Source of the DNA: a virus
DNA: 40,259 bases
IMG/VR virus record: IMGVR_UViG_3300023439_000002
Coordinates: 1 to 40,259 of that record
Strand: one strand, 5' to 3'
Numbering within the stretch: position 1 is the first letter of the stretch; each line of letters starts with the position of its first letter. The notes beneath the pieces are model-generated. The model worked only from the letters and a program-made list of their open reading frames with translations, did no database searches and was not told the origin of the DNA. The translations under genes were made by a program, and so were the position numbers. Shown here piece after piece: positions 1-40,259 of the stretch.

Positions 1-127
1 ATGATGTTCCTCCTAGAATTACTAAAAAGCTTGAGAGTGGTGATATTAGTTTTGAAGCTTACCTCGAGGAAGTGTCTCAATATCTAAAGACTCCAAAAGT
101 TATAGGCGATGTAAATGAAACACTTAA
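1..127. repeat. Terminal duplication, left copy
   Basis: These 127 bases are identical to 40133-40259. The overlap lies inside the scaffold coding frame and contains no palindrome or promoter. A length of exactly 127 is the largest k-mer of common short-read assemblers, so I infer it is an assembly overlap of a circular graph rather than a biological terminal repeat. The unique genome is 40132 bp. Confidence 0.9.
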
Positions 128-224
128 CCAACCAGACCTTAGTAAGGCTGGTGGTAGTGATAAAGCATCTAGTAAAGCTATTGGTATTTCAATAGCAGAA
201 GATTATAAAAATTTAGTATTATAA
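1..224 (+). CDS. Scaffolding protein, C-terminal part (5' end is at the other end of the window)
   Basis: The reading frame is open from the first base and stops with TAA at 222-224. It continues the frame that starts at 39715, because 1-127 duplicates 40133-40259; joined, the product is 213 residues. This part encodes a charged helical tail ending in IAEDYKNLVL. Phage scaffolding proteins normally end in a basic or charged helix that contacts the capsid protein, and this gene lies 10 bp before the capsid gene, which is the usual place for a scaffold. Assignment rests on position, charge and predicted coiled coil, not on a recognised motif. No ribosome-binding site applies here because the start is elsewhere. 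Confidence 0.7.
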   Translation, partial: DVPPRITKKLESGDISFEAYLEEVSQYLKTPKVIGDVNETLNQPDLSKAGGSDKASSKAIGISIAEDYKNLVL

Positions 225-234
225 GGAATATAAT

Positions 235-1353
235 ATGGCAGACGGTACAGGAAAAGTAGACATTGGTTCAGATTTAGTACGTAAGTCTTGGGTAGCTGAA
301 GGTCTAATTCAGAAAAGTGCAATAGCATTTTGGGCACCTTACAAAGGTAAAACATTTGAGTCTATAATTATGACACAAAATGATGCATCGGCAAGTAAGG
401 GTCATACAGTAGTTTTTGATTTTGATGGTAACCTTAGTGGCAGACCAACAAAAGGTAATAAAACAGCAAAAGGTACAGGTGAGCAAAAGAAGAAATTCTC
501 AGACAAACTTACTGTTAGTGACTATCGTTATGTAGTTGATAATGGAACAAAATTTGACGGAGTAAATATCGGTGATTTATCTATCAATGAGCATTCTGAC
601 TCTCGTGCAAAACTGGCAGACCTATGGGTAAGAAGTGAAGACCAAGCATATTTTGACTTAGCTCAGCAAGGGGCTGAATTTGGTTTAAATTTTGCTGTAG
701 GTTCTTTTGATTTAGATGCAGTAGGTAAAATTGAGGAAGTAGTTAAAACTGGTACAGGGTTTGATGTAACTCCTACAGGTATAACACGTCGTTTACCACT
801 TAAACCATTTAAACTACAGAATGGTGAGCCTATTTGGTTATTTGTTATAGATGTAGCTATTAAGCGTGCGTTTATTAAAAATGCTGGCGCTGTATTACAG
901 ACTGCTGACTTGCGTGGTAATGATAATAGACTTCTTAAAGGTGTTATCGGTAAAATTGGCTCTTTTGTATTTGTTGAAGCTCAGACATTCTTCGGTGAAA
1001 CTGAAGGTTCTATCATAGTAAATGGATACTATGAGTATGAGAATACAGGCGTAGAAGTAGCAGGGTTACGACAATATGATAGTATTAATGGTGTATGGAC
1101 TGGTGAAGCTGGTTTTGCTTCTGCTACTACTTCTCGTGGTGTAGTTCTTGGTGCTGGTGCATTACAGAAAGCTAATGGTATGATGCCAGACTATAAGTAT
1201 GAGGCTACTGACTTTGGTAAATTCTCAGAGAGTTGTCTTGAAACATGGTGTGCTGCTAAACCATCAAAATTAATTGCTGAGAATTCAGATTATGCTGATG
1301 GTAAAGTTGCTGGATATAACTACGGATTAGTATTCGTAGATGTAACTCTTTAA
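235..1353 (+). CDS. Major capsid protein, N4-gp56/DUF4043-like
   Basis: This 372-residue protein builds the icosahedral shell. I recognise the style of the N4-gp56/DUF4043 capsid family: an N-terminal stretch giving the target of the family (SAIAFWAPYKG, about residues 28-38), a flexible loop rich in Gly/Lys/Thr (about 70-90, EQKKKFSDKLTVSDYRYVVD region), a helix with SRAKLADLW (about 123-131), and a conserved beta-rich C-terminal half. Context supports it: it follows the scaffold gene by 10 bp and precedes a small virion protein and a stem-loop. The start has the Shine-Dalgarno AAGGAATAT 6-8 bases upstream. Length fits this family. Main uncertainty is which HK97-fold subfamily it belongs to. 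Confidence 0.82.
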   Translation: MADGTGKVDIGSDLVRKSWVAEGLIQKSAIAFWAPYKGKTFESIIMTQNDASASKGHTVVFDFDGNLSGRPTKGNKTAKGTGEQKKKFSDKLTVSDYRYVVDNGTKFDGVNIGDLSINEHSDSRAKLADLWVRSEDQAYFDLAQQGAEFGLNFAVGSFDLDAVGKIEEVVKTGTGFDVTPTGITRRLPLKPFKLQNGEPIWLFVIDVAIKRAFIKNAGAVLQTADLRGNDNRLLKGVIGKIGSFVFVEAQTFFGETEGSIIVNGYYEYENTGVEVAGLRQYDSINGVWTGEAGFASATTSRGVVLGAGALQKANGMMPDYKYEATDFGKFSESCLETWCAAKPSKLIAENSDYADGKVAGYNYGLVFVDVTL

Positions 1354-1363
1354 GGAGAATTAA

Positions 1364-1663
1364 ATGGCAGATTTAAGATTTAAAGATAAAAATAACCAAA
1401 AGAAAGAATATAGTGTATTCGCTTCTGGAGTGCTTGATAGTGAAAATGGTACACTATTTACACTACCAGAAGCTTCATATGTAACTGATATAGTAGTTAT
1501 TGCTCTAGATGGTGGTATTGCTGATGGCATAGTAGCTGGTATTGCAACTGCAACATACTATCCAACTGGTGCAACAGTATCAGTTAGTGGTATTGTTGGT
1601 AAAGAGAAAGTTATTGTTACTTATGTAGAAACAGAACTTGCAGAAGGTACATATACAGATTAG
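1364..1663 (+). CDS. Small virion protein, possible capsid decoration protein
   Basis: I do not recognise a family for this 99-residue protein. It is short, beta-rich and Val/Ile/Gly/Thr-rich after residue 40, with a regular alternation that suggests a compact beta domain, and it has no membrane segment. The ATG has a good AAGGAGAAT site just upstream, only 10 bp after the capsid stop, so it should be made at high level from the capsid message. A stem-loop at 1671-1692 follows. Small beta proteins in this position are often decoration or head-stabilising proteins; that function is inferred from position only. Confidence 0.6.
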   Translation: MADLRFKDKNNQKKEYSVFASGVLDSENGTLFTLPEASYVTDIVVIALDGGIADGIVAGIATATYYPTGATVSVSGIVGKEKVIVTYVETELAEGTYTD

Positions 1664-1670
1664 TATATTT

Positions 1671-1692
1671 AGACTACTCTTAGGAGTAGTCT
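1671..1692 (+). terminator. Stem-loop after the capsid genes, possible terminator
   Basis: AGACTACTC pairs perfectly with GAGTAGTCT around a TTAG loop. It is followed by AT-rich sequence but not by a clean T run, so it may be a partial terminator or an RNA-stabilising hairpin. A terminator after the capsid genes is common (T7 has one after gene 10). A TATAAT-like sequence (TCTATAATATA) overlaps its right edge and could restart transcription. Confidence 0.6.
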
Positions 1693-1715
1693 ATAATATA
1701 TTATAAAGGAATAGT

Positions 1716-2450
1716 ATGTCTAAAGTATACACACTAGTTGATAAAATACGTGATACACTTAATGACCCTGAGGGTGATAGGTGGACTAATGCTCGTATAC
1801 TTAGGAGTATTAATGAGGCTACTAAGACTATAAATTTAAGAGCTAATATACTAAGAGGTAAAGGGTCATTTAAAGTACTTGCAGGTATTAGTAAATATAA
1901 GTTACCAGATAATGTTCAAGTAGTAACAAGGGTTTTATATAATGGTAAGCCTCTTAAGTTTAAATCACATAGTCAAATGGATGAGCTTATAGAATCCTGG
2001 GAAACAGACTACGGTAATAATTTAGAATATATAGTATATGATAAACTTAATATAGCCTATATTAGACTATATCCTATACCACAAGTACCAAGTACAAACT
2101 TAGATACTTTTGGTACTATAACTGATTTAGGTAATGCTGAATTAAATAGTATATTTGGCGTTTTAACTAATGTTTATTATGATATTTCAGATATTACTAT
2201 ATATTATATTTATAAACCAGAAGAAGTAATTAGTTTATCTGATGAATTACCTTTAAATGATATCTGGGATACTGCAATTAAACATTATGTATGTGGGTTT
2301 TTACTACGCGATGATAAAGACACTCAAAATAGAGCTTTTGGTAATGAAGAATTACAGCTATTTAATTCTGAACTTCAACAAGCATTTAAATTATCATCTT
2401 TAGATTACTCAGAAAATACTAAATATGAAACAGCTTATAGGAGTATATAA
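1716..2450 (+). CDS. Head-to-tail adaptor protein, SU10-adaptor-like
   Basis: This 244-residue protein probably forms the ring under the portal. The N terminus has the pattern of phage adaptor proteins of the SU10/DUF6682 type: a first helix with VDKIRDTLNDP, then RWTNARILRSINEA (about residues 22-35), then a beta region, then an acidic C-terminal helix bundle with LPLNDIWDTAIKHY near 187-200. Length fits the family. It starts with AAAGGAATAGT before ATG and overlaps the next gene by one base (TAATG). The portal gene, its expected partner, is unusually far away at 15379. The family assignment is from pattern recognition, without a search. Confidence 0.62.
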   Translation: MSKVYTLVDKIRDTLNDPEGDRWTNARILRSINEATKTINLRANILRGKGSFKVLAGISKYKLPDNVQVVTRVLYNGKPLKFKSHSQMDELIESWETDYGNNLEYIVYDKLNIAYIRLYPIPQVPSTNLDTFGTITDLGNAELNSIFGVLTNVYYDISDITIYYIYKPEEVISLSDELPLNDIWDTAIKHYVCGFLLRDDKDTQNRAFGNEELQLFNSELQQAFKLSSLDYSENTKYETAYRSI

Positions 2451-2671
2451 TGGCATTTGGTACAAAATCATTAATAGTTAAAGAAGATATATTATTTGGT
2501 GAAGGTCAGATAGAACAAAATAGAGGCGGTAATAACTACGTTGTTACCAAGATTAACGCAGATATTATACCATACTCAGGTGACCCTGATAATAATGATG
2601 TAAAGAGTATTAAAGAAATTATAGATAATATCTTAGTAGCTAGTAGCTTAGATGTAGTAGTGGAGTGGTAA
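2450..2671 (+). CDS. Hypothetical virion-region protein, 73 aa
   Basis: I do not recognise this protein. It is small, soluble and acidic, with a beta-like N-terminal half and an Asp/Asn-rich middle (SGDPDNNDVKSIKEIID). Its start codon overlaps the adaptor stop by one base (TAATG), with AGGAG upstream inside the adaptor gene, which implies translational coupling to it. The next gene follows after one base. The tight packing suggests a structural or assembly role, but the sequence gives no specific function. Confidence 0.55.
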   Translation: MAFGTKSLIVKEDILFGEGQIEQNRGGNNYVVTKINADIIPYSGDPDNNDVKSIKEIIDNILVASSLDVVVEW

Positions 2672-2672
2672 T

Positions 2673-3152
2673 ATGGCATATGTAGCAAATACTTGGAATA
2701 GTCCAATAGATATTAAGAGTACAGATAAAGTTATAGATACAGCCACTAACCTACAAACTATAGTATCAGATGACCCTGCTAGTATCAAGAATTATCTTAA
2801 TGGTGAGATGTATAGAGTAGAGACATTTATAAATCAGAATAATGATGATATTCAGATAATGAAAGAAATAACAGGGTCTGTTACATTACATAGATATGAT
2901 AAAAGATTAGCTAGTTTAGATATACAGCAGATGAACTATGATACTAATGATACACTAATTGAAGTAGTGTATGTCGGAGATGATAATGCTACTGTATACT
3001 ACAGAGATAAGATGACATACAATACTGATGGTACACTAGGTAGAGTAGATCATTATTACGGTACGCCAGACCTAGTAACTAGGAGTGCAAATACTGCACT
3101 GACATACGATAGTAATGCGTTACTAATAAGTAATACATACAGTGAAGGATAA
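2673..3152 (+). CDS. Probable tail/fibre-associated protein, 159 aa
   Basis: The N-terminal 60 residues look helical (TWNSPIDIKSTDKVIDTATN, then an NLN...EMYRVETFI helix). The C-terminal half is beta-rich with paired lines such as YNTDGTLGRVDHYYG and LTYDSNALLISNTY, which resemble the YD-type repeats of beta-strand wrapping proteins. This suits a fibre-base or linker protein. It precedes the fibre gene by two bases and shares its strand and spacing style. Assignment to the fibre module is from position and composition; no family was recognised. Confidence 0.5.
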   Translation: MAYVANTWNSPIDIKSTDKVIDTATNLQTIVSDDPASIKNYLNGEMYRVETFINQNNDDIQIMKEITGSVTLHRYDKRLASLDIQQMNYDTNDTLIEVVYVGDDNATVYYRDKMTYNTDGTLGRVDHYYGTPDLVTRSANTALTYDSNALLISNTYSEG

Positions 3153-3154
3153 TT

Positions 3155-4066
3155 ATGGATATAGTATCATACTCATATGCAGACAAACAAAGTAAACGGA
3201 TAGATAACTTATTCCATGTAGGAGAGACTGCTCCTGCTAAAGTAGTACTAGGGCAAGAATGGGCAGTACCTAGTACAGGTAAAGTATACAAGAGAGTTAA
3301 TGATGGTACACAGGACTTATGGAAAGATATAACAGGACAGAGTAACGGGTATAGACGAAGTGATGAAGAGTATATAGCTGGTACTGCTAAAGATAACTAT
3401 ACTGGAGATTTAACGACATTTACATTGCTTAATGGGTATAAAGTTGGATTTGTAAGTGTATATTTGAACGGTAGATTACTTAGTACAAGTGATTACACTG
3501 CTACTGGCGGAATTAGTATAGTATTCAATACAGTTACAACAAACGGGGATGTAGTTAAAGTAGTGGCATTTGATACTTATACAGTAGGTGATGCTTATAC
3601 TAAAGCTGAGAGTGATACTAACTTTGTAGATGTTGCTGGTGACGTAATGACAGGTACACTAGAAACACCTACTACTAGATTAAGAGCACCTAGTGGTGGT
3701 AGTGTTAACCTAGTACCTACTGATGGTGTAACAGATGTAGATGTATTAGTACCTACAACAGATATAGCAAGTAGAGATTTTGTAGTAGGTGGAGATGGTT
3801 ATAGTTGGGTTGATGAGACTGTTAATAGAAGTGCTGGTACTACATATACTAATACAACAGGTAAGCCTATAATGGTAAGTGTATCTTCATACCTAGGTTC
3901 ATCATCCCCACTAGAGCTATTAGTTGATGGTGTGCTTATATGTATGGGAGGGACAGGAGGAACAGTTCAATATTATAGATATACTAATGTACAAGCAATA
4001 GTACCAAATGGGAGTACATATGCTATTTCCACACCTACCATTAGTGTTTGGTCAGAACTAAAATAG
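3155..4066 (+). CDS. Tail fibre protein
   Basis: This 303-residue protein has features known from phage fibres: a beta-hairpin module with VSVYLNGRLLSTSDYTAT and DVVKVVAFDTYTVGDAY (about residues 102-150), followed by YTKAESDTNFVDVAGDVMTG (about 149-168), a very common fibre-shaft junction. The C-terminal third is a beta sandwich-like tip (about 225-303). It would sit at the tail and contact the host surface. It starts after AAGGATAATT, and a chaperone-like gene with a DUF4376 pattern follows after 16 bp, forming the first of three tip/chaperone pairs here. Confidence 0.75.
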   Translation: MDIVSYSYADKQSKRIDNLFHVGETAPAKVVLGQEWAVPSTGKVYKRVNDGTQDLWKDITGQSNGYRRSDEEYIAGTAKDNYTGDLTTFTLLNGYKVGFVSVYLNGRLLSTSDYTATGGISIVFNTVTTNGDVVKVVAFDTYTVGDAYTKAESDTNFVDVAGDVMTGTLETPTTRLRAPSGGSVNLVPTDGVTDVDVLVPTTDIASRDFVVGGDGYSWVDETVNRSAGTTYTNTTGKPIMVSVSSYLGSSSPLELLVDGVLICMGGTGGTVQYYRYTNVQAIVPNGSTYAISTPTISVWSELK

Positions 4067-4082
4067 TAAAAAGGAATAACAA

Positions 4083-4550
4083 ATGAAATATTACAAAGAC
4101 CCAAATAATAACATATTTGCTTATGCAAAAGATGGAAGTCAGGATGCTTATATTAAGCAAAACTTAGTAGCTATAACAGATGCAGAAGCAGATGCTATTA
4201 GAAACCCACCTAAGACATTAGATGAGTTAAAAGTAATTAAAGTTACTGAATTGTATACAGCTTATACTTCAGCTAACCAATCAGATATATCTTACCTAGG
4301 TACTACATTCCAAGCAGATAGTAAGAGCCAAGATATGATTACAAGTGTACTGTCAGTTGGTTCTGTACCAAGTGGTTTCTACTGGTTAGATATAGCTAAC
4401 AATAAAGTGACTATGACATATACTGACTTACAAGGATTAGCAGGTGCTATACTTACAAGAGGTCAAGTAGCATTTGATAAGCTGCAAGGACTCAAAGCAC
4501 AAGCTAGAGCAGTAACAGATGCTAGTGAATTAGACCTAATAGGATGGTAA
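4083..4550 (+). CDS. Tail fibre assembly protein, DUF4376-like (first copy)
   Basis: This 155-residue protein has the C-terminal pattern of DUF4376 fibre-assembly proteins: TTFQADSKSQDMI, then FYWLDIANNKVTMTYTD, then LQGLAGAILTRGQVAFDKLQ and a final ELDLIGW. Members help fold or attach the fibre encoded next to them. The N-terminal 45 residues are different from the second copy at 6652, as expected if each copy reads its own fibre. It follows the fibre by 16 bp with an AAAAAGGAATAAC ribosome site. Confidence 0.72.
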   Translation: MKYYKDPNNNIFAYAKDGSQDAYIKQNLVAITDAEADAIRNPPKTLDELKVIKVTELYTAYTSANQSDISYLGTTFQADSKSQDMITSVLSVGSVPSGFYWLDIANNKVTMTYTDLQGLAGAILTRGQVAFDKLQGLKAQARAVTDASELDLIGW

Positions 4551-4553
4551 CAG

Positions 4554-5003
4554 ATGAGTAAGATTAGAGACTTAGTTGAGAATGAGAGACCATTAGAAAC
4601 TAGTGGTGCAGTAGTTGATACTGATACTAGTGTCACAGCAGTAGCTGATAGCATACCAATAAGAGATGCTAATGCTGCAATATCTGGCAAAAATCAATGT
4701 ACTGCTTGGGCTATTGTTCACTTTGATGGCACTAATATCATAATTAGAGATAGTTATAATATTGCTTCAATAACAAGAACTGCTGCAGGTAGGGGTGTTG
4801 TTACATTTGCAATACCAATGGCTACAACCAACTATAGTATAGACGGTTCAAGTGATAGCAATAATACTTATTGCGCACAAGTTGCGTATGACTCATATGT
4901 ACAAATAAAAGACAAAACAAGTATTGGGTATAGAAATTGCGGTGTCGATGGTAACTTATATGACTTAAAAGAGTCTGTAATAGTTGTTTTTGGGGGAAGA
5001 TAA
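4554..5003 (+). CDS. Tail fibre tip / receptor-binding protein
   Basis: This 149-residue protein has the repeat-like C-terminal fold seen in many phage fibre tips: AWAIVHFDGTNIIIRDSYNI, then GRGVVTFAIPMATTNYSIDG (about residues 52-101). It has a short N-terminal part with Ala/Asp-rich PIRDANAAISG. Several Cys residues are present near the tip, which is unusual for a small fibre domain. It begins three bases after the preceding chaperone stop and is followed after two bases by another chaperone-like gene. Confidence 0.65.
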   Translation: MSKIRDLVENERPLETSGAVVDTDTSVTAVADSIPIRDANAAISGKNQCTAWAIVHFDGTNIIIRDSYNIASITRTAAGRGVVTFAIPMATTNYSIDGSSDSNNTYCAQVAYDSYVQIKDKTSIGYRNCGVDGNLYDLKESVIVVFGGR

Positions 5004-5005
5004 TA

Positions 5006-5404
5006 ATGAAAACATTTTATAGAATAATTAATAATCAACTACAATTAGGAAGTGGAACAGTAATACCTGATGGCTTCATAGAATATGAAATAGGCAATGA
5101 ACCACAAGAGCTACTAGATGCTAAAGCTAATGAAGAGTTAGCTAATAAACCGCAAGAAATAGACCAAGCTATACAGAACCACTTGGATAAGAAAGCACAA
5201 GAGTTAAGGTATGATAATATGATGAGTGCAAGAAGCTATGCTGGATATACTAACGCATTCCAAGCTGAAGCTACAGCATTGGCTAGTTGGGCAAGTGATT
5301 GCTGGGTAGTAGCTGGACAGATAGAAGCTGATGTGCAAGCAGGTAACCGACCTATGCCAACAGTAGATGAAGTGATAGCTGAATTACCAGTGTATGGAGC
5401 ATAA
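5006..5404 (+). CDS. Probable tail fibre assembly chaperone
   Basis: This 132-residue protein has a short beta-like N terminus that begins like its neighbours (MKTFYRIINNQLQLG) and a helical C-terminal half with DNMMSARSYAGYTNAFQAEA (about residues 72-91) and a Trp-containing helix (ALASWASDCWVVAGQIEADV). This helical segment is familiar from prophage fibre-region chaperones with a C-terminal MPTVDEVIAELP tail. It follows a fibre-tip gene by two bases, matching a tip/chaperone pair. The GGAG of the next gene lies inside its last codons. Confidence 0.55.
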   Translation: MKTFYRIINNQLQLGSGTVIPDGFIEYEIGNEPQELLDAKANEELANKPQEIDQAIQNHLDKKAQELRYDNMMSARSYAGYTNAFQAEATALASWASDCWVVAGQIEADVQAGNRPMPTVDEVIAELPVYGA

Positions 5405-5405
5405 T

Positions 5406-6104
5406 ATGAAATACCTATACTGGATATTCGTACTAGTTACGGTAGTAATCAGAAGAATAGTGTTCCCATTGATATACCTAGTAATACCATTCAGAAGTAA
5501 GCTAAGACACATAGTATATGCCTATAGCTTGCAGAATGGTATATTCGTTAAGAGACTGTATGAGAGACATCCAAAACTAAATGAGAACAAATGGTTGCTA
5601 GATGGTACTAGACACGGAATACGAAGATACAGTTCAGTAGAGTATCCAGAGTATGGTATAATTAGTAATGAGAAAGTAGCTAAGTGGAAATACTGGTTAG
5701 CACTGCCGTTGTGGCTACTACTAGATGATGATGCTAATGATGATACTTATGATAAAGGCTTCAATAGAACAATCATCAATGGGGAGCGTAAAACTTGGAT
5801 ACCTAAGTTTATAGTTAAGCGACTAGCAGAAGCATCAGATAAAGCAGAATATGCTAAAGTAGGTAATTCATTCGACTTAGGTGATAATATGGCAGAGAAG
5901 CCATTATATGAGTTCTGGAGTGTACTATGGTGGACACTAAGAAACCCATCGTATAACTTCAACTATAAGTTCAATCAGATTAACGATGGAGCTAAGGTAT
6001 TCAAAATAGTTATACTAGGTAGATTATTTGGATGGGATGAAGATGGTTTACTAGATGGTAAGATGACGTATTCATGGGAATGTGGTAAAAAGATAAATAA
6101 GTAA
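5406..6104 (+). CDS. Predicted inner-membrane protein of unknown function
   Basis: I chose the ATG at 5406, because GGAG at 5396-5399 sits six bases upstream; the upstream in-frame ATG at 5394 would overlap the previous gene and has no site. The 232-residue product begins with a long hydrophobic segment (residues 3-29) and has a second short one (YWLALPLWLLL, about 95-105), then an acidic, Trp/Tyr-rich soluble domain. This composition recalls membrane proteins encoded near fibre genes in other phages, but I cannot name a function. Host-envelope modification or superinfection exclusion are possible guesses only. Confidence 0.6.
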   Translation: MKYLYWIFVLVTVVIRRIVFPLIYLVIPFRSKLRHIVYAYSLQNGIFVKRLYERHPKLNENKWLLDGTRHGIRRYSSVEYPEYGIISNEKVAKWKYWLALPLWLLLDDDANDDTYDKGFNRTIINGERKTWIPKFIVKRLAEASDKAEYAKVGNSFDLGDNMAEKPLYEFWSVLWWTLRNPSYNFNYKFNQINDGAKVFKIVILGRLFGWDEDGLLDGKMTYSWECGKKINK

Positions 6105-6117
6105 TAAAGGAGATTAG

Positions 6118-6642
6118 ATGGCTTTTCCAACATCACCAACAGATGGACAGACATGGATAGAAGGTACTACCGAGTATAAGTATAATGCTACATTAGGGGT
6201 ATGGGATGTAAATGGTACTACAGGAGTAGATATACTAGAGACGTATGCTACTAAGGCTAATCCTGTATTTACAGGTAGCGTAAAAATCCCTGATGCGGTT
6301 AATGCAGATGAAGCAATGACTAAGGGGCAATTACTTGCTGAGATGAAAGCAGTTGATTTTGTAGCTAGCAAAGCTGCTAATGGGTATCAGAAGTTACCTA
6401 GTGGATTAATTATTCAGTGGGGTGAAACAGCCTCTGTTGCTGGTGGAAATGTTACTACTATAACTTTCCCTATATCGTTTCCAAATTTGTGTGCTTCAGC
6501 ATCCGTAATAAGACATACAACTAACACCACTTCATCAACATTATATAGCTGGGCAATTAATGCACTTTCAGCTACGGGTGCAGATTTACATAATGGAACG
6601 AGTTCAACAGAGAGTGCTTTTTGGATAGCAATAGGGTATTAA
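6118..6642 (+). CDS. Tail fibre protein with gp53-like C-terminal domain
   Basis: This 174-residue protein starts with a collagen-like adhesion motif common in fibres (FPTSPTDGQTWIEGTTEYKY, residues 3-22), then a short helical shaft with KIPDAVNADEAMTKGQLLAE, and ends with the gp53-type fibre-tip pattern NGYQKLPSGLIIQWGETAS and ITFPISFPNLCASASV (about residues 88-137). It should form a receptor-binding tip. The chaperone-like gene at 6652 follows by 9 bp, so this is the third tip/chaperone pair. A strong AAAGGAGATTAG site precedes the start. Confidence 0.7.
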   Translation: MAFPTSPTDGQTWIEGTTEYKYNATLGVWDVNGTTGVDILETYATKANPVFTGSVKIPDAVNADEAMTKGQLLAEMKAVDFVASKAANGYQKLPSGLIIQWGETASVAGGNVTTITFPISFPNLCASASVIRHTTNTTSSTLYSWAINALSATGADLHNGTSSTESAFWIAIGY

Positions 6643-6651
6643 GGAGAAATT

Positions 6652-7191
6652 ATGAAATACGCACATTATAATGAAACAGATGGAAAACTACTAGGTTGGT
6701 ATGATAGTGAAATTCACACAACCATACCTACACCAAATATAGAGATAAGCGAAACAGATTGGCAAGTAGCAGTTGATAATGGTTACAATTATGTAGACGT
6801 AGCTACTGGAACACTTAGTTTAAAAGACTTCAGAACAGCAGAAGAGGTATTCAATCAAGCTAAATCTGCAAAAACAAGTGAAATAATGCAAGCATTCAAT
6901 AGTTTAGTAGAAGCAATTACTACAGCATTACCGCATGAGATGATAAGCTGGAGGAAACAAGAAGATGAGGCTAGAGCGTATACAGCTGATAATACAGTAG
7001 CTACTCCGTTCATAGATGCACAATTAGCTATAAGACAGCTAGAAACTAAAGATGAGTTAGTAGCTAAGATAATTGCAAATGCAGATGCATACCAAGTTGC
7101 TTATGCTGGGTTACTAGGTAAGTACCAGAACTTAACTAATAAGATAAATACTGCAACTACGATAGAAGAATTGGATATTATTGTATGGTAA
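6652..7191 (+). CDS. Tail fibre assembly protein, DUF4376-like (second copy)
   Basis: This 179-residue protein looks like the product of 4083 in architecture: a variable N-terminal fibre-reading part and a helical C-terminal part with FIDAQLAIRQLETKDELVAK, then AYAGLLGKYQNLTNKI and the same closing style (EELDIIVW versus ELDLIGW). It probably assembles the fibre encoded just upstream. It overlaps the next gene by seven bases, with GTATGG serving as both its C terminus and the next start. Confidence 0.65.
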   Translation: MKYAHYNETDGKLLGWYDSEIHTTIPTPNIEISETDWQVAVDNGYNYVDVATGTLSLKDFRTAEEVFNQAKSAKTSEIMQAFNSLVEAITTALPHEMISWRKQEDEARAYTADNTVATPFIDAQLAIRQLETKDELVAKIIANADAYQVAYAGLLGKYQNLTNKINTATTIEELDIIVW

Positions 7192-7448
7192 GAACCAAAG
7201 AAGAGCTAATAGTATTATATGCTAAGTTTGATAGAGATGTAGCGAAGAGACCTAGATGGTTTAGGTTTCTTCTTGCATTAGACCAGCTTTTTAATGTTCT
7301 TATTTGGAATGGTTCTCAAGATGAAACTATATCAAGTCATATAGGAAGATTAAAGAGAGCTGGTAAAGCTACCAAGTTTGATTGCCTAGTATGTTATTTA
7401 CTTAACAAACTAGAGTATAATCATTGTAATTTAAGTTTAGGGGAATAA
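7185..7448 (+). CDS. Conserved small phage protein of unknown function, 87 aa
   Basis: The middle of this protein (RPRWFRFLLALDQLFNVLIW, residues 22-41, then GSQDETISSHIGRLKRAGKA) has the look of a short conserved protein often found between fibre and lysis genes in prophages. It has an amphipathic hydrophobic helix but no clean transmembrane segment, and two Cys in FDCLVCYLL near 65-73. Its start overlaps the preceding stop by seven bases. A role beside lysis is inferred only from position. Confidence 0.6.
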   Translation: MVRTKEELIVLYAKFDRDVAKRPRWFRFLLALDQLFNVLIWNGSQDETISSHIGRLKRAGKATKFDCLVCYLLNKLEYNHCNLSLGE

Positions 7449-7449
7449 T

Positions 7450-7881
7450 GTGAGTGTAGAGAGTTGGATGGTTACAGTTGTAATAGCGCTTTTAGGTGCT
7501 GTAGGTACTTATGCTGTATTAAGAAATAGAGTAACAAGAAGTGAAAAAGACTTTGAGAAACATACAGATGAGTATACTATATATAAAAAAGATATAGATA
7601 GTCGTATTGATGCAGGATTTAAGAAAACTGATATATGTATTGAGCGGATTATTAAGCTTGAACAGGATACGTCAACACACTTAGACCTAGTTAAAGCAGA
7701 AGAGACTTTTGTATCTAAAAAAGAGCTAGAACTGCATATAAAAATACTTGAGCTAGGAATGACAAATATCTCCTCAAAAGTTAATGACACTAATAATAAG
7801 GTGGAAAGTATTGAGGGAAAGCTTGGGGATTTGGTAGAGCTATTAACAGAATGTAGAATAGATACAAAAGGGGATAAGTGA
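7450..7881 (+). CDS. Membrane-anchored coiled-coil protein, possible inner-membrane spanin or lysis accessory protein
   Basis: The gene starts with GTG at 7450; the alternative ATG at 7448 is followed at once by TGA. AGGGGAATAAT lies upstream. The 143-residue protein has one N-terminal membrane segment (VTVVIALLGAVGTYAVL, about 8-24) and then a long charged, heptad-like region to the C terminus, the shape of i-spanin or DUF2730-like proteins. It lies directly before the holin and overlaps its start (TGATG). No overlapping outer-membrane spanin with a lipobox was found, so the spanin idea is unconfirmed. Confidence 0.5.
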   Translation: MSVESWMVTVVIALLGAVGTYAVLRNRVTRSEKDFEKHTDEYTIYKKDIDSRIDAGFKKTDICIERIIKLEQDTSTHLDLVKAEETFVSKKELELHIKILELGMTNISSKVNDTNNKVESIEGKLGDLVELLTECRIDTKGDK

Positions 7882-8267
7882 TGTTAGGTTTTTTATCAAA
7901 TATATTTGGTGGTGGGATTGTTAAATCAGTTGAGAATGTTGCTAAAGAATGGATAGATACGCCAATAGAAAAGGCGCAAGGAAATAAGATTGATGCAGAA
8001 GCTAAGGCATTGTTCATCAAAACCTTAGACCCTAATGGATTAATGAGAAGAGATATAAGTCGTAAAGTATCTATTGCATATTTAGTATATTTATTTACTG
8101 TAATGGCTTTAGTTCTTTGTCAATCATTCGAGATAGGAGATGTAGATAATGTTAAACAAGCTATTAACAGTCTTACTGATTTGTTTGTACCTATTACTAC
8201 TATGTTTACTGCCATTGTTGGCTCTTCTTTTGGTGTTAATATCACTAATAGTCTAAAAGGTAAATAG
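7881..8267 (+). CDS. Holin, 3TM gene-transfer-release type
   Basis: The ATG at 7881 is preferred over the GTG at 7878 because it gives a TGATG overlap with the previous stop and proper spacing to AAAGGGG. The 128-residue protein resembles the 3TM holins related to the gene-transfer-agent release holin: a short amphipathic N terminus (LGFLSNIFGGGIV), a charged middle ending in NGLMRRDISRKVSIAY, a hydrophobic segment (YLVYLFTVMALVLCQSF) and a second one (LFVPITTMFTAIVGSSFG). It would open the inner membrane for the endolysin encoded at 8430. Confidence 0.72.
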   Translation: MLGFLSNIFGGGIVKSVENVAKEWIDTPIEKAQGNKIDAEAKALFIKTLDPNGLMRRDISRKVSIAYLVYLFTVMALVLCQSFEIGDVDNVKQAINSLTDLFVPITTMFTAIVGSSFGVNITNSLKGK

Positions 8268-8268
8268 T

Positions 8269-8433
8269 ATGTATAACAAGAAAGAGCCAAAACCTATCTG
8301 CGATAAATGTGCAGATAAAGCAGGTTTAAACTTCTTCTTATTAAGTCCTAAGGTTGCAATAGGTAAGTGTTATATGTGCAAAAGCAAATACAATCTAGTT
8401 AATTATGCAGTATTGGAGGCCTTAAACAAATGA
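8269..8433 (+). CDS. Small zinc-ribbon-like protein, 54 aa
   Basis: A short frame reads from ATG at 8269, one base after the holin stop, to TGA at 8431-8433, overlapping the endopeptidase start by four bases (ATGA). Its product contains two Cys pairs, ICDKCADKAG (residues 10-19) and GKCYMCKSK (about 34-42), spaced as in a compact zinc ribbon. Packing in the lysis operon and the coupled stop/start support a real gene. I cannot tell whether it binds nucleic acid or acts in lysis timing. Confidence 0.65.
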   Translation: MYNKKEPKPICDKCADKAGLNFFLLSPKVAIGKCYMCKSKYNLVNYAVLEALNK

Positions 8434-8840
8434 AAAGTAAATATTTTAAAGTACACGAATTAGTACCAAAGCATCTATATGAGAAGTATGGAGAAAAAGC
8501 TTGGAAGTTTATAGATAATAGACTAATAGCTGAGATTGATAAACTAAAGGAGCATTTCAATTTAGGCACTGCAACTATCAATAACTACTATTGGAATGGA
8601 GATAGACATTGGTCTGGGCTAAGAACTCCTGAGAGTCCATACTATTCTGAAACATCACAACATAGTTTCGGTAGAGCAGTAGATATGGTTTTTAGTGACT
8701 ATACAGCTGAAGAAGTTAGAAACTATATAGTTAATAACTCTTACGAATTCCCTTATATAAAAGGTCTCGAGCTTGGAGTTAGTTGGGTTCACCTAGATGT
8801 AAGAAATGAAGACCACTTAATAACATTTAATAAAGGATAA
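8430..8840 (+). CDS. Endolysin, M15-type peptidoglycan endopeptidase/carboxypeptidase
   Basis: This 136-residue enzyme should cleave peptide bonds in peptidoglycan during lysis. The zinc-site pattern of M15/VanY-like peptidases is visible: SQHSFGRAVDMVF (His78 and Asp85), and VSWVHLDVR (His121). There is no signal peptide, so the upstream holin would release it. Length is typical for a single-domain phage M15 endolysin without a cell-wall-binding domain. The start overlaps the small zinc-ribbon gene by ATGA, with GGAGG about 14 bases upstream. Confidence 0.82.
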   Translation: MKSKYFKVHELVPKHLYEKYGEKAWKFIDNRLIAEIDKLKEHFNLGTATINNYYWNGDRHWSGLRTPESPYYSETSQHSFGRAVDMVFSDYTAEEVRNYIVNNSYEFPYIKGLELGVSWVHLDVRNEDHLITFNKG

Positions 8841-8843
8841 TAG

Positions 8844-9266
8844 ATGGCACTTATAAATAAACAAGATACAGACGGGGCTAAGGCTTTACTTAGAAAAGGA
8901 GAGCTAGGATATGATGATTTCCCTGCAGGTGGAGATGAAGGCAGGGTATATGTAGGTACAGGAGCTGAGAATATACCTATTAGTAAAAAAGAAGAAGTTG
9001 ACAGTATTAGCCAAATCTTAGATAGTCATATAGGGTCTAATGGTGGGGCTCATGCCTTAGCAAGTAATACTCAGAATGGGTTTATGTCTAATTTAGATAA
9101 GCAAAGATTGGATGGTATAGAAGATAATGCTAATTATTATGTATTACCTTCTGATATAGTATCCCAATCTGATTATGCTACTTCTGCTATAGGTGGTACT
9201 ATTAAGCTTAGAGTAGATGCTACTACTAATACTTTATATATTACAACGGATGGAACAGATGCCTGA
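8844..9266 (+). CDS. Tail fibre shaft/collar-type protein
   Basis: This 140-residue protein carries short segments found widely in phage fibre and tail proteins: KGELGYDDFPAGGDEGRVYV (about residues 18-37) and HALASNTQNGFMSNLDKQRL with DGIEDNANYYVLPSD (about 68-105). These build trimeric shaft elements that connect to a tip. It starts three bases after the endolysin stop and overlaps the next gene by eight bases, so a second structural cluster begins here after the lysis genes. Confidence 0.62.
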   Translation: MALINKQDTDGAKALLRKGELGYDDFPAGGDEGRVYVGTGAENIPISKKEEVDSISQILDSHIGSNGGAHALASNTQNGFMSNLDKQRLDGIEDNANYYVLPSDIVSQSDYATSAIGGTIKLRVDATTNTLYITTDGTDA

Positions 9267-9918
9267 TTTAAGTATTAACTCCATAATTATACCAGAACTA
9301 ACAGGTAATGTAGTATATAATAATACTCCTATCTATAAGATACTTACTAATGGAGTACAAACCTGGGAAAAGCATAATAACTATACTTCAGTGGTAGCAG
9401 AAAACTGGAGTATGTCTAGTTGTGCTGACCAGGGCCCTGCTTATACTCATACTTTTAGTAGGAATGGCAGTACTGTACATAGACATAATGAGGGTGCTAG
9501 TTATCCAACTCTAACTATTAGTAATAATGGGCATATCTATTCATCTGCAGTTTCTGTGGATGTTAATAATATATGTAGGACTTTATTTATATTTACCCTA
9601 TTTAATAAGACTTATAAAGTACAAAATGAGACTTATTACCATAGGTTATATGTTAAAGATTATGGGGCTGATGATAGTACTTATAAACAGATATCAGGAG
9701 GGGCTATTAGCTATAATGGATATACGTATCTAACTGTTAATCTTGGTTTTAGTTCTTCTATATATTTAGGTACTAATGGTACTCTAGATTTAGAGAAGGT
9801 TAAGGACTTAATAACGTTGCCTGAGGCTATTCTATACCAATCAGAATATGCCTACGGCCAGAATTTTCATTATGCTGGTTGTACTAGTATATCAGTTACA
9901 GCAGTAACTATAACATAA
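9259..9918 (+). CDS. Probable tail fibre or virion protein, 219 aa
   Basis: I chose the ATG at 9259, giving MPDLSINSIIIPELTGNVVY; an upstream start at 9217 would add a hydrophobic stretch lying out of phase inside the previous gene. The product is rich in Thr, Ser, Asn and Tyr with beta-rich spacing, such as VQTWEKHNNYTSVVAENW, and several Cys and His residues in the middle (GSTVHRHNEG). This fits an exposed fibre or adhesin domain. No family was recognised. It overlaps the previous gene by eight bases. Confidence 0.5.
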   Translation: MPDLSINSIIIPELTGNVVYNNTPIYKILTNGVQTWEKHNNYTSVVAENWSMSSCADQGPAYTHTFSRNGSTVHRHNEGASYPTLTISNNGHIYSSAVSVDVNNICRTLFIFTLFNKTYKVQNETYYHRLYVKDYGADDSTYKQISGGAISYNGYTYLTVNLGFSSSIYLGTNGTLDLEKVKDLITLPEAILYQSEYAYGQNFHYAGCTSISVTAVTIT

Positions 9919-9928
9919 GGAGTAAAAG

Positions 9929-10348
9929 ATGGCAAACATTTTATTTGATAGTTTTAAGGTTAATATAGGAAATGGTACCATAGATTGGGACGATACTAAT
10001 AGTACTTTTAAAGTTATGTTAGTAACAGACCAGTATGCAGTAGATAGCACCACTCAGTATGCTTCTCAGATAACTGATGAAGTAGTGGGGCAAGGTTATA
10101 CGGCCGGTGGTGCTAATATATTAGGACGTTCTGTATCATTAGTTAATGGGATAGGTATTTATGATGCTTCTGATGTAACTTGGACATACTCTACTTTATC
10201 CGCTAAGGGGGCAGTTATATATAAAGATACTGGAGATTTAACCACTTCGCCTCTAATAGCTTTTATAGAGTTTATAGATAATAAGGTTACAGAGAACGGT
10301 GATTTCACCCTACAGTGGAGTACGGATGGGGTATTTAAGGTTGACTAG
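9929..10348 (+). CDS. Virion protein of a family seen in prophage tail regions, 139 aa
   Basis: The protein has a pattern I associate with small phage structural proteins: STTQYASQITDEVVGQGYTA (about 40-59), WTYSTLSAKGAVIYKDTGD (about 85-103) and a closing NGDFTLQWSTDGVFKV. It is beta-rich and has no membrane segment. A strong AAGGAGTAAAAG precedes the ATG, and the next gene begins right after its stop codon. I cannot say where in the particle it sits. Confidence 0.58.
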   Translation: MANILFDSFKVNIGNGTIDWDDTNSTFKVMLVTDQYAVDSTTQYASQITDEVVGQGYTAGGANILGRSVSLVNGIGIYDASDVTWTYSTLSAKGAVIYKDTGDLTTSPLIAFIEFIDNKVTENGDFTLQWSTDGVFKVD

Positions 10349-10690
10349 ATGGCTAATACATATATAACAGAGACATCTAGTGATACTTTGGATGATAGAA
10401 CATTTGAAGGCTTTCAGAATATTACTTGGGAAGATGGTACATATACTACAACTACTATTGGAGTAGATAATAGTTTAGATTTGATAGTGAGTGCTAATAT
10501 AATAGCTTTTGAATTAAGTACTAAACTTATACTTATGAACCCTCCTAAGGTATCTATTAGTGTACCTGTAGTAGTTATACCTACTCAGCTATCAAAATAT
10601 ATGGATAAATTCTTAGTAGAACTAAGTAATAAAGATGAAGCTATTACTATAGATAGCTCAATTAGAAAGGGATATTATGGAGACTTATAA
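10349..10690 (+). CDS. Hypothetical virion-region protein, 113 aa
   Basis: This 113-residue protein begins directly after the preceding stop (TAGATG) and overlaps the next gene by 14 bases. The centre has a run of hydrophobic beta-like residues (PPKVSISVPVVVIP), and the ends are acidic and Thr-rich. I do not recognise a family. The tight gene packing argues for a true gene in the tail or fibre cluster. Confidence 0.5.
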   Translation: MANTYITETSSDTLDDRTFEGFQNITWEDGTYTTTTIGVDNSLDLIVSANIIAFELSTKLILMNPPKVSISVPVVVIPTQLSKYMDKFLVELSNKDEAITIDSSIRKGYYGDL

Positions 10691-11006
10691 AGTTAGAAAA
10701 GGTGATAATACTATTACGTTAGATATAAGGGTTAAGGAGTACCCTAGTTTAGATGAAAACTGGGTATGTACTAGTTATTTATATAAAGATATAAGAGATG
10801 GAAATAAGCCAGTGGTGACTAGGGTATTTAGTAGAAGAACATCTTTAGATGGTTATGATGTAGAGTTTAAGTCTACTGACTTAGATATTAAATCTATAGT
10901 ACCTGGGACTACATATGACTGGGTTATAGTAGTTGAGAACCCTACTATAGGGTATTCTAAAACCATACTAAATAAATTAGAGGTACAGTATAATGTTACT
11001 AAATGA
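10677..11006 (+). CDS. Hypothetical virion-region protein, 109 aa
   Basis: The start overlaps the preceding gene by 14 bases and has AAAGGG upstream within it. The product begins METYKVRKGDNTITLDIRVK and is mixed-charge and beta-rich, with no Cys pairs or membrane segment. Its last codons overlap the start of the 498-residue tail protein by 14 bases. Function is unknown; the coupling to the tail protein suggests a tail role. Confidence 0.5.
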   Translation: METYKVRKGDNTITLDIRVKEYPSLDENWVCTSYLYKDIRDGNKPVVTRVFSRRTSLDGYDVEFKSTDLDIKSIVPGTTYDWVIVVENPTIGYSKTILNKLEVQYNVTK

Positions 11007-12489
11007 TTTTAGTGGAGGTAAAAATACTAGGGTTACTCCAAGTATGTTACAGCCCATCCAAGCTCAGGTATATACTAATATAGATAACTCTACTGGGGCT
11101 ATAGAACCTATAAGAGATAAAATGCTAGTGCAGCCTGGTATAGGGAAGTATTTTACTTATTATAGAGCAGGGACCTCATTCATAGGAAGTGATAAAGAGT
11201 CATCATATGTAGAATATAGGGATATACTATATTATACTAGGGATGGTGAACTACCTAAGAAATATGATGGAACTACTACATTTAATCTAGGTATTAGTGA
11301 GCCTACTGCGTCATTTAGTGCAGGTATTAATACTTCAGGTAACCTAACAGGTACTTATACATATTGTTATACTTATTATATTAGTTCTACTGGTATAGAG
11401 AGTAAACCATCACCACTTAGTCAAGAAGTAACAGTTAGTTCTGAGGATATTATACTACAAAATTTTGTAGCTAGTAGTGATGTTAATGTTGATACTATAA
11501 GGATATATAGAATAGGTGGTAATCTAACTCAGTATACTTTAGTAGATACAAAAGCTAATGATGGGGCTAGTTATATAGATAATATAGCAGATATAACTAT
11601 AGCTGGTAATTATGTACTTGATACCTACACTAATGGTACACCTCCTATAGATAGTAAATATTTTACTGAACATCTAGCAATACTATTTACAGCTAGTAAT
11701 GACAAGCTATACTATAGTAAGATAGGAGAGTTTGATTATTGGCCTAGTACTAACTTTATAGATTTTAATGATACTATAATAGGTATGGCTAAGCTACAAG
11801 ATAAACTCCTAGTTTTTACTAAATATGAAACCTATGTCATATCAGGAAATTCTCCTGAGACATTTAGTAAATATCTATTTGATGCAGAGCAAGGTTGTAT
11901 CTCTCATTATAGTATAGACTTTACTAATAATACCCTAATGTGGTTATCTACTGATGGTATATGTGCTACTTCAGGAGGTCTAATAGAAGTTATAAGTTTA
12001 CCTATATTAGGTATAATGGACTTACAAGGTATAGGTAATTCTGCTGTGTATAATAGGTCTTATTACCTAACCCATAATAATGGAATATTAGTATTTGACT
12101 TTAGATATAATACTATAGTTAGGGATATAGATATATTAGGTAGTTGGTTAGTATACGCTAATGATAAGCTATATATTAGTGTTGGAGGAGATATATATGA
12201 GATGTTCTCAGGTGATAAACTAAGTTATACATATGTTAGTCCTATTATAACTGAAGGCTCATATAGTACTCTTAAATACTATAAAGACTTCTATATTAGA
12301 TATAATGGAGAAGCTACATTAAAGTTATATATTGATAGTAAACATATAAATACTAAGTATCTTACTGGTGATAAAACAGTCAATTTAAAAGCTCTAAATA
12401 GTGCTAATGGTTATGGGTTAACTATTGAGATTACTGGTACTGCTAGTATATATGAGATTAATTATAAAGTAGAAGGGCCTCAGAAATGA
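10993..12489 (+). CDS. Probable tail nozzle/tubular protein with beta-propeller character
   Basis: This 498-residue protein begins with NDFSGGKNTRVTPSMLQPIQ (about residues 4-23), a start seen in many podovirus tail tube or nozzle proteins, and includes an insertion with a fibronectin-like strand pattern (SGNLTGTYTYCYTYYISSTG, about residues 115-134, followed by GIESKPSPLS). The later two-thirds repeats short beta blocks such as DKLYYSKIGEF and KLLVFTKYETYVISG, which suggests a propeller. It would close the tail channel. It is coupled to the 54-residue gene that follows (ATGA overlap). The family call is moderate. Confidence 0.58.
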   Translation: MLLNDFSGGKNTRVTPSMLQPIQAQVYTNIDNSTGAIEPIRDKMLVQPGIGKYFTYYRAGTSFIGSDKESSYVEYRDILYYTRDGELPKKYDGTTTFNLGISEPTASFSAGINTSGNLTGTYTYCYTYYISSTGIESKPSPLSQEVTVSSEDIILQNFVASSDVNVDTIRIYRIGGNLTQYTLVDTKANDGASYIDNIADITIAGNYVLDTYTNGTPPIDSKYFTEHLAILFTASNDKLYYSKIGEFDYWPSTNFIDFNDTIIGMAKLQDKLLVFTKYETYVISGNSPETFSKYLFDAEQGCISHYSIDFTNNTLMWLSTDGICATSGGLIEVISLPILGIMDLQGIGNSAVYNRSYYLTHNNGILVFDFRYNTIVRDIDILGSWLVYANDKLYISVGGDIYEMFSGDKLSYTYVSPIITEGSYSTLKYYKDFYIRYNGEATLKLYIDSKHINTKYLTGDKTVNLKALNSANGYGLTIEITGTASIYEINYKVEGPQK

Positions 12490-12650
12490 TTAAGAATATT
12501 AAAGATGAAAAAGAACTTAGACTATATCTAGAGGGATTGGCTAAAAAACCTAAAGTACTTTCCATTAATATTACACTTAGTAATCCTCCAACACAGGAAG
12601 AGCTACAAAAGGTGATAGATAAAATTAATGAACTTATATCTAATTTATAA
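12486..12650 (+). CDS. Small hypothetical protein, 54 aa
   Basis: A short frame starts at ATG 12486, overlapping the tail-protein stop in ATGA, and ends at TAA 12648-12650. The product is charged and helical (MIKNIKDEKELRLYLEGLAK), with a C-terminal segment TQEEL...VIDKINELI that looks like an amphipathic helix. AGGGCCTCAGAA upstream gives a weak ribosome site, so coupling is likely. Function is unknown. Confidence 0.5.
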   Translation: MIKNIKDEKELRLYLEGLAKKPKVLSINITLSNPPTQEELQKVIDKINELISNL

Positions 12651-12689
12651 ATTAATATTAGATTAATATTAATTATGGTATAATAAATT
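12651..12689 (+). promoter_or_regulatory. Late promoter (TTAATATTA type)
   Basis: TATAAT at 12679-12684 is preceded by TTATGG and by two TTAATATTA blocks about 11 bp apart. The same design stands before the scaffold gene at 39680. The box lies only five bases before the ATG of the GNAT-like gene, so transcription should begin at or next to that ATG. It likely drives the ejection proteins, portal and internal virion protein. Confidence 0.7.
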
Positions 12690-13094
12690 ATGATAAAATT
12701 AATAGACGATATAGATTTTTTTGATTTAATAGCCTTAAATTATATGTATTTAAAGTCATTTAATGATAAGCCTAGAAGGTTTGACTGTACAAAAGCATTA
12801 GTAGATAATTTATTAATGTATAATGCTACAGCTTGTGGCTTATATAAAAATAATATATTAGTAGGATTTATTTTAGGCTATAATACAGACTTAGGTTATT
12901 ATTTTGACTCCGCTTATATACTCCCTAAGTATAGATATTATGCTAAAGCATTATATAATTTTGCTGAAACTAATATAAAAGTCTTAGGCTATAATAAATG
13001 GTACTGTACAATTAATACAGAATTAGGTAAAAAATTTATAGAGCATTATGGAGCTACAAATATAGTAGATAATATCTATATAAAGGAGATATAA
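12690..13094 (+). CDS. GNAT-like acetyltransferase fold protein, virion region
   Basis: This 134-residue protein has a recognisable N-acetyltransferase-like order: an acidic N-terminal helix, strand GLYKNNILVGFILGYN (about residues 51-66), YILPKYRYYAKALYNFAE (about 76-93; the usual Q/R-x-x-G-x-G/A acetyl-CoA loop is not clear, so binding is doubtful), and a C-terminal NTELGKKFIEHYGATNI. Similar proteins are common beside internal virion proteins of T7-like and other podoviruses. Its start is five bases from a TATAAT box and lacks a Shine-Dalgarno site, so it may be leaderless. Confidence 0.6.
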   Translation: MIKLIDDIDFFDLIALNYMYLKSFNDKPRRFDCTKALVDNLLMYNATACGLYKNNILVGFILGYNTDLGYYFDSAYILPKYRYYAKALYNFAETNIKVLGYNKWYCTINTELGKKFIEHYGATNIVDNIYIKEI

Positions 13095-13747
13095 TGAGTA
13101 AAATATTCCACACAGTTACTGACACAATAGGGCTTACCGACTATGCTGGACAAGAAGCTGCAGCAACTCAAGCTAATGCTGATAGAGCACTAGCAGAACA
13201 AAATGCTAATAGAGCTTATAATATTAGTAAGGAAGAAATAAAGTTTCAAAGGGAACAGTATAATGACTGGAAGAATATCTATGGCCCTTTACAAGAAGAC
13301 TTAGGGACATATTTTAAGAACCTTACAGGTGATGCTAAGGCTGCTCAGCAAATAGTTGCTATACAGGCAGAGTCACAGAGGGCACAAAACCAGATAGATA
13401 CTCAGTTAGCTCAAAGAGGATTAGACCAGTCTGGTATGCAAGCAGAATTATTAAATAATAATTTATATGCTACAGCTATGTCTAAAGCTAATGCTAGGGC
13501 AAATGCAGATACTCAGGCTGCACAAGAGAAAATGGGATTCTTAGGTATTGGTCTAGGCCAAGGTACACAGATGTTAAGTATTAATGCACAAGCTAGTGGC
13601 TCTGCTATTAATTCAGCTACTAGTATAGCAGGTATGTGGAGTGGTTCTAGTAATTCACAATCTTCATTAGCACAAAGGTATAGTAGCCAAAACCAGGATA
13701 CTATAGGTACATTAGGCGGTGTTGTTATGAAAAAATTTGGTTTTTAA
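13094..13747 (+). CDS. Internal virion / DNA ejection protein
   Basis: This 217-residue protein is Ala/Gln/Asn-rich. It has a helical middle with QREQYNDWKNIYGPLQEDLG (about 53-72) and QAESQRAQNQIDTQLAQRGL (about 92-111), then a Ser/Gly-rich C-terminal third. That profile resembles P22 gp7-type and other podovirus ejection proteins, which travel into the cell before the DNA. Its start overlaps the GNAT-like stop (TAATG), with AAGGAG just upstream. A partner ejection-type gene follows after 12 bp. Confidence 0.62.
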   Translation: MSKIFHTVTDTIGLTDYAGQEAAATQANADRALAEQNANRAYNISKEEIKFQREQYNDWKNIYGPLQEDLGTYFKNLTGDAKAAQQIVAIQAESQRAQNQIDTQLAQRGLDQSGMQAELLNNNLYATAMSKANARANADTQAAQEKMGFLGIGLGQGTQMLSINAQASGSAINSATSIAGMWSGSSNSQSSLAQRYSSQNQDTIGTLGGVVMKKFGF

Positions 13748-13759
13748 TAAGGAAATGAT

Positions 13760-15382
13760 ATGAGTTTAGCAGAGGGCTTACAATTAGGTGAAATAGCACG
13801 TCAAAATAAGTTTAATAATAGTATTGCTTTAAGAGAGCAGAATAGAAGAGAGCTGCAGGCACAAACCAGTCTAGCACAGAATAGTATGGTTAACTCTACT
13901 GGTGGTAAGTCTGATTTACAACTACAAAAAGAAGCTCTATTACAAAAGCAATTAGAAGCGCAAAATCAGCAAATACAAGCCATGCAATCAAAATTTAATG
14001 CTGATGGTATAACTAATATATTACATAGTGTTATTCAAGGGGATTGGAAAGATGCTTATAATACATGGAATAATACACCAGGGTTAAAGGAGTCTATAGC
14101 TAATGCGCCATCACTAAATGCTGTAGATATAGCACCAGTTAATTACAATGACCCTAATGATGTAGAGCAATTAAAATCTATAGGTATAACTAACCTTAAT
14201 GATAAAGAAGTTCAAGATGCTCTTAATAGTTCATTTATGAAAGTACAAGGTAAAGATGGTAAATGGCGTGTTACTCCTGTAGATAGTATAGTTAAAGAAA
14301 CTAATACATGGAATATGTTTAGTACTAAGCAGCAAGAAGATTATACTAAGCGTGCGCAGTATATAAATTCAGTATTAATAGGTAAGAACCCAGAGCTTGC
14401 TGCTAGGCAAGATGAAGTAAATATTAAAATGGATGAGCTAAAAACTAAGGATACTGAGTTAAAACTTAGTGATGCTGAAAAGTGGCTATTAGCTAATCCA
14501 GATAAGACTTATACTGATTATAAAAATCAAGGTAAGACTACATCGTCTGCATCATTAAAAGATGAGTATGCTAATTTACAAGTGGCTAAAGCTAAAGGTG
14601 AATTAGATAAAGATAATGAGATACGCTTACAAGTATTAGATAAATTATTTAGTACAGATAGTGATGAAAAGAAAAAGATACTTACCAAGGGACTAGAAAT
14701 AGTAGATAAATATAAAGATAATTTATTTAATAAGCCTATCTCTAAAGAAGATGTTATTACTGCTAAATTATATGCAGACCAGTCTAGTATGAAAGTAGAT
14801 ACTAAAACATCTAAAGAGCTTAAAGACCAGTATAATGTTCTACGCAATGGTAAAAGATTATATGATGAAGTAAGTGCACTTAAAGATGAAGAGCTATCAA
14901 GAGGTATATATGATACTGGATTACAGAAAGTAAAACAACTATTTAGTGATAATAAGTTTAATAGTAATTCACCAGAAGAAAAGGCTAAAATACTTAAGAG
15001 TATTGATATGAATACTAAGCTTGGTATGTTCTTAGCTAAGTATATTAAAAGTATATCAGGAGCTGCAGTATCAGATAATGAGTTTGCTAGACTAAGGGAT
15101 TTATTTAGTGGTAGTATACTTAATAATACACAAACTTTAAAAGCAGGAGTTACAACATTTGTTGAAGAGTTAGATAAGCAGTTTAAAGATATATCTAAGA
15201 CTAACCTACTTAATGACCCTGCAACAACACTTGATGTAGTTAGGATGTATGATAAAGATATAGGTGATACTTTTAAGGTATCTACTATATCGCAACCAAC
15301 TAATAAGTCTATTATAGCAGTAAACCCTAAAACAGGTGAAAAGTTACAATTAGTTAATGGTAAATGGGAGCCTATTAAATGA
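13760..15382 (+). CDS. Internal virion protein, probable ejection-complex component
   Basis: This 540-residue protein is highly charged and mostly helical, with many Lys/Asp/Asn and long Gln-rich stretches near the N terminus (LQKQLEAQNQQIQAMQSKFN, about residues 60-80). A short basic beta segment closes it (NPKTGEKLQLVNGKWEPIK). It lies between the first ejection protein and the portal, the site of internal proteins in podoviruses. No catalytic motif was seen. Its stop overlaps the portal start by four bases (ATGA). Confidence 0.55.
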   Translation: MSLAEGLQLGEIARQNKFNNSIALREQNRRELQAQTSLAQNSMVNSTGGKSDLQLQKEALLQKQLEAQNQQIQAMQSKFNADGITNILHSVIQGDWKDAYNTWNNTPGLKESIANAPSLNAVDIAPVNYNDPNDVEQLKSIGITNLNDKEVQDALNSSFMKVQGKDGKWRVTPVDSIVKETNTWNMFSTKQQEDYTKRAQYINSVLIGKNPELAARQDEVNIKMDELKTKDTELKLSDAEKWLLANPDKTYTDYKNQGKTTSSASLKDEYANLQVAKAKGELDKDNEIRLQVLDKLFSTDSDEKKKILTKGLEIVDKYKDNLFNKPISKEDVITAKLYADQSSMKVDTKTSKELKDQYNVLRNGKRLYDEVSALKDEELSRGIYDTGLQKVKQLFSDNKFNSNSPEEKAKILKSIDMNTKLGMFLAKYIKSISGAAVSDNEFARLRDLFSGSILNNTQTLKAGVTTFVEELDKQFKDISKTNLLNDPATTLDVVRMYDKDIGDTFKVSTISQPTNKSIIAVNPKTGEKLQLVNGKWEPIK

Positions 15383-17205
15383 AACCAACAATAGAAAACC
15401 TTAAAGATACATTTAAAATTAGTTATGATGTTTTTAAAGACTCTAGAAATGAAGCTTTAAGAACATTAGATTATTATCATAATAGGCATTATACTGTAGA
15501 CCAACTTAATACATTAGCTAAACGTGGGCAACCAGCTGAAACGTTTAATATTATTAAACTATTTGGTAGGATGTTATTAGGTTATTATTCTACTGTTGTT
15601 AATAATATTAAAGTTATACCAGCTAAAGAAGATAATGTAATAACTGCACAAGTATTACAAGATACTACAGATTATGTATTTAGAACCAATAACTTTAATA
15701 GTGAAGGTGATAAAATTAAGCTAGATTGTATTTTAACGGGCTTAATGTGTAGCTATACTGATGTTGAAAAGACTGATGAGGTAGACCAATTTGGTAGGCC
15801 TAAATATAAGATAAATATTCACCATGTCCCGTCAATAGAAATATTACTAGACCCTATGTCAAGATTAGATGATTATAGTGATGCCAAGTATATACATAGA
15901 TATAAATGGATTAGTGAGGAAGATGTAGATAAGCTCTATGGCAAATCTAAGCGTGAGAAAATTGATGCATACTATAATAGTCTTAATATAAATGAAGCCG
16001 ATTTCTCATATGCTTATAGTACTGAATTCCAAGGCCAATACAAGAGATTTGATAATTATCTAATAGTACACTCTATTATACAGGATGGTGATAAGGCATA
16101 TAGTGTACACTGGTGTCAGGATACTATACTTAGTAAAGAAGAGATTACTTATAAAGAAGTTAAAAACCCTTATAGAGTTCAAAAACTTAATAATAGTAAT
16201 AAAGCTGAATACTATGGTATGTTTAGAGAGGTACTAGAAACACAAAATGCAATTAACCAAGCACTACTTAAAATACAGCTTATGGTTAATACACAGAAAG
16301 CTTTTATTGAAGATGGAGCTATAGATAATCTGGCTGACTTTACAGACCAATTTAATAGGGTTAATGCTATTATACCAGTTAAGAATTTATCTGGTATACG
16401 TATAGAAAGTTTAACTAGGGAGGTACTTGACCAATATACTGTTATAGATAAAGCGCTTGATAGGGTACAACGAGTGCTTAGTATTAATGATAGTTTTCTT
16501 GGTATGGCCTATGCTAGTGATAGTGGTGCTAAGGTTAAACTACAACAAAACGCTAGTGCTGTGGCACAAAGATATAGCGTTGCTAAGATAGAACACTTTT
16601 ATAGGCTATTAGGTTGGGATATAGTTAATCTTATTAAACAGTACTTTACAGCTACTGATATATTAAGGGTTAGTGATAATTACCAAGGTAATAAATGGGT
16701 AGAAATTAATAAGCCATTAGAGATACCTACAGGACAAATTAATCCACAGACTGGGCAACCTTTATTACGTAATGTATTTGAAGAAGTATTAGACCCTGCA
16801 ACTGGTAAGCCTTTAGAGGATAGTAATGGTAATATAGTTATGGCACCTATACCTACATTAGATACTGATATAGCCTTTGCTAAGGCAGATATAGAGATTG
16901 ATACAGTTAGTTTTAATGATGATGACCAGCAAAATCAAGCACTATTAGAGCAATTTATTAATGGCCCTTTAGGTAATATGCTTAGTCAAGTTAATCCTGC
17001 TGGATACTTTCAAGCAGGTAGCTTAAGTGTTAAAAATACTAAATCTAAGTATAGTATAGAGCTTGCTAATATACTAGACCAGACTGCACAGATGCTACAA
17101 CCACAGCAAGAGCAAGCTATGCAACAAGGGCAATTAGATGGTCAGATACCTCAGGGCCAAGCGATGAATAATATGCCAGGTAGAGCACAAACAGGAGCAG
17201 AATAA
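15379..17205 (+). CDS. Portal protein, P22-like
   Basis: This 608-residue protein should form the dodecameric ring through which DNA is packaged. It shows the portal order: N-terminal helices with LRTLDYYHNRHYT (about 28-40) and FNIIKLFGRMLLGYYSTVVN (about 55-74), a basic wing region, a beta region with HHVPSIEILLDPMSRLDDYS (about 148-167), a crown-like stretch, and a Gln-rich C-terminal tail (MLQPQQEQAMQQGQLDG). Length is normal for the P22-like class. It overlaps both neighbours. Its place after the ejection genes, far from terminase and capsid genes, is unusual. Confidence 0.75.
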   Translation: MKPTIENLKDTFKISYDVFKDSRNEALRTLDYYHNRHYTVDQLNTLAKRGQPAETFNIIKLFGRMLLGYYSTVVNNIKVIPAKEDNVITAQVLQDTTDYVFRTNNFNSEGDKIKLDCILTGLMCSYTDVEKTDEVDQFGRPKYKINIHHVPSIEILLDPMSRLDDYSDAKYIHRYKWISEEDVDKLYGKSKREKIDAYYNSLNINEADFSYAYSTEFQGQYKRFDNYLIVHSIIQDGDKAYSVHWCQDTILSKEEITYKEVKNPYRVQKLNNSNKAEYYGMFREVLETQNAINQALLKIQLMVNTQKAFIEDGAIDNLADFTDQFNRVNAIIPVKNLSGIRIESLTREVLDQYTVIDKALDRVQRVLSINDSFLGMAYASDSGAKVKLQQNASAVAQRYSVAKIEHFYRLLGWDIVNLIKQYFTATDILRVSDNYQGNKWVEINKPLEIPTGQINPQTGQPLLRNVFEEVLDPATGKPLEDSNGNIVMAPIPTLDTDIAFAKADIEIDTVSFNDDDQQNQALLEQFINGPLGNMLSQVNPAGYFQAGSLSVKNTKSKYSIELANILDQTAQMLQPQQEQAMQQGQLDGQIPQGQAMNNMPGRAQTGAE

Positions 17206-20021
17206 TGGATATACCTAAATTACCAGATGGGTTCAAATTAGTTAATGAGCCTTCTAATACACAAAACACAGACCTGCCGCCTTTACCAGATAGTTTTATA
17301 CTAGAGCAACCTATGGCACCGCAGGAACAGCCTATAGATAATACTAGGTTTGAACAACCTAAGGTACCACAGGAACAGCCTGTAGATAGTACTGGTTTTA
17401 AGCAGTCTATGACACCTCAGGAAGGGCAGCCTATAGATACAACAGATATAGTACCGTTTAAAGGGCAGCCTACAGGTATAGTACAGTCAGAAGATAATTC
17501 TAGTACTATGAATCAGGAACAAATACAATCTAGCAATAGTTCTAATTTATTAGGTGATATATATGATAGTGCTGCATTATTTATTGCAGGTGCTAGAATA
17601 CCTACAGCAGCTGCTGCAGTAACTATCAAGGATACTTTAGGTATGGATGATACAAAAGAGGTAGAAGCCTATAATAAGCTTAAGGAGTATATAAAAGAGA
17701 ATGGCTCTGATAATATACTTAGTGCTGAAAATTTAGGCCAATCAGCAACATATGCACTAGCCTATGCTAAGACAGGCTTATCAATAGCTAAGAATTTCGG
17801 TGTTGGCGCTACTCTAGGTGCTACAGAAGAGTGGGCTAATAGTAGAGATGTAAGTAAAGCACTAGTTAAAGGGGTAGAACATGGGCTAATAGATGCAGGC
17901 ATAACTAAGGCTTTATCAGTAGCTGGAACTGTATTTACTAAGGCTATTAATGGTGAACTAACTGATAGTGCTAAAGACTTAGTTAGTCCTATTAAAAATA
18001 CTACTAGAGCTAATATAACTAAGATAGTACAAGAGCAGCCAGAGCTAGGTAATGATATGCTTAAAGCAATTAGTTTTTCTAAAGAGCATGATATAACTAT
18101 ACCTAAGACTGCTTGGGAAGGTACAGGAACAGAGGCTAAAACAGGTAATGCTTTTATGGATACACTTATTACTAATATAAAGAAAAAGTATAAAGATGTT
18201 GAAACATCACAGTTAGTTGAGATGTCTAATAACCTTAGTAAATCAGACCTGACAGTAAATAAGATGGCTAAGGTAGTACAAGATGAAATGAATAAAGTAT
18301 ATACCTCTAGGAAGGCTGAAGCTGACCAAGCCTGGAAGCAATTCTCAGAAAACTATGACCCAGAGCTAGCTATAACTAAGGATTGGGAAAATAATATATT
18401 TAAAAAGATAGATTCTACTATATCTAATGCTACTGTAAGGGATTTTGTTCGGCGTACATTACTTAGTTCAAGAACTAGTCTTGATACTGTAGGACAAAAT
18501 ATAAAAGATAAAATAGTATCTCTTAAAGATACAAAGGCTTTAGCATTAAAGGGTAAAAGAGGTGCTACACGTAAAGCATCAGAAAAATATTATAATAATG
18601 AGATAAAGAAACTTGAATATGAATTTAAAGCTGCTGAAAAAGAGAGAATAGGTAAGACTATAACTCTTGGTGATTTACTTAAAGCTAAGCAAGAATTTAA
18701 TCATAAAGTATATGTTAAGGGTGGTACTATAGATGGCAGTAACCAAATGCAGCTTGGTGAGCTTAAACAAATAAATAGTATAGTAGATGAAACCTTAGAT
18801 ACCTTAGTACCAAAAGAAGCCCAAGTATTATATACAGAGGCTAAACAAAAAAGTTCTAAACTATTTGATTTATTTGGTTATGCTTTATCTGGTAAGAATA
18901 AAGGTATTAAAACTAATATAGATGGTAAAATACTTAATGCTAATGAAATAGGGGTAATAGAAAAATTTAATAGCACTCTTATGGTTAATGATAAAGCTGG
19001 TGCAGTTGAAGCATTTAAGCAGTACGGTAAAATATTACCAGAGTCAGTAATGAAAGATATTAAGAAGACCTATGCTAGTAAAGTATTAGGTATAAGTCCT
19101 AAACAACTAGTAGATACATCATCGCTATCTAAAGGTTATAATCTTAGTACAACTAAGGTTGATAGTGTACTATCTGATATAGTATCTACACAAGATGGCA
19201 GAGAGCTGGCTAAAGAGATATATGGTAATAAAGGTCTAGATAACTTTATAGCTTTACATAAACTAAATTCTTTAATAGGTAAAAATATAGGTGAGCCTAC
19301 AACATTTTGGAAAGAGGCAACAAGTGCTTATGATGCTTCATTAGCTGGTGTAGCTAAAGGTACTGCTAAGTTACTTAAAGCTTTAACTTGGGATGCTTTA
19401 ACATACCCAGCTAAGAAAGGTACTATTAATGGGTATACTAAAAACTTAACTCGTAATTTACTTACTGAGTTTAAAAAGAGTAAACCTAATGTGCATAAAC
19501 TACAGGCTATGTTAATAACAGGTGCCTCACTAGGGTTTGTTTCAAATAGTGAGGCATCTGAATATACAGTATTACCCGGCGATAATTTATCCAAAATTGC
19601 TAAAAGGCTTAATACATCGGTAAGTGACATTAAGAAAGATAATAGCTTAACTACAAATAGTCTTAAGCCTGGGCAGCAATTAAAGGTATATTATGAACCC
19701 AAAAAATTAAATAGTGGTATAGATATGACAATGGGTATACCTACAGAATATGAAGTACCTAAGTATATTAAAGATGTTGAAGGATTCAATAGTAAAGTTA
19801 AAGTTGTTATGGGGCATCCTACCATAGGCTATGGTTATGACTTAAAACAAAATAGTAAATATAAAGCCGCTGATTTTAAAGCAGCCGGTATTAAAAACTT
19901 AAAGAATGGTATAGATAAACAGCAAGCATCTGTACTATATAATAGGGTATCAGCTAGGGTTGAGCCTAGTTTAAATAGAATACTTAGTGGTAAATATGAT
20001 AAATTACCTACTAAGGTTTAA
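17205..20021 (+). CDS. Large internal virion protein with LysM and lysozyme-like C terminus, interrupted by TAA
   Basis: The open part is 938 residues. A proline/glutamine-rich N terminus repeats APQEQPID-type units (about 37-80). A long helical middle follows. Near residues 785-829 is a LysM domain (SEYTVLPGDNLSKIAKRLNT), which binds peptidoglycan. From about 850 a GH24-like lysozyme fold starts with VEGF (Glu855 region) and TIGYGYD, but the catalytic Asp of T4 lysozyme has no clear counterpart. An in-frame TAA stops it at codon 939, while lysozyme-like sequence continues to 20204. The protein probably cuts the cell wall during ejection, like T7 gp16. Confidence 0.7.
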   Translation: MDIPKLPDGFKLVNEPSNTQNTDLPPLPDSFILEQPMAPQEQPIDNTRFEQPKVPQEQPVDSTGFKQSMTPQEGQPIDTTDIVPFKGQPTGIVQSEDNSSTMNQEQIQSSNSSNLLGDIYDSAALFIAGARIPTAAAAVTIKDTLGMDDTKEVEAYNKLKEYIKENGSDNILSAENLGQSATYALAYAKTGLSIAKNFGVGATLGATEEWANSRDVSKALVKGVEHGLIDAGITKALSVAGTVFTKAINGELTDSAKDLVSPIKNTTRANITKIVQEQPELGNDMLKAISFSKEHDITIPKTAWEGTGTEAKTGNAFMDTLITNIKKKYKDVETSQLVEMSNNLSKSDLTVNKMAKVVQDEMNKVYTSRKAEADQAWKQFSENYDPELAITKDWENNIFKKIDSTISNATVRDFVRRTLLSSRTSLDTVGQNIKDKIVSLKDTKALALKGKRGATRKASEKYYNNEIKKLEYEFKAAEKERIGKTITLGDLLKAKQEFNHKVYVKGGTIDGSNQMQLGELKQINSIVDETLDTLVPKEAQVLYTEAKQKSSKLFDLFGYALSGKNKGIKTNIDGKILNANEIGVIEKFNSTLMVNDKAGAVEAFKQYGKILPESVMKDIKKTYASKVLGISPKQLVDTSSLSKGYNLSTTKVDSVLSDIVSTQDGRELAKEIYGNKGLDNFIALHKLNSLIGKNIGEPTTFWKEATSAYDASLAGVAKGTAKLLKALTWDALTYPAKKGTINGYTKNLTRNLLTEFKKSKPNVHKLQAMLITGASLGFVSNSEASEYTVLPGDNLSKIAKRLNTSVSDIKKDNSLTTNSLKPGQQLKVYYEPKKLNSGIDMTMGIPTEYEVPKYIKDVEGFNSKVKVVMGHPTIGYGYDLKQNSKYKAADFKAAGIKNLKNGIDKQQASVLYNRVSARVEPSLNRILSGKYDKLPTKV

Positions 20022-20207
20022 GACTTAGTTTTTATGCTAGCTTATAATGGTGACATACAATCTGGTGGTGAGCACGGTAAACTATTAAAATATTTAAAAA
20101 GTGGTGGTATAGATTATAATAAGATTAAAGAGTTAGTTATTAATATAGATAAAAAATTATCTAGTAATAGACTAACTAATAGATTAAGTAATTATGAAGC
20201 TAAATAG
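20022..20207 (+). pseudogene. Lysozyme-domain tail cut off by in-frame TAA
   Basis: The frame of the 938-residue gene continues past TAA for 61 further codons to TAG at 20205-20207. The tail reads DLVFMLAYNGDIQSGGEHGK and ends SSNRLTNRLSNYEAK, which fits the missing C-terminal helices of a GH24 lysozyme. There is no ribosome site or start for it as a separate gene. A single C-to-T change (CAA to TAA, Gln) would explain the stop. It may be a mutation, a mixed population, or readthrough. Confidence 0.7.
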
Positions 20208-20221
20208 TATTAGCTTCATAA
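20192..20221. terminator. Bidirectional stem-loop between convergent late and early operons
   Basis: TTATGAAGCTAA pairs perfectly with TTAGCTTCATAA around the loop ATAGTA. The left arm overlaps the last codons of the rightward frame, and the stop codon of the leftward helicase gene lies inside the same structure. It would end both messages; no long T run follows on either strand, so efficiency is uncertain. Confidence 0.65.
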
Positions 20222-21474
20222 GTAGAGTTATTAAAGTCTTCTTTCTTTGAAGTAGTTTTATATACTTGCTCACTAATAGCACCCTTAACAAGGATATGAT
20301 TAACAGTAAGTGTGTTAGAACCATTAAGATTAACTATTCTATCTCTACGTTGAATAAACTTTGAACCACTATATCCACTAGACATAATAACAAAGTGTTT
20401 AAGGTGGCTTAAGTCTACTCCCTCCGCATGTGATGTAGAGCTATATATTTTAGCATATTTAAACTTCTTTTCTAGCATTATACGCTCACCAATAAAGTGG
20501 CACATAATGCCAACATCTTCTGTATCCCCAAAAGTATTATAGATATAATCTATCTTCTCAGTGTTACCAAGTTCTATATAACTATCGTTTACTTTAGCTA
20601 TACCAGACTCTAACATATGTAAACTAGTCCTTAGTTTCATAGTAGAGTCACAAACTAAGTGTATGCTTTCATCAGCATTAGGGCATATTGGACTATCAAT
20701 TAAGCATCCTTTCCAGATAAGCGCTATATTATGTTCTTGTAGCTCATTATATAAACTCTTAGTAATATCATTTAGTTCTATATAGTGTAACTTATCTACA
20801 GCCTGTAAATTACTAGGTATGCCAGCATCTTCCTGACTCATATAAACTGTAAACTTATTAATATCATCTAATAGCTCTGGCTTATATTTATCATACTGGG
20901 CTATCTCTCTACCTACAGCCTTAATAGTATAAGGCTTACCATACTTTCTAAAGAAATCATAAAAATTCTTAAATTTAAATGGACTAAACTTACTAATACT
21001 CATTTGATGATAAATACTATTGGCACTCTCTACTATAGCTGTACCACTTAAATGTATATGAGGCATATTATAGCATAATGACTTTATAGTCTTATATCTA
21101 CCTGACGGCTTACCTAGTGTACCTAAGTTATGTGACTCATCAATTATAACTAGTTGGTAGTCTTTAGGGTCTAGCTTAAGTATTGCCTTATGCTTAGTAT
21201 TGTCCCACTTACCTACCTGTTCATAGTTTGTAACGTGATATTTGTGTTTGAGGTTTATATTTGTAAGGAACTTCTCCCACCCCGGTATTGCCATCTTCTT
21301 CGTTAAAATCAGAACACTCTCTATTTTCGTAGAGTTCTCTGAAATCAAAAGGCTCGTTAGGGTCTTTCCTGTTCTTGGTTTTCCTACCAAATAAACGTAG
21401 CCATGCTCTTTTAATATATTCCAACATTGTTCTGCCTTTTCAATTTGATGTTTATATGGTACTATAGAGCTCAT
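20200..21474 (-). CDS. SF2/SNF2-like helicase
   Basis: The start at 21474 is chosen because it overlaps the stop of the upstream microprotein in ATGA; a start 30 bases upstream would have no good site. The 424-residue protein shows Walker A GKPRTGKT (about residues 31-38), motif II DESH, motif III SGTA, and a C-terminal set SHAEGVDLSH with QRRDRI (about 370-395). These fit an SF2 helicase of the SNF2/UvsW-like type, which may act in replication or recombination. It is the last gene of the leftward block, ending in the bidirectional stem-loop. Confidence 0.72.
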   Translation of the reverse strand: MSSIVPYKHQIEKAEQCWNILKEHGYVYLVGKPRTGKTLTSLLISENSTKIESVLILTKKMAIPGWEKFLTNINLKHKYHVTNYEQVGKWDNTKHKAILKLDPKDYQLVIIDESHNLGTLGKPSGRYKTIKSLCYNMPHIHLSGTAIVESANSIYHQMSISKFSPFKFKNFYDFFRKYGKPYTIKAVGREIAQYDKYKPELLDDINKFTVYMSQEDAGIPSNLQAVDKLHYIELNDITKSLYNELQEHNIALIWKGCLIDSPICPNADESIHLVCDSTMKLRTSLHMLESGIAKVNDSYIELGNTEKIDYIYNTFGDTEDVGIMCHFIGERIMLEKKFKYAKIYSSTSHAEGVDLSHLKHFVIMSSGYSGSKFIQRRDRIVNLNGSNTLTVNHILVKGAISEQVYKTTSKKEDFNNSTYEANTI

Positions 21475-21569
21475 CTTAATAGTCCAAATGTTTCTATTGT
21501 CCATGATAATAATGCTGCTATACCTAGCAATACTAAAATAGCTATTATTACACTTATTACTATATACAT
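21471..21569 (-). CDS. Microprotein with one membrane segment, 32 aa
   Basis: This frame starts at ATG 21569, preceded by AAGGACTAGATT, and ends in TGA that overlaps the helicase ATG (ATGA). Its product is MYIVISVIIAILVLLGIAAL followed by a short polar end, a single strong membrane segment. Good ribosome site and coupled stop/start make it a likely real gene, although it is too short for normal gene finders. Function is unknown. Confidence 0.6.
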   Translation of the reverse strand: MYIVISVIIAILVLLGIAALLSWTIETFGLLR

Positions 21570-21572
21570 AAT

Positions 21573-21746
21573 CTAGTCCTTATTTGGTAATTTTTTTATA
21601 TCTGTAGCTTCTAACCACTTACGCCTATATTCATCTCGTTCATCCTCTAGTATAGCTATCTTCTTACATAACTCACTAATGGCTTCATTAAGAGTACTAA
21701 GCGATTGCAAACTTGCTAGCTGTATAAGCCCTGTATCTTTACTCAT
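21573..21746 (-). CDS. Small coiled-coil-like protein, 57 aa
   Basis: The frame starts at ATG 21746, overlapping the stop of the VRR-NUC gene (ATGA), with GGAGGCAGG just upstream, and ends in TAG three bases before the membrane microprotein. The product has a long helical stretch, ISELCKKIAILEDERDEYRR (about 23-42), a typical heptad pattern. It may form a dimer. No family recognised. Confidence 0.6.
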   Translation of the reverse strand: MSKDTGLIQLASLQSLSTLNEAISELCKKIAILEDERDEYRRKWLEATDIKKLPNKD

Positions 21747-22027
21747 AGTCCTGCCTCCATTAGTATTTCTCTAACCATATCTACACTCCAAGCAACCATA
21801 GATATACCACCTCTTTGCTCTATCTGGCAAAGGTTGTATTCTTGTAGCCTAGATACATTGTTTTTAGACTCTGGTTTTTTAACTTCTATGGCTATAAATC
21901 TACCTTCTATACAACATAGTATATCTGGCACACCTGATTTAGATGCAGAGACTACTTTAACTACATAAGCATCATAAGTCTCTTCTAGCATAGTTATAAT
22001 CTTCTTTTGTATTTGTTGCTCAGTCAT
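21743..22027 (-). CDS. VRR-NUC nuclease
   Basis: This 94-residue protein matches a stand-alone VRR-NUC domain: an N-terminal helix, then GVPDILCCIEGRFIAIEVKK (about residues 32-51) with the PD...E-x-K nuclease core, then LQEYNLCQIEQRGGISMVAW. Such phage enzymes cut branched or structured DNA, for example Holliday-type junctions, during replication and packaging. Its start overlaps the upstream gene by eight bases and its stop overlaps the next gene, so it is in one operon with ligase and MazG-like genes. Confidence 0.78.
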   Translation of the reverse strand: MTEQQIQKKIITMLEETYDAYVVKVVSASKSGVPDILCCIEGRFIAIEVKKPESKNNVSRLQEYNLCQIEQRGGISMVAWSVDMVREILMEAGL

Positions 22028-22421
22028 CGCTAAGTATCTCCTTAATCCTTTGTGTTATTGTATCTACTAACATATAACTATTATTATCTATTTCTTCATT
22101 AGATATATCATCATTAGCTGCATATGTTTCAAGTAATTTAAAACTAAGTGGTACTCCAACATTCCACATACCTACTATAGCTAAAGATAGATTATACTTC
22201 TTACCTTTGTGATTATCGTGTAAGTCTTCCCAAGCTGGGTATAACCTTTCAGCATACCTAATAGCTTCTTTTGTATTCTTAAAAGATTTTGCTAATCTTT
22301 TAATCTCACGCTTAACTTTACGCCTAAGCTGATGTATATTCTTAGTACACTCCTCCATAGTATAAAAACTAAGTAGTGTATTGATTATATGTAATCTTAG
22401 GTATTGCTCTTTGCTAGTCAT
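22020..22421 (-). CDS. Hypothetical early protein, 133 aa
   Basis: I do not recognise this 133-residue protein. It is helical and basic in its N-terminal half (LRRKVKREIKRLAKSFKNTK, about 28-47), with an acidic C-terminal half (DDISNEEIDNNS). It starts in TAATG overlap with the ligase stop and overlaps the VRR-NUC start by eight bases. Operon position between ligase and VRR-NUC suggests a DNA-related role, but no motif is visible. Confidence 0.6.
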   Translation of the reverse strand: MTSKEQYLRLHIINTLLSFYTMEECTKNIHQLRRKVKREIKRLAKSFKNTKEAIRYAERLYPAWEDLHDNHKGKKYNLSLAIVGMWNVGVPLSFKLLETYAANDDISNEEIDNNSYMLVDTITQRIKEILSDD

Positions 22422-23314
22422 TAGTCTATATCCTCTTTAGTTTTATCTTTTCTTACCATTATAAAGGTAGGCTGCTGGTATGTATCCATAATCTGTTCAT
22501 ACTCTATTTCTATAACTTTACCTATATAATTAAAAGCATTATCTAATTCTCTATCATTATCACTAAGGCCTGAACCTACTTGTACAGTTCTACCAATAGA
22601 GTCTTCAAGTACTAATGCTCCTATCATGCCTTCATACTTGCCATCCCCATTTGTAATATTAATACATAGTAAATCAGCAGTAGGACGATATTTAAGTTTT
22701 ATAGAGTGGTTAACTCGTTTACCTCTAAAATAAGGTTGCTCTGGCTCCATAAGCATAACACCTTCCCAACCATCTTTAACTAATTCTTTAGCATAGCCTT
22801 GTGTATCTTTACCACTTAGTACTATAGGATTTATAATCTGTAGCTGCTTAGGTAATATTTTAGATAATGTATTAAGATTAAAAAACCTACCTGAAGTATC
22901 CAGTTTAACTATAGGTATACCATCTATACCTATAGTCAACATATCAAATAGCATAATAGTAACTTTTTCTTCATCTAGTGAGCAAGATAGTCCTTTACTA
23001 AAGTTTACTCTTTCAGTAGTTATCTTACCTTGTACCTTAGTCCTTGCACCTAACTTACCATCTGAGTCATATAGCATCTCTCCAATTAAAACCATATTAG
23101 TTTTTATATTAGATAGTGCATTAGCTATTTTAGGTAAACTAAACTCTTTCCAATCTGATGTAAAAAATCTAACCTTACTAGAGTCTATTGAAATAAATAT
23201 TTGGTTTCCATCATATTTAGTAGATACATAGTACATAGTATCATCAAAACAATCAAGAGTTTTTCTTGGTAGCTTATCATATGCTTTTCCTTTTTGTGGC
23301 TTAAACTGTACCAT
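22421..23314 (-). CDS. ATP-dependent DNA ligase
   Basis: I chose the ATG at 23314 because GGAG lies eight bases upstream; the longer frame to 23374 lies within the MazG-like gene. The 297-residue protein shows the ligase motifs: nucleotidylation motif KYDGNQ with Lys33, motif III LIGEMLYDSDG (about 78), motif IV WEGVMLM (about 186), and motif V SIKLKYRP (about 207). It is short, as in other phage ligases without an N-terminal DNA-binding domain, and has a C-terminal OB-like part. It joins nicks in phage DNA, working with the polymerase and exonuclease of this region. Confidence 0.85.
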   Translation of the reverse strand: MVQFKPQKGKAYDKLPRKTLDCFDDTMYYVSTKYDGNQIFISIDSSKVRFFTSDWKEFSLPKIANALSNIKTNMVLIGEMLYDSDGKLGARTKVQGKITTERVNFSKGLSCSLDEEKVTIMLFDMLTIGIDGIPIVKLDTSGRFFNLNTLSKILPKQLQIINPIVLSGKDTQGYAKELVKDGWEGVMLMEPEQPYFRGKRVNHSIKLKYRPTADLLCINITNGDGKYEGMIGALVLEDSIGRTVQVGSGLSDNDRELDNAFNYIGKVIEIEYEQIMDTYQQPTFIMVRKDKTKEDID

Positions 23315-23651
23315 TATCGAACTCCATTTTAAGCTGTTCATACTTAGGGTCTGTAGACTTGATAAAGTTGCCATTAGAATTTAAAAATCCTTTACGGTCT
23401 TTGATATCATTATAAGCCACTTCCCAGCATCTCTCAAGTGTAGTACTATATAGTGCAGCTATATTAGTTAATACTACTAAGCAGTCACCAATATCATCTT
23501 CTATATTAAATCCCTTAGTAATATTATCACAGAGCTCACCAACTTCACTGGCTAGTTTTAAACCTTGTGTTGTTAGCTTACCATTAGTAAGAATACCTCT
23601 ATCGTGTGACCAACTTAATGTTAAATCTCTTAACTCTACTAAACTTTTCAT
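23301..23651 (-). CDS. MazG-like nucleotide pyrophosphohydrolase
   Basis: This 116-residue protein has the family signature of MazG-like all-alpha NTPases: TQGLKLASEVGELCDNITKG with metal-binding Glu36 and Glu39, and EDDIGDCLVVLTNI with acidic residues at 51-56. These coordinate magnesium. Such enzymes hydrolyse dNTPs or (p)ppGpp-like nucleotides; the exact substrate cannot be read from sequence. It sits with ligase and the HTH gene under the promoter at 23889, and its start overlaps the HTH stop (TAATG). Confidence 0.78.
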   Translation of the reverse strand: MKSLVELRDLTLSWSHDRGILTNGKLTTQGLKLASEVGELCDNITKGFNIEDDIGDCLVVLTNIAALYSTTLERCWEVAYNDIKDRKGFLNSNGNFIKSTDPKYEQLKMEFDNGTV

Positions 23652-23866
23652 TACTTTTCTCCTAATTCATATTTTAGTGACTCTTCTGCAAATGGGTGTA
23701 ATACTACTATATCTGCTGTATAAGCTCTTATTGCAACAGCTAGACTAGGGTTGTAACTCTTCTTATAAGCACTAATCATACTGACACTTACACCTAACTT
23801 TTCTGCTAACTCTATACTAGTAATCTCCTCTAATTGAGAAGCTACATACTCTTTAATAAATACCAT
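23651..23866 (-). CDS. Small HTH protein, possible transcriptional regulator
   Basis: This 71-residue protein has a helix-turn-helix pattern (SIELAEKLGVSVSMISAYKK, about residues 17-36) like Cro/XRE-type proteins. It is the first gene after promoter 23889 and has a strong AGGAGGAATAG site. A stem-loop at 23945-23978 lies upstream and could be its target or the end of the preceding operon. It may regulate early-to-late switching, but the DNA site is not known. Confidence 0.6.
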   Translation of the reverse strand: MVFIKEYVASQLEEITSIELAEKLGVSVSMISAYKKSYNPSLAVAIRAYTADIVVLHPFAEESLKYELGEK

Positions 23867-23888
23867 CTATTCCTCCTATTGAATTTAT

Positions 23889-23925
23889 ATTATATCATAA
23901 TTGAGATTAAATTAAACTTAAATTA
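23889..23925 (-). promoter_or_regulatory. Leftward promoter with periodic TTTAAT blocks
   Basis: On the minus strand TATAAT (23889-23894) is preceded by TTATGA, then TTTAATCTCAA, then TTTAAGTTTAA, the same order as the promoters near 37 kb. It lies between a stem-loop and the HTH gene, so it should drive the HTH-MazG-ligase-VRR-NUC-helicase operon. Confidence 0.72.
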
Positions 23926-23944
23926 ATATCTCCGTGAAAGAGAT

Positions 23945-23978
23945 TTTTATCTAAGATGATGAAACATCTTAGATAAAA
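23945..23978 (-). terminator. Stem-loop after the deaminase operon, terminator or operator
   Basis: TTTTATCTAAGATG pairs perfectly with CATCTTAGATAAAA around ATGAAA, a 14-bp stem. It follows the deaminase gene and precedes promoter 23889. The T run is weak on the minus strand, so an operator is as possible as a terminator. Confidence 0.6.
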
Positions 23979-24008
23979 TTTTAAACTCCATATATGTGAG
24001 ATATGTGA

Positions 24009-24599
24009 TTATTTTGATTGATTTTTATCTTCAAAATATATTAAAAACGATACATTAGTTAAAGCGTGAGCTAAATGAGGTAAGTTACTCTCACTATCAA
24101 ATTGCTCGCCGCTCCGCCAAGCCTCTAGGTGCCTATATAAAGCATCTATATATCTAGAAGTATCATCTACTTGCTTCCAATTATTAGGCTTATATTTCTT
24201 AGCTCCATAAGTAAGTACACTAGCTAATCCTTCTAATGCTTCTGGTGGTATAAGGCTATATCTAAGTTTCCCACTATCAAATTTTATAAAGTCCTCAATT
24301 ATTACTACTTCTAGGTTATAATTTTTAATAGCTTTAGAGCAATTCTCACATGGTGGGTGTGTTACATATATAGTGGCCTCACTCGTAGTAACTTCTAACT
24401 GCTTAAGTGCTGCTATCTCTGCATGTATAACATTGGGATTGGTATTACCAAAAGAGTCTTCACAGTCACCATTATTAGAATGATAATTATGACCACGAGC
24501 TAATATCTTACCAACCTTATTAACTATTATAGCACCTACTTTACGTTTTTGGCAGGGAGACTTCTGTGCCTCTTTTATTGCTTCTTGTTTAAAATCCAT
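24009..24599 (-). CDS. Fusion of a dCMP-deaminase-like domain and a DUF5664 (dATP/dGTP diphosphohydrolase-like) domain
   Basis: The N-terminal half is a zinc deaminase: HAEIAALKQ (His59, Glu61) and HPPCENCSKAI (Cys84, Cys87), where the Glu and Cys/His bind zinc. The C-terminal half (about 107-190) begins KFDSGKLRYSLIPPEALEGL and contains YGAKKYKPNNWKQVDD and HLAHALTNV, which is the pattern of DUF5664 proteins, named in databases as dATP/dGTP diphosphohydrolase N-terminal domains. A fusion of both is unusual to me. AAGGA precedes the ATG. It probably supplies dUMP for the TS homologue and may trim purine dNTPs; the second activity is inference. Confidence 0.75.
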   Translation of the reverse strand: MDFKQEAIKEAQKSPCQKRKVGAIIVNKVGKILARGHNYHSNNGDCEDSFGNTNPNVIHAEIAALKQLEVTTSEATIYVTHPPCENCSKAIKNYNLEVVIIEDFIKFDSGKLRYSLIPPEALEGLASVLTYGAKKYKPNNWKQVDDTSRYIDALYRHLEAWRSGEQFDSESNLPHLAHALTNVSFLIYFEDKNQSK

Positions 24600-24925
24600 A
24601 GTTCAATCCTTCTATCTTTTACTAAGAGCTTATGATTATCTAGCCTAAATACTTTACCAATAGTTAACTCTTCTAGGCTTCGTACTACTATTAGTAATTC
24701 TGCTTTAGCTAACTCAGGTATAGTAATTGGCATATCTAACTCTTCACTAACTGTAACTAACTTTTGCATTGATAATGGTAAAAGTCCATAACCTTCATCA
24801 CTAACTCTATGACCTTTAATAAGACCAGATAATAGCTCTTTATCAAACTTTGGCCTTTTTGGTAGTTCTCCTGCAGCATTAGTATAGAAGTTATTTTTAG
24901 TTAATAATATAGTTCCTACTATCAT
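24575..24925 (-). CDS. Unknown protein next to the TS homologue, weak DHFR-like features
   Basis: This 116-residue protein begins right after the TS-homologue stop and overlaps the deaminase start by 25 bases. Its first part (MIVGTILLTKNNFYTNAAGE, then LPKRPKFDKELLS) has the spacing of dihydrofolate reductase (N-x6-G-x-LP), and the neighbour is a TS homologue, where DHFR would be expected. However, it is about 45 residues shorter than DHFR and the NADPH loop is not clear. I treat it as unknown with a weak DHFR hypothesis. Confidence 0.45.
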   Translation of the reverse strand: MIVGTILLTKNNFYTNAAGELPKRPKFDKELLSGLIKGHRVSDEGYGLLPLSMQKLVTVSEELDMPITIPELAKAELLIVVRSLEELTIGKVFRLDNHKLLVKDRRIELWILNKKQ

Positions 24926-24926
24926 G

Positions 24927-25628
24927 TTAAGCCTTTAACTCGAATTTAAGAGGTTTCTCAAAGTCTACCTCTGTTCTATTAAGTAGCTCTTTAGTACCTT
25001 CTATATGCTCCTCATAAATATGAACATTAGATAAACTAAACATGCAGCTACCAACTATAGTATCTGTTGCTTCAGCTACATACTGTATGAATAAATCAGC
25101 TAGTAATATATCACTTGGTAGACCAACCATAGTATCTACTGAGCGTTGAGTCCATGTAAGGTGTAATATCTTATTAATTACTGAAAATGTTAGATTGTGC
25201 CAGCAACAGTGTAATGATAAAGAATTATCAAAGGTATGCTCATTATTCCATAGACTAATAACATGTCTACGGCTATTTGGGTCTCGCTTAATTTGCTCAA
25301 TTACATTATCTAATGCTGGGTGTAGCTCATTATAATAATCTAAATTAAGCTCACCATTAGGCCCTGCCCAGTCTTTCCAATACATACAACCATTAGCTTC
25401 AAATTGACTAACATTAGTTAAAGGTGTAGTACTTACTAAAGTTTTAAACTCACCTTTAATACCTTTAACATACATTTTACGTAAGCTTAGTAAAGAGTTA
25501 TCTTTTCTAAAATCTAATGTAAAACTATAATGAGGGATAATAAGTGTATTACCATTCCTGCTACTCTGTAATTCACCATTGTCTAGTATATATGACACTA
25601 ATTTTTTATACTTACTATTTAAGCTCAT
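24927..25628 (-). CDS. Thymidylate synthase homologue with Asp at the dUMP/dCMP selectivity position
   Basis: The 233-residue protein has the TS core: phosphate-binding Arg pair in DPNSRRHVISLWN (120-121), catalytic Cys142 in LHCCWHNLTFSV, RSVD (162-165), GLPSDI (169-174) and HIYEEH (203-208). In TS the residue after GLPF is Asn (177 in E. coli), which reads dUMP. Here it is Asp173; the known Asn-to-Asp change moves specificity to dCMP, and T4 dCMP hydroxymethylase has Asp there. The His after the Cys is Trp. It may therefore be a dCMP (hydroxy)methylase rather than a dTMP maker. Genes overlap on both sides. Confidence 0.7.
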   Translation of the reverse strand: MSLNSKYKKLVSYILDNGELQSSRNGNTLIIPHYSFTLDFRKDNSLLSLRKMYVKGIKGEFKTLVSTTPLTNVSQFEANGCMYWKDWAGPNGELNLDYYNELHPALDNVIEQIKRDPNSRRHVISLWNNEHTFDNSLSLHCCWHNLTFSVINKILHLTWTQRSVDTMVGLPSDILLADLFIQYVAEATDTIVGSCMFSLSNVHIYEEHIEGTKELLNRTEVDFEKPLKFELKA

Positions 25629-26520
25629 TCATTCCCCCCTTAGTTCTTAATTTAATATATAAGTTACCATCTTTATCTTCAGTTAATAGCTGCATATCAA
25701 CTAAGTTTAAAGTTAGTATAGCATCCTCTATAGTTTTACCTTTCATCTTATAGGCTTCTATTACTGCTTGCCAGATTTCACCATGACTGAATTTACCTGC
25801 TATAATCTTCTCTGCAGTCTTAGGGCCTACTCTATGTAAACCTTCTATACCATCAGTTTTATCACCAGTAAGGGTTTGTATATATCGCCAAGTCATAGCT
25901 GTATGCTTAGATACTTCTTGGAAGTGCATATCTTTCTTATATAGTGCTGACTCATAATAATTAAAATGAGTTCCTTCTATACTATTAAGTACATCCTTAT
26001 CTATTGCCACTAGTATGTACTTTTCTGGGTCTTTAAGCTTAGCATATACAACATAGTCATCAGCTTCCCACCCATTATGAATAATACCATTATACTTTTC
26101 TGCCAAATCTATTTTAAGTTGTCCAAGTCCAGCAGGTGCTCTACCAGTACGATTAGCTTTATAATTAGGAGCTATAGTATATCTAAAGTTTTTCTTACCT
26201 CCACCTGTAAAGTGTAGCTCAAACTTAGAGCATCCTGTTTTATCCATAATACGCTGTAGTTTATCCTCCGCTTTACTTAAAGCTAACTGTGTGTCTGTTA
26301 CATAGACACAACCATCTTCTTCAACATAATTTGGGTCATTAACTATAGCATCCCACTCCATTGGTGTATACATATATTCAGCTAGAATTTCTTCAGCAAC
26401 TTCAGTATTAAGACAAGTAGTATATGCAATAGTATCAGCGTCTATAAGTAATATCTTGTCATTCTTAGGTGGCATTACCATACCTTGGTCATCTATTTCT
26501 ATTTCAATTAAGCCATCCAT
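25615..26520 (-). CDS. 5'-3' exonuclease / flap nuclease
   Basis: This 301-residue protein has the flap-nuclease acidic sites in order: LLIDADTIAY (Asp27), NYKANRTGRA, WEADDYVVYA (Glu153-Asp155 region), IDKDVLNSIEG (Asp173/175 region), and LTGDKTDGIEGLHRVGPKTA, a helix-hairpin-helix that binds DNA. It resembles T7 gp6-like exonucleases that remove RNA primers. It overlaps the polymerase stop and the TS-homologue start, so it is translated as part of the replication operon. Confidence 0.85.
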   Translation of the reverse strand: MDGLIEIEIDDQGMVMPPKNDKILLIDADTIAYTTCLNTEVAEEILAEYMYTPMEWDAIVNDPNYVEEDGCVYVTDTQLALSKAEDKLQRIMDKTGCSKFELHFTGGGKKNFRYTIAPNYKANRTGRAPAGLGQLKIDLAEKYNGIIHNGWEADDYVVYAKLKDPEKYILVAIDKDVLNSIEGTHFNYYESALYKKDMHFQEVSKHTAMTWRYIQTLTGDKTDGIEGLHRVGPKTAEKIIAGKFSHGEIWQAVIEAYKMKGKTIEDAILTLNLVDMQLLTEDKDGNLYIKLRTKGGMNELK

Positions 26521-28202
26521 AGCTCTTCTCCTTTTTCAACTTCTTTACAAAAATATCCCACATCGTTAGTATACTCTACCTCAATAGGCATTGGAATATC
26601 TTTATAATATAACATAGATACTTTACACATCTCCTGCCAACCTTTAGCCATTGCATCAGCTAATCGTTCTGACCATACTTGCTCTTCACCTTTAGGTACT
26701 CTAAGATATGCAGCATCGTGTACTATATTAAAGATATACTTAGTTACTTCTGGATACTCCGAACATAAATAATGGATAGCTAGTTTCATGGTTTCAGCTA
26801 TACATCCCTGAGTAGCATAATTAATAGCATCAGTACCAAGCCTAGCTTTATTTCTATGTCCTAGTGGTGTACTAACCATATGTGTTTTATAATCATTCCA
26901 CCAACGTTTATGATAGCTATGTATACCTATATATTTACTATTATATTTATTATGTATCTCTTGTGACTCTTCCTCTGTAAATACAACACCATAGTTTACA
27001 TAAGCAAATTCAATAAAGCTTTTCCAGCTTTGTCCAAATATCTTACCAAAACTAACTGCCTTTCCCTTTTGTCTTAGTCCCTTATCAATCTGGTCTACTG
27101 GAACACCAGAAGCCATATTAGCTGCAATCTTATGTAAGTCCATATGTGCCATAAGCTCTTCATACATGGCGTTATCTCTCATAATACTAGCTCCAGCTCT
27201 AAGCTCAGCTGTTGAGTAGTCAGCATGTACTACTACTGTATCTTCTGTATTTTTATTGAAAATATATTGCAAATCTCTTGGTATTTGTTGAGCATTAATT
27301 CCAAAATCTAAGTCACCACCAGTAGAAGTAAATCTACCTGTTGCAGCTCCTGCTACATTAAATCTTGTATATACTATCGGAGCATTATAACTATTTAACA
27401 TTGTTCTACGCTTTAATAGCCGCCGTTGTTTATATACTAGTTCTGCTATTCTATTGCCTTGAGCAATAAGTTTAATTAAGACTTCCTTAGAACTACTATC
27501 TGTACCAAGAACTTCTTTAACTTGCTTCGGTGAGTTGGGATTAAGTCCATCTAATTCAACATAGTTAGACTCTATCTCGTCTTCTATTGCATCAAGTTCT
27601 TTACGAACTGCTGCTCTATCTGGTATTAATCCATTTTGCTGGTATTCTATAGCATATTTTATACTAAGTATATCTACTTTATATGCTAAGACTTCTCTAG
27701 CTTTTTGTATCTTTTCATCTTTCCAAATAAGTGATAAAGCATATACATCTGTTGCACTATATCTAAGCTGGTCTTTACTAAGGTATGCTCCCTTAATAAA
27801 ACCCATCTTTTGTAGCTTCTTTTTATCAAGACTATCGTATAAATGACTATGGGCTAACATCTTAACTATATTATCTAAAGCAAAATTTTGCCATTCTGGA
27901 TAAGCTATTCTAGCTAGATAGAGAGTATCATCAAATTTCTCTGTAGTCATATTAAGTGTACCAAAATCATATGAGGCACCTTGCCATATAGTATGTAGTG
28001 GTTTTAACCATTGTTTAACTTCCTCTAGGTTTACATAGTCACAATCAATTACATATATTAACTCACTAGTTGCTGGCTGGTATACCTGCACTAGTCTTGT
28101 ATTAATGTACAATCCTTGTGTCTCAATATCACTAAACGTTGGATAGTCTGGTGAAAATTCTGGTAGCTCTAGTAAGTTCTTAATTTGTTTATACTGTATC
28201 AT
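26508..28202 (-). CDS. DNA polymerase, family A, with 3'-5' exonuclease
   Basis: The 564-residue protein carries both proofreading and polymerase domains. Exonuclease sites: SDIETQG (Asp25/Glu27), ASYDFG (Asp79), and YSATDVYAL (Asp152). Polymerase motif A is ADYSTAELRAGA (Asp328, Glu333), motif B is RQKGKAVSFGKIFGQS (Arg377, Lys381, Phe385), and motif C is VHDAAYL (Asp496), in which the usual Glu after HD is Ala. Length is shorter than T7 polymerase (704). It copies the phage genome with the primase-helicase and SSB. AGGAAACTGAG precedes the start, and the exonuclease start overlaps its stop. Confidence 0.85.
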   Translation of the reverse strand: MIQYKQIKNLLELPEFSPDYPTFSDIETQGLYINTRLVQVYQPATSELIYVIDCDYVNLEEVKQWLKPLHTIWQGASYDFGTLNMTTEKFDDTLYLARIAYPEWQNFALDNIVKMLAHSHLYDSLDKKKLQKMGFIKGAYLSKDQLRYSATDVYALSLIWKDEKIQKAREVLAYKVDILSIKYAIEYQQNGLIPDRAAVRKELDAIEDEIESNYVELDGLNPNSPKQVKEVLGTDSSSKEVLIKLIAQGNRIAELVYKQRRLLKRRTMLNSYNAPIVYTRFNVAGAATGRFTSTGGDLDFGINAQQIPRDLQYIFNKNTEDTVVVHADYSTAELRAGASIMRDNAMYEELMAHMDLHKIAANMASGVPVDQIDKGLRQKGKAVSFGKIFGQSWKSFIEFAYVNYGVVFTEEESQEIHNKYNSKYIGIHSYHKRWWNDYKTHMVSTPLGHRNKARLGTDAINYATQGCIAETMKLAIHYLCSEYPEVTKYIFNIVHDAAYLRVPKGEEQVWSERLADAMAKGWQEMCKVSMLYYKDIPMPIEVEYTNDVGYFCKEVEKGEELWMA

Positions 28203-28249
28203 CTCAGTTTCCTTTAATTTAGTTGTATCTCAGATTAATGAGAAATAAA

Positions 28250-28271
28250 AAGACCCACATAAGTGAGTCTT
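28250..28271 (-). terminator. Rho-independent terminator after SSB gene
   Basis: On the minus strand AAGACTCA pairs with TGGGTCTT (one G-U) around CTTATG, followed by TTTATTT. It stands four bases beyond the SSB stop and before the polymerase gene. Confidence 0.75.
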
Positions 28272-28275
28272 ATTT

Positions 28276-28923
28276 TTAAAGCTTAGGGCCTTCTTGAGTA
28301 TCTTCTGTTGGGATAGCACTAACTGCATCACCAAGGTCAATATCCTCTCCGTCAATCTCTTCTGTCTCTACCTCATTACCTTCATACTTAACTAATTTAG
28401 CAAGCTGAATAGCTGTGAGATATAAAGTAACTTTATGTGTGCCACCAATATTGTTAGCTACACAAGAACCATGAATTATACCTGTTGAGCCATTACCAAT
28501 ACTCCAAGGTGCAGCAGTTACTGCAGCTGTAATATCATTACCTTTATGGTCATAAACTTTAACTATTTGTGGATTACCATCAGGCCACTTAGTATTAGTT
28601 TTAAATGTTGCAATCACATTACCGGTTGGTACTTTCTTAACATCTTCTGTTGCTGGGTCAATTTCACCTGATGGGTCTTTCATCATTTCATCTTTGATAC
28701 CGTTAGTTTTTGGTAAACCTTTAACACCAAATTTCTCTTTATAAGCTTTCCACTCTGCATCAATTTGCTCGAGTAAAAATTTATGCTCTAGGCCATCTTT
28801 TTTCATTACTGCACTAACTACATATTGCATACGAGTTTCTTCGCCAGGCATTGCCTGATTACGACCCTCGCCATCAATAAATACATATTTTAGTTCTACT
28901 ACTTTTGTTTTACACTTTGCCAT
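28276..28923 (-). CDS. Single-stranded DNA-binding protein, gp2.5/DUF2815-like
   Basis: This 215-residue protein resembles T7 gp2.5-type SSBs of the DUF2815 family: an OB-fold-like core with FKTNTKWPDGNPQIVKVYDH (about 109-128), then a beta segment (GNGSTGIIHGSCVANNIGGT) and an acidic C-terminal tail (EVETEEIDGEDIDLGDAVSA) that would contact polymerase and helicase. AAGGAGCCAAAG precedes ATG. The terminator at 28250 follows, so much of its message should end before the polymerase gene. Confidence 0.78.
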   Translation of the reverse strand: MAKCKTKVVELKYVFIDGEGRNQAMPGEETRMQYVVSAVMKKDGLEHKFLLEQIDAEWKAYKEKFGVKGLPKTNGIKDEMMKDPSGEIDPATEDVKKVPTGNVIATFKTNTKWPDGNPQIVKVYDHKGNDITAAVTAAPWSIGNGSTGIIHGSCVANNIGGTHKVTLYLTAIQLAKLVKYEGNEVETEEIDGEDIDLGDAVSAIPTEDTQEGPKL

Positions 28924-28938
28924 CTTTGGCTCCTTGTT

Positions 28939-29028
28939 TTAGTTGTTCTCACTGTTTGAGTTATGTTTTAGAATTGTCTTGACAATACACAATAAGTCCT
29001 TATGACTTAAGGAGTACCTAGGAAACAT
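28939..29028 (-). CDS. Possible small protein, 29 aa
   Basis: A short frame starts at ATG 29028 and ends at TAA 28939-28941 in the space between two early genes. The product is MFPRYSLSHKDLLCIVKTIL plus a polar end. The ribosome site is weak (CCTGAAG). It contains the palindrome ATTGTCTTGACAAT (28973-28986). A frame of this length can occur by chance, so confidence is low. Confidence 0.28.
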   Translation of the reverse strand: MFPRYSLSHKDLLCIVKTILKHNSNSENN

Positions 29029-29051
29029 CTTCAGGCTTTTTAGGTACCCTT

Positions 29052-29071
29052 AAATCTCCCGAAGGAGACTT
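29052..29071 (-). terminator. UUCG-loop stem after the 163-aa early gene
   Basis: On the minus strand AAGTCTCC pairs with GGAGATTT around a TTCG loop (one G-U). It begins three bases after the stop of the gene at 29074. Only a short T run follows, so it may be a partial terminator or an RNA-stabilising hairpin. Confidence 0.6.
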
Positions 29072-29073
29072 AG

Positions 29074-29565
29074 TTACTCTGAGTCTGTTAAAAGACCTAT
29101 ACTTGAGTAATCTGGTTTTTTAGCTTTAATAGCTTCAAGAGCTTCTTTAGCTTCATCTGGAGTTAAGTCACCAGAAAGAACATCAGCCATAATTGCTTTT
29201 TCAGAAGCTTGTGTAGCTTTCATAAATTGCTTACGTACTGACTCTGCTTGACGAGAAAGTCTTTTAAGACGTGAGCCATCTGTACCTTCAATACCTTTAC
29301 CTTCAGCTTTTTCTTCATAAAAATACTCTCTAGTTGCTGGTAACCATTTACCACTAACTGAACATTGGATTTCAGTGATTTTACCATTTGCATCTTTACG
29401 AGTTACTTCATCAAGGTTAACTGTCATACCTGCTGTTTTAGGTGCTAAGTTATCCGCAAGAATAGCTTGTAGTTTCTCATTGAATGGCGCTGGTGTTTTA
29501 AACTGAGCACATAGTGCCTCTGCTGCTGTTGATACTGTTTTAAATACTTCTTTTTTTGTTGCCAT
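29074..29565 (-). CDS. Early protein of unknown function, paralogue of the product of 36242
   Basis: The protein has 163 residues. It shares with the product of 36242 a block KLQAILADNLAPK (about residues 31-43; versus KLSNILDTNLMPK), then a CSVSGKWLPATREYF region aligning with CRFHQRYEPQEDMVI, then basic Lys/Gly spacing and helical tail. The sequences look like diverged copies. The second Cys of the paralogue's possible metal site is missing here. It is driven by promoter 29669. Function is unknown, possibly nucleic-acid binding. Confidence 0.62.
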   Translation of the reverse strand: MATKKEVFKTVSTAAEALCAQFKTPAPFNEKLQAILADNLAPKTAGMTVNLDEVTRKDANGKITEIQCSVSGKWLPATREYFYEEKAEGKGIEGTDGSRLKRLSRQAESVRKQFMKATQASEKAIMADVLSGDLTPDEAKEALEAIKAKKPDYSSIGLLTDSE

Positions 29566-29575
29566 TGTTTATCCT

Positions 29576-29626
29576 TTAAGTGTGCTTAGGCTGCACGAAT
29601 TTAGTAGACTCTTTACGGCGGTTCAT
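29576..29626 (-). CDS. Possible leader peptide, 16 aa
   Basis: In the 5' leader of the 163-residue gene a frame runs from ATG 29626 to TAA 29576-29578, encoding MNRRKESTKFVQPKHT. It has GGAA upstream and ends ten bases before the main start. Short polar leader peptides can couple translation, but chance is a fair alternative. Confidence 0.28.
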   Translation of the reverse strand: MNRRKESTKFVQPKHT

Positions 29627-29668
29627 TTCCGATTAAGATGATTTAATATCCTCTCAATTGATAATATT

Positions 29669-29708
29669 ATTATAACGTATTAATTATTAAACGAAGATTA
29701 AATCAAAT
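29669..29708 (-). promoter_or_regulatory. Early leftward promoter with periodic blocks
   Basis: On the minus strand TATAAT (29669-29674) is preceded by ATACGT, TTTAATAATTA and TTTAATCTTCG. It overlaps the 3' end of the Dda-like helicase gene and should drive the 163-residue protein and the SSB. Confidence 0.7.
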
Positions 29709-30902
29709 ATAAATAATACGTTTCGCACGAGAAATTGAAACATATAACATACGTGCATAAGTTATATAATAAGTATTATTTAAAATTGATTTTTGTATAT
29801 CTTGCTTATCTATAAATACAGTATCCCACTCATTACCTTGACTTTTATGTACTGTGCTAGCAAAGCTATAGTCCATGGTAAAGGCTCTACCTAGAGCATA
29901 GACTTGCTTAAAGTTCTTTTTATCTTCTATAGCTTTTTGCTTAGCTTCTTTAATTATAAGGTTAGCATTCCCTATACCAACTATTACTGGATACACCTTA
30001 TTATTATCATCTACTATAAATTGTATACCTCTATTAGCTATAAGAGCTTTTAATGATTGCTCTAAAAACTTCTTATTTATCTGGTTATTCTGTAGTTTTA
30101 ATTTACCATTTTCAAACCATTCTAGTAGATTTTCTAATGTAGGCTTAATAAACTCTCGCACTTTAACTAGGTCTAGTATACTACCTAGCTGCACTTCCTG
30201 GCCTTCATAACCTTTAATATTTAATTGCTTAGCTATTTTTTGGTTCCATTCTCCTACAGCTTTATTTGTATATGCTAGTAGTCTATCACCTTCTTTAAAC
30301 TTACTAATATTGAATGGCCTGACGTTCTCTGAATATGGAGTTGATAGGTCTGAAGTATTAGTTCCCTTCATATAATTAACCATCTTAGTAAAAAGAGCTA
30401 CTATGTCTGGACTCTCTGAGCGGTGTTGTGTTGTTAACTCTACTGTTGTTGTAGGGTCTGTTTGTATCTGTTGTCCTTTTACTGGAAGTAGTTGGTAGGG
30501 GTCACCAAAGCAATGTATCTCTACATCTATCTCCTTAGTATCTGAAAATACAGAATACTCTTCTACTTTACCTACTATGTCTAAAAACATCTCTTCTGAC
30601 ATCATGCCCATTTCATCTATTACTATATGAGTGTATTCACCTAGTGGCTTATCTAGCTTAGCTGTTGAGTCTATATGGTTTATATGCTGTGCATTCTCAT
30701 TTATAGTAGGTATCCACCCAAGTAGTGAGTGTATAGTTTTAACCTCTATATTACTAGATAAATGCTGCTGTAGCCTATGCAATGCTTTATGTGTCGGTGC
30801 TATAATAACACTAGTCTCTGCTGGTATAGACTTAGCTTTATTAATAAGCTCTGTAGACTTACCTGTACCTGCCATACCTATAGTATAATTTATCTTAAGC
30901 AT
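29703..30902 (-). CDS. SF1B helicase, Dda/RecD-like
   Basis: This 399-residue protein has all main SF1B motifs: Walker A GMAGTGKST (about 9-17), motif II VIDEMGMMS, motif III GDPYQLLP, QHRS, AYTN, TVHKSQG and a final YVSISRAK near the C terminus. It resembles T4 Dda and RecD2-like helicases, which move 5'-3' and restart or clear DNA. AGGAGCTAATAAA precedes ATG. Its stop lies next to promoter 29669. It likely helps replication initiation or displacement of bound proteins. Confidence 0.85.
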   Translation of the reverse strand: MLKINYTIGMAGTGKSTELINKAKSIPAETSVIIAPTHKALHRLQQHLSSNIEVKTIHSLLGWIPTINENAQHINHIDSTAKLDKPLGEYTHIVIDEMGMMSEEMFLDIVGKVEEYSVFSDTKEIDVEIHCFGDPYQLLPVKGQQIQTDPTTTVELTTQHRSESPDIVALFTKMVNYMKGTNTSDLSTPYSENVRPFNISKFKEGDRLLAYTNKAVGEWNQKIAKQLNIKGYEGQEVQLGSILDLVKVREFIKPTLENLLEWFENGKLKLQNNQINKKFLEQSLKALIANRGIQFIVDDNNKVYPVIVGIGNANLIIKEAKQKAIEDKKNFKQVYALGRAFTMDYSFASTVHKSQGNEWDTVFIDKQDIQKSILNNTYYITYARMLYVSISRAKRIIYI

Positions 30903-31144
30903 TTTATTAGCTCCTTATCACTATTCTTTAATGTGCTATGTTTTAAACACTTGTCTATATTAAAGTGTAGTATAGATGCTATATTAGTTATAGTTTTACC
31001 ACCTCTAACTGATATGAATATACCCATTTTATAAATACCTAGATTTCTACGCTTAAGTCTCTTAACTAGTGCTAGCTTCTGCTTTTCTGGCAAATTTATA
31101 TCTTGCGATATAAATTCTTCCTTTTTATTATTCTTATTAACCAT
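30890..31144 (-). CDS. Small basic early protein, 84 aa
   Basis: I chose the ATG at 31144 because GGAGG lies eight bases upstream; the longer frame starting at 31168 has no site. The product is very basic (EKQKLALVKRLKRRNLGIYK) with VRGGKTITNIASILHFN near the middle, and may bind DNA or RNA. It overlaps the upstream gene by 49 bases and the helicase start by 13 bases. Not recognised. Confidence 0.5.
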   Translation of the reverse strand: MVNKNNKKEEFISQDINLPEKQKLALVKRLKRRNLGIYKMGIFISVRGGKTITNIASILHFNIDKCLKHSTLKNSDKELIKCLR

Positions 31145-31545
31145 CTTGTAAACCTCCAAAATTCCCATAACTTTTTTGTTATCTTATATTGTAATAGTGT
31201 CCTATCCATGTATGCTGTTGAAAATAATACAGTATCTATCCACACAGTCCAGGATTGTGCTGAACCACCTAAGTACTTAGAAAGTACCCTAGCTAGCTTA
31301 AACTGGCTAGTTCCATCTATAAGTAGGTAATAGTTATCTGTTGCCTCTAACCATACTCTATGATGAAATTCTCTTCTACTCTTTAAAGCCTTGTGATTAA
31401 CATATACTGTATTTCCAAACTTTTTTATATGTTTAGTCTTTGTTATATTGCTACAAGCATAAACAGTATCCTTAGATAGACCGTACATGTCTACAAAATC
31501 TTTTGCTTTAACCCAACCTTGCTGTACTAAATGTGTATGTGTCAT
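31096..31545 (-). CDS. Possible DNA-binding early protein, 149 aa
   Basis: The N terminus (VKAKDFVDMYGLSKDTVYAC, about 12-31) has a winged-helix or excisionase-like look, as in small phage regulators, followed by basic segments (TKTKHIKKFGNTVYVNHKAL). The C-terminal half is Trp- and basic-rich (LWEFWRFTRWLIRIIKRKNL). Its start overlaps an 11-codon leader-like frame in ATGA. I cannot assign a target. It overlaps the next gene by 49 bases. Confidence 0.5.
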   Translation of the reverse strand: MTHTHLVQQGWVKAKDFVDMYGLSKDTVYACSNITKTKHIKKFGNTVYVNHKALKSRREFHHRVWLEATDNYYLLIDGTSQFKLARVLSKYLGGSAQSWTVWIDTVLFSTAYMDRTLLQYKITKKLWEFWRFTRWLIRIIKRKNLYRKI

Positions 31546-31606
31546 TGCTTATCTACTAAGGATAAAAACTTCTTCATCTCTTATGCTAACTATTGTATTT
31601 TCCTTT

Positions 31607-32071
31607 CTATAAGTTATCATATTTAACAGGTATAGCATATTTCCAACATTTACCAAAAGTTTTATAAGGGAACCTAGCATCTTTAATATAACCCGTATAC
31701 CTATAAATAAGCCATTCCTCAGTAGTATAATTTCTTACCCATATATATTTATCTATCATATTAGGGTCTTCATACCATTCTTTAGGCTTTACTCTATATT
31801 TACTTACTAAGTCCCAAAAAATTATAGAAATATCTTTCCACTCCCCATCTATTTTAGACTTAACTTGAAATTTAGTATTTGGTTCATCAATTTGTAGTTT
31901 TCTGAGCTCAGAATGATTATCCCCTACTATATAGTATAGCTGATTAGAATCCCAGCTTACTTTATCTTTCAATTCCCATTTAGATTCAATATCTTCAAAT
32001 TTTATCCATATAGAAGGCCTATCGGCATCTATCCATCTAGCAAATTCTGCTTTTATTTGTTTATTTGTCAT
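31607..32071 (-). CDS. Hypothetical early protein, 154 aa
   Basis: This 154-residue protein is Trp-, Lys- and Asp-rich (RPSIWIKFEDIESKWELKDK, about 18-37; AIPVKYDNL at the end). Such Trp-rich small proteins are frequent among phage early genes, but no family is recognised. AAAGGATATAAC precedes the ATG. A 61-bp space to the next gene contains nothing else I can support beyond a weak 11-codon leader-like frame. Confidence 0.5.
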   Translation of the reverse strand: MTNKQIKAEFARWIDADRPSIWIKFEDIESKWELKDKVSWDSNQLYYIVGDNHSELRKLQIDEPNTKFQVKSKIDGEWKDISIIFWDLVSKYRVKPKEWYEDPNMIDKYIWVRNYTTEEWLIYRYTGYIKDARFPYKTFGKCWKYAIPVKYDNL

Positions 32072-32081
32072 GTTATATCCT

Positions 32082-32288
32082 TTATATATATTTATCTAGT
32101 TTACTACTAGATATTGTTTGAGTACTAGAGAGTTCTAATTTAAGCTTACACACTTCTAATTCCCTAAGAGCCTTATCAAGTTGTGCCCATGCAGTATTTT
32201 CATTTATTCTAGCTTGTTTTAACTGCTTAGATAACTTAGCAAATCTTGCCTCTACTTTTCCCCATTCTTCTTTACTTATTTGGTACAT
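32082..32288 (-). CDS. Small coiled-coil protein, 68 aa
   Basis: The 68-residue product has a continuous charged heptad-like helix (WGKVEARFAKLSKQLKQARI and AQLDKALRELEVCKLKLELS, about 9-54). It may form a dimer or an adaptor. AAAGGAGCTAATTAT precedes ATG, and the start overlaps the upstream gene. Function unknown. Confidence 0.55.
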   Translation of the reverse strand: MYQISKEEWGKVEARFAKLSKQLKQARINENTAWAQLDKALRELEVCKLKLELSSTQTISSSKLDKYI

Positions 32289-32563
32289 ATAATTAGCTCC
32301 TTTAATAAATTTCGTTGCTCAGTTCCCATCCAAAGAGTATCAATATCTTGAATAAATTTTTCAAACTCTAATAATGATATACTTGAATAAAAGATAGTCC
32401 AATCATATTTTGTATTTAGAGAAAAACATTTTCTTTTTTTATTATATGTTATAGCAACAAATTCGTTGATATCTTCTTGATACCAAGTTAAACATGCTAT
32501 ATCGTCAGTTTTAGTAGTTACATTTTCTGTTTTTATTCTTTTAATAAACTTAGTTTTATCCAT
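32276..32563 (-). CDS. Hypothetical early protein, 95 aa
   Basis: The ATG at 32563 is used because AAAGGG stands seven bases upstream, while the longer frame would begin inside the upstream gene. The product begins with a basic stretch (MDKTKFIKRIKTENVTTKTD), has a middle with NKKRKCFSLNTKYDW, and ends with helical LLEFEKFIQDIDTLWMG. No family recognised. Confidence 0.55.
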   Translation of the reverse strand: MDKTKFIKRIKTENVTTKTDDIACLTWYQEDINEFVAITYNKKRKCFSLNTKYDWTIFYSSISLLEFEKFIQDIDTLWMGTEQRNLLKELIICTK

Positions 32564-32564
32564 T

Positions 32565-32798
32565 TTATAACCCTTTTGCATATTCTAATACGTCTTCTTT
32601 ACTATAGTCTATCCAACCATAGTCATTCATGTGTTGTGCTAACTTTTCAGCAAGCTCTAGTAGTGTATCCATATCTTCTTGATTACCAACTAATTGCTCT
32701 TCTGCATAGTCATAATCTATTCTAAGAAGTTGGCCTTCATGAGCCTCCTGTTTCATCTCTAATTCCATTTCATATTTGAGTTCTTCTTGTTTTGTCAT
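32565..32798 (-). CDS. Small acidic early protein, 77 aa
   Basis: This acidic helical protein (QEELKYEMELEMKQEAHEGQ at the start; DMDTLLELAEKLAQHMNDYG, about 38-57) is the first gene after the promoter at 32823. AAAGGAGACAGG lies upstream. Small acidic phage early proteins often inhibit or sequester host factors, but nothing here proves that. Confidence 0.55.
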   Translation of the reverse strand: MTKQEELKYEMELEMKQEAHEGQLLRIDYDYAEEQLVGNQEDMDTLLELAEKLAQHMNDYGWIDYSKEDVLEYAKGL

Positions 32799-32822
32799 CC
32801 TGTCTCCTTTATTTATAATATA

Positions 32823-32848
32823 ATTATAACGAATAATATATTAAAATC
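32823..32848 (-). promoter_or_regulatory. Leftward promoter before the 77-aa gene
   Basis: On the minus strand TATAAT (32823-32828) follows TTCGT and an AT-rich stretch with GATTTTAATATATT. It matches the general family less well than the 37-kb promoters. It is just downstream of the terminator at 32853. Confidence 0.55.
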
Positions 32849-32852
32849 TTAT

Positions 32853-32888
32853 AAAATTCTTAGACTAATTTATAAATCTAAGAATTTT
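32853..32888 (-). terminator. Terminator after the primase-helicase gene
   Basis: AAAATTCTTAGA and TCTAAGAATTTT form a 12-bp stem around a 12-base loop. It begins a few bases after the primase stop, and AT-rich sequence with T runs follows on the minus strand. It would separate the primase message from the next operon. Confidence 0.65.
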
Positions 32889-32892
32889 TTAA

Positions 32893-35115
32893 TTAAGATA
32901 GGTCTATATCATCACCTGGCACCTCTTCAATTTCCTTAGGTGCATTTAATATAGTTATATACTTATACTTCCCTGAGTCAAATATAACTCTCTTATTGTT
33001 ATTAGTTCTAGCTACTATATTATCTATTGTCTTAGCCAGTATATACGAAGCACCAGAAGCTTTTAGTTTATCTTGTAGGCTCTTAGTGTTAACTATGTAA
33101 TTGTTAGACTTGTCATATTTATACTCTACATCCTCTGGAGAGAGCTGGAACATCTCTAACACTCTAGTATATGTTTGGTATCGCTGGTCTTTGTATAGTA
33201 GGTTAGAAGCTGTGTCAGACTTATCAGAAGTTGCCTCAATATATGTAAGATATGACTGTGAGTGCTGTCGTGAGTAGGCACTGCTATACTCTTCTCTTGT
33301 TACTATTATAGTACATTCATTCCCTATCCAGTAGTAGAAGTCAAGTAGTGAAGCCTCTGACATAAGGGCATCTAGGTCACTCTTATCATAGTTACCACCT
33401 CTAAGTTTTTCTAATGGCATCGGCATGTATACAGTGTGTATCCTACGTGATGAGTTTATGTCTGTATGCAACTTAGTCCACGAGTTACCTGTAACCCATA
33501 TCTTTATTATACTCTGCACTGTCGTTGCTGTCTGCTGCATCCCTCTATATGTTACTATGCCGTTAGAGCCTGATATTGTCTTAAGCCTCTCTAGCATATC
33601 ATCCTGTTCTGAAAATCTCCACTCACCTACCTCTGAAAATATTACATTCTCTTTAGTCTGCCAGTTTGAGTGCTTATCCTTCATTAGTGTGTAGTCTAAG
33701 CTTTGTGCTGGCTCTGAAAACCCCCTAGTCATTATATTTATAGAGAGGTCTTTACCTGTACCTTCCTCACCAACTATATGTGTTACTACTGGAGTGTATT
33801 CAAATGTAGAATATCTGTACTTCATAGCACCTATAAGATACTCATACTCATCACCCCACATGTATTGTAAGAGTTCTAGAAATCTGTATGGTATAGAGTA
33901 TGTGCTAGGTTTTGCCCCATTAAATGCTTGTAGGTAACGATTATGGATTGCAGTATTAAATTTAGCATTTCCTCGTGAATACTCACCGTCATGGTAGCCA
34001 TAGTCCTTAGAATAATCAGCATAGGTAGTTACTGTCTTAATCTTAGTAGTATCTCTACGTAACTGCTCTGGCCGCACCCTAGTTATCTTCTCCATGAGCT
34101 CTATATATACAGACCTATTCTTTAAGCGGTGAAGTATCTGCTGTGCAATACTATTTTTATATGAGACTAGGTACTCTCCAGTTGCTGAGTCATAAAATAC
34201 TTCTATAGGTGTTTTAATCTCCTTATGTGTTACTGTATATGTTATCTGCTTAGTTACTATATTAGGGTCATATCTCCATAGTCCATTAGTATTAGCTAGC
34301 ATCCTCTGGATATGCTCCGAGTGTAGCTCTGCCTGTGTTTTCCTACCTGTGTGCTGGTTATACTTCTCCATAGTTGCTATGTAATCTTCATGATTAATTG
34401 TTAAGTCTGATGCTAGACGAGTGCTCAGTCGCTTATATACCTCATTAGACTGCTGAGGTGGTATAGGGTCTGGTAAGCTATAGAACTCATTAAACTGCAC
34501 CTGTGTAATTAAGTTTGCTAAGTATTCCTTAACTAGTGTTGCTGCATTGTCAGAGTTCCTCTCTAGTGGTGATAGTGCTATCGCCCTAGCATTCTTAGGT
34601 AGTGAATTAATAACTATATTTGATATTAAAGTGTTAATAGCTGTATTGTATTTCGTTAGAGTATATGTATCGTTGTGATATAGTATCTCCTTACCTGTCT
34701 CTGCCTTTGTTGGTGCGATAACATTATGAGTTGGTCCACTTAATATATCTAGTGTTGATTGCTTAGTATGTTGTGCTGGTAGTGTGATACTAGGGTTTTC
34801 TAGGTAGTAGAAGTGCCCACCCTTTCTCAAGCTCTTAACTATATATACACATTGATATTGTTGCTGGAGTTGTGAATTGTACCTTAGTGCCTCCTCAAAA
34901 CTCTCGTTGGTGTCAAAGTCTATTATAGTGAGATTGGTAGTGGGTACTATATATACCGTGTCTAGGTCTGCTAGCTCGTTGAGTGGTATAGTACTTTGGT
35001 TCTCTTTGGTGCCCCACTTTACTTTCTTGTAATAGTTACTAAGCTGTTTCTTAGTGTCTTTAGTTACCTTAAAGTCCTTAGGTGTGTTGAGTGATACTAT
35101 TTGTATATTAGTCAT
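32893..35115 (-). CDS. Primase-polymerase/helicase, bifunctional replication protein
   Basis: I chose ATG 35115; the longer frame from 35142 runs into the upstream gene. The 740-residue protein has an N-terminal prim-pol part with LTIIDFDTNES (catalytic Asp pair about 66-68), SLRKGGHFYYLE, and DILSGPTHNVIAP; and a C-terminal SF3/D5-like ATPase with Walker A HIVGEEGTGKD (about 446-456) and NVIFSEVGEWRF (about 490-501) as Walker B. It would lay primers and unwind DNA with the family A polymerase and SSB. Its early position beside an iteron-like array supports an initiator role. Confidence 0.78.
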   Translation of the reverse strand: MTNIQIVSLNTPKDFKVTKDTKKQLSNYYKKVKWGTKENQSTIPLNELADLDTVYIVPTTNLTIIDFDTNESFEEALRYNSQLQQQYQCVYIVKSLRKGGHFYYLENPSITLPAQHTKQSTLDILSGPTHNVIAPTKAETGKEILYHNDTYTLTKYNTAINTLISNIVINSLPKNARAIALSPLERNSDNAATLVKEYLANLITQVQFNEFYSLPDPIPPQQSNEVYKRLSTRLASDLTINHEDYIATMEKYNQHTGRKTQAELHSEHIQRMLANTNGLWRYDPNIVTKQITYTVTHKEIKTPIEVFYDSATGEYLVSYKNSIAQQILHRLKNRSVYIELMEKITRVRPEQLRRDTTKIKTVTTYADYSKDYGYHDGEYSRGNAKFNTAIHNRYLQAFNGAKPSTYSIPYRFLELLQYMWGDEYEYLIGAMKYRYSTFEYTPVVTHIVGEEGTGKDLSINIMTRGFSEPAQSLDYTLMKDKHSNWQTKENVIFSEVGEWRFSEQDDMLERLKTISGSNGIVTYRGMQQTATTVQSIIKIWVTGNSWTKLHTDINSSRRIHTVYMPMPLEKLRGGNYDKSDLDALMSEASLLDFYYWIGNECTIIVTREEYSSAYSRQHSQSYLTYIEATSDKSDTASNLLYKDQRYQTYTRVLEMFQLSPEDVEYKYDKSNNYIVNTKSLQDKLKASGASYILAKTIDNIVARTNNNKRVIFDSGKYKYITILNAPKEIEEVPGDDIDLS

Positions 35116-35335
35116 TGTTAGTATCCTTATTGTCTTGGGCATTTGCTATAGCTAATATAAGTGGTTTAACTACTGAAAATGAGGTAGAGTGTTTGAAGCC
35201 TATTTTCTTGGATACTATATGGTGCTTATATTCCTTAATATCGTTAGCTATCTCAGGTGCGAAGGTAACTATATGGTTCCAGTAGTCAGGGTCTTTATGT
35301 GCCTTGATATATTCTAGCCATTGCTTGTAATTCAT
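35108..35335 (-). CDS. Hypothetical early protein, 75 aa
   Basis: The first gene after promoter 35368 encodes a 75-residue, helical, His/Lys-rich protein (NYKQWLEYIKAHKDPDYWNH, then EYKHHIVSKKIGFKHS). Its stop overlaps the primase start by eight bases, and AAGGAATATA precedes its own ATG. It may act with the primase, but no motif is visible. Confidence 0.58.
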   Translation of the reverse strand: MNYKQWLEYIKAHKDPDYWNHIVTFAPEIANDIKEYKHHIVSKKIGFKHSTSFSVVKPLILAIANAQDNKDTNND

Positions 35336-35367
35336 TATATTCCTTTGATTACTATTTATTTGTTAGT

Positions 35368-35405
35368 ATTATATCATATTATATATTAAAAATATATTAA
35401 AAATA
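35368..35405 (-). promoter_or_regulatory. Leftward promoter of the primase operon
   Basis: On the minus strand TATAAT (35368-35373) is preceded by ATATG and by two TTTTTAATATA blocks 11 bp apart. It uses the same periodic design with a distinct block sequence. It drives the 75-residue gene and the primase-helicase. Confidence 0.72.
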
Positions 35406-35439
35406 TGAATTAATTTATAAAACTTATTTGAGTTTGCTT

Positions 35440-35707
35440 GTCTTATTAGTCTTATTTGAGATTTGTGTTGGCATATTAGTCTTTTGTGTCCTATTTGGCT
35501 TATTGAGATTTGGTTGTGCTGTATATTGGATTTTTTGGACTGTCAAAAGACTAATAAGACAAAAGACATGTGCCCGAGGCTCTTTACGTAAGGGAATGTG
35601 GTTGAACTGTGCCGGCATATTCAGCTTATTAGTCTTTTGTGTCTTTTCAGTCTTTTTGTATATTTTATATTGTCTTATTAGTCTTATTAGTCTTATTAGT
35701 CTTATTA
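35440..35707. repeat. GTCTTATTA iteron-like array with a 15-bp inverted repeat
   Basis: GTCTTATTA is present at 35440-35448 with a near copy at 35449-35457, and in four perfect tandem copies at 35672-35707. Related AGTCTTTTGTGTC elements lie at about 35478 and 35632. An inverted pair CAAAAGACTAATAAG (35544-35558) / CTTATTAGTCTTTTG (35625-35639) surrounds a 66-base GC-richer insert. The 421-bp space from 35336 to 35756 has no gene I can support. It is a candidate origin or structured RNA beside the primase operon. Confidence 0.7.
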
Positions 35708-35756
35708 TATTTATTTATAATTAAAATAGATAATAAAATAAAACAAAATAAAACAA

Positions 35757-35969
35757 CTATAGTTCAATAGTACCTCGCTGGATTATGCTTAGCTCTACAA
35801 ACATACTATCGTCCAGCTTTGACACTCGTATACACTTAGTTAGCAAATCGTTAACATCAATAGCATTAATAGGAACTTCTAACTTATATTGCTTATTACC
35901 TATTAGTCTACTACAATATACCATAGTAGACTCCATAGTTATGGTTGTGGTTTTATATTTTACCGTCAT
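35757..35969 (-). CDS. Hypothetical early protein, 70 aa
   Basis: The ATG at 35969 is preferred because GAGGAG stands seven bases upstream, in the preceding gene. The product is beta-rich (MTVKYKTTTITMESTMVYCS) and ends with IQRGTIEL. It overlaps the upstream gene by 17 bases. Not recognised. Confidence 0.55.
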   Translation of the reverse strand: MTVKYKTTTITMESTMVYCSRLIGNKQYKLEVPINAIDVNDLLTKCIRVSKLDDSMFVELSIIQRGTIEL

Positions 35970-36174
35970 GGCTAAACTCCTCAAATAGTTTTAGGGTCCT
36001 ATAGTTAGTTACAAAGACATCATAGTGCCCATGATTACTTAATTGGGTACAAGCCTCACTAGCAGGACACTCATCACACTCTTGTGTACATTCGAAATCA
36101 TTTTCAAAAAATTCGAAAATAAATCCAGACTCTTTTGCACGTTCTAGCTCTTTAACAATAGTATTCTTACCCAT
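35953..36174 (-). CDS. Small Cys-rich early protein, 73 aa
   Basis: The middle contains four Cys and an acidic run, FECTQECDECPASEACTQLS (about 28-47), spaced as in a metal-binding knuckle, with a helix before and an aromatic/basic segment after (YDVFVTNYRTLKLFEEFS). Metal or iron-sulfur binding is an inference. AAGGAC lies upstream. It follows the UUCG hairpin at 36216. Confidence 0.58.
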   Translation of the reverse strand: MGKNTIVKELERAKESGFIFEFFENDFECTQECDECPASEACTQLSNHGHYDVFVTNYRTLKLFEEFSHDGKI

Positions 36175-36215
36175 AATATAGTCCTTATATTAGTATGATA
36201 CAATAGTATCTATAA

Positions 36216-36233
36216 GACTCTCCGAAGAGAGTC
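36216..36233 (-). terminator. UUCG-loop hairpin, terminator or RNA-stabilising element
   Basis: On the minus strand GACTCTC pairs with GAGAGTC around TTCG. It lies after the 36242 gene and is followed by TTATAGATACTATTG, a tail shared with the hairpin at 36749. Termination strength is uncertain. Confidence 0.6.
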
Positions 36234-36241
36234 ATAAGAGA

Positions 36242-36700
36242 CTACTCACCTTTGAAGGCTAACCAATCCCTCTCATAGTCATAAGTTTCCGGACTATTGA
36301 GAGAGTCTTTAAGAGCCTTCGACTCTTTGGCAAGTTCTTGAGCCTTCTCAAAGTCACCGTTAGCCATTGCCTCAACGGCTTGTGAGTCAAGTTTTTTGAT
36401 TTGGCTATTAAGTTTATTCCAGAGACTTATAGAAGCCTTACAATAGCCTTTCGATTTACCTTTCGATATAACCATATCTTCTTGTGGTTCATATCGTTGA
36501 TGAAATCGGCAGTAATAGTGCATAATACCGTCAATTTCTTTTGGCGGATTTGCAGAATTCCCGGCGCCACTTTTCGGCATTAAATTAGTATCTAAAATAT
36601 TAGATAACTTTTCTTTAAAAGCTTTTGACAACTTTGGTTGCGACTCTAGTAGTTCGAGCACTTCTGTACTAACTTTGTTATATAATTCTGTTTTAGTCAT
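36242..36700 (-). CDS. Early protein of unknown function, paralogue of the product of 29074
   Basis: The ATG at 36700 has AGGAA six bases upstream; the frame to 36736 is longer without a site. The 152-residue protein shares KLSNILDTNLMPK and a following Cys/His-containing region (IMHYYCRFHQRYEPQEDMVI) with the product of 29074, then KGKSKGYCKASISLWNKLN and a helical tail with repeated AxxxAxELAKE. Possible metal ligands are two Cys and two His. It follows promoters at 37 kb and lies between two UUCG hairpins. Confidence 0.6.
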   Translation of the reverse strand: MTKTELYNKVSTEVLELLESQPKLSKAFKEKLSNILDTNLMPKSGAGNSANPPKEIDGIMHYYCRFHQRYEPQEDMVISKGKSKGYCKASISLWNKLNSQIKKLDSQAVEAMANGDFEKAQELAKESKALKDSLNSPETYDYERDWLAFKGE

Positions 36701-36748
36701 AATAGGTTCCTGTTTGGTTAATTTGACACTATGCACTAGTATCTATAA

Positions 36749-36766
36749 AACGACTCGAAAGTCGTT
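36749..36766 (-). terminator. UUCG-loop hairpin after the first early gene
   Basis: On the minus strand AACGACT pairs with AGTCGTT around TTCG and is followed by TTTATAGATACTAG. It begins nine bases after the stop of the 67-residue gene and precedes the 36242 gene. It may be a terminator or stabilising hairpin. Confidence 0.62.
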
Positions 36767-36774
36767 CTAAGATA

Positions 36775-36978
36775 TTATTTACGGGTATCAAAATCAGATT
36801 TAATGGCTTCAATTATATGATTATTATTATTGGCACCGTAACAATAGGTTGAATAATATAAATTTAACTCAGCATTTTCGTAAAATATAAATGTGCAATC
36901 GCCTTGGCCTAAGTTATCTTCGTACATATATTTAAATTCAATCGAATTTAATTTAATCGTTTTCATTTCCATTTTCAT
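36775..36978 (-). CDS. First early protein, 67 aa, unknown
   Basis: This 67-residue protein is the first gene of the leftward block, directly after three promoters. It is acidic and Asn/Tyr-rich (AELNLYYSTYCYGANNNNHI), with one Gly-rich turn (NLGQGDCTFIFY). AAGGATATG provides the start signal. First early genes often inhibit host functions, but nothing here is diagnostic. Confidence 0.6.
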   Translation of the reverse strand: MKMEMKTIKLNSIEFKYMYEDNLGQGDCTFIFYENAELNLYYSTYCYGANNNNHIIEAIKSDFDTRK

Positions 36979-36993
36979 ATCCTTCGTTTTAAT

Positions 36994-37032
36994 ATTATAA
37001 TTATATCATAATGAAGATTAAACGAAGATTAA
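36994..37032 (-). promoter_or_regulatory. Early promoter 1 of three tandem leftward promoters
   Basis: On the minus strand TATAAT (37000-37005) is preceded by TATGA, then TTTAATCTTCA and TTTAATCTTCG, 11 bases apart. It lies 22 bases before the first early gene and is the clearest example of the periodic promoter family. Confidence 0.75.
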
Positions 37033-37182
37033 ATTAAAAAGAAATTTTTAATCAATTTAATTCGCTCGTCTTCCGTTTGATAATTAAATTATATCATAAA
37101 AAAGATTAAACGAAGATTAAATTAAAAAGAAATTTTTAATCAATTTAATTCGCTCGTCTTCCGTTTGATAATTAAATTATAT
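37014..37182. repeat. Two 81-bp direct repeats on an 88-bp period, each carrying a promoter upstream block
   Basis: 37014-37094 and 37102-37182 are identical over 81 bases by eye. Each contains AAGATTAAACGAAGATTAAA (the promoter block, read on the minus strand as TTTAATCTTCG) and CGCTCGTCTTCCGTTTGA. The repeat duplicates the upstream region of promoters 37000 and 37088. Confidence 0.85.
37088..37125 (-). promoter_or_regulatory. Early promoter 2
   Basis: On the minus strand TATAAT (37088-37093) is preceded by TATGA, TTTAATCTTTT and TTTAATCTTCG. It is carried on the second copy of the 88-bp repeat and transcribes through promoter 1. Confidence 0.72.
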
Positions 37183-37215
37183 GCTATTTAATATTAAAAT
37201 TAGATTAAATATACC
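37176..37215 (-). promoter_or_regulatory. Early promoter 3
   Basis: On the minus strand TATAAT (37176-37181) is preceded by AGCA, TTTTAATATTA and ATTTAATCTAA. It is the most upstream of the three leftward promoters. The block is more diverged. Confidence 0.6.
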
Positions 37216-37273
37216 TTAAATTTATATTAAATTTATATATTAATATTAATATCATATTATATTTTAATCTTTA

Positions 37274-37331
37274 TTATGCTATTCGCGTGCGCGTCGCACG
37301 ATTATATGAGACGCGCACGCGAATAGCATAA
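37274..37331. repeat. GC-rich 22-bp perfect inverted repeat
   Basis: The arms begin TTATGCTATTCGCGTGCGCG and end GACGCGCACGCGAATAGCAT (37274-37295 and 37310-37331), perfect over 22 bp, with a 14-base loop. It is the most GC-rich spot in an AT-rich intergenic region, and lies between divergent operons. It may be a terminator, a cruciform in an origin, or part of a packaging site. Confidence 0.8.
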
Positions 37332-37348
37332 ATATACTTAAACTTCGC

Positions 37349-37378
37349 TTAAATTTATGAACTAGTTCATAAATTTAA
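37349..37378. repeat. Perfect 30-bp palindrome
   Basis: Bases 37349-37378 read the same on both strands, with centre GAACT|AGTTC and outer TTAAATTTAT. This is a dyad with no loop, suited to a dimeric DNA-binding protein. Confidence 0.8.
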
Positions 37379-37402
37379 TATAAATTTAATATTATGGTCT
37401 GG

Positions 37403-37409
37403 CCCCCCC
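37403..37409. other. C7 tract next to the palindrome
   Basis: GGTCTGGCCCCCCCATCGAC is unusual in this AT-rich region. It lies about 330 bp before the small terminase gene, where packaging sites are often found. I have no direct evidence that it is a cut site. Confidence 0.3.
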
Positions 37410-37445
37410 ATCGACAGTTTGACTTTATAATTATAATAATACAAA

Positions 37446-37661
37446 GGCTAGAGAAATACAACCAATTTTAAAACACCTTCACAATTTAACACAATTATAA
37501 CACTTACTAGAAGCTAGAGAAATACAACCAATTTTAAAACGCTTACTCTTATAAGAGCAAGCCTTCACAATTTAACACAATTATAACACTTACTAGAAGC
37601 TAGAGAAATACAACCAATTTTAAAACGCTTACTCTTATAAGAGCAAGCCTTCACAATTATA
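37446..37661. repeat. Direct repeats of 66 and 86 bp before the terminase genes
   Basis: Three copies of GCTAGAGAAATACAACCAAT start at 37447, 37513 and 37599. Copies 2 and 3 include the near-palindrome GCTTACTCTTATAAGAGCAA plus GC (37541-37562 and 37627-37648); copy 1 lacks this 20-base element. ACAATTTAACACAATTATAA lies between copies. They may be binding sites for the small terminase or a replication protein. Confidence 0.78.
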
Positions 37662-37689
37662 ACACAATCTACTAAATATCCCATCTAAG

Positions 37690-37717
37690 CAAACTTTAAT
37701 CTAATTTAAGATATAAT
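37690..37717 (+). promoter_or_regulatory. Rightward promoter before the terminase genes
   Basis: TATAAT (37712-37717) follows AAGA and TTTAATCTAATTTAAG, the early-type block with one repeat. The small terminase ATG lies 18 bases downstream after AAAAAGGACTCAC. Confidence 0.65.
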
Positions 37718-37734
37718 TAACAAAAAGGACTCAC

Positions 37735-38124
37735 ATGAACTCCCTACCAGAAGCATTAGTTAAGATTTATAAAAGAGAATACGAAACTACAGATATAACT
37801 AAAAGTGCTTTACAAGCTAAATATCAATTACCAACAATTCCAGAGGATTGGATGAAACCATCTAAACCTACCGAAACTAACAAACAAGAAGCCATAGTAC
37901 CACCTAGTACCAATACTGAAAAGATAGAAGAGTTTAAGAAGTTAGCTCTAAACCATGCTCTAAAGTTTATGCAGGATGATGCGCAATTTGCTGAGGTAAA
38001 AGAGTTTAAGGATATGGTTAGTATAGTAGGCACAATAGAGGCATCATATAAAGACACTAAGCCAGAGAATACTATAAATATAGCGATACAGAATATAGTT
38101 AAAGGGTTTACAGATGACTGCTAG
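37735..38124 (+). CDS. Small terminase subunit
   Basis: This 129-residue protein is mostly helical. The N-terminal part (LPEALVKIYKREYETTDITK, residues 4-23) may form a DNA-binding helical domain, followed by a Pro/Thr-rich linker (KPTETNKQEAIVPPSTNTEK) and a C-terminal helical oligomerisation part. Position immediately before the large terminase, overlapping it by 11 bases, is the standard one. It should recognise packaging DNA, probably in the repeated region upstream. No specific motif was seen, so the call depends on position and shape. Confidence 0.65.
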   Translation: MNSLPEALVKIYKREYETTDITKSALQAKYQLPTIPEDWMKPSKPTETNKQEAIVPPSTNTEKIEEFKKLALNHALKFMQDDAQFAEVKEFKDMVSIVGTIEASYKDTKPENTINIAIQNIVKGFTDDC

Positions 38125-39652
38125 CCGGGCACTTCCTATAGATGGGATACTAATCAAAGGAGAGCACTCAGACCTACAAGAGTTTATAGATACTAAGTTA
38201 TCATCAAAATTATGGCGCTTAAATAACCTTTATACTATTGAAGATAAGGATGGAATTAAACAGATAATGAAGCTTAATTCAGCTCAGATGAAGGTATTAA
38301 CTCAATATAAACATAATAGGAAGATAATCTTAAAGTCTCGTCAGCAAGGTATATCGACACTATTTTTAGCTTATAATTTAGATAGTTGTATATTTGGTGA
38401 AGGGTTTTCAGCAGGTATTCAGAGTTATGGTCAGGATGAGAGTAATAAACTACAGAGAAGAGCAGAATTAATGTGGGATGAGTTTCCAGAAGAAATTAAA
38501 ACACTCTTAGGAATTAAACTCACTAGTAATAACCAGAAAGGGATGACATTTAGTAATAGGTCGATATTAAAGATTGGTAACTTCCGTGGTGATACATTAC
38601 AGAGTCTACATGTATCTGAACTGGGTAAAATAGCCTCAAAATTTCCAGAAAAGGCTGAGGAGCTTAAGAAAGGCGCATTTCAGTCGGTAGGCACTAAGAA
38701 TAAGATAACTATAGAGTCTACAGCAGAAGGGCAAAGTGGTATGTTTTATGAAATGTGGAATAAAGCAGAGGCAAAGGCTAAGGCCCAAGTAGACCTCTCA
38801 CCACTAGACTTTCAGGCTATATTTCTTAGTTGGGTTTATGACCATGATTGTGTATTAAATCATAAACAAGAGATAACTGAAGAGTGCCAGAAATACTTAT
38901 CCAAAGTTGAACAAGAGTTAGATATAGTATTAACACAAGAGCAGAAGTGGTGGTATGTAGCTAAGAAGGATGAGTTGGGTTCAGGGTTTGACCAAGAGTA
39001 TCCATATAACTCTAAGGTTGCATTTGAGCAAAGTCTTGAGGGCGCCTACTATCAAGATGAGTATAAAAATCTTAGAATACAACCTGGTATATATGACCCT
39101 AACTTAGAAGTTCATTCAGCTATGGATATTGGCGTTGCTGACCCTACAGCAGTAGTCTTCTTTCAAGTAAGGCCAGATAATAGTCCTTATATAATAGCTG
39201 AGTATTCTAACCAAGGTGGTGGGCTAGAACACTTCGCTAGTGTATATAAAGCTTTAGGTAAAAAATTAAATTGTAGATTTGGTAAAACACTAGTTCCACA
39301 TGATATTGCTGTAAAAGAGTGGATAAGTGCTAAAACACGATGGGAAGCTATGAGGGAGCTTGGGTTTAATACCGTACTAGTTAAAAAACATAGAATAAAT
39401 GATGGTATAGAAGCAACAAGAAAAATGCTAAAAATAGTAACTATAGACTCTACATGTATAGAAACCATAACTAGTATACAAATGTATAGGAGAAAGTATG
39501 ATAAGAAATTTAATATACTATTGGATGCCCCAGAGCATGACATATATAGTCACATGGCAGATGCACTAAGATATATGGCTATGGGACTAAGATATGGAGC
39601 CGTTAGTTATCCTAAAAAATATAGTAATAAAGTTTCAGGTTTTGATATATAA
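38114..39652 (+). CDS. Terminase large subunit
   Basis: This 512-residue packaging motor shows an ATPase part with Walker A-like KSRQQGIST (74-82), Walker B-like SLHVSELGK with Glu169, and coupling motif IESTAEGQSG (about 200-209), and a nuclease part with AMDIGVADPTA (Asp338, Asp343) and YSHMADALRY (His480, Asp483). The length is typical. It overlaps the small subunit gene by 11 bases, and AGGGTTTACAG serves as the start signal. It fits headful or other concatemer packaging; the end type cannot be read from it. Confidence 0.88.
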   Translation: MTASRALPIDGILIKGEHSDLQEFIDTKLSSKLWRLNNLYTIEDKDGIKQIMKLNSAQMKVLTQYKHNRKIILKSRQQGISTLFLAYNLDSCIFGEGFSAGIQSYGQDESNKLQRRAELMWDEFPEEIKTLLGIKLTSNNQKGMTFSNRSILKIGNFRGDTLQSLHVSELGKIASKFPEKAEELKKGAFQSVGTKNKITIESTAEGQSGMFYEMWNKAEAKAKAQVDLSPLDFQAIFLSWVYDHDCVLNHKQEITEECQKYLSKVEQELDIVLTQEQKWWYVAKKDELGSGFDQEYPYNSKVAFEQSLEGAYYQDEYKNLRIQPGIYDPNLEVHSAMDIGVADPTAVVFFQVRPDNSPYIIAEYSNQGGGLEHFASVYKALGKKLNCRFGKTLVPHDIAVKEWISAKTRWEAMRELGFNTVLVKKHRINDGIEATRKMLKIVTIDSTCIETITSIQMYRRKYDKKFNILLDAPEHDIYSHMADALRYMAMGLRYGAVSYPKKYSNKVSGFDI

Positions 39653-39690
39653 CTAATATTAAATTAATATTAGTTATGTTATAATATATA
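39653..39690 (+). promoter_or_regulatory. Late promoter (TTAATATTA type) before the scaffold/capsid genes
   Basis: TATAAT (39680-39685) follows TTATGT and two ACTAATATTA/ATTAATATTA blocks 11 bp apart. The sequence nearly matches the promoter at 12651-12689. It should drive the scaffold, capsid and tail genes. Confidence 0.72.
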
Positions 39691-39714
39691 AATATCAAGA
39701 TTAAAGGAAATAAA

Positions 39715-40259
39715 ATGGGTAATCCAGAGGCAACTAAGCCAGATGCTACCTCAACTAACACTGTTGATGAAGCCAAAGTTAAGATAGACTATGAGAAACG
39801 GTTTAAAGATACACAAGGTGCATATACTAAGTCGCAGCAAGCTCTAAGAGAAGCACAAGCGAAATTAGAGGCTCTTGAGAAATTAACTGTACCACAGGTT
39901 GAAGTAGATGAAGCAACAAAAACAGAGTTAGAAACTTTAAAGTATGAGGACCCAGATGCATGGCGTGCTAAAGTTAACCAACTTGAGAGTGAGGCTGCTA
40001 GAAAGCACCAAGAGACTCTTAATGAAGCTGGTAGGTTAGCAGCACAACAAGCAGAGCTGGAGCGAAGAGCTCAAGTATTAGAGGAATTTAATAGAAGCCA
40101 TGATATAGTTATAACTGATGAGGTTATACAGTATGATGTTCCTCCTAGAATTACTAAAAAGCTTGAGAGTGGTGATATTAGTTTTGAAGCTTACCTCGAG
40201 GAAGTGTCTCAATATCTAAAGACTCCAAAAGTTATAGGCGATGTAAATGAAACACTTAA
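39715..40259 (+). CDS. Scaffolding protein, N-terminal part (continues at 1-224)
   Basis: The ATG at 39715 has AAAGGAAATAA upstream. The window contains 181 codons here and the frame continues at the window start, giving a 213-residue product. It is acidic and helical with long coiled-coil stretches (KSQQALREAQAKLEALEKLT and RLAAQQAELERRAQVLEEFN), the typical form of scaffolds that guide capsid assembly and later leave. It lies between TerL and the capsid gene. Confidence 0.72.
   Translation, partial: MGNPEATKPDATSTNTVDEAKVKIDYEKRFKDTQGAYTKSQQALREAQAKLEALEKLTVPQVEVDEATKTELETLKYEDPDAWRAKVNQLESEAARKHQETLNEAGRLAAQQAELERRAQVLEEFNRSHDIVITDEVIQYDVPPRITKKLESGDISFEAYLEEVSQYLKTPKVIGDVNETL
40133..40259. 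repeat. Terminal duplication, right copy
   Basis: The last 127 bases match 1-127 exactly. They keep the scaffold frame in register across the join, which shows that the contig closes into a circle. Confidence 0.9.

Follow-up and report, generated by a model that had tools for sequence, protein, structure and literature searches.

Ten predicted promoters carrying a rigid TTTAAT direct repeat in place of a -35 box in a phage likely to infect Campylobacterota

The window analyzed here is the whole of IMG/VR virus record IMGVR_UViG_3300023439_000002, a stretch of 40,259 bp representing a 33% GC genome. Positions 1-127 are identical to positions 40133-40259, and this exact 127-bp terminal direct repeat suggests that a circular genome of ~40.1 kb was probably assembled in full. 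A leftward block running from 36978 to 20200 encodes DNA polymerase, ligase, thymidylate synthase, helicases, and single-strand binding protein and, given this gene content, is presumed to hold the early genes. The rightward genes include TerL, with structural and lysis genes placed there by gene order in relatives. Two paralogues of phrog_10459, a family without an assigned function, lie at 36242-36736 and 29074-29565, and one of the promoters described below stands directly before the latter; homologues are found in phages VPMS1, KF-1, and PH1 as well. The window falls in a group with KF-1, PH1, and VPMS1 when judged by its TerL, its DNA polymerase and primase, and its single-strand binding protein, and Amaethon groups with these phages and the window by TerL, DNA polymerase, and primase. 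Four full-length relatives were read, whose TerL likeness to that of the window is 86% (G002), 64% (G003), 66% (G005), and 59% (G004). An Rfam search of the window gave no match.

An earlier note on this DNA had listed ten TATAAT boxes, each with a position and a strand, and all ten are present (Table 1). The interval on which that note centered, 36994-37215, is a tandem 88-bp repeat that contains three of the ten predicted promoters.

Table 1. Predicted promoters of the window and the tandem repeat that houses three of them; scores are from the matrix built on G002, G003, and G005
Feature	Position	Strand	Sequence and context	Score
Promoter, upstream copy of tandem trio	37176..37210	-	TTTAATCTAATTTTAAT-N11-TATAAT; faces leftward (presumed early) genes	30.2
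Promoter, middle copy of tandem trio	37088..37122	-	TTTAATCTTCGTTTAAT-N11-TATAAT	38.9
Promoter, gene-proximal copy of trio	37000..37034	-	21 bp 5' of ATG of gene 36775-36978	40.0
88-bp tandem repeat, 2.5 copies	36982..37245	.	Houses all three tandem promoters	
Promoter	35368..35402	-	Before gene 35108-35335; kept before G002 orthologue	31.9
Promoter	32823..32857	-	Before gene 32565-32798; weak first block TTTTAT; kept in G002	24.8
Promoter	29669..29703	-	Before gene 29074-29565 (phrog_10459 family)	36.8
Promoter	23889..23923	-	Before small HTH gene 23651-23866; kept in four genomes	33.5
Promoter	12650..12684	+	TATAAT-N5-ATG, gene 12690-13094	34.2
Promoter	37683..37717	+	Before gene 37735-38124; kept in four genomes	34.2
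Promoter	39651..39685	+	Before gene 39716 (MGNPEATKP...), which precedes the presumed capsid gene	32.5

Sites that stand before orthologous genes across the relatives are those of the HTH gene, of the phrog_10459 gene, and of the genes preceding TerL and the presumed capsid gene. The phrog_10459 site is kept before the orthologues in G002, G003, and G005 and the site near the presumed capsid gene in four genomes; gene 37735-38124 lies directly upstream of TerL and the presumed TerS. At the region matching the tandem trio, G002, G003, and G005 each carry two promoters 89-91 bp apart. Since the TATAAT box at 12679 lies five bases 5' of an ATG, a leaderless mRNA is predicted for the gene that follows, and the same TATAAT-N5-ATG pattern occurs in G003, G005, and G004. 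Three such promoters in tandem, ~110 bp apart, were also seen at 7843-8097 of a related phage contig (L268).

TATAAT alone was rejected as a signal because its count in the window is not above chance (138 found versus 134.6 expected). The absence of a clear -35 box, asserted in the earlier note, is borne out: TTGACA/TATAAT pairs stand at chance level (95 found versus 95.6 expected; 10 versus 13.6 in a second scan), none of the ten sites has TTGACA at 16-18 bp from its TATAAT, and a TTTAAT pair occupies the place of the -35 box. The complete layout TTTAAT-N5-TTTAAT-N11-TATAAT, counted as a TATAAT preceded by TTTAAT at distances of exactly 17 bp and 28 bp with at most 2 mismatches in total, occurs 9 times in the window versus 0.07 times in local dinucleotide shuffles. 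When TTTAAT with at most 1 mismatch was sought upstream of TATAAT in four related genomes, its distances peaked at 17 bp (44 occurrences) and 28 bp (45), with mostly ~4-15 at other distances and lesser peaks further upstream at 33 bp (23) and 39 bp (18). Shifting the register of both blocks by 1 bp reduced the number of sites in the four genomes from 34 to 1-2. The TTTAAT blocks and their spacing of about 11 bp are as the earlier note described them, but the signal is a rigid direct repeat with conserved flanking bases and not loose AT-richness.

A position matrix scored against coding and intergenic sequence had been proposed as a check, and matrices trained without the window genome recovered exactly the ten sites. 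With a matrix from G003 and G005 only (~65% alike), the ten sites scored 23.4 to 40.0 and the next place in the window scored 15.5; with a matrix from G002, G003, and G005, the ten scored 24.8 to 40.0 and the next place 13.6. All ten are intergenic.

The consensus of 38 sites from the clade reads A TTTAAT (C/A)T NNN TTTAAT (A/C)T N4 T N (T/C) G (A/T) TATAAT. Because TATAAT and the two hexamers helped to pick the sites, their conservation is partly by construction; outside the selection, strong biases are seen for A (-41), C/A (-34), T (-33, -22, and -17), and G (-14). A preceding TATG, to which the earlier note had drawn attention, is present in only 6 of the 10 window sites, the base that is really conserved being the G at -14 (9/10 in the window and 34/38 in the clade), which fits a -10 element of the form gnTAnaAT. 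C at -34 is found in 20/38 sites versus a background of 9%. T occupies positions -7, -17, -27, and -38 in 38/38, 34/38, 38/38, and 37/38 sites, respectively, of which only -17 is independent of selection, -7 lying inside the TATAAT anchor and -27 and -38 inside the selected TTTAAT blocks. The sixth base of the first hexamer is T in 28/38 sites, G in 8/38, and A in 2/38, and that of the second hexamer is T in 32/38. An additional TATAAT at 35704, beside an array of 9-bp units at 35625-35719 (TTATTAGTC), has the TTTAAT pair and lacks the G at -14; a similar site is present in G002 at 38358.

Sigma-70 promoters of Campylobacter jejuni and Helicobacter pylori have the -10 element gnTAnaAT, no -35 box, and a T periodicity at -7, -17, -27, and -38 (PMC3847290, PMC3656092), and C. 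jejuni has been described as having leaderless genes with the arrangement gnTAnaAT-N5-9-ATG (PMC3847290). The phage sites resemble promoters of Campylobacterota sigma-70 (RpoD/sigma-80) in each of these respects. They differ from the bulk of them in that the upstream signal is a direct repeat of TTTAAT(C/A)T, near-invariant and exactly spaced, rather than a loose average. As far as comparison of sequences can tell, the ten sites are a real promoter family, of a kind already known but in a form of unusual rigidity.

Gene sharing and CRISPR spacers had been suggested as means of predicting the host, and of these the first was informative. The M15 endolysin gene at 8430-8840 has 74% DNA identity over 386 bp to Campylobacterota genome G746, and the adjoining gene at 7185-7448 is 66-71% identical in several Campylobacterota genomes. 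The same query against 398 Pseudomonadota genomes returned nothing beyond short and weak matches, located elsewhere. Among phages, the endolysin has its nearest homologue in Sulfurimonas phage SNW-1, with 73.7% amino acid identity, the next being at 44%. Comparison of both halves of the window with 397 Campylobacterota genomes gave no convincing CRISPR spacer, matches to the right half being weak and mostly AT-rich, and a TerL search for prophages in cellular genome contigs found no relative. On the strength of the endolysin and lysis-gene matches to Campylobacterota loci and to SNW-1, the host is likely a member of the Campylobacterota, perhaps near Sulfurimonas.

KF-1, PH1, and VPMS1, which infect Gammaproteobacteria and belong to the same phage group as the window by core genes, have none of these promoters. 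Two T4-like Campylobacter phages with known hosts, CP220 and NCTC12673, were scanned over the first 50 kb of each. CP220 (Firehammervirus) has 11 sites in the identical register versus 0.38 in shuffles. As in the window, these are pairs 17 and 28 bp from TATAAT and mostly lie just before genes, although CP220 is an unrelated phage, its second hexamer is mostly TTTAAG, and its first hexamer is weaker. NCTC12673 has 5 sites versus 0.55 expected, with one shuffle reaching 3 and a variant with a 10-bp period equally common. No such sites were found by the scan in Helicobacter phage KHP30 or in SNW-1, so that a phage of Campylobacterota need not have the element.

A search of IMG/VR with the strict TTTAAT form returned 70 stretches, many of them from relatives. 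Two to six high-scoring sites each were present in contigs in which a homologue of the window was not detected (L266, L275, L279, L281, L285, L290, L317, and L319), and a further contig with high-scoring sites, L276, showed only a weak ligase match; homology was compared over parts of the contigs, so that its absence is provisional. By this comparison, the layout is common to phages for which no common protein was detected. L290, L276, and L317, phage contigs with a GC content of 22-30%, have three to six promoter copies each.

The layout also occurs in cellular genomes. In a wider cellular scan, 78 of 80 sites among the matches listed were intergenic, and chance AT-rich runs were rejected on this ground as an explanation of the cellular matches. 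Most of these matches came from Bacillota, where they fit CiaR-like operators; the motif alone therefore names no phylum, and per-genome rates were measured. The strict pattern TTTAAK-N5-TTTAAK-N11-TATAAT was found in 87/200 Campylobacterota genomes, 1/200 Pseudomonadota genomes, and 3/149 Bacillota genomes, where each of the latter two counts includes one seed genome and base composition is not the same in these phyla. The reversed pattern, a control that covers composition within a phylum only, matched just 6 times in Campylobacterota. Host genomes contain few copies of the strict pair, which tend to precede stable-RNA genes. Sixteen of 20 inspected Campylobacterota sites, chosen partly for repetition within a genome, lie before such genes, seven of them before 16S and the others before 23S (one, L178, assigned by its identity with L175) or tRNA genes. 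The family of genome G746 has further sites before 16S and tRNA-Glu genes.

A regulator with a similar operator is known in this phylum. HP1043/HsrA is an essential OmpR-family orphan regulator of H. pylori whose binding site, TTTAAG-N5-TTTAAG, replaces the -35 box. It gives ChIP peaks at the 16S rRNA promoter and many tRNA promoters and activates transcription ~5-fold in vitro (PMC5253667, PMC8345958). Its operators, found at rRNA, tRNA, and ribosomal-protein genes, share with the phage sites two hexamers, a 5-bp spacer, an 11-bp period, and the position of the -35 box, and the occurrence of the strict layout before Campylobacterota rRNA and tRNA genes, an independent finding, agrees with the HP1043 regulon. 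They differ in having G as the sixth base where the phage sites mostly have T, and the phage copies are candidate operators in phages and not in host genes. In streptococci, the OmpR-family regulator CiaR likewise has a TTTAAG-N5-TTTAAG operator upstream of TATAAT (PMC3091779). CiaR promoters, however, have N10 rather than N11 before the -10 element, an invariant G rather than mostly T, and a Gram-positive host, while the phage group of the window is related to phages of Gram-negative hosts. Both the promoter layout of stable-RNA genes and the apparent likeness to the HP1043/HsrA operator are absent from the earlier note.

Taken as promoters for the host polymerase, the ten sites are well supported by these comparisons. 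A Campylobacterota host would read them with its housekeeping sigma-70 RNA polymerase, which would recognize an extended -10 element with G at -14 and TATAAT at -12 to -7, the -35 box being replaced by the direct repeat of TTTAAT(C/A)T with hexamers at -40 to -35 and at -29 to -24. An 11-bp period would put both copies on one face of the helix, adjoining polymerase. We propose, with a probability of roughly 0.6, that the repeat is bound by a host regulator of the HsrA/CosR type: the orphan regulator of the OmpR family, known as HP1043/HsrA in Helicobacter and as CosR in Campylobacter, would recruit polymerase as it does at host genes. Leftward and rightward phage operons alike would then be plugged into the host's stable-RNA promoter system, and tandem copies upstream of the leftward genes (three in the window, two in relatives) would raise output. 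The virus probably borrows the strongest promoter design of its host. More tentatively, and at somewhat under even odds, unrelated lineages of Campylobacterota phages may have converged on, or exchanged, one promoter class with an HsrA/CosR-family operator and so depend on that master regulator of rRNA and tRNA genes.

The base preferences speak partly against an activator. The sixth base of the first hexamer is mostly T at the phage sites, where the first HP1043 half-site needs G as its last base (PMC8345958), and the published C. jejuni CosR site (PMC3139631) differs, being no obvious TTTAAG repeat. Moreover, the positions of the T residues match the general Campylobacterota periodicity, so an activator is not strictly needed. 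It is conceivable, though less likely, that the TTTAAT blocks are not an operator but an optimized periodic T signal read by polymerase itself through sigma region 4, the alpha C-terminal domains, or DNA bending. T at -7, -17, -27, and -38, which most sigma-70 promoters of C. jejuni and H. pylori are reported to have (PMC3847290), matches the 38 sites, and no phage-encoded binder tracks the motif, as direct reading would have it. Such a signal does not readily account for an exact register without one-base wobble, for conservation beyond A/T content such as the C at -34, or for the rarity of the strict pair in host genomes and its tendency to precede stable-RNA genes bound by HP1043.

A binder encoded by the phage is highly improbable, since no candidate tracks the motif. 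The two candidates are the small HTH protein (HTH_3) of 23651-23866 and the phrog_10459 protein, and it is true that the former is encoded under one of the promoters and that one of the two paralogues of the latter lies directly under another. Yet phrog_10459 homologues exist in VPMS1, KF-1, and PH1, all without the motif, and the HTH protein is confined to the clade: it was not found in CP220 or NCTC12673 (first 50 kb each) or in the unrelated motif contigs, and the HTH protein of the window and that of VPMS1 gave no alignment. That leftward and rightward operons share one motif further makes a stage-specific activator unlikely. As to chance, AT-rich runs picked by eye in a 33% GC genome would agree with the lack of enrichment of TATAAT alone, but the independent matrix that recovers exactly ten sites already refutes this reading, and with the shuffle counts, the drop on shifting the register, and the enrichment in CP220, its probability is negligible. 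The earlier note had seen no phage RNA polymerase gene. In our searches, the window gave no match to sigma-70 region 4, and five genomes gave none to PF00940 (T7-type polymerase), a search whose control gave no signal either. The note's suggestion that the phage uses the RNA polymerase of a Campylobacterota host gains support from the promoter features, the enrichment in host genomes, the Campylobacter phages, and the lysis genes.

A quantitative promoter signature obtained from sequence may help to assign uncultivated phages to Campylobacterota hosts; here it separated CP220 from KF-1, PH1, and VPMS1 and missed KHP30 and SNW-1. These data connect the periodic signal long known to stand where a -35 box would be with a direct repeat that is rigid and has a candidate binding protein, and the use by phages of a regulator that controls host ribosome and tRNA genes becomes directly testable. 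Because HsrA of H. pylori is under study as a target for drugs, an HsrA-dependent phage, if true, would be of wider interest.

A GC-rich inverted repeat (GCTATTCGCGTGCGCGTC...GACGCGCACGCGAATAGC) at 37276-37330, in the divergent intergenic region, is possibly a replication origin or packaging signal, and similar GC-rich palindromic stretches lie at the matching place in G002, G003, and G005. The same intergenic region has a run of C at 37402-37410 (GGCCCCCCC); C or G homopolymer runs, in large intergenic regions close to the divergence point, were seen in G002, G003, G005, and G004 too. At 37447-37668 there are iteron-like 86-bp direct repeats with a short palindrome (CTTACTCTTATAAGAGCAAG), and G002 has different repeats at the matching place.
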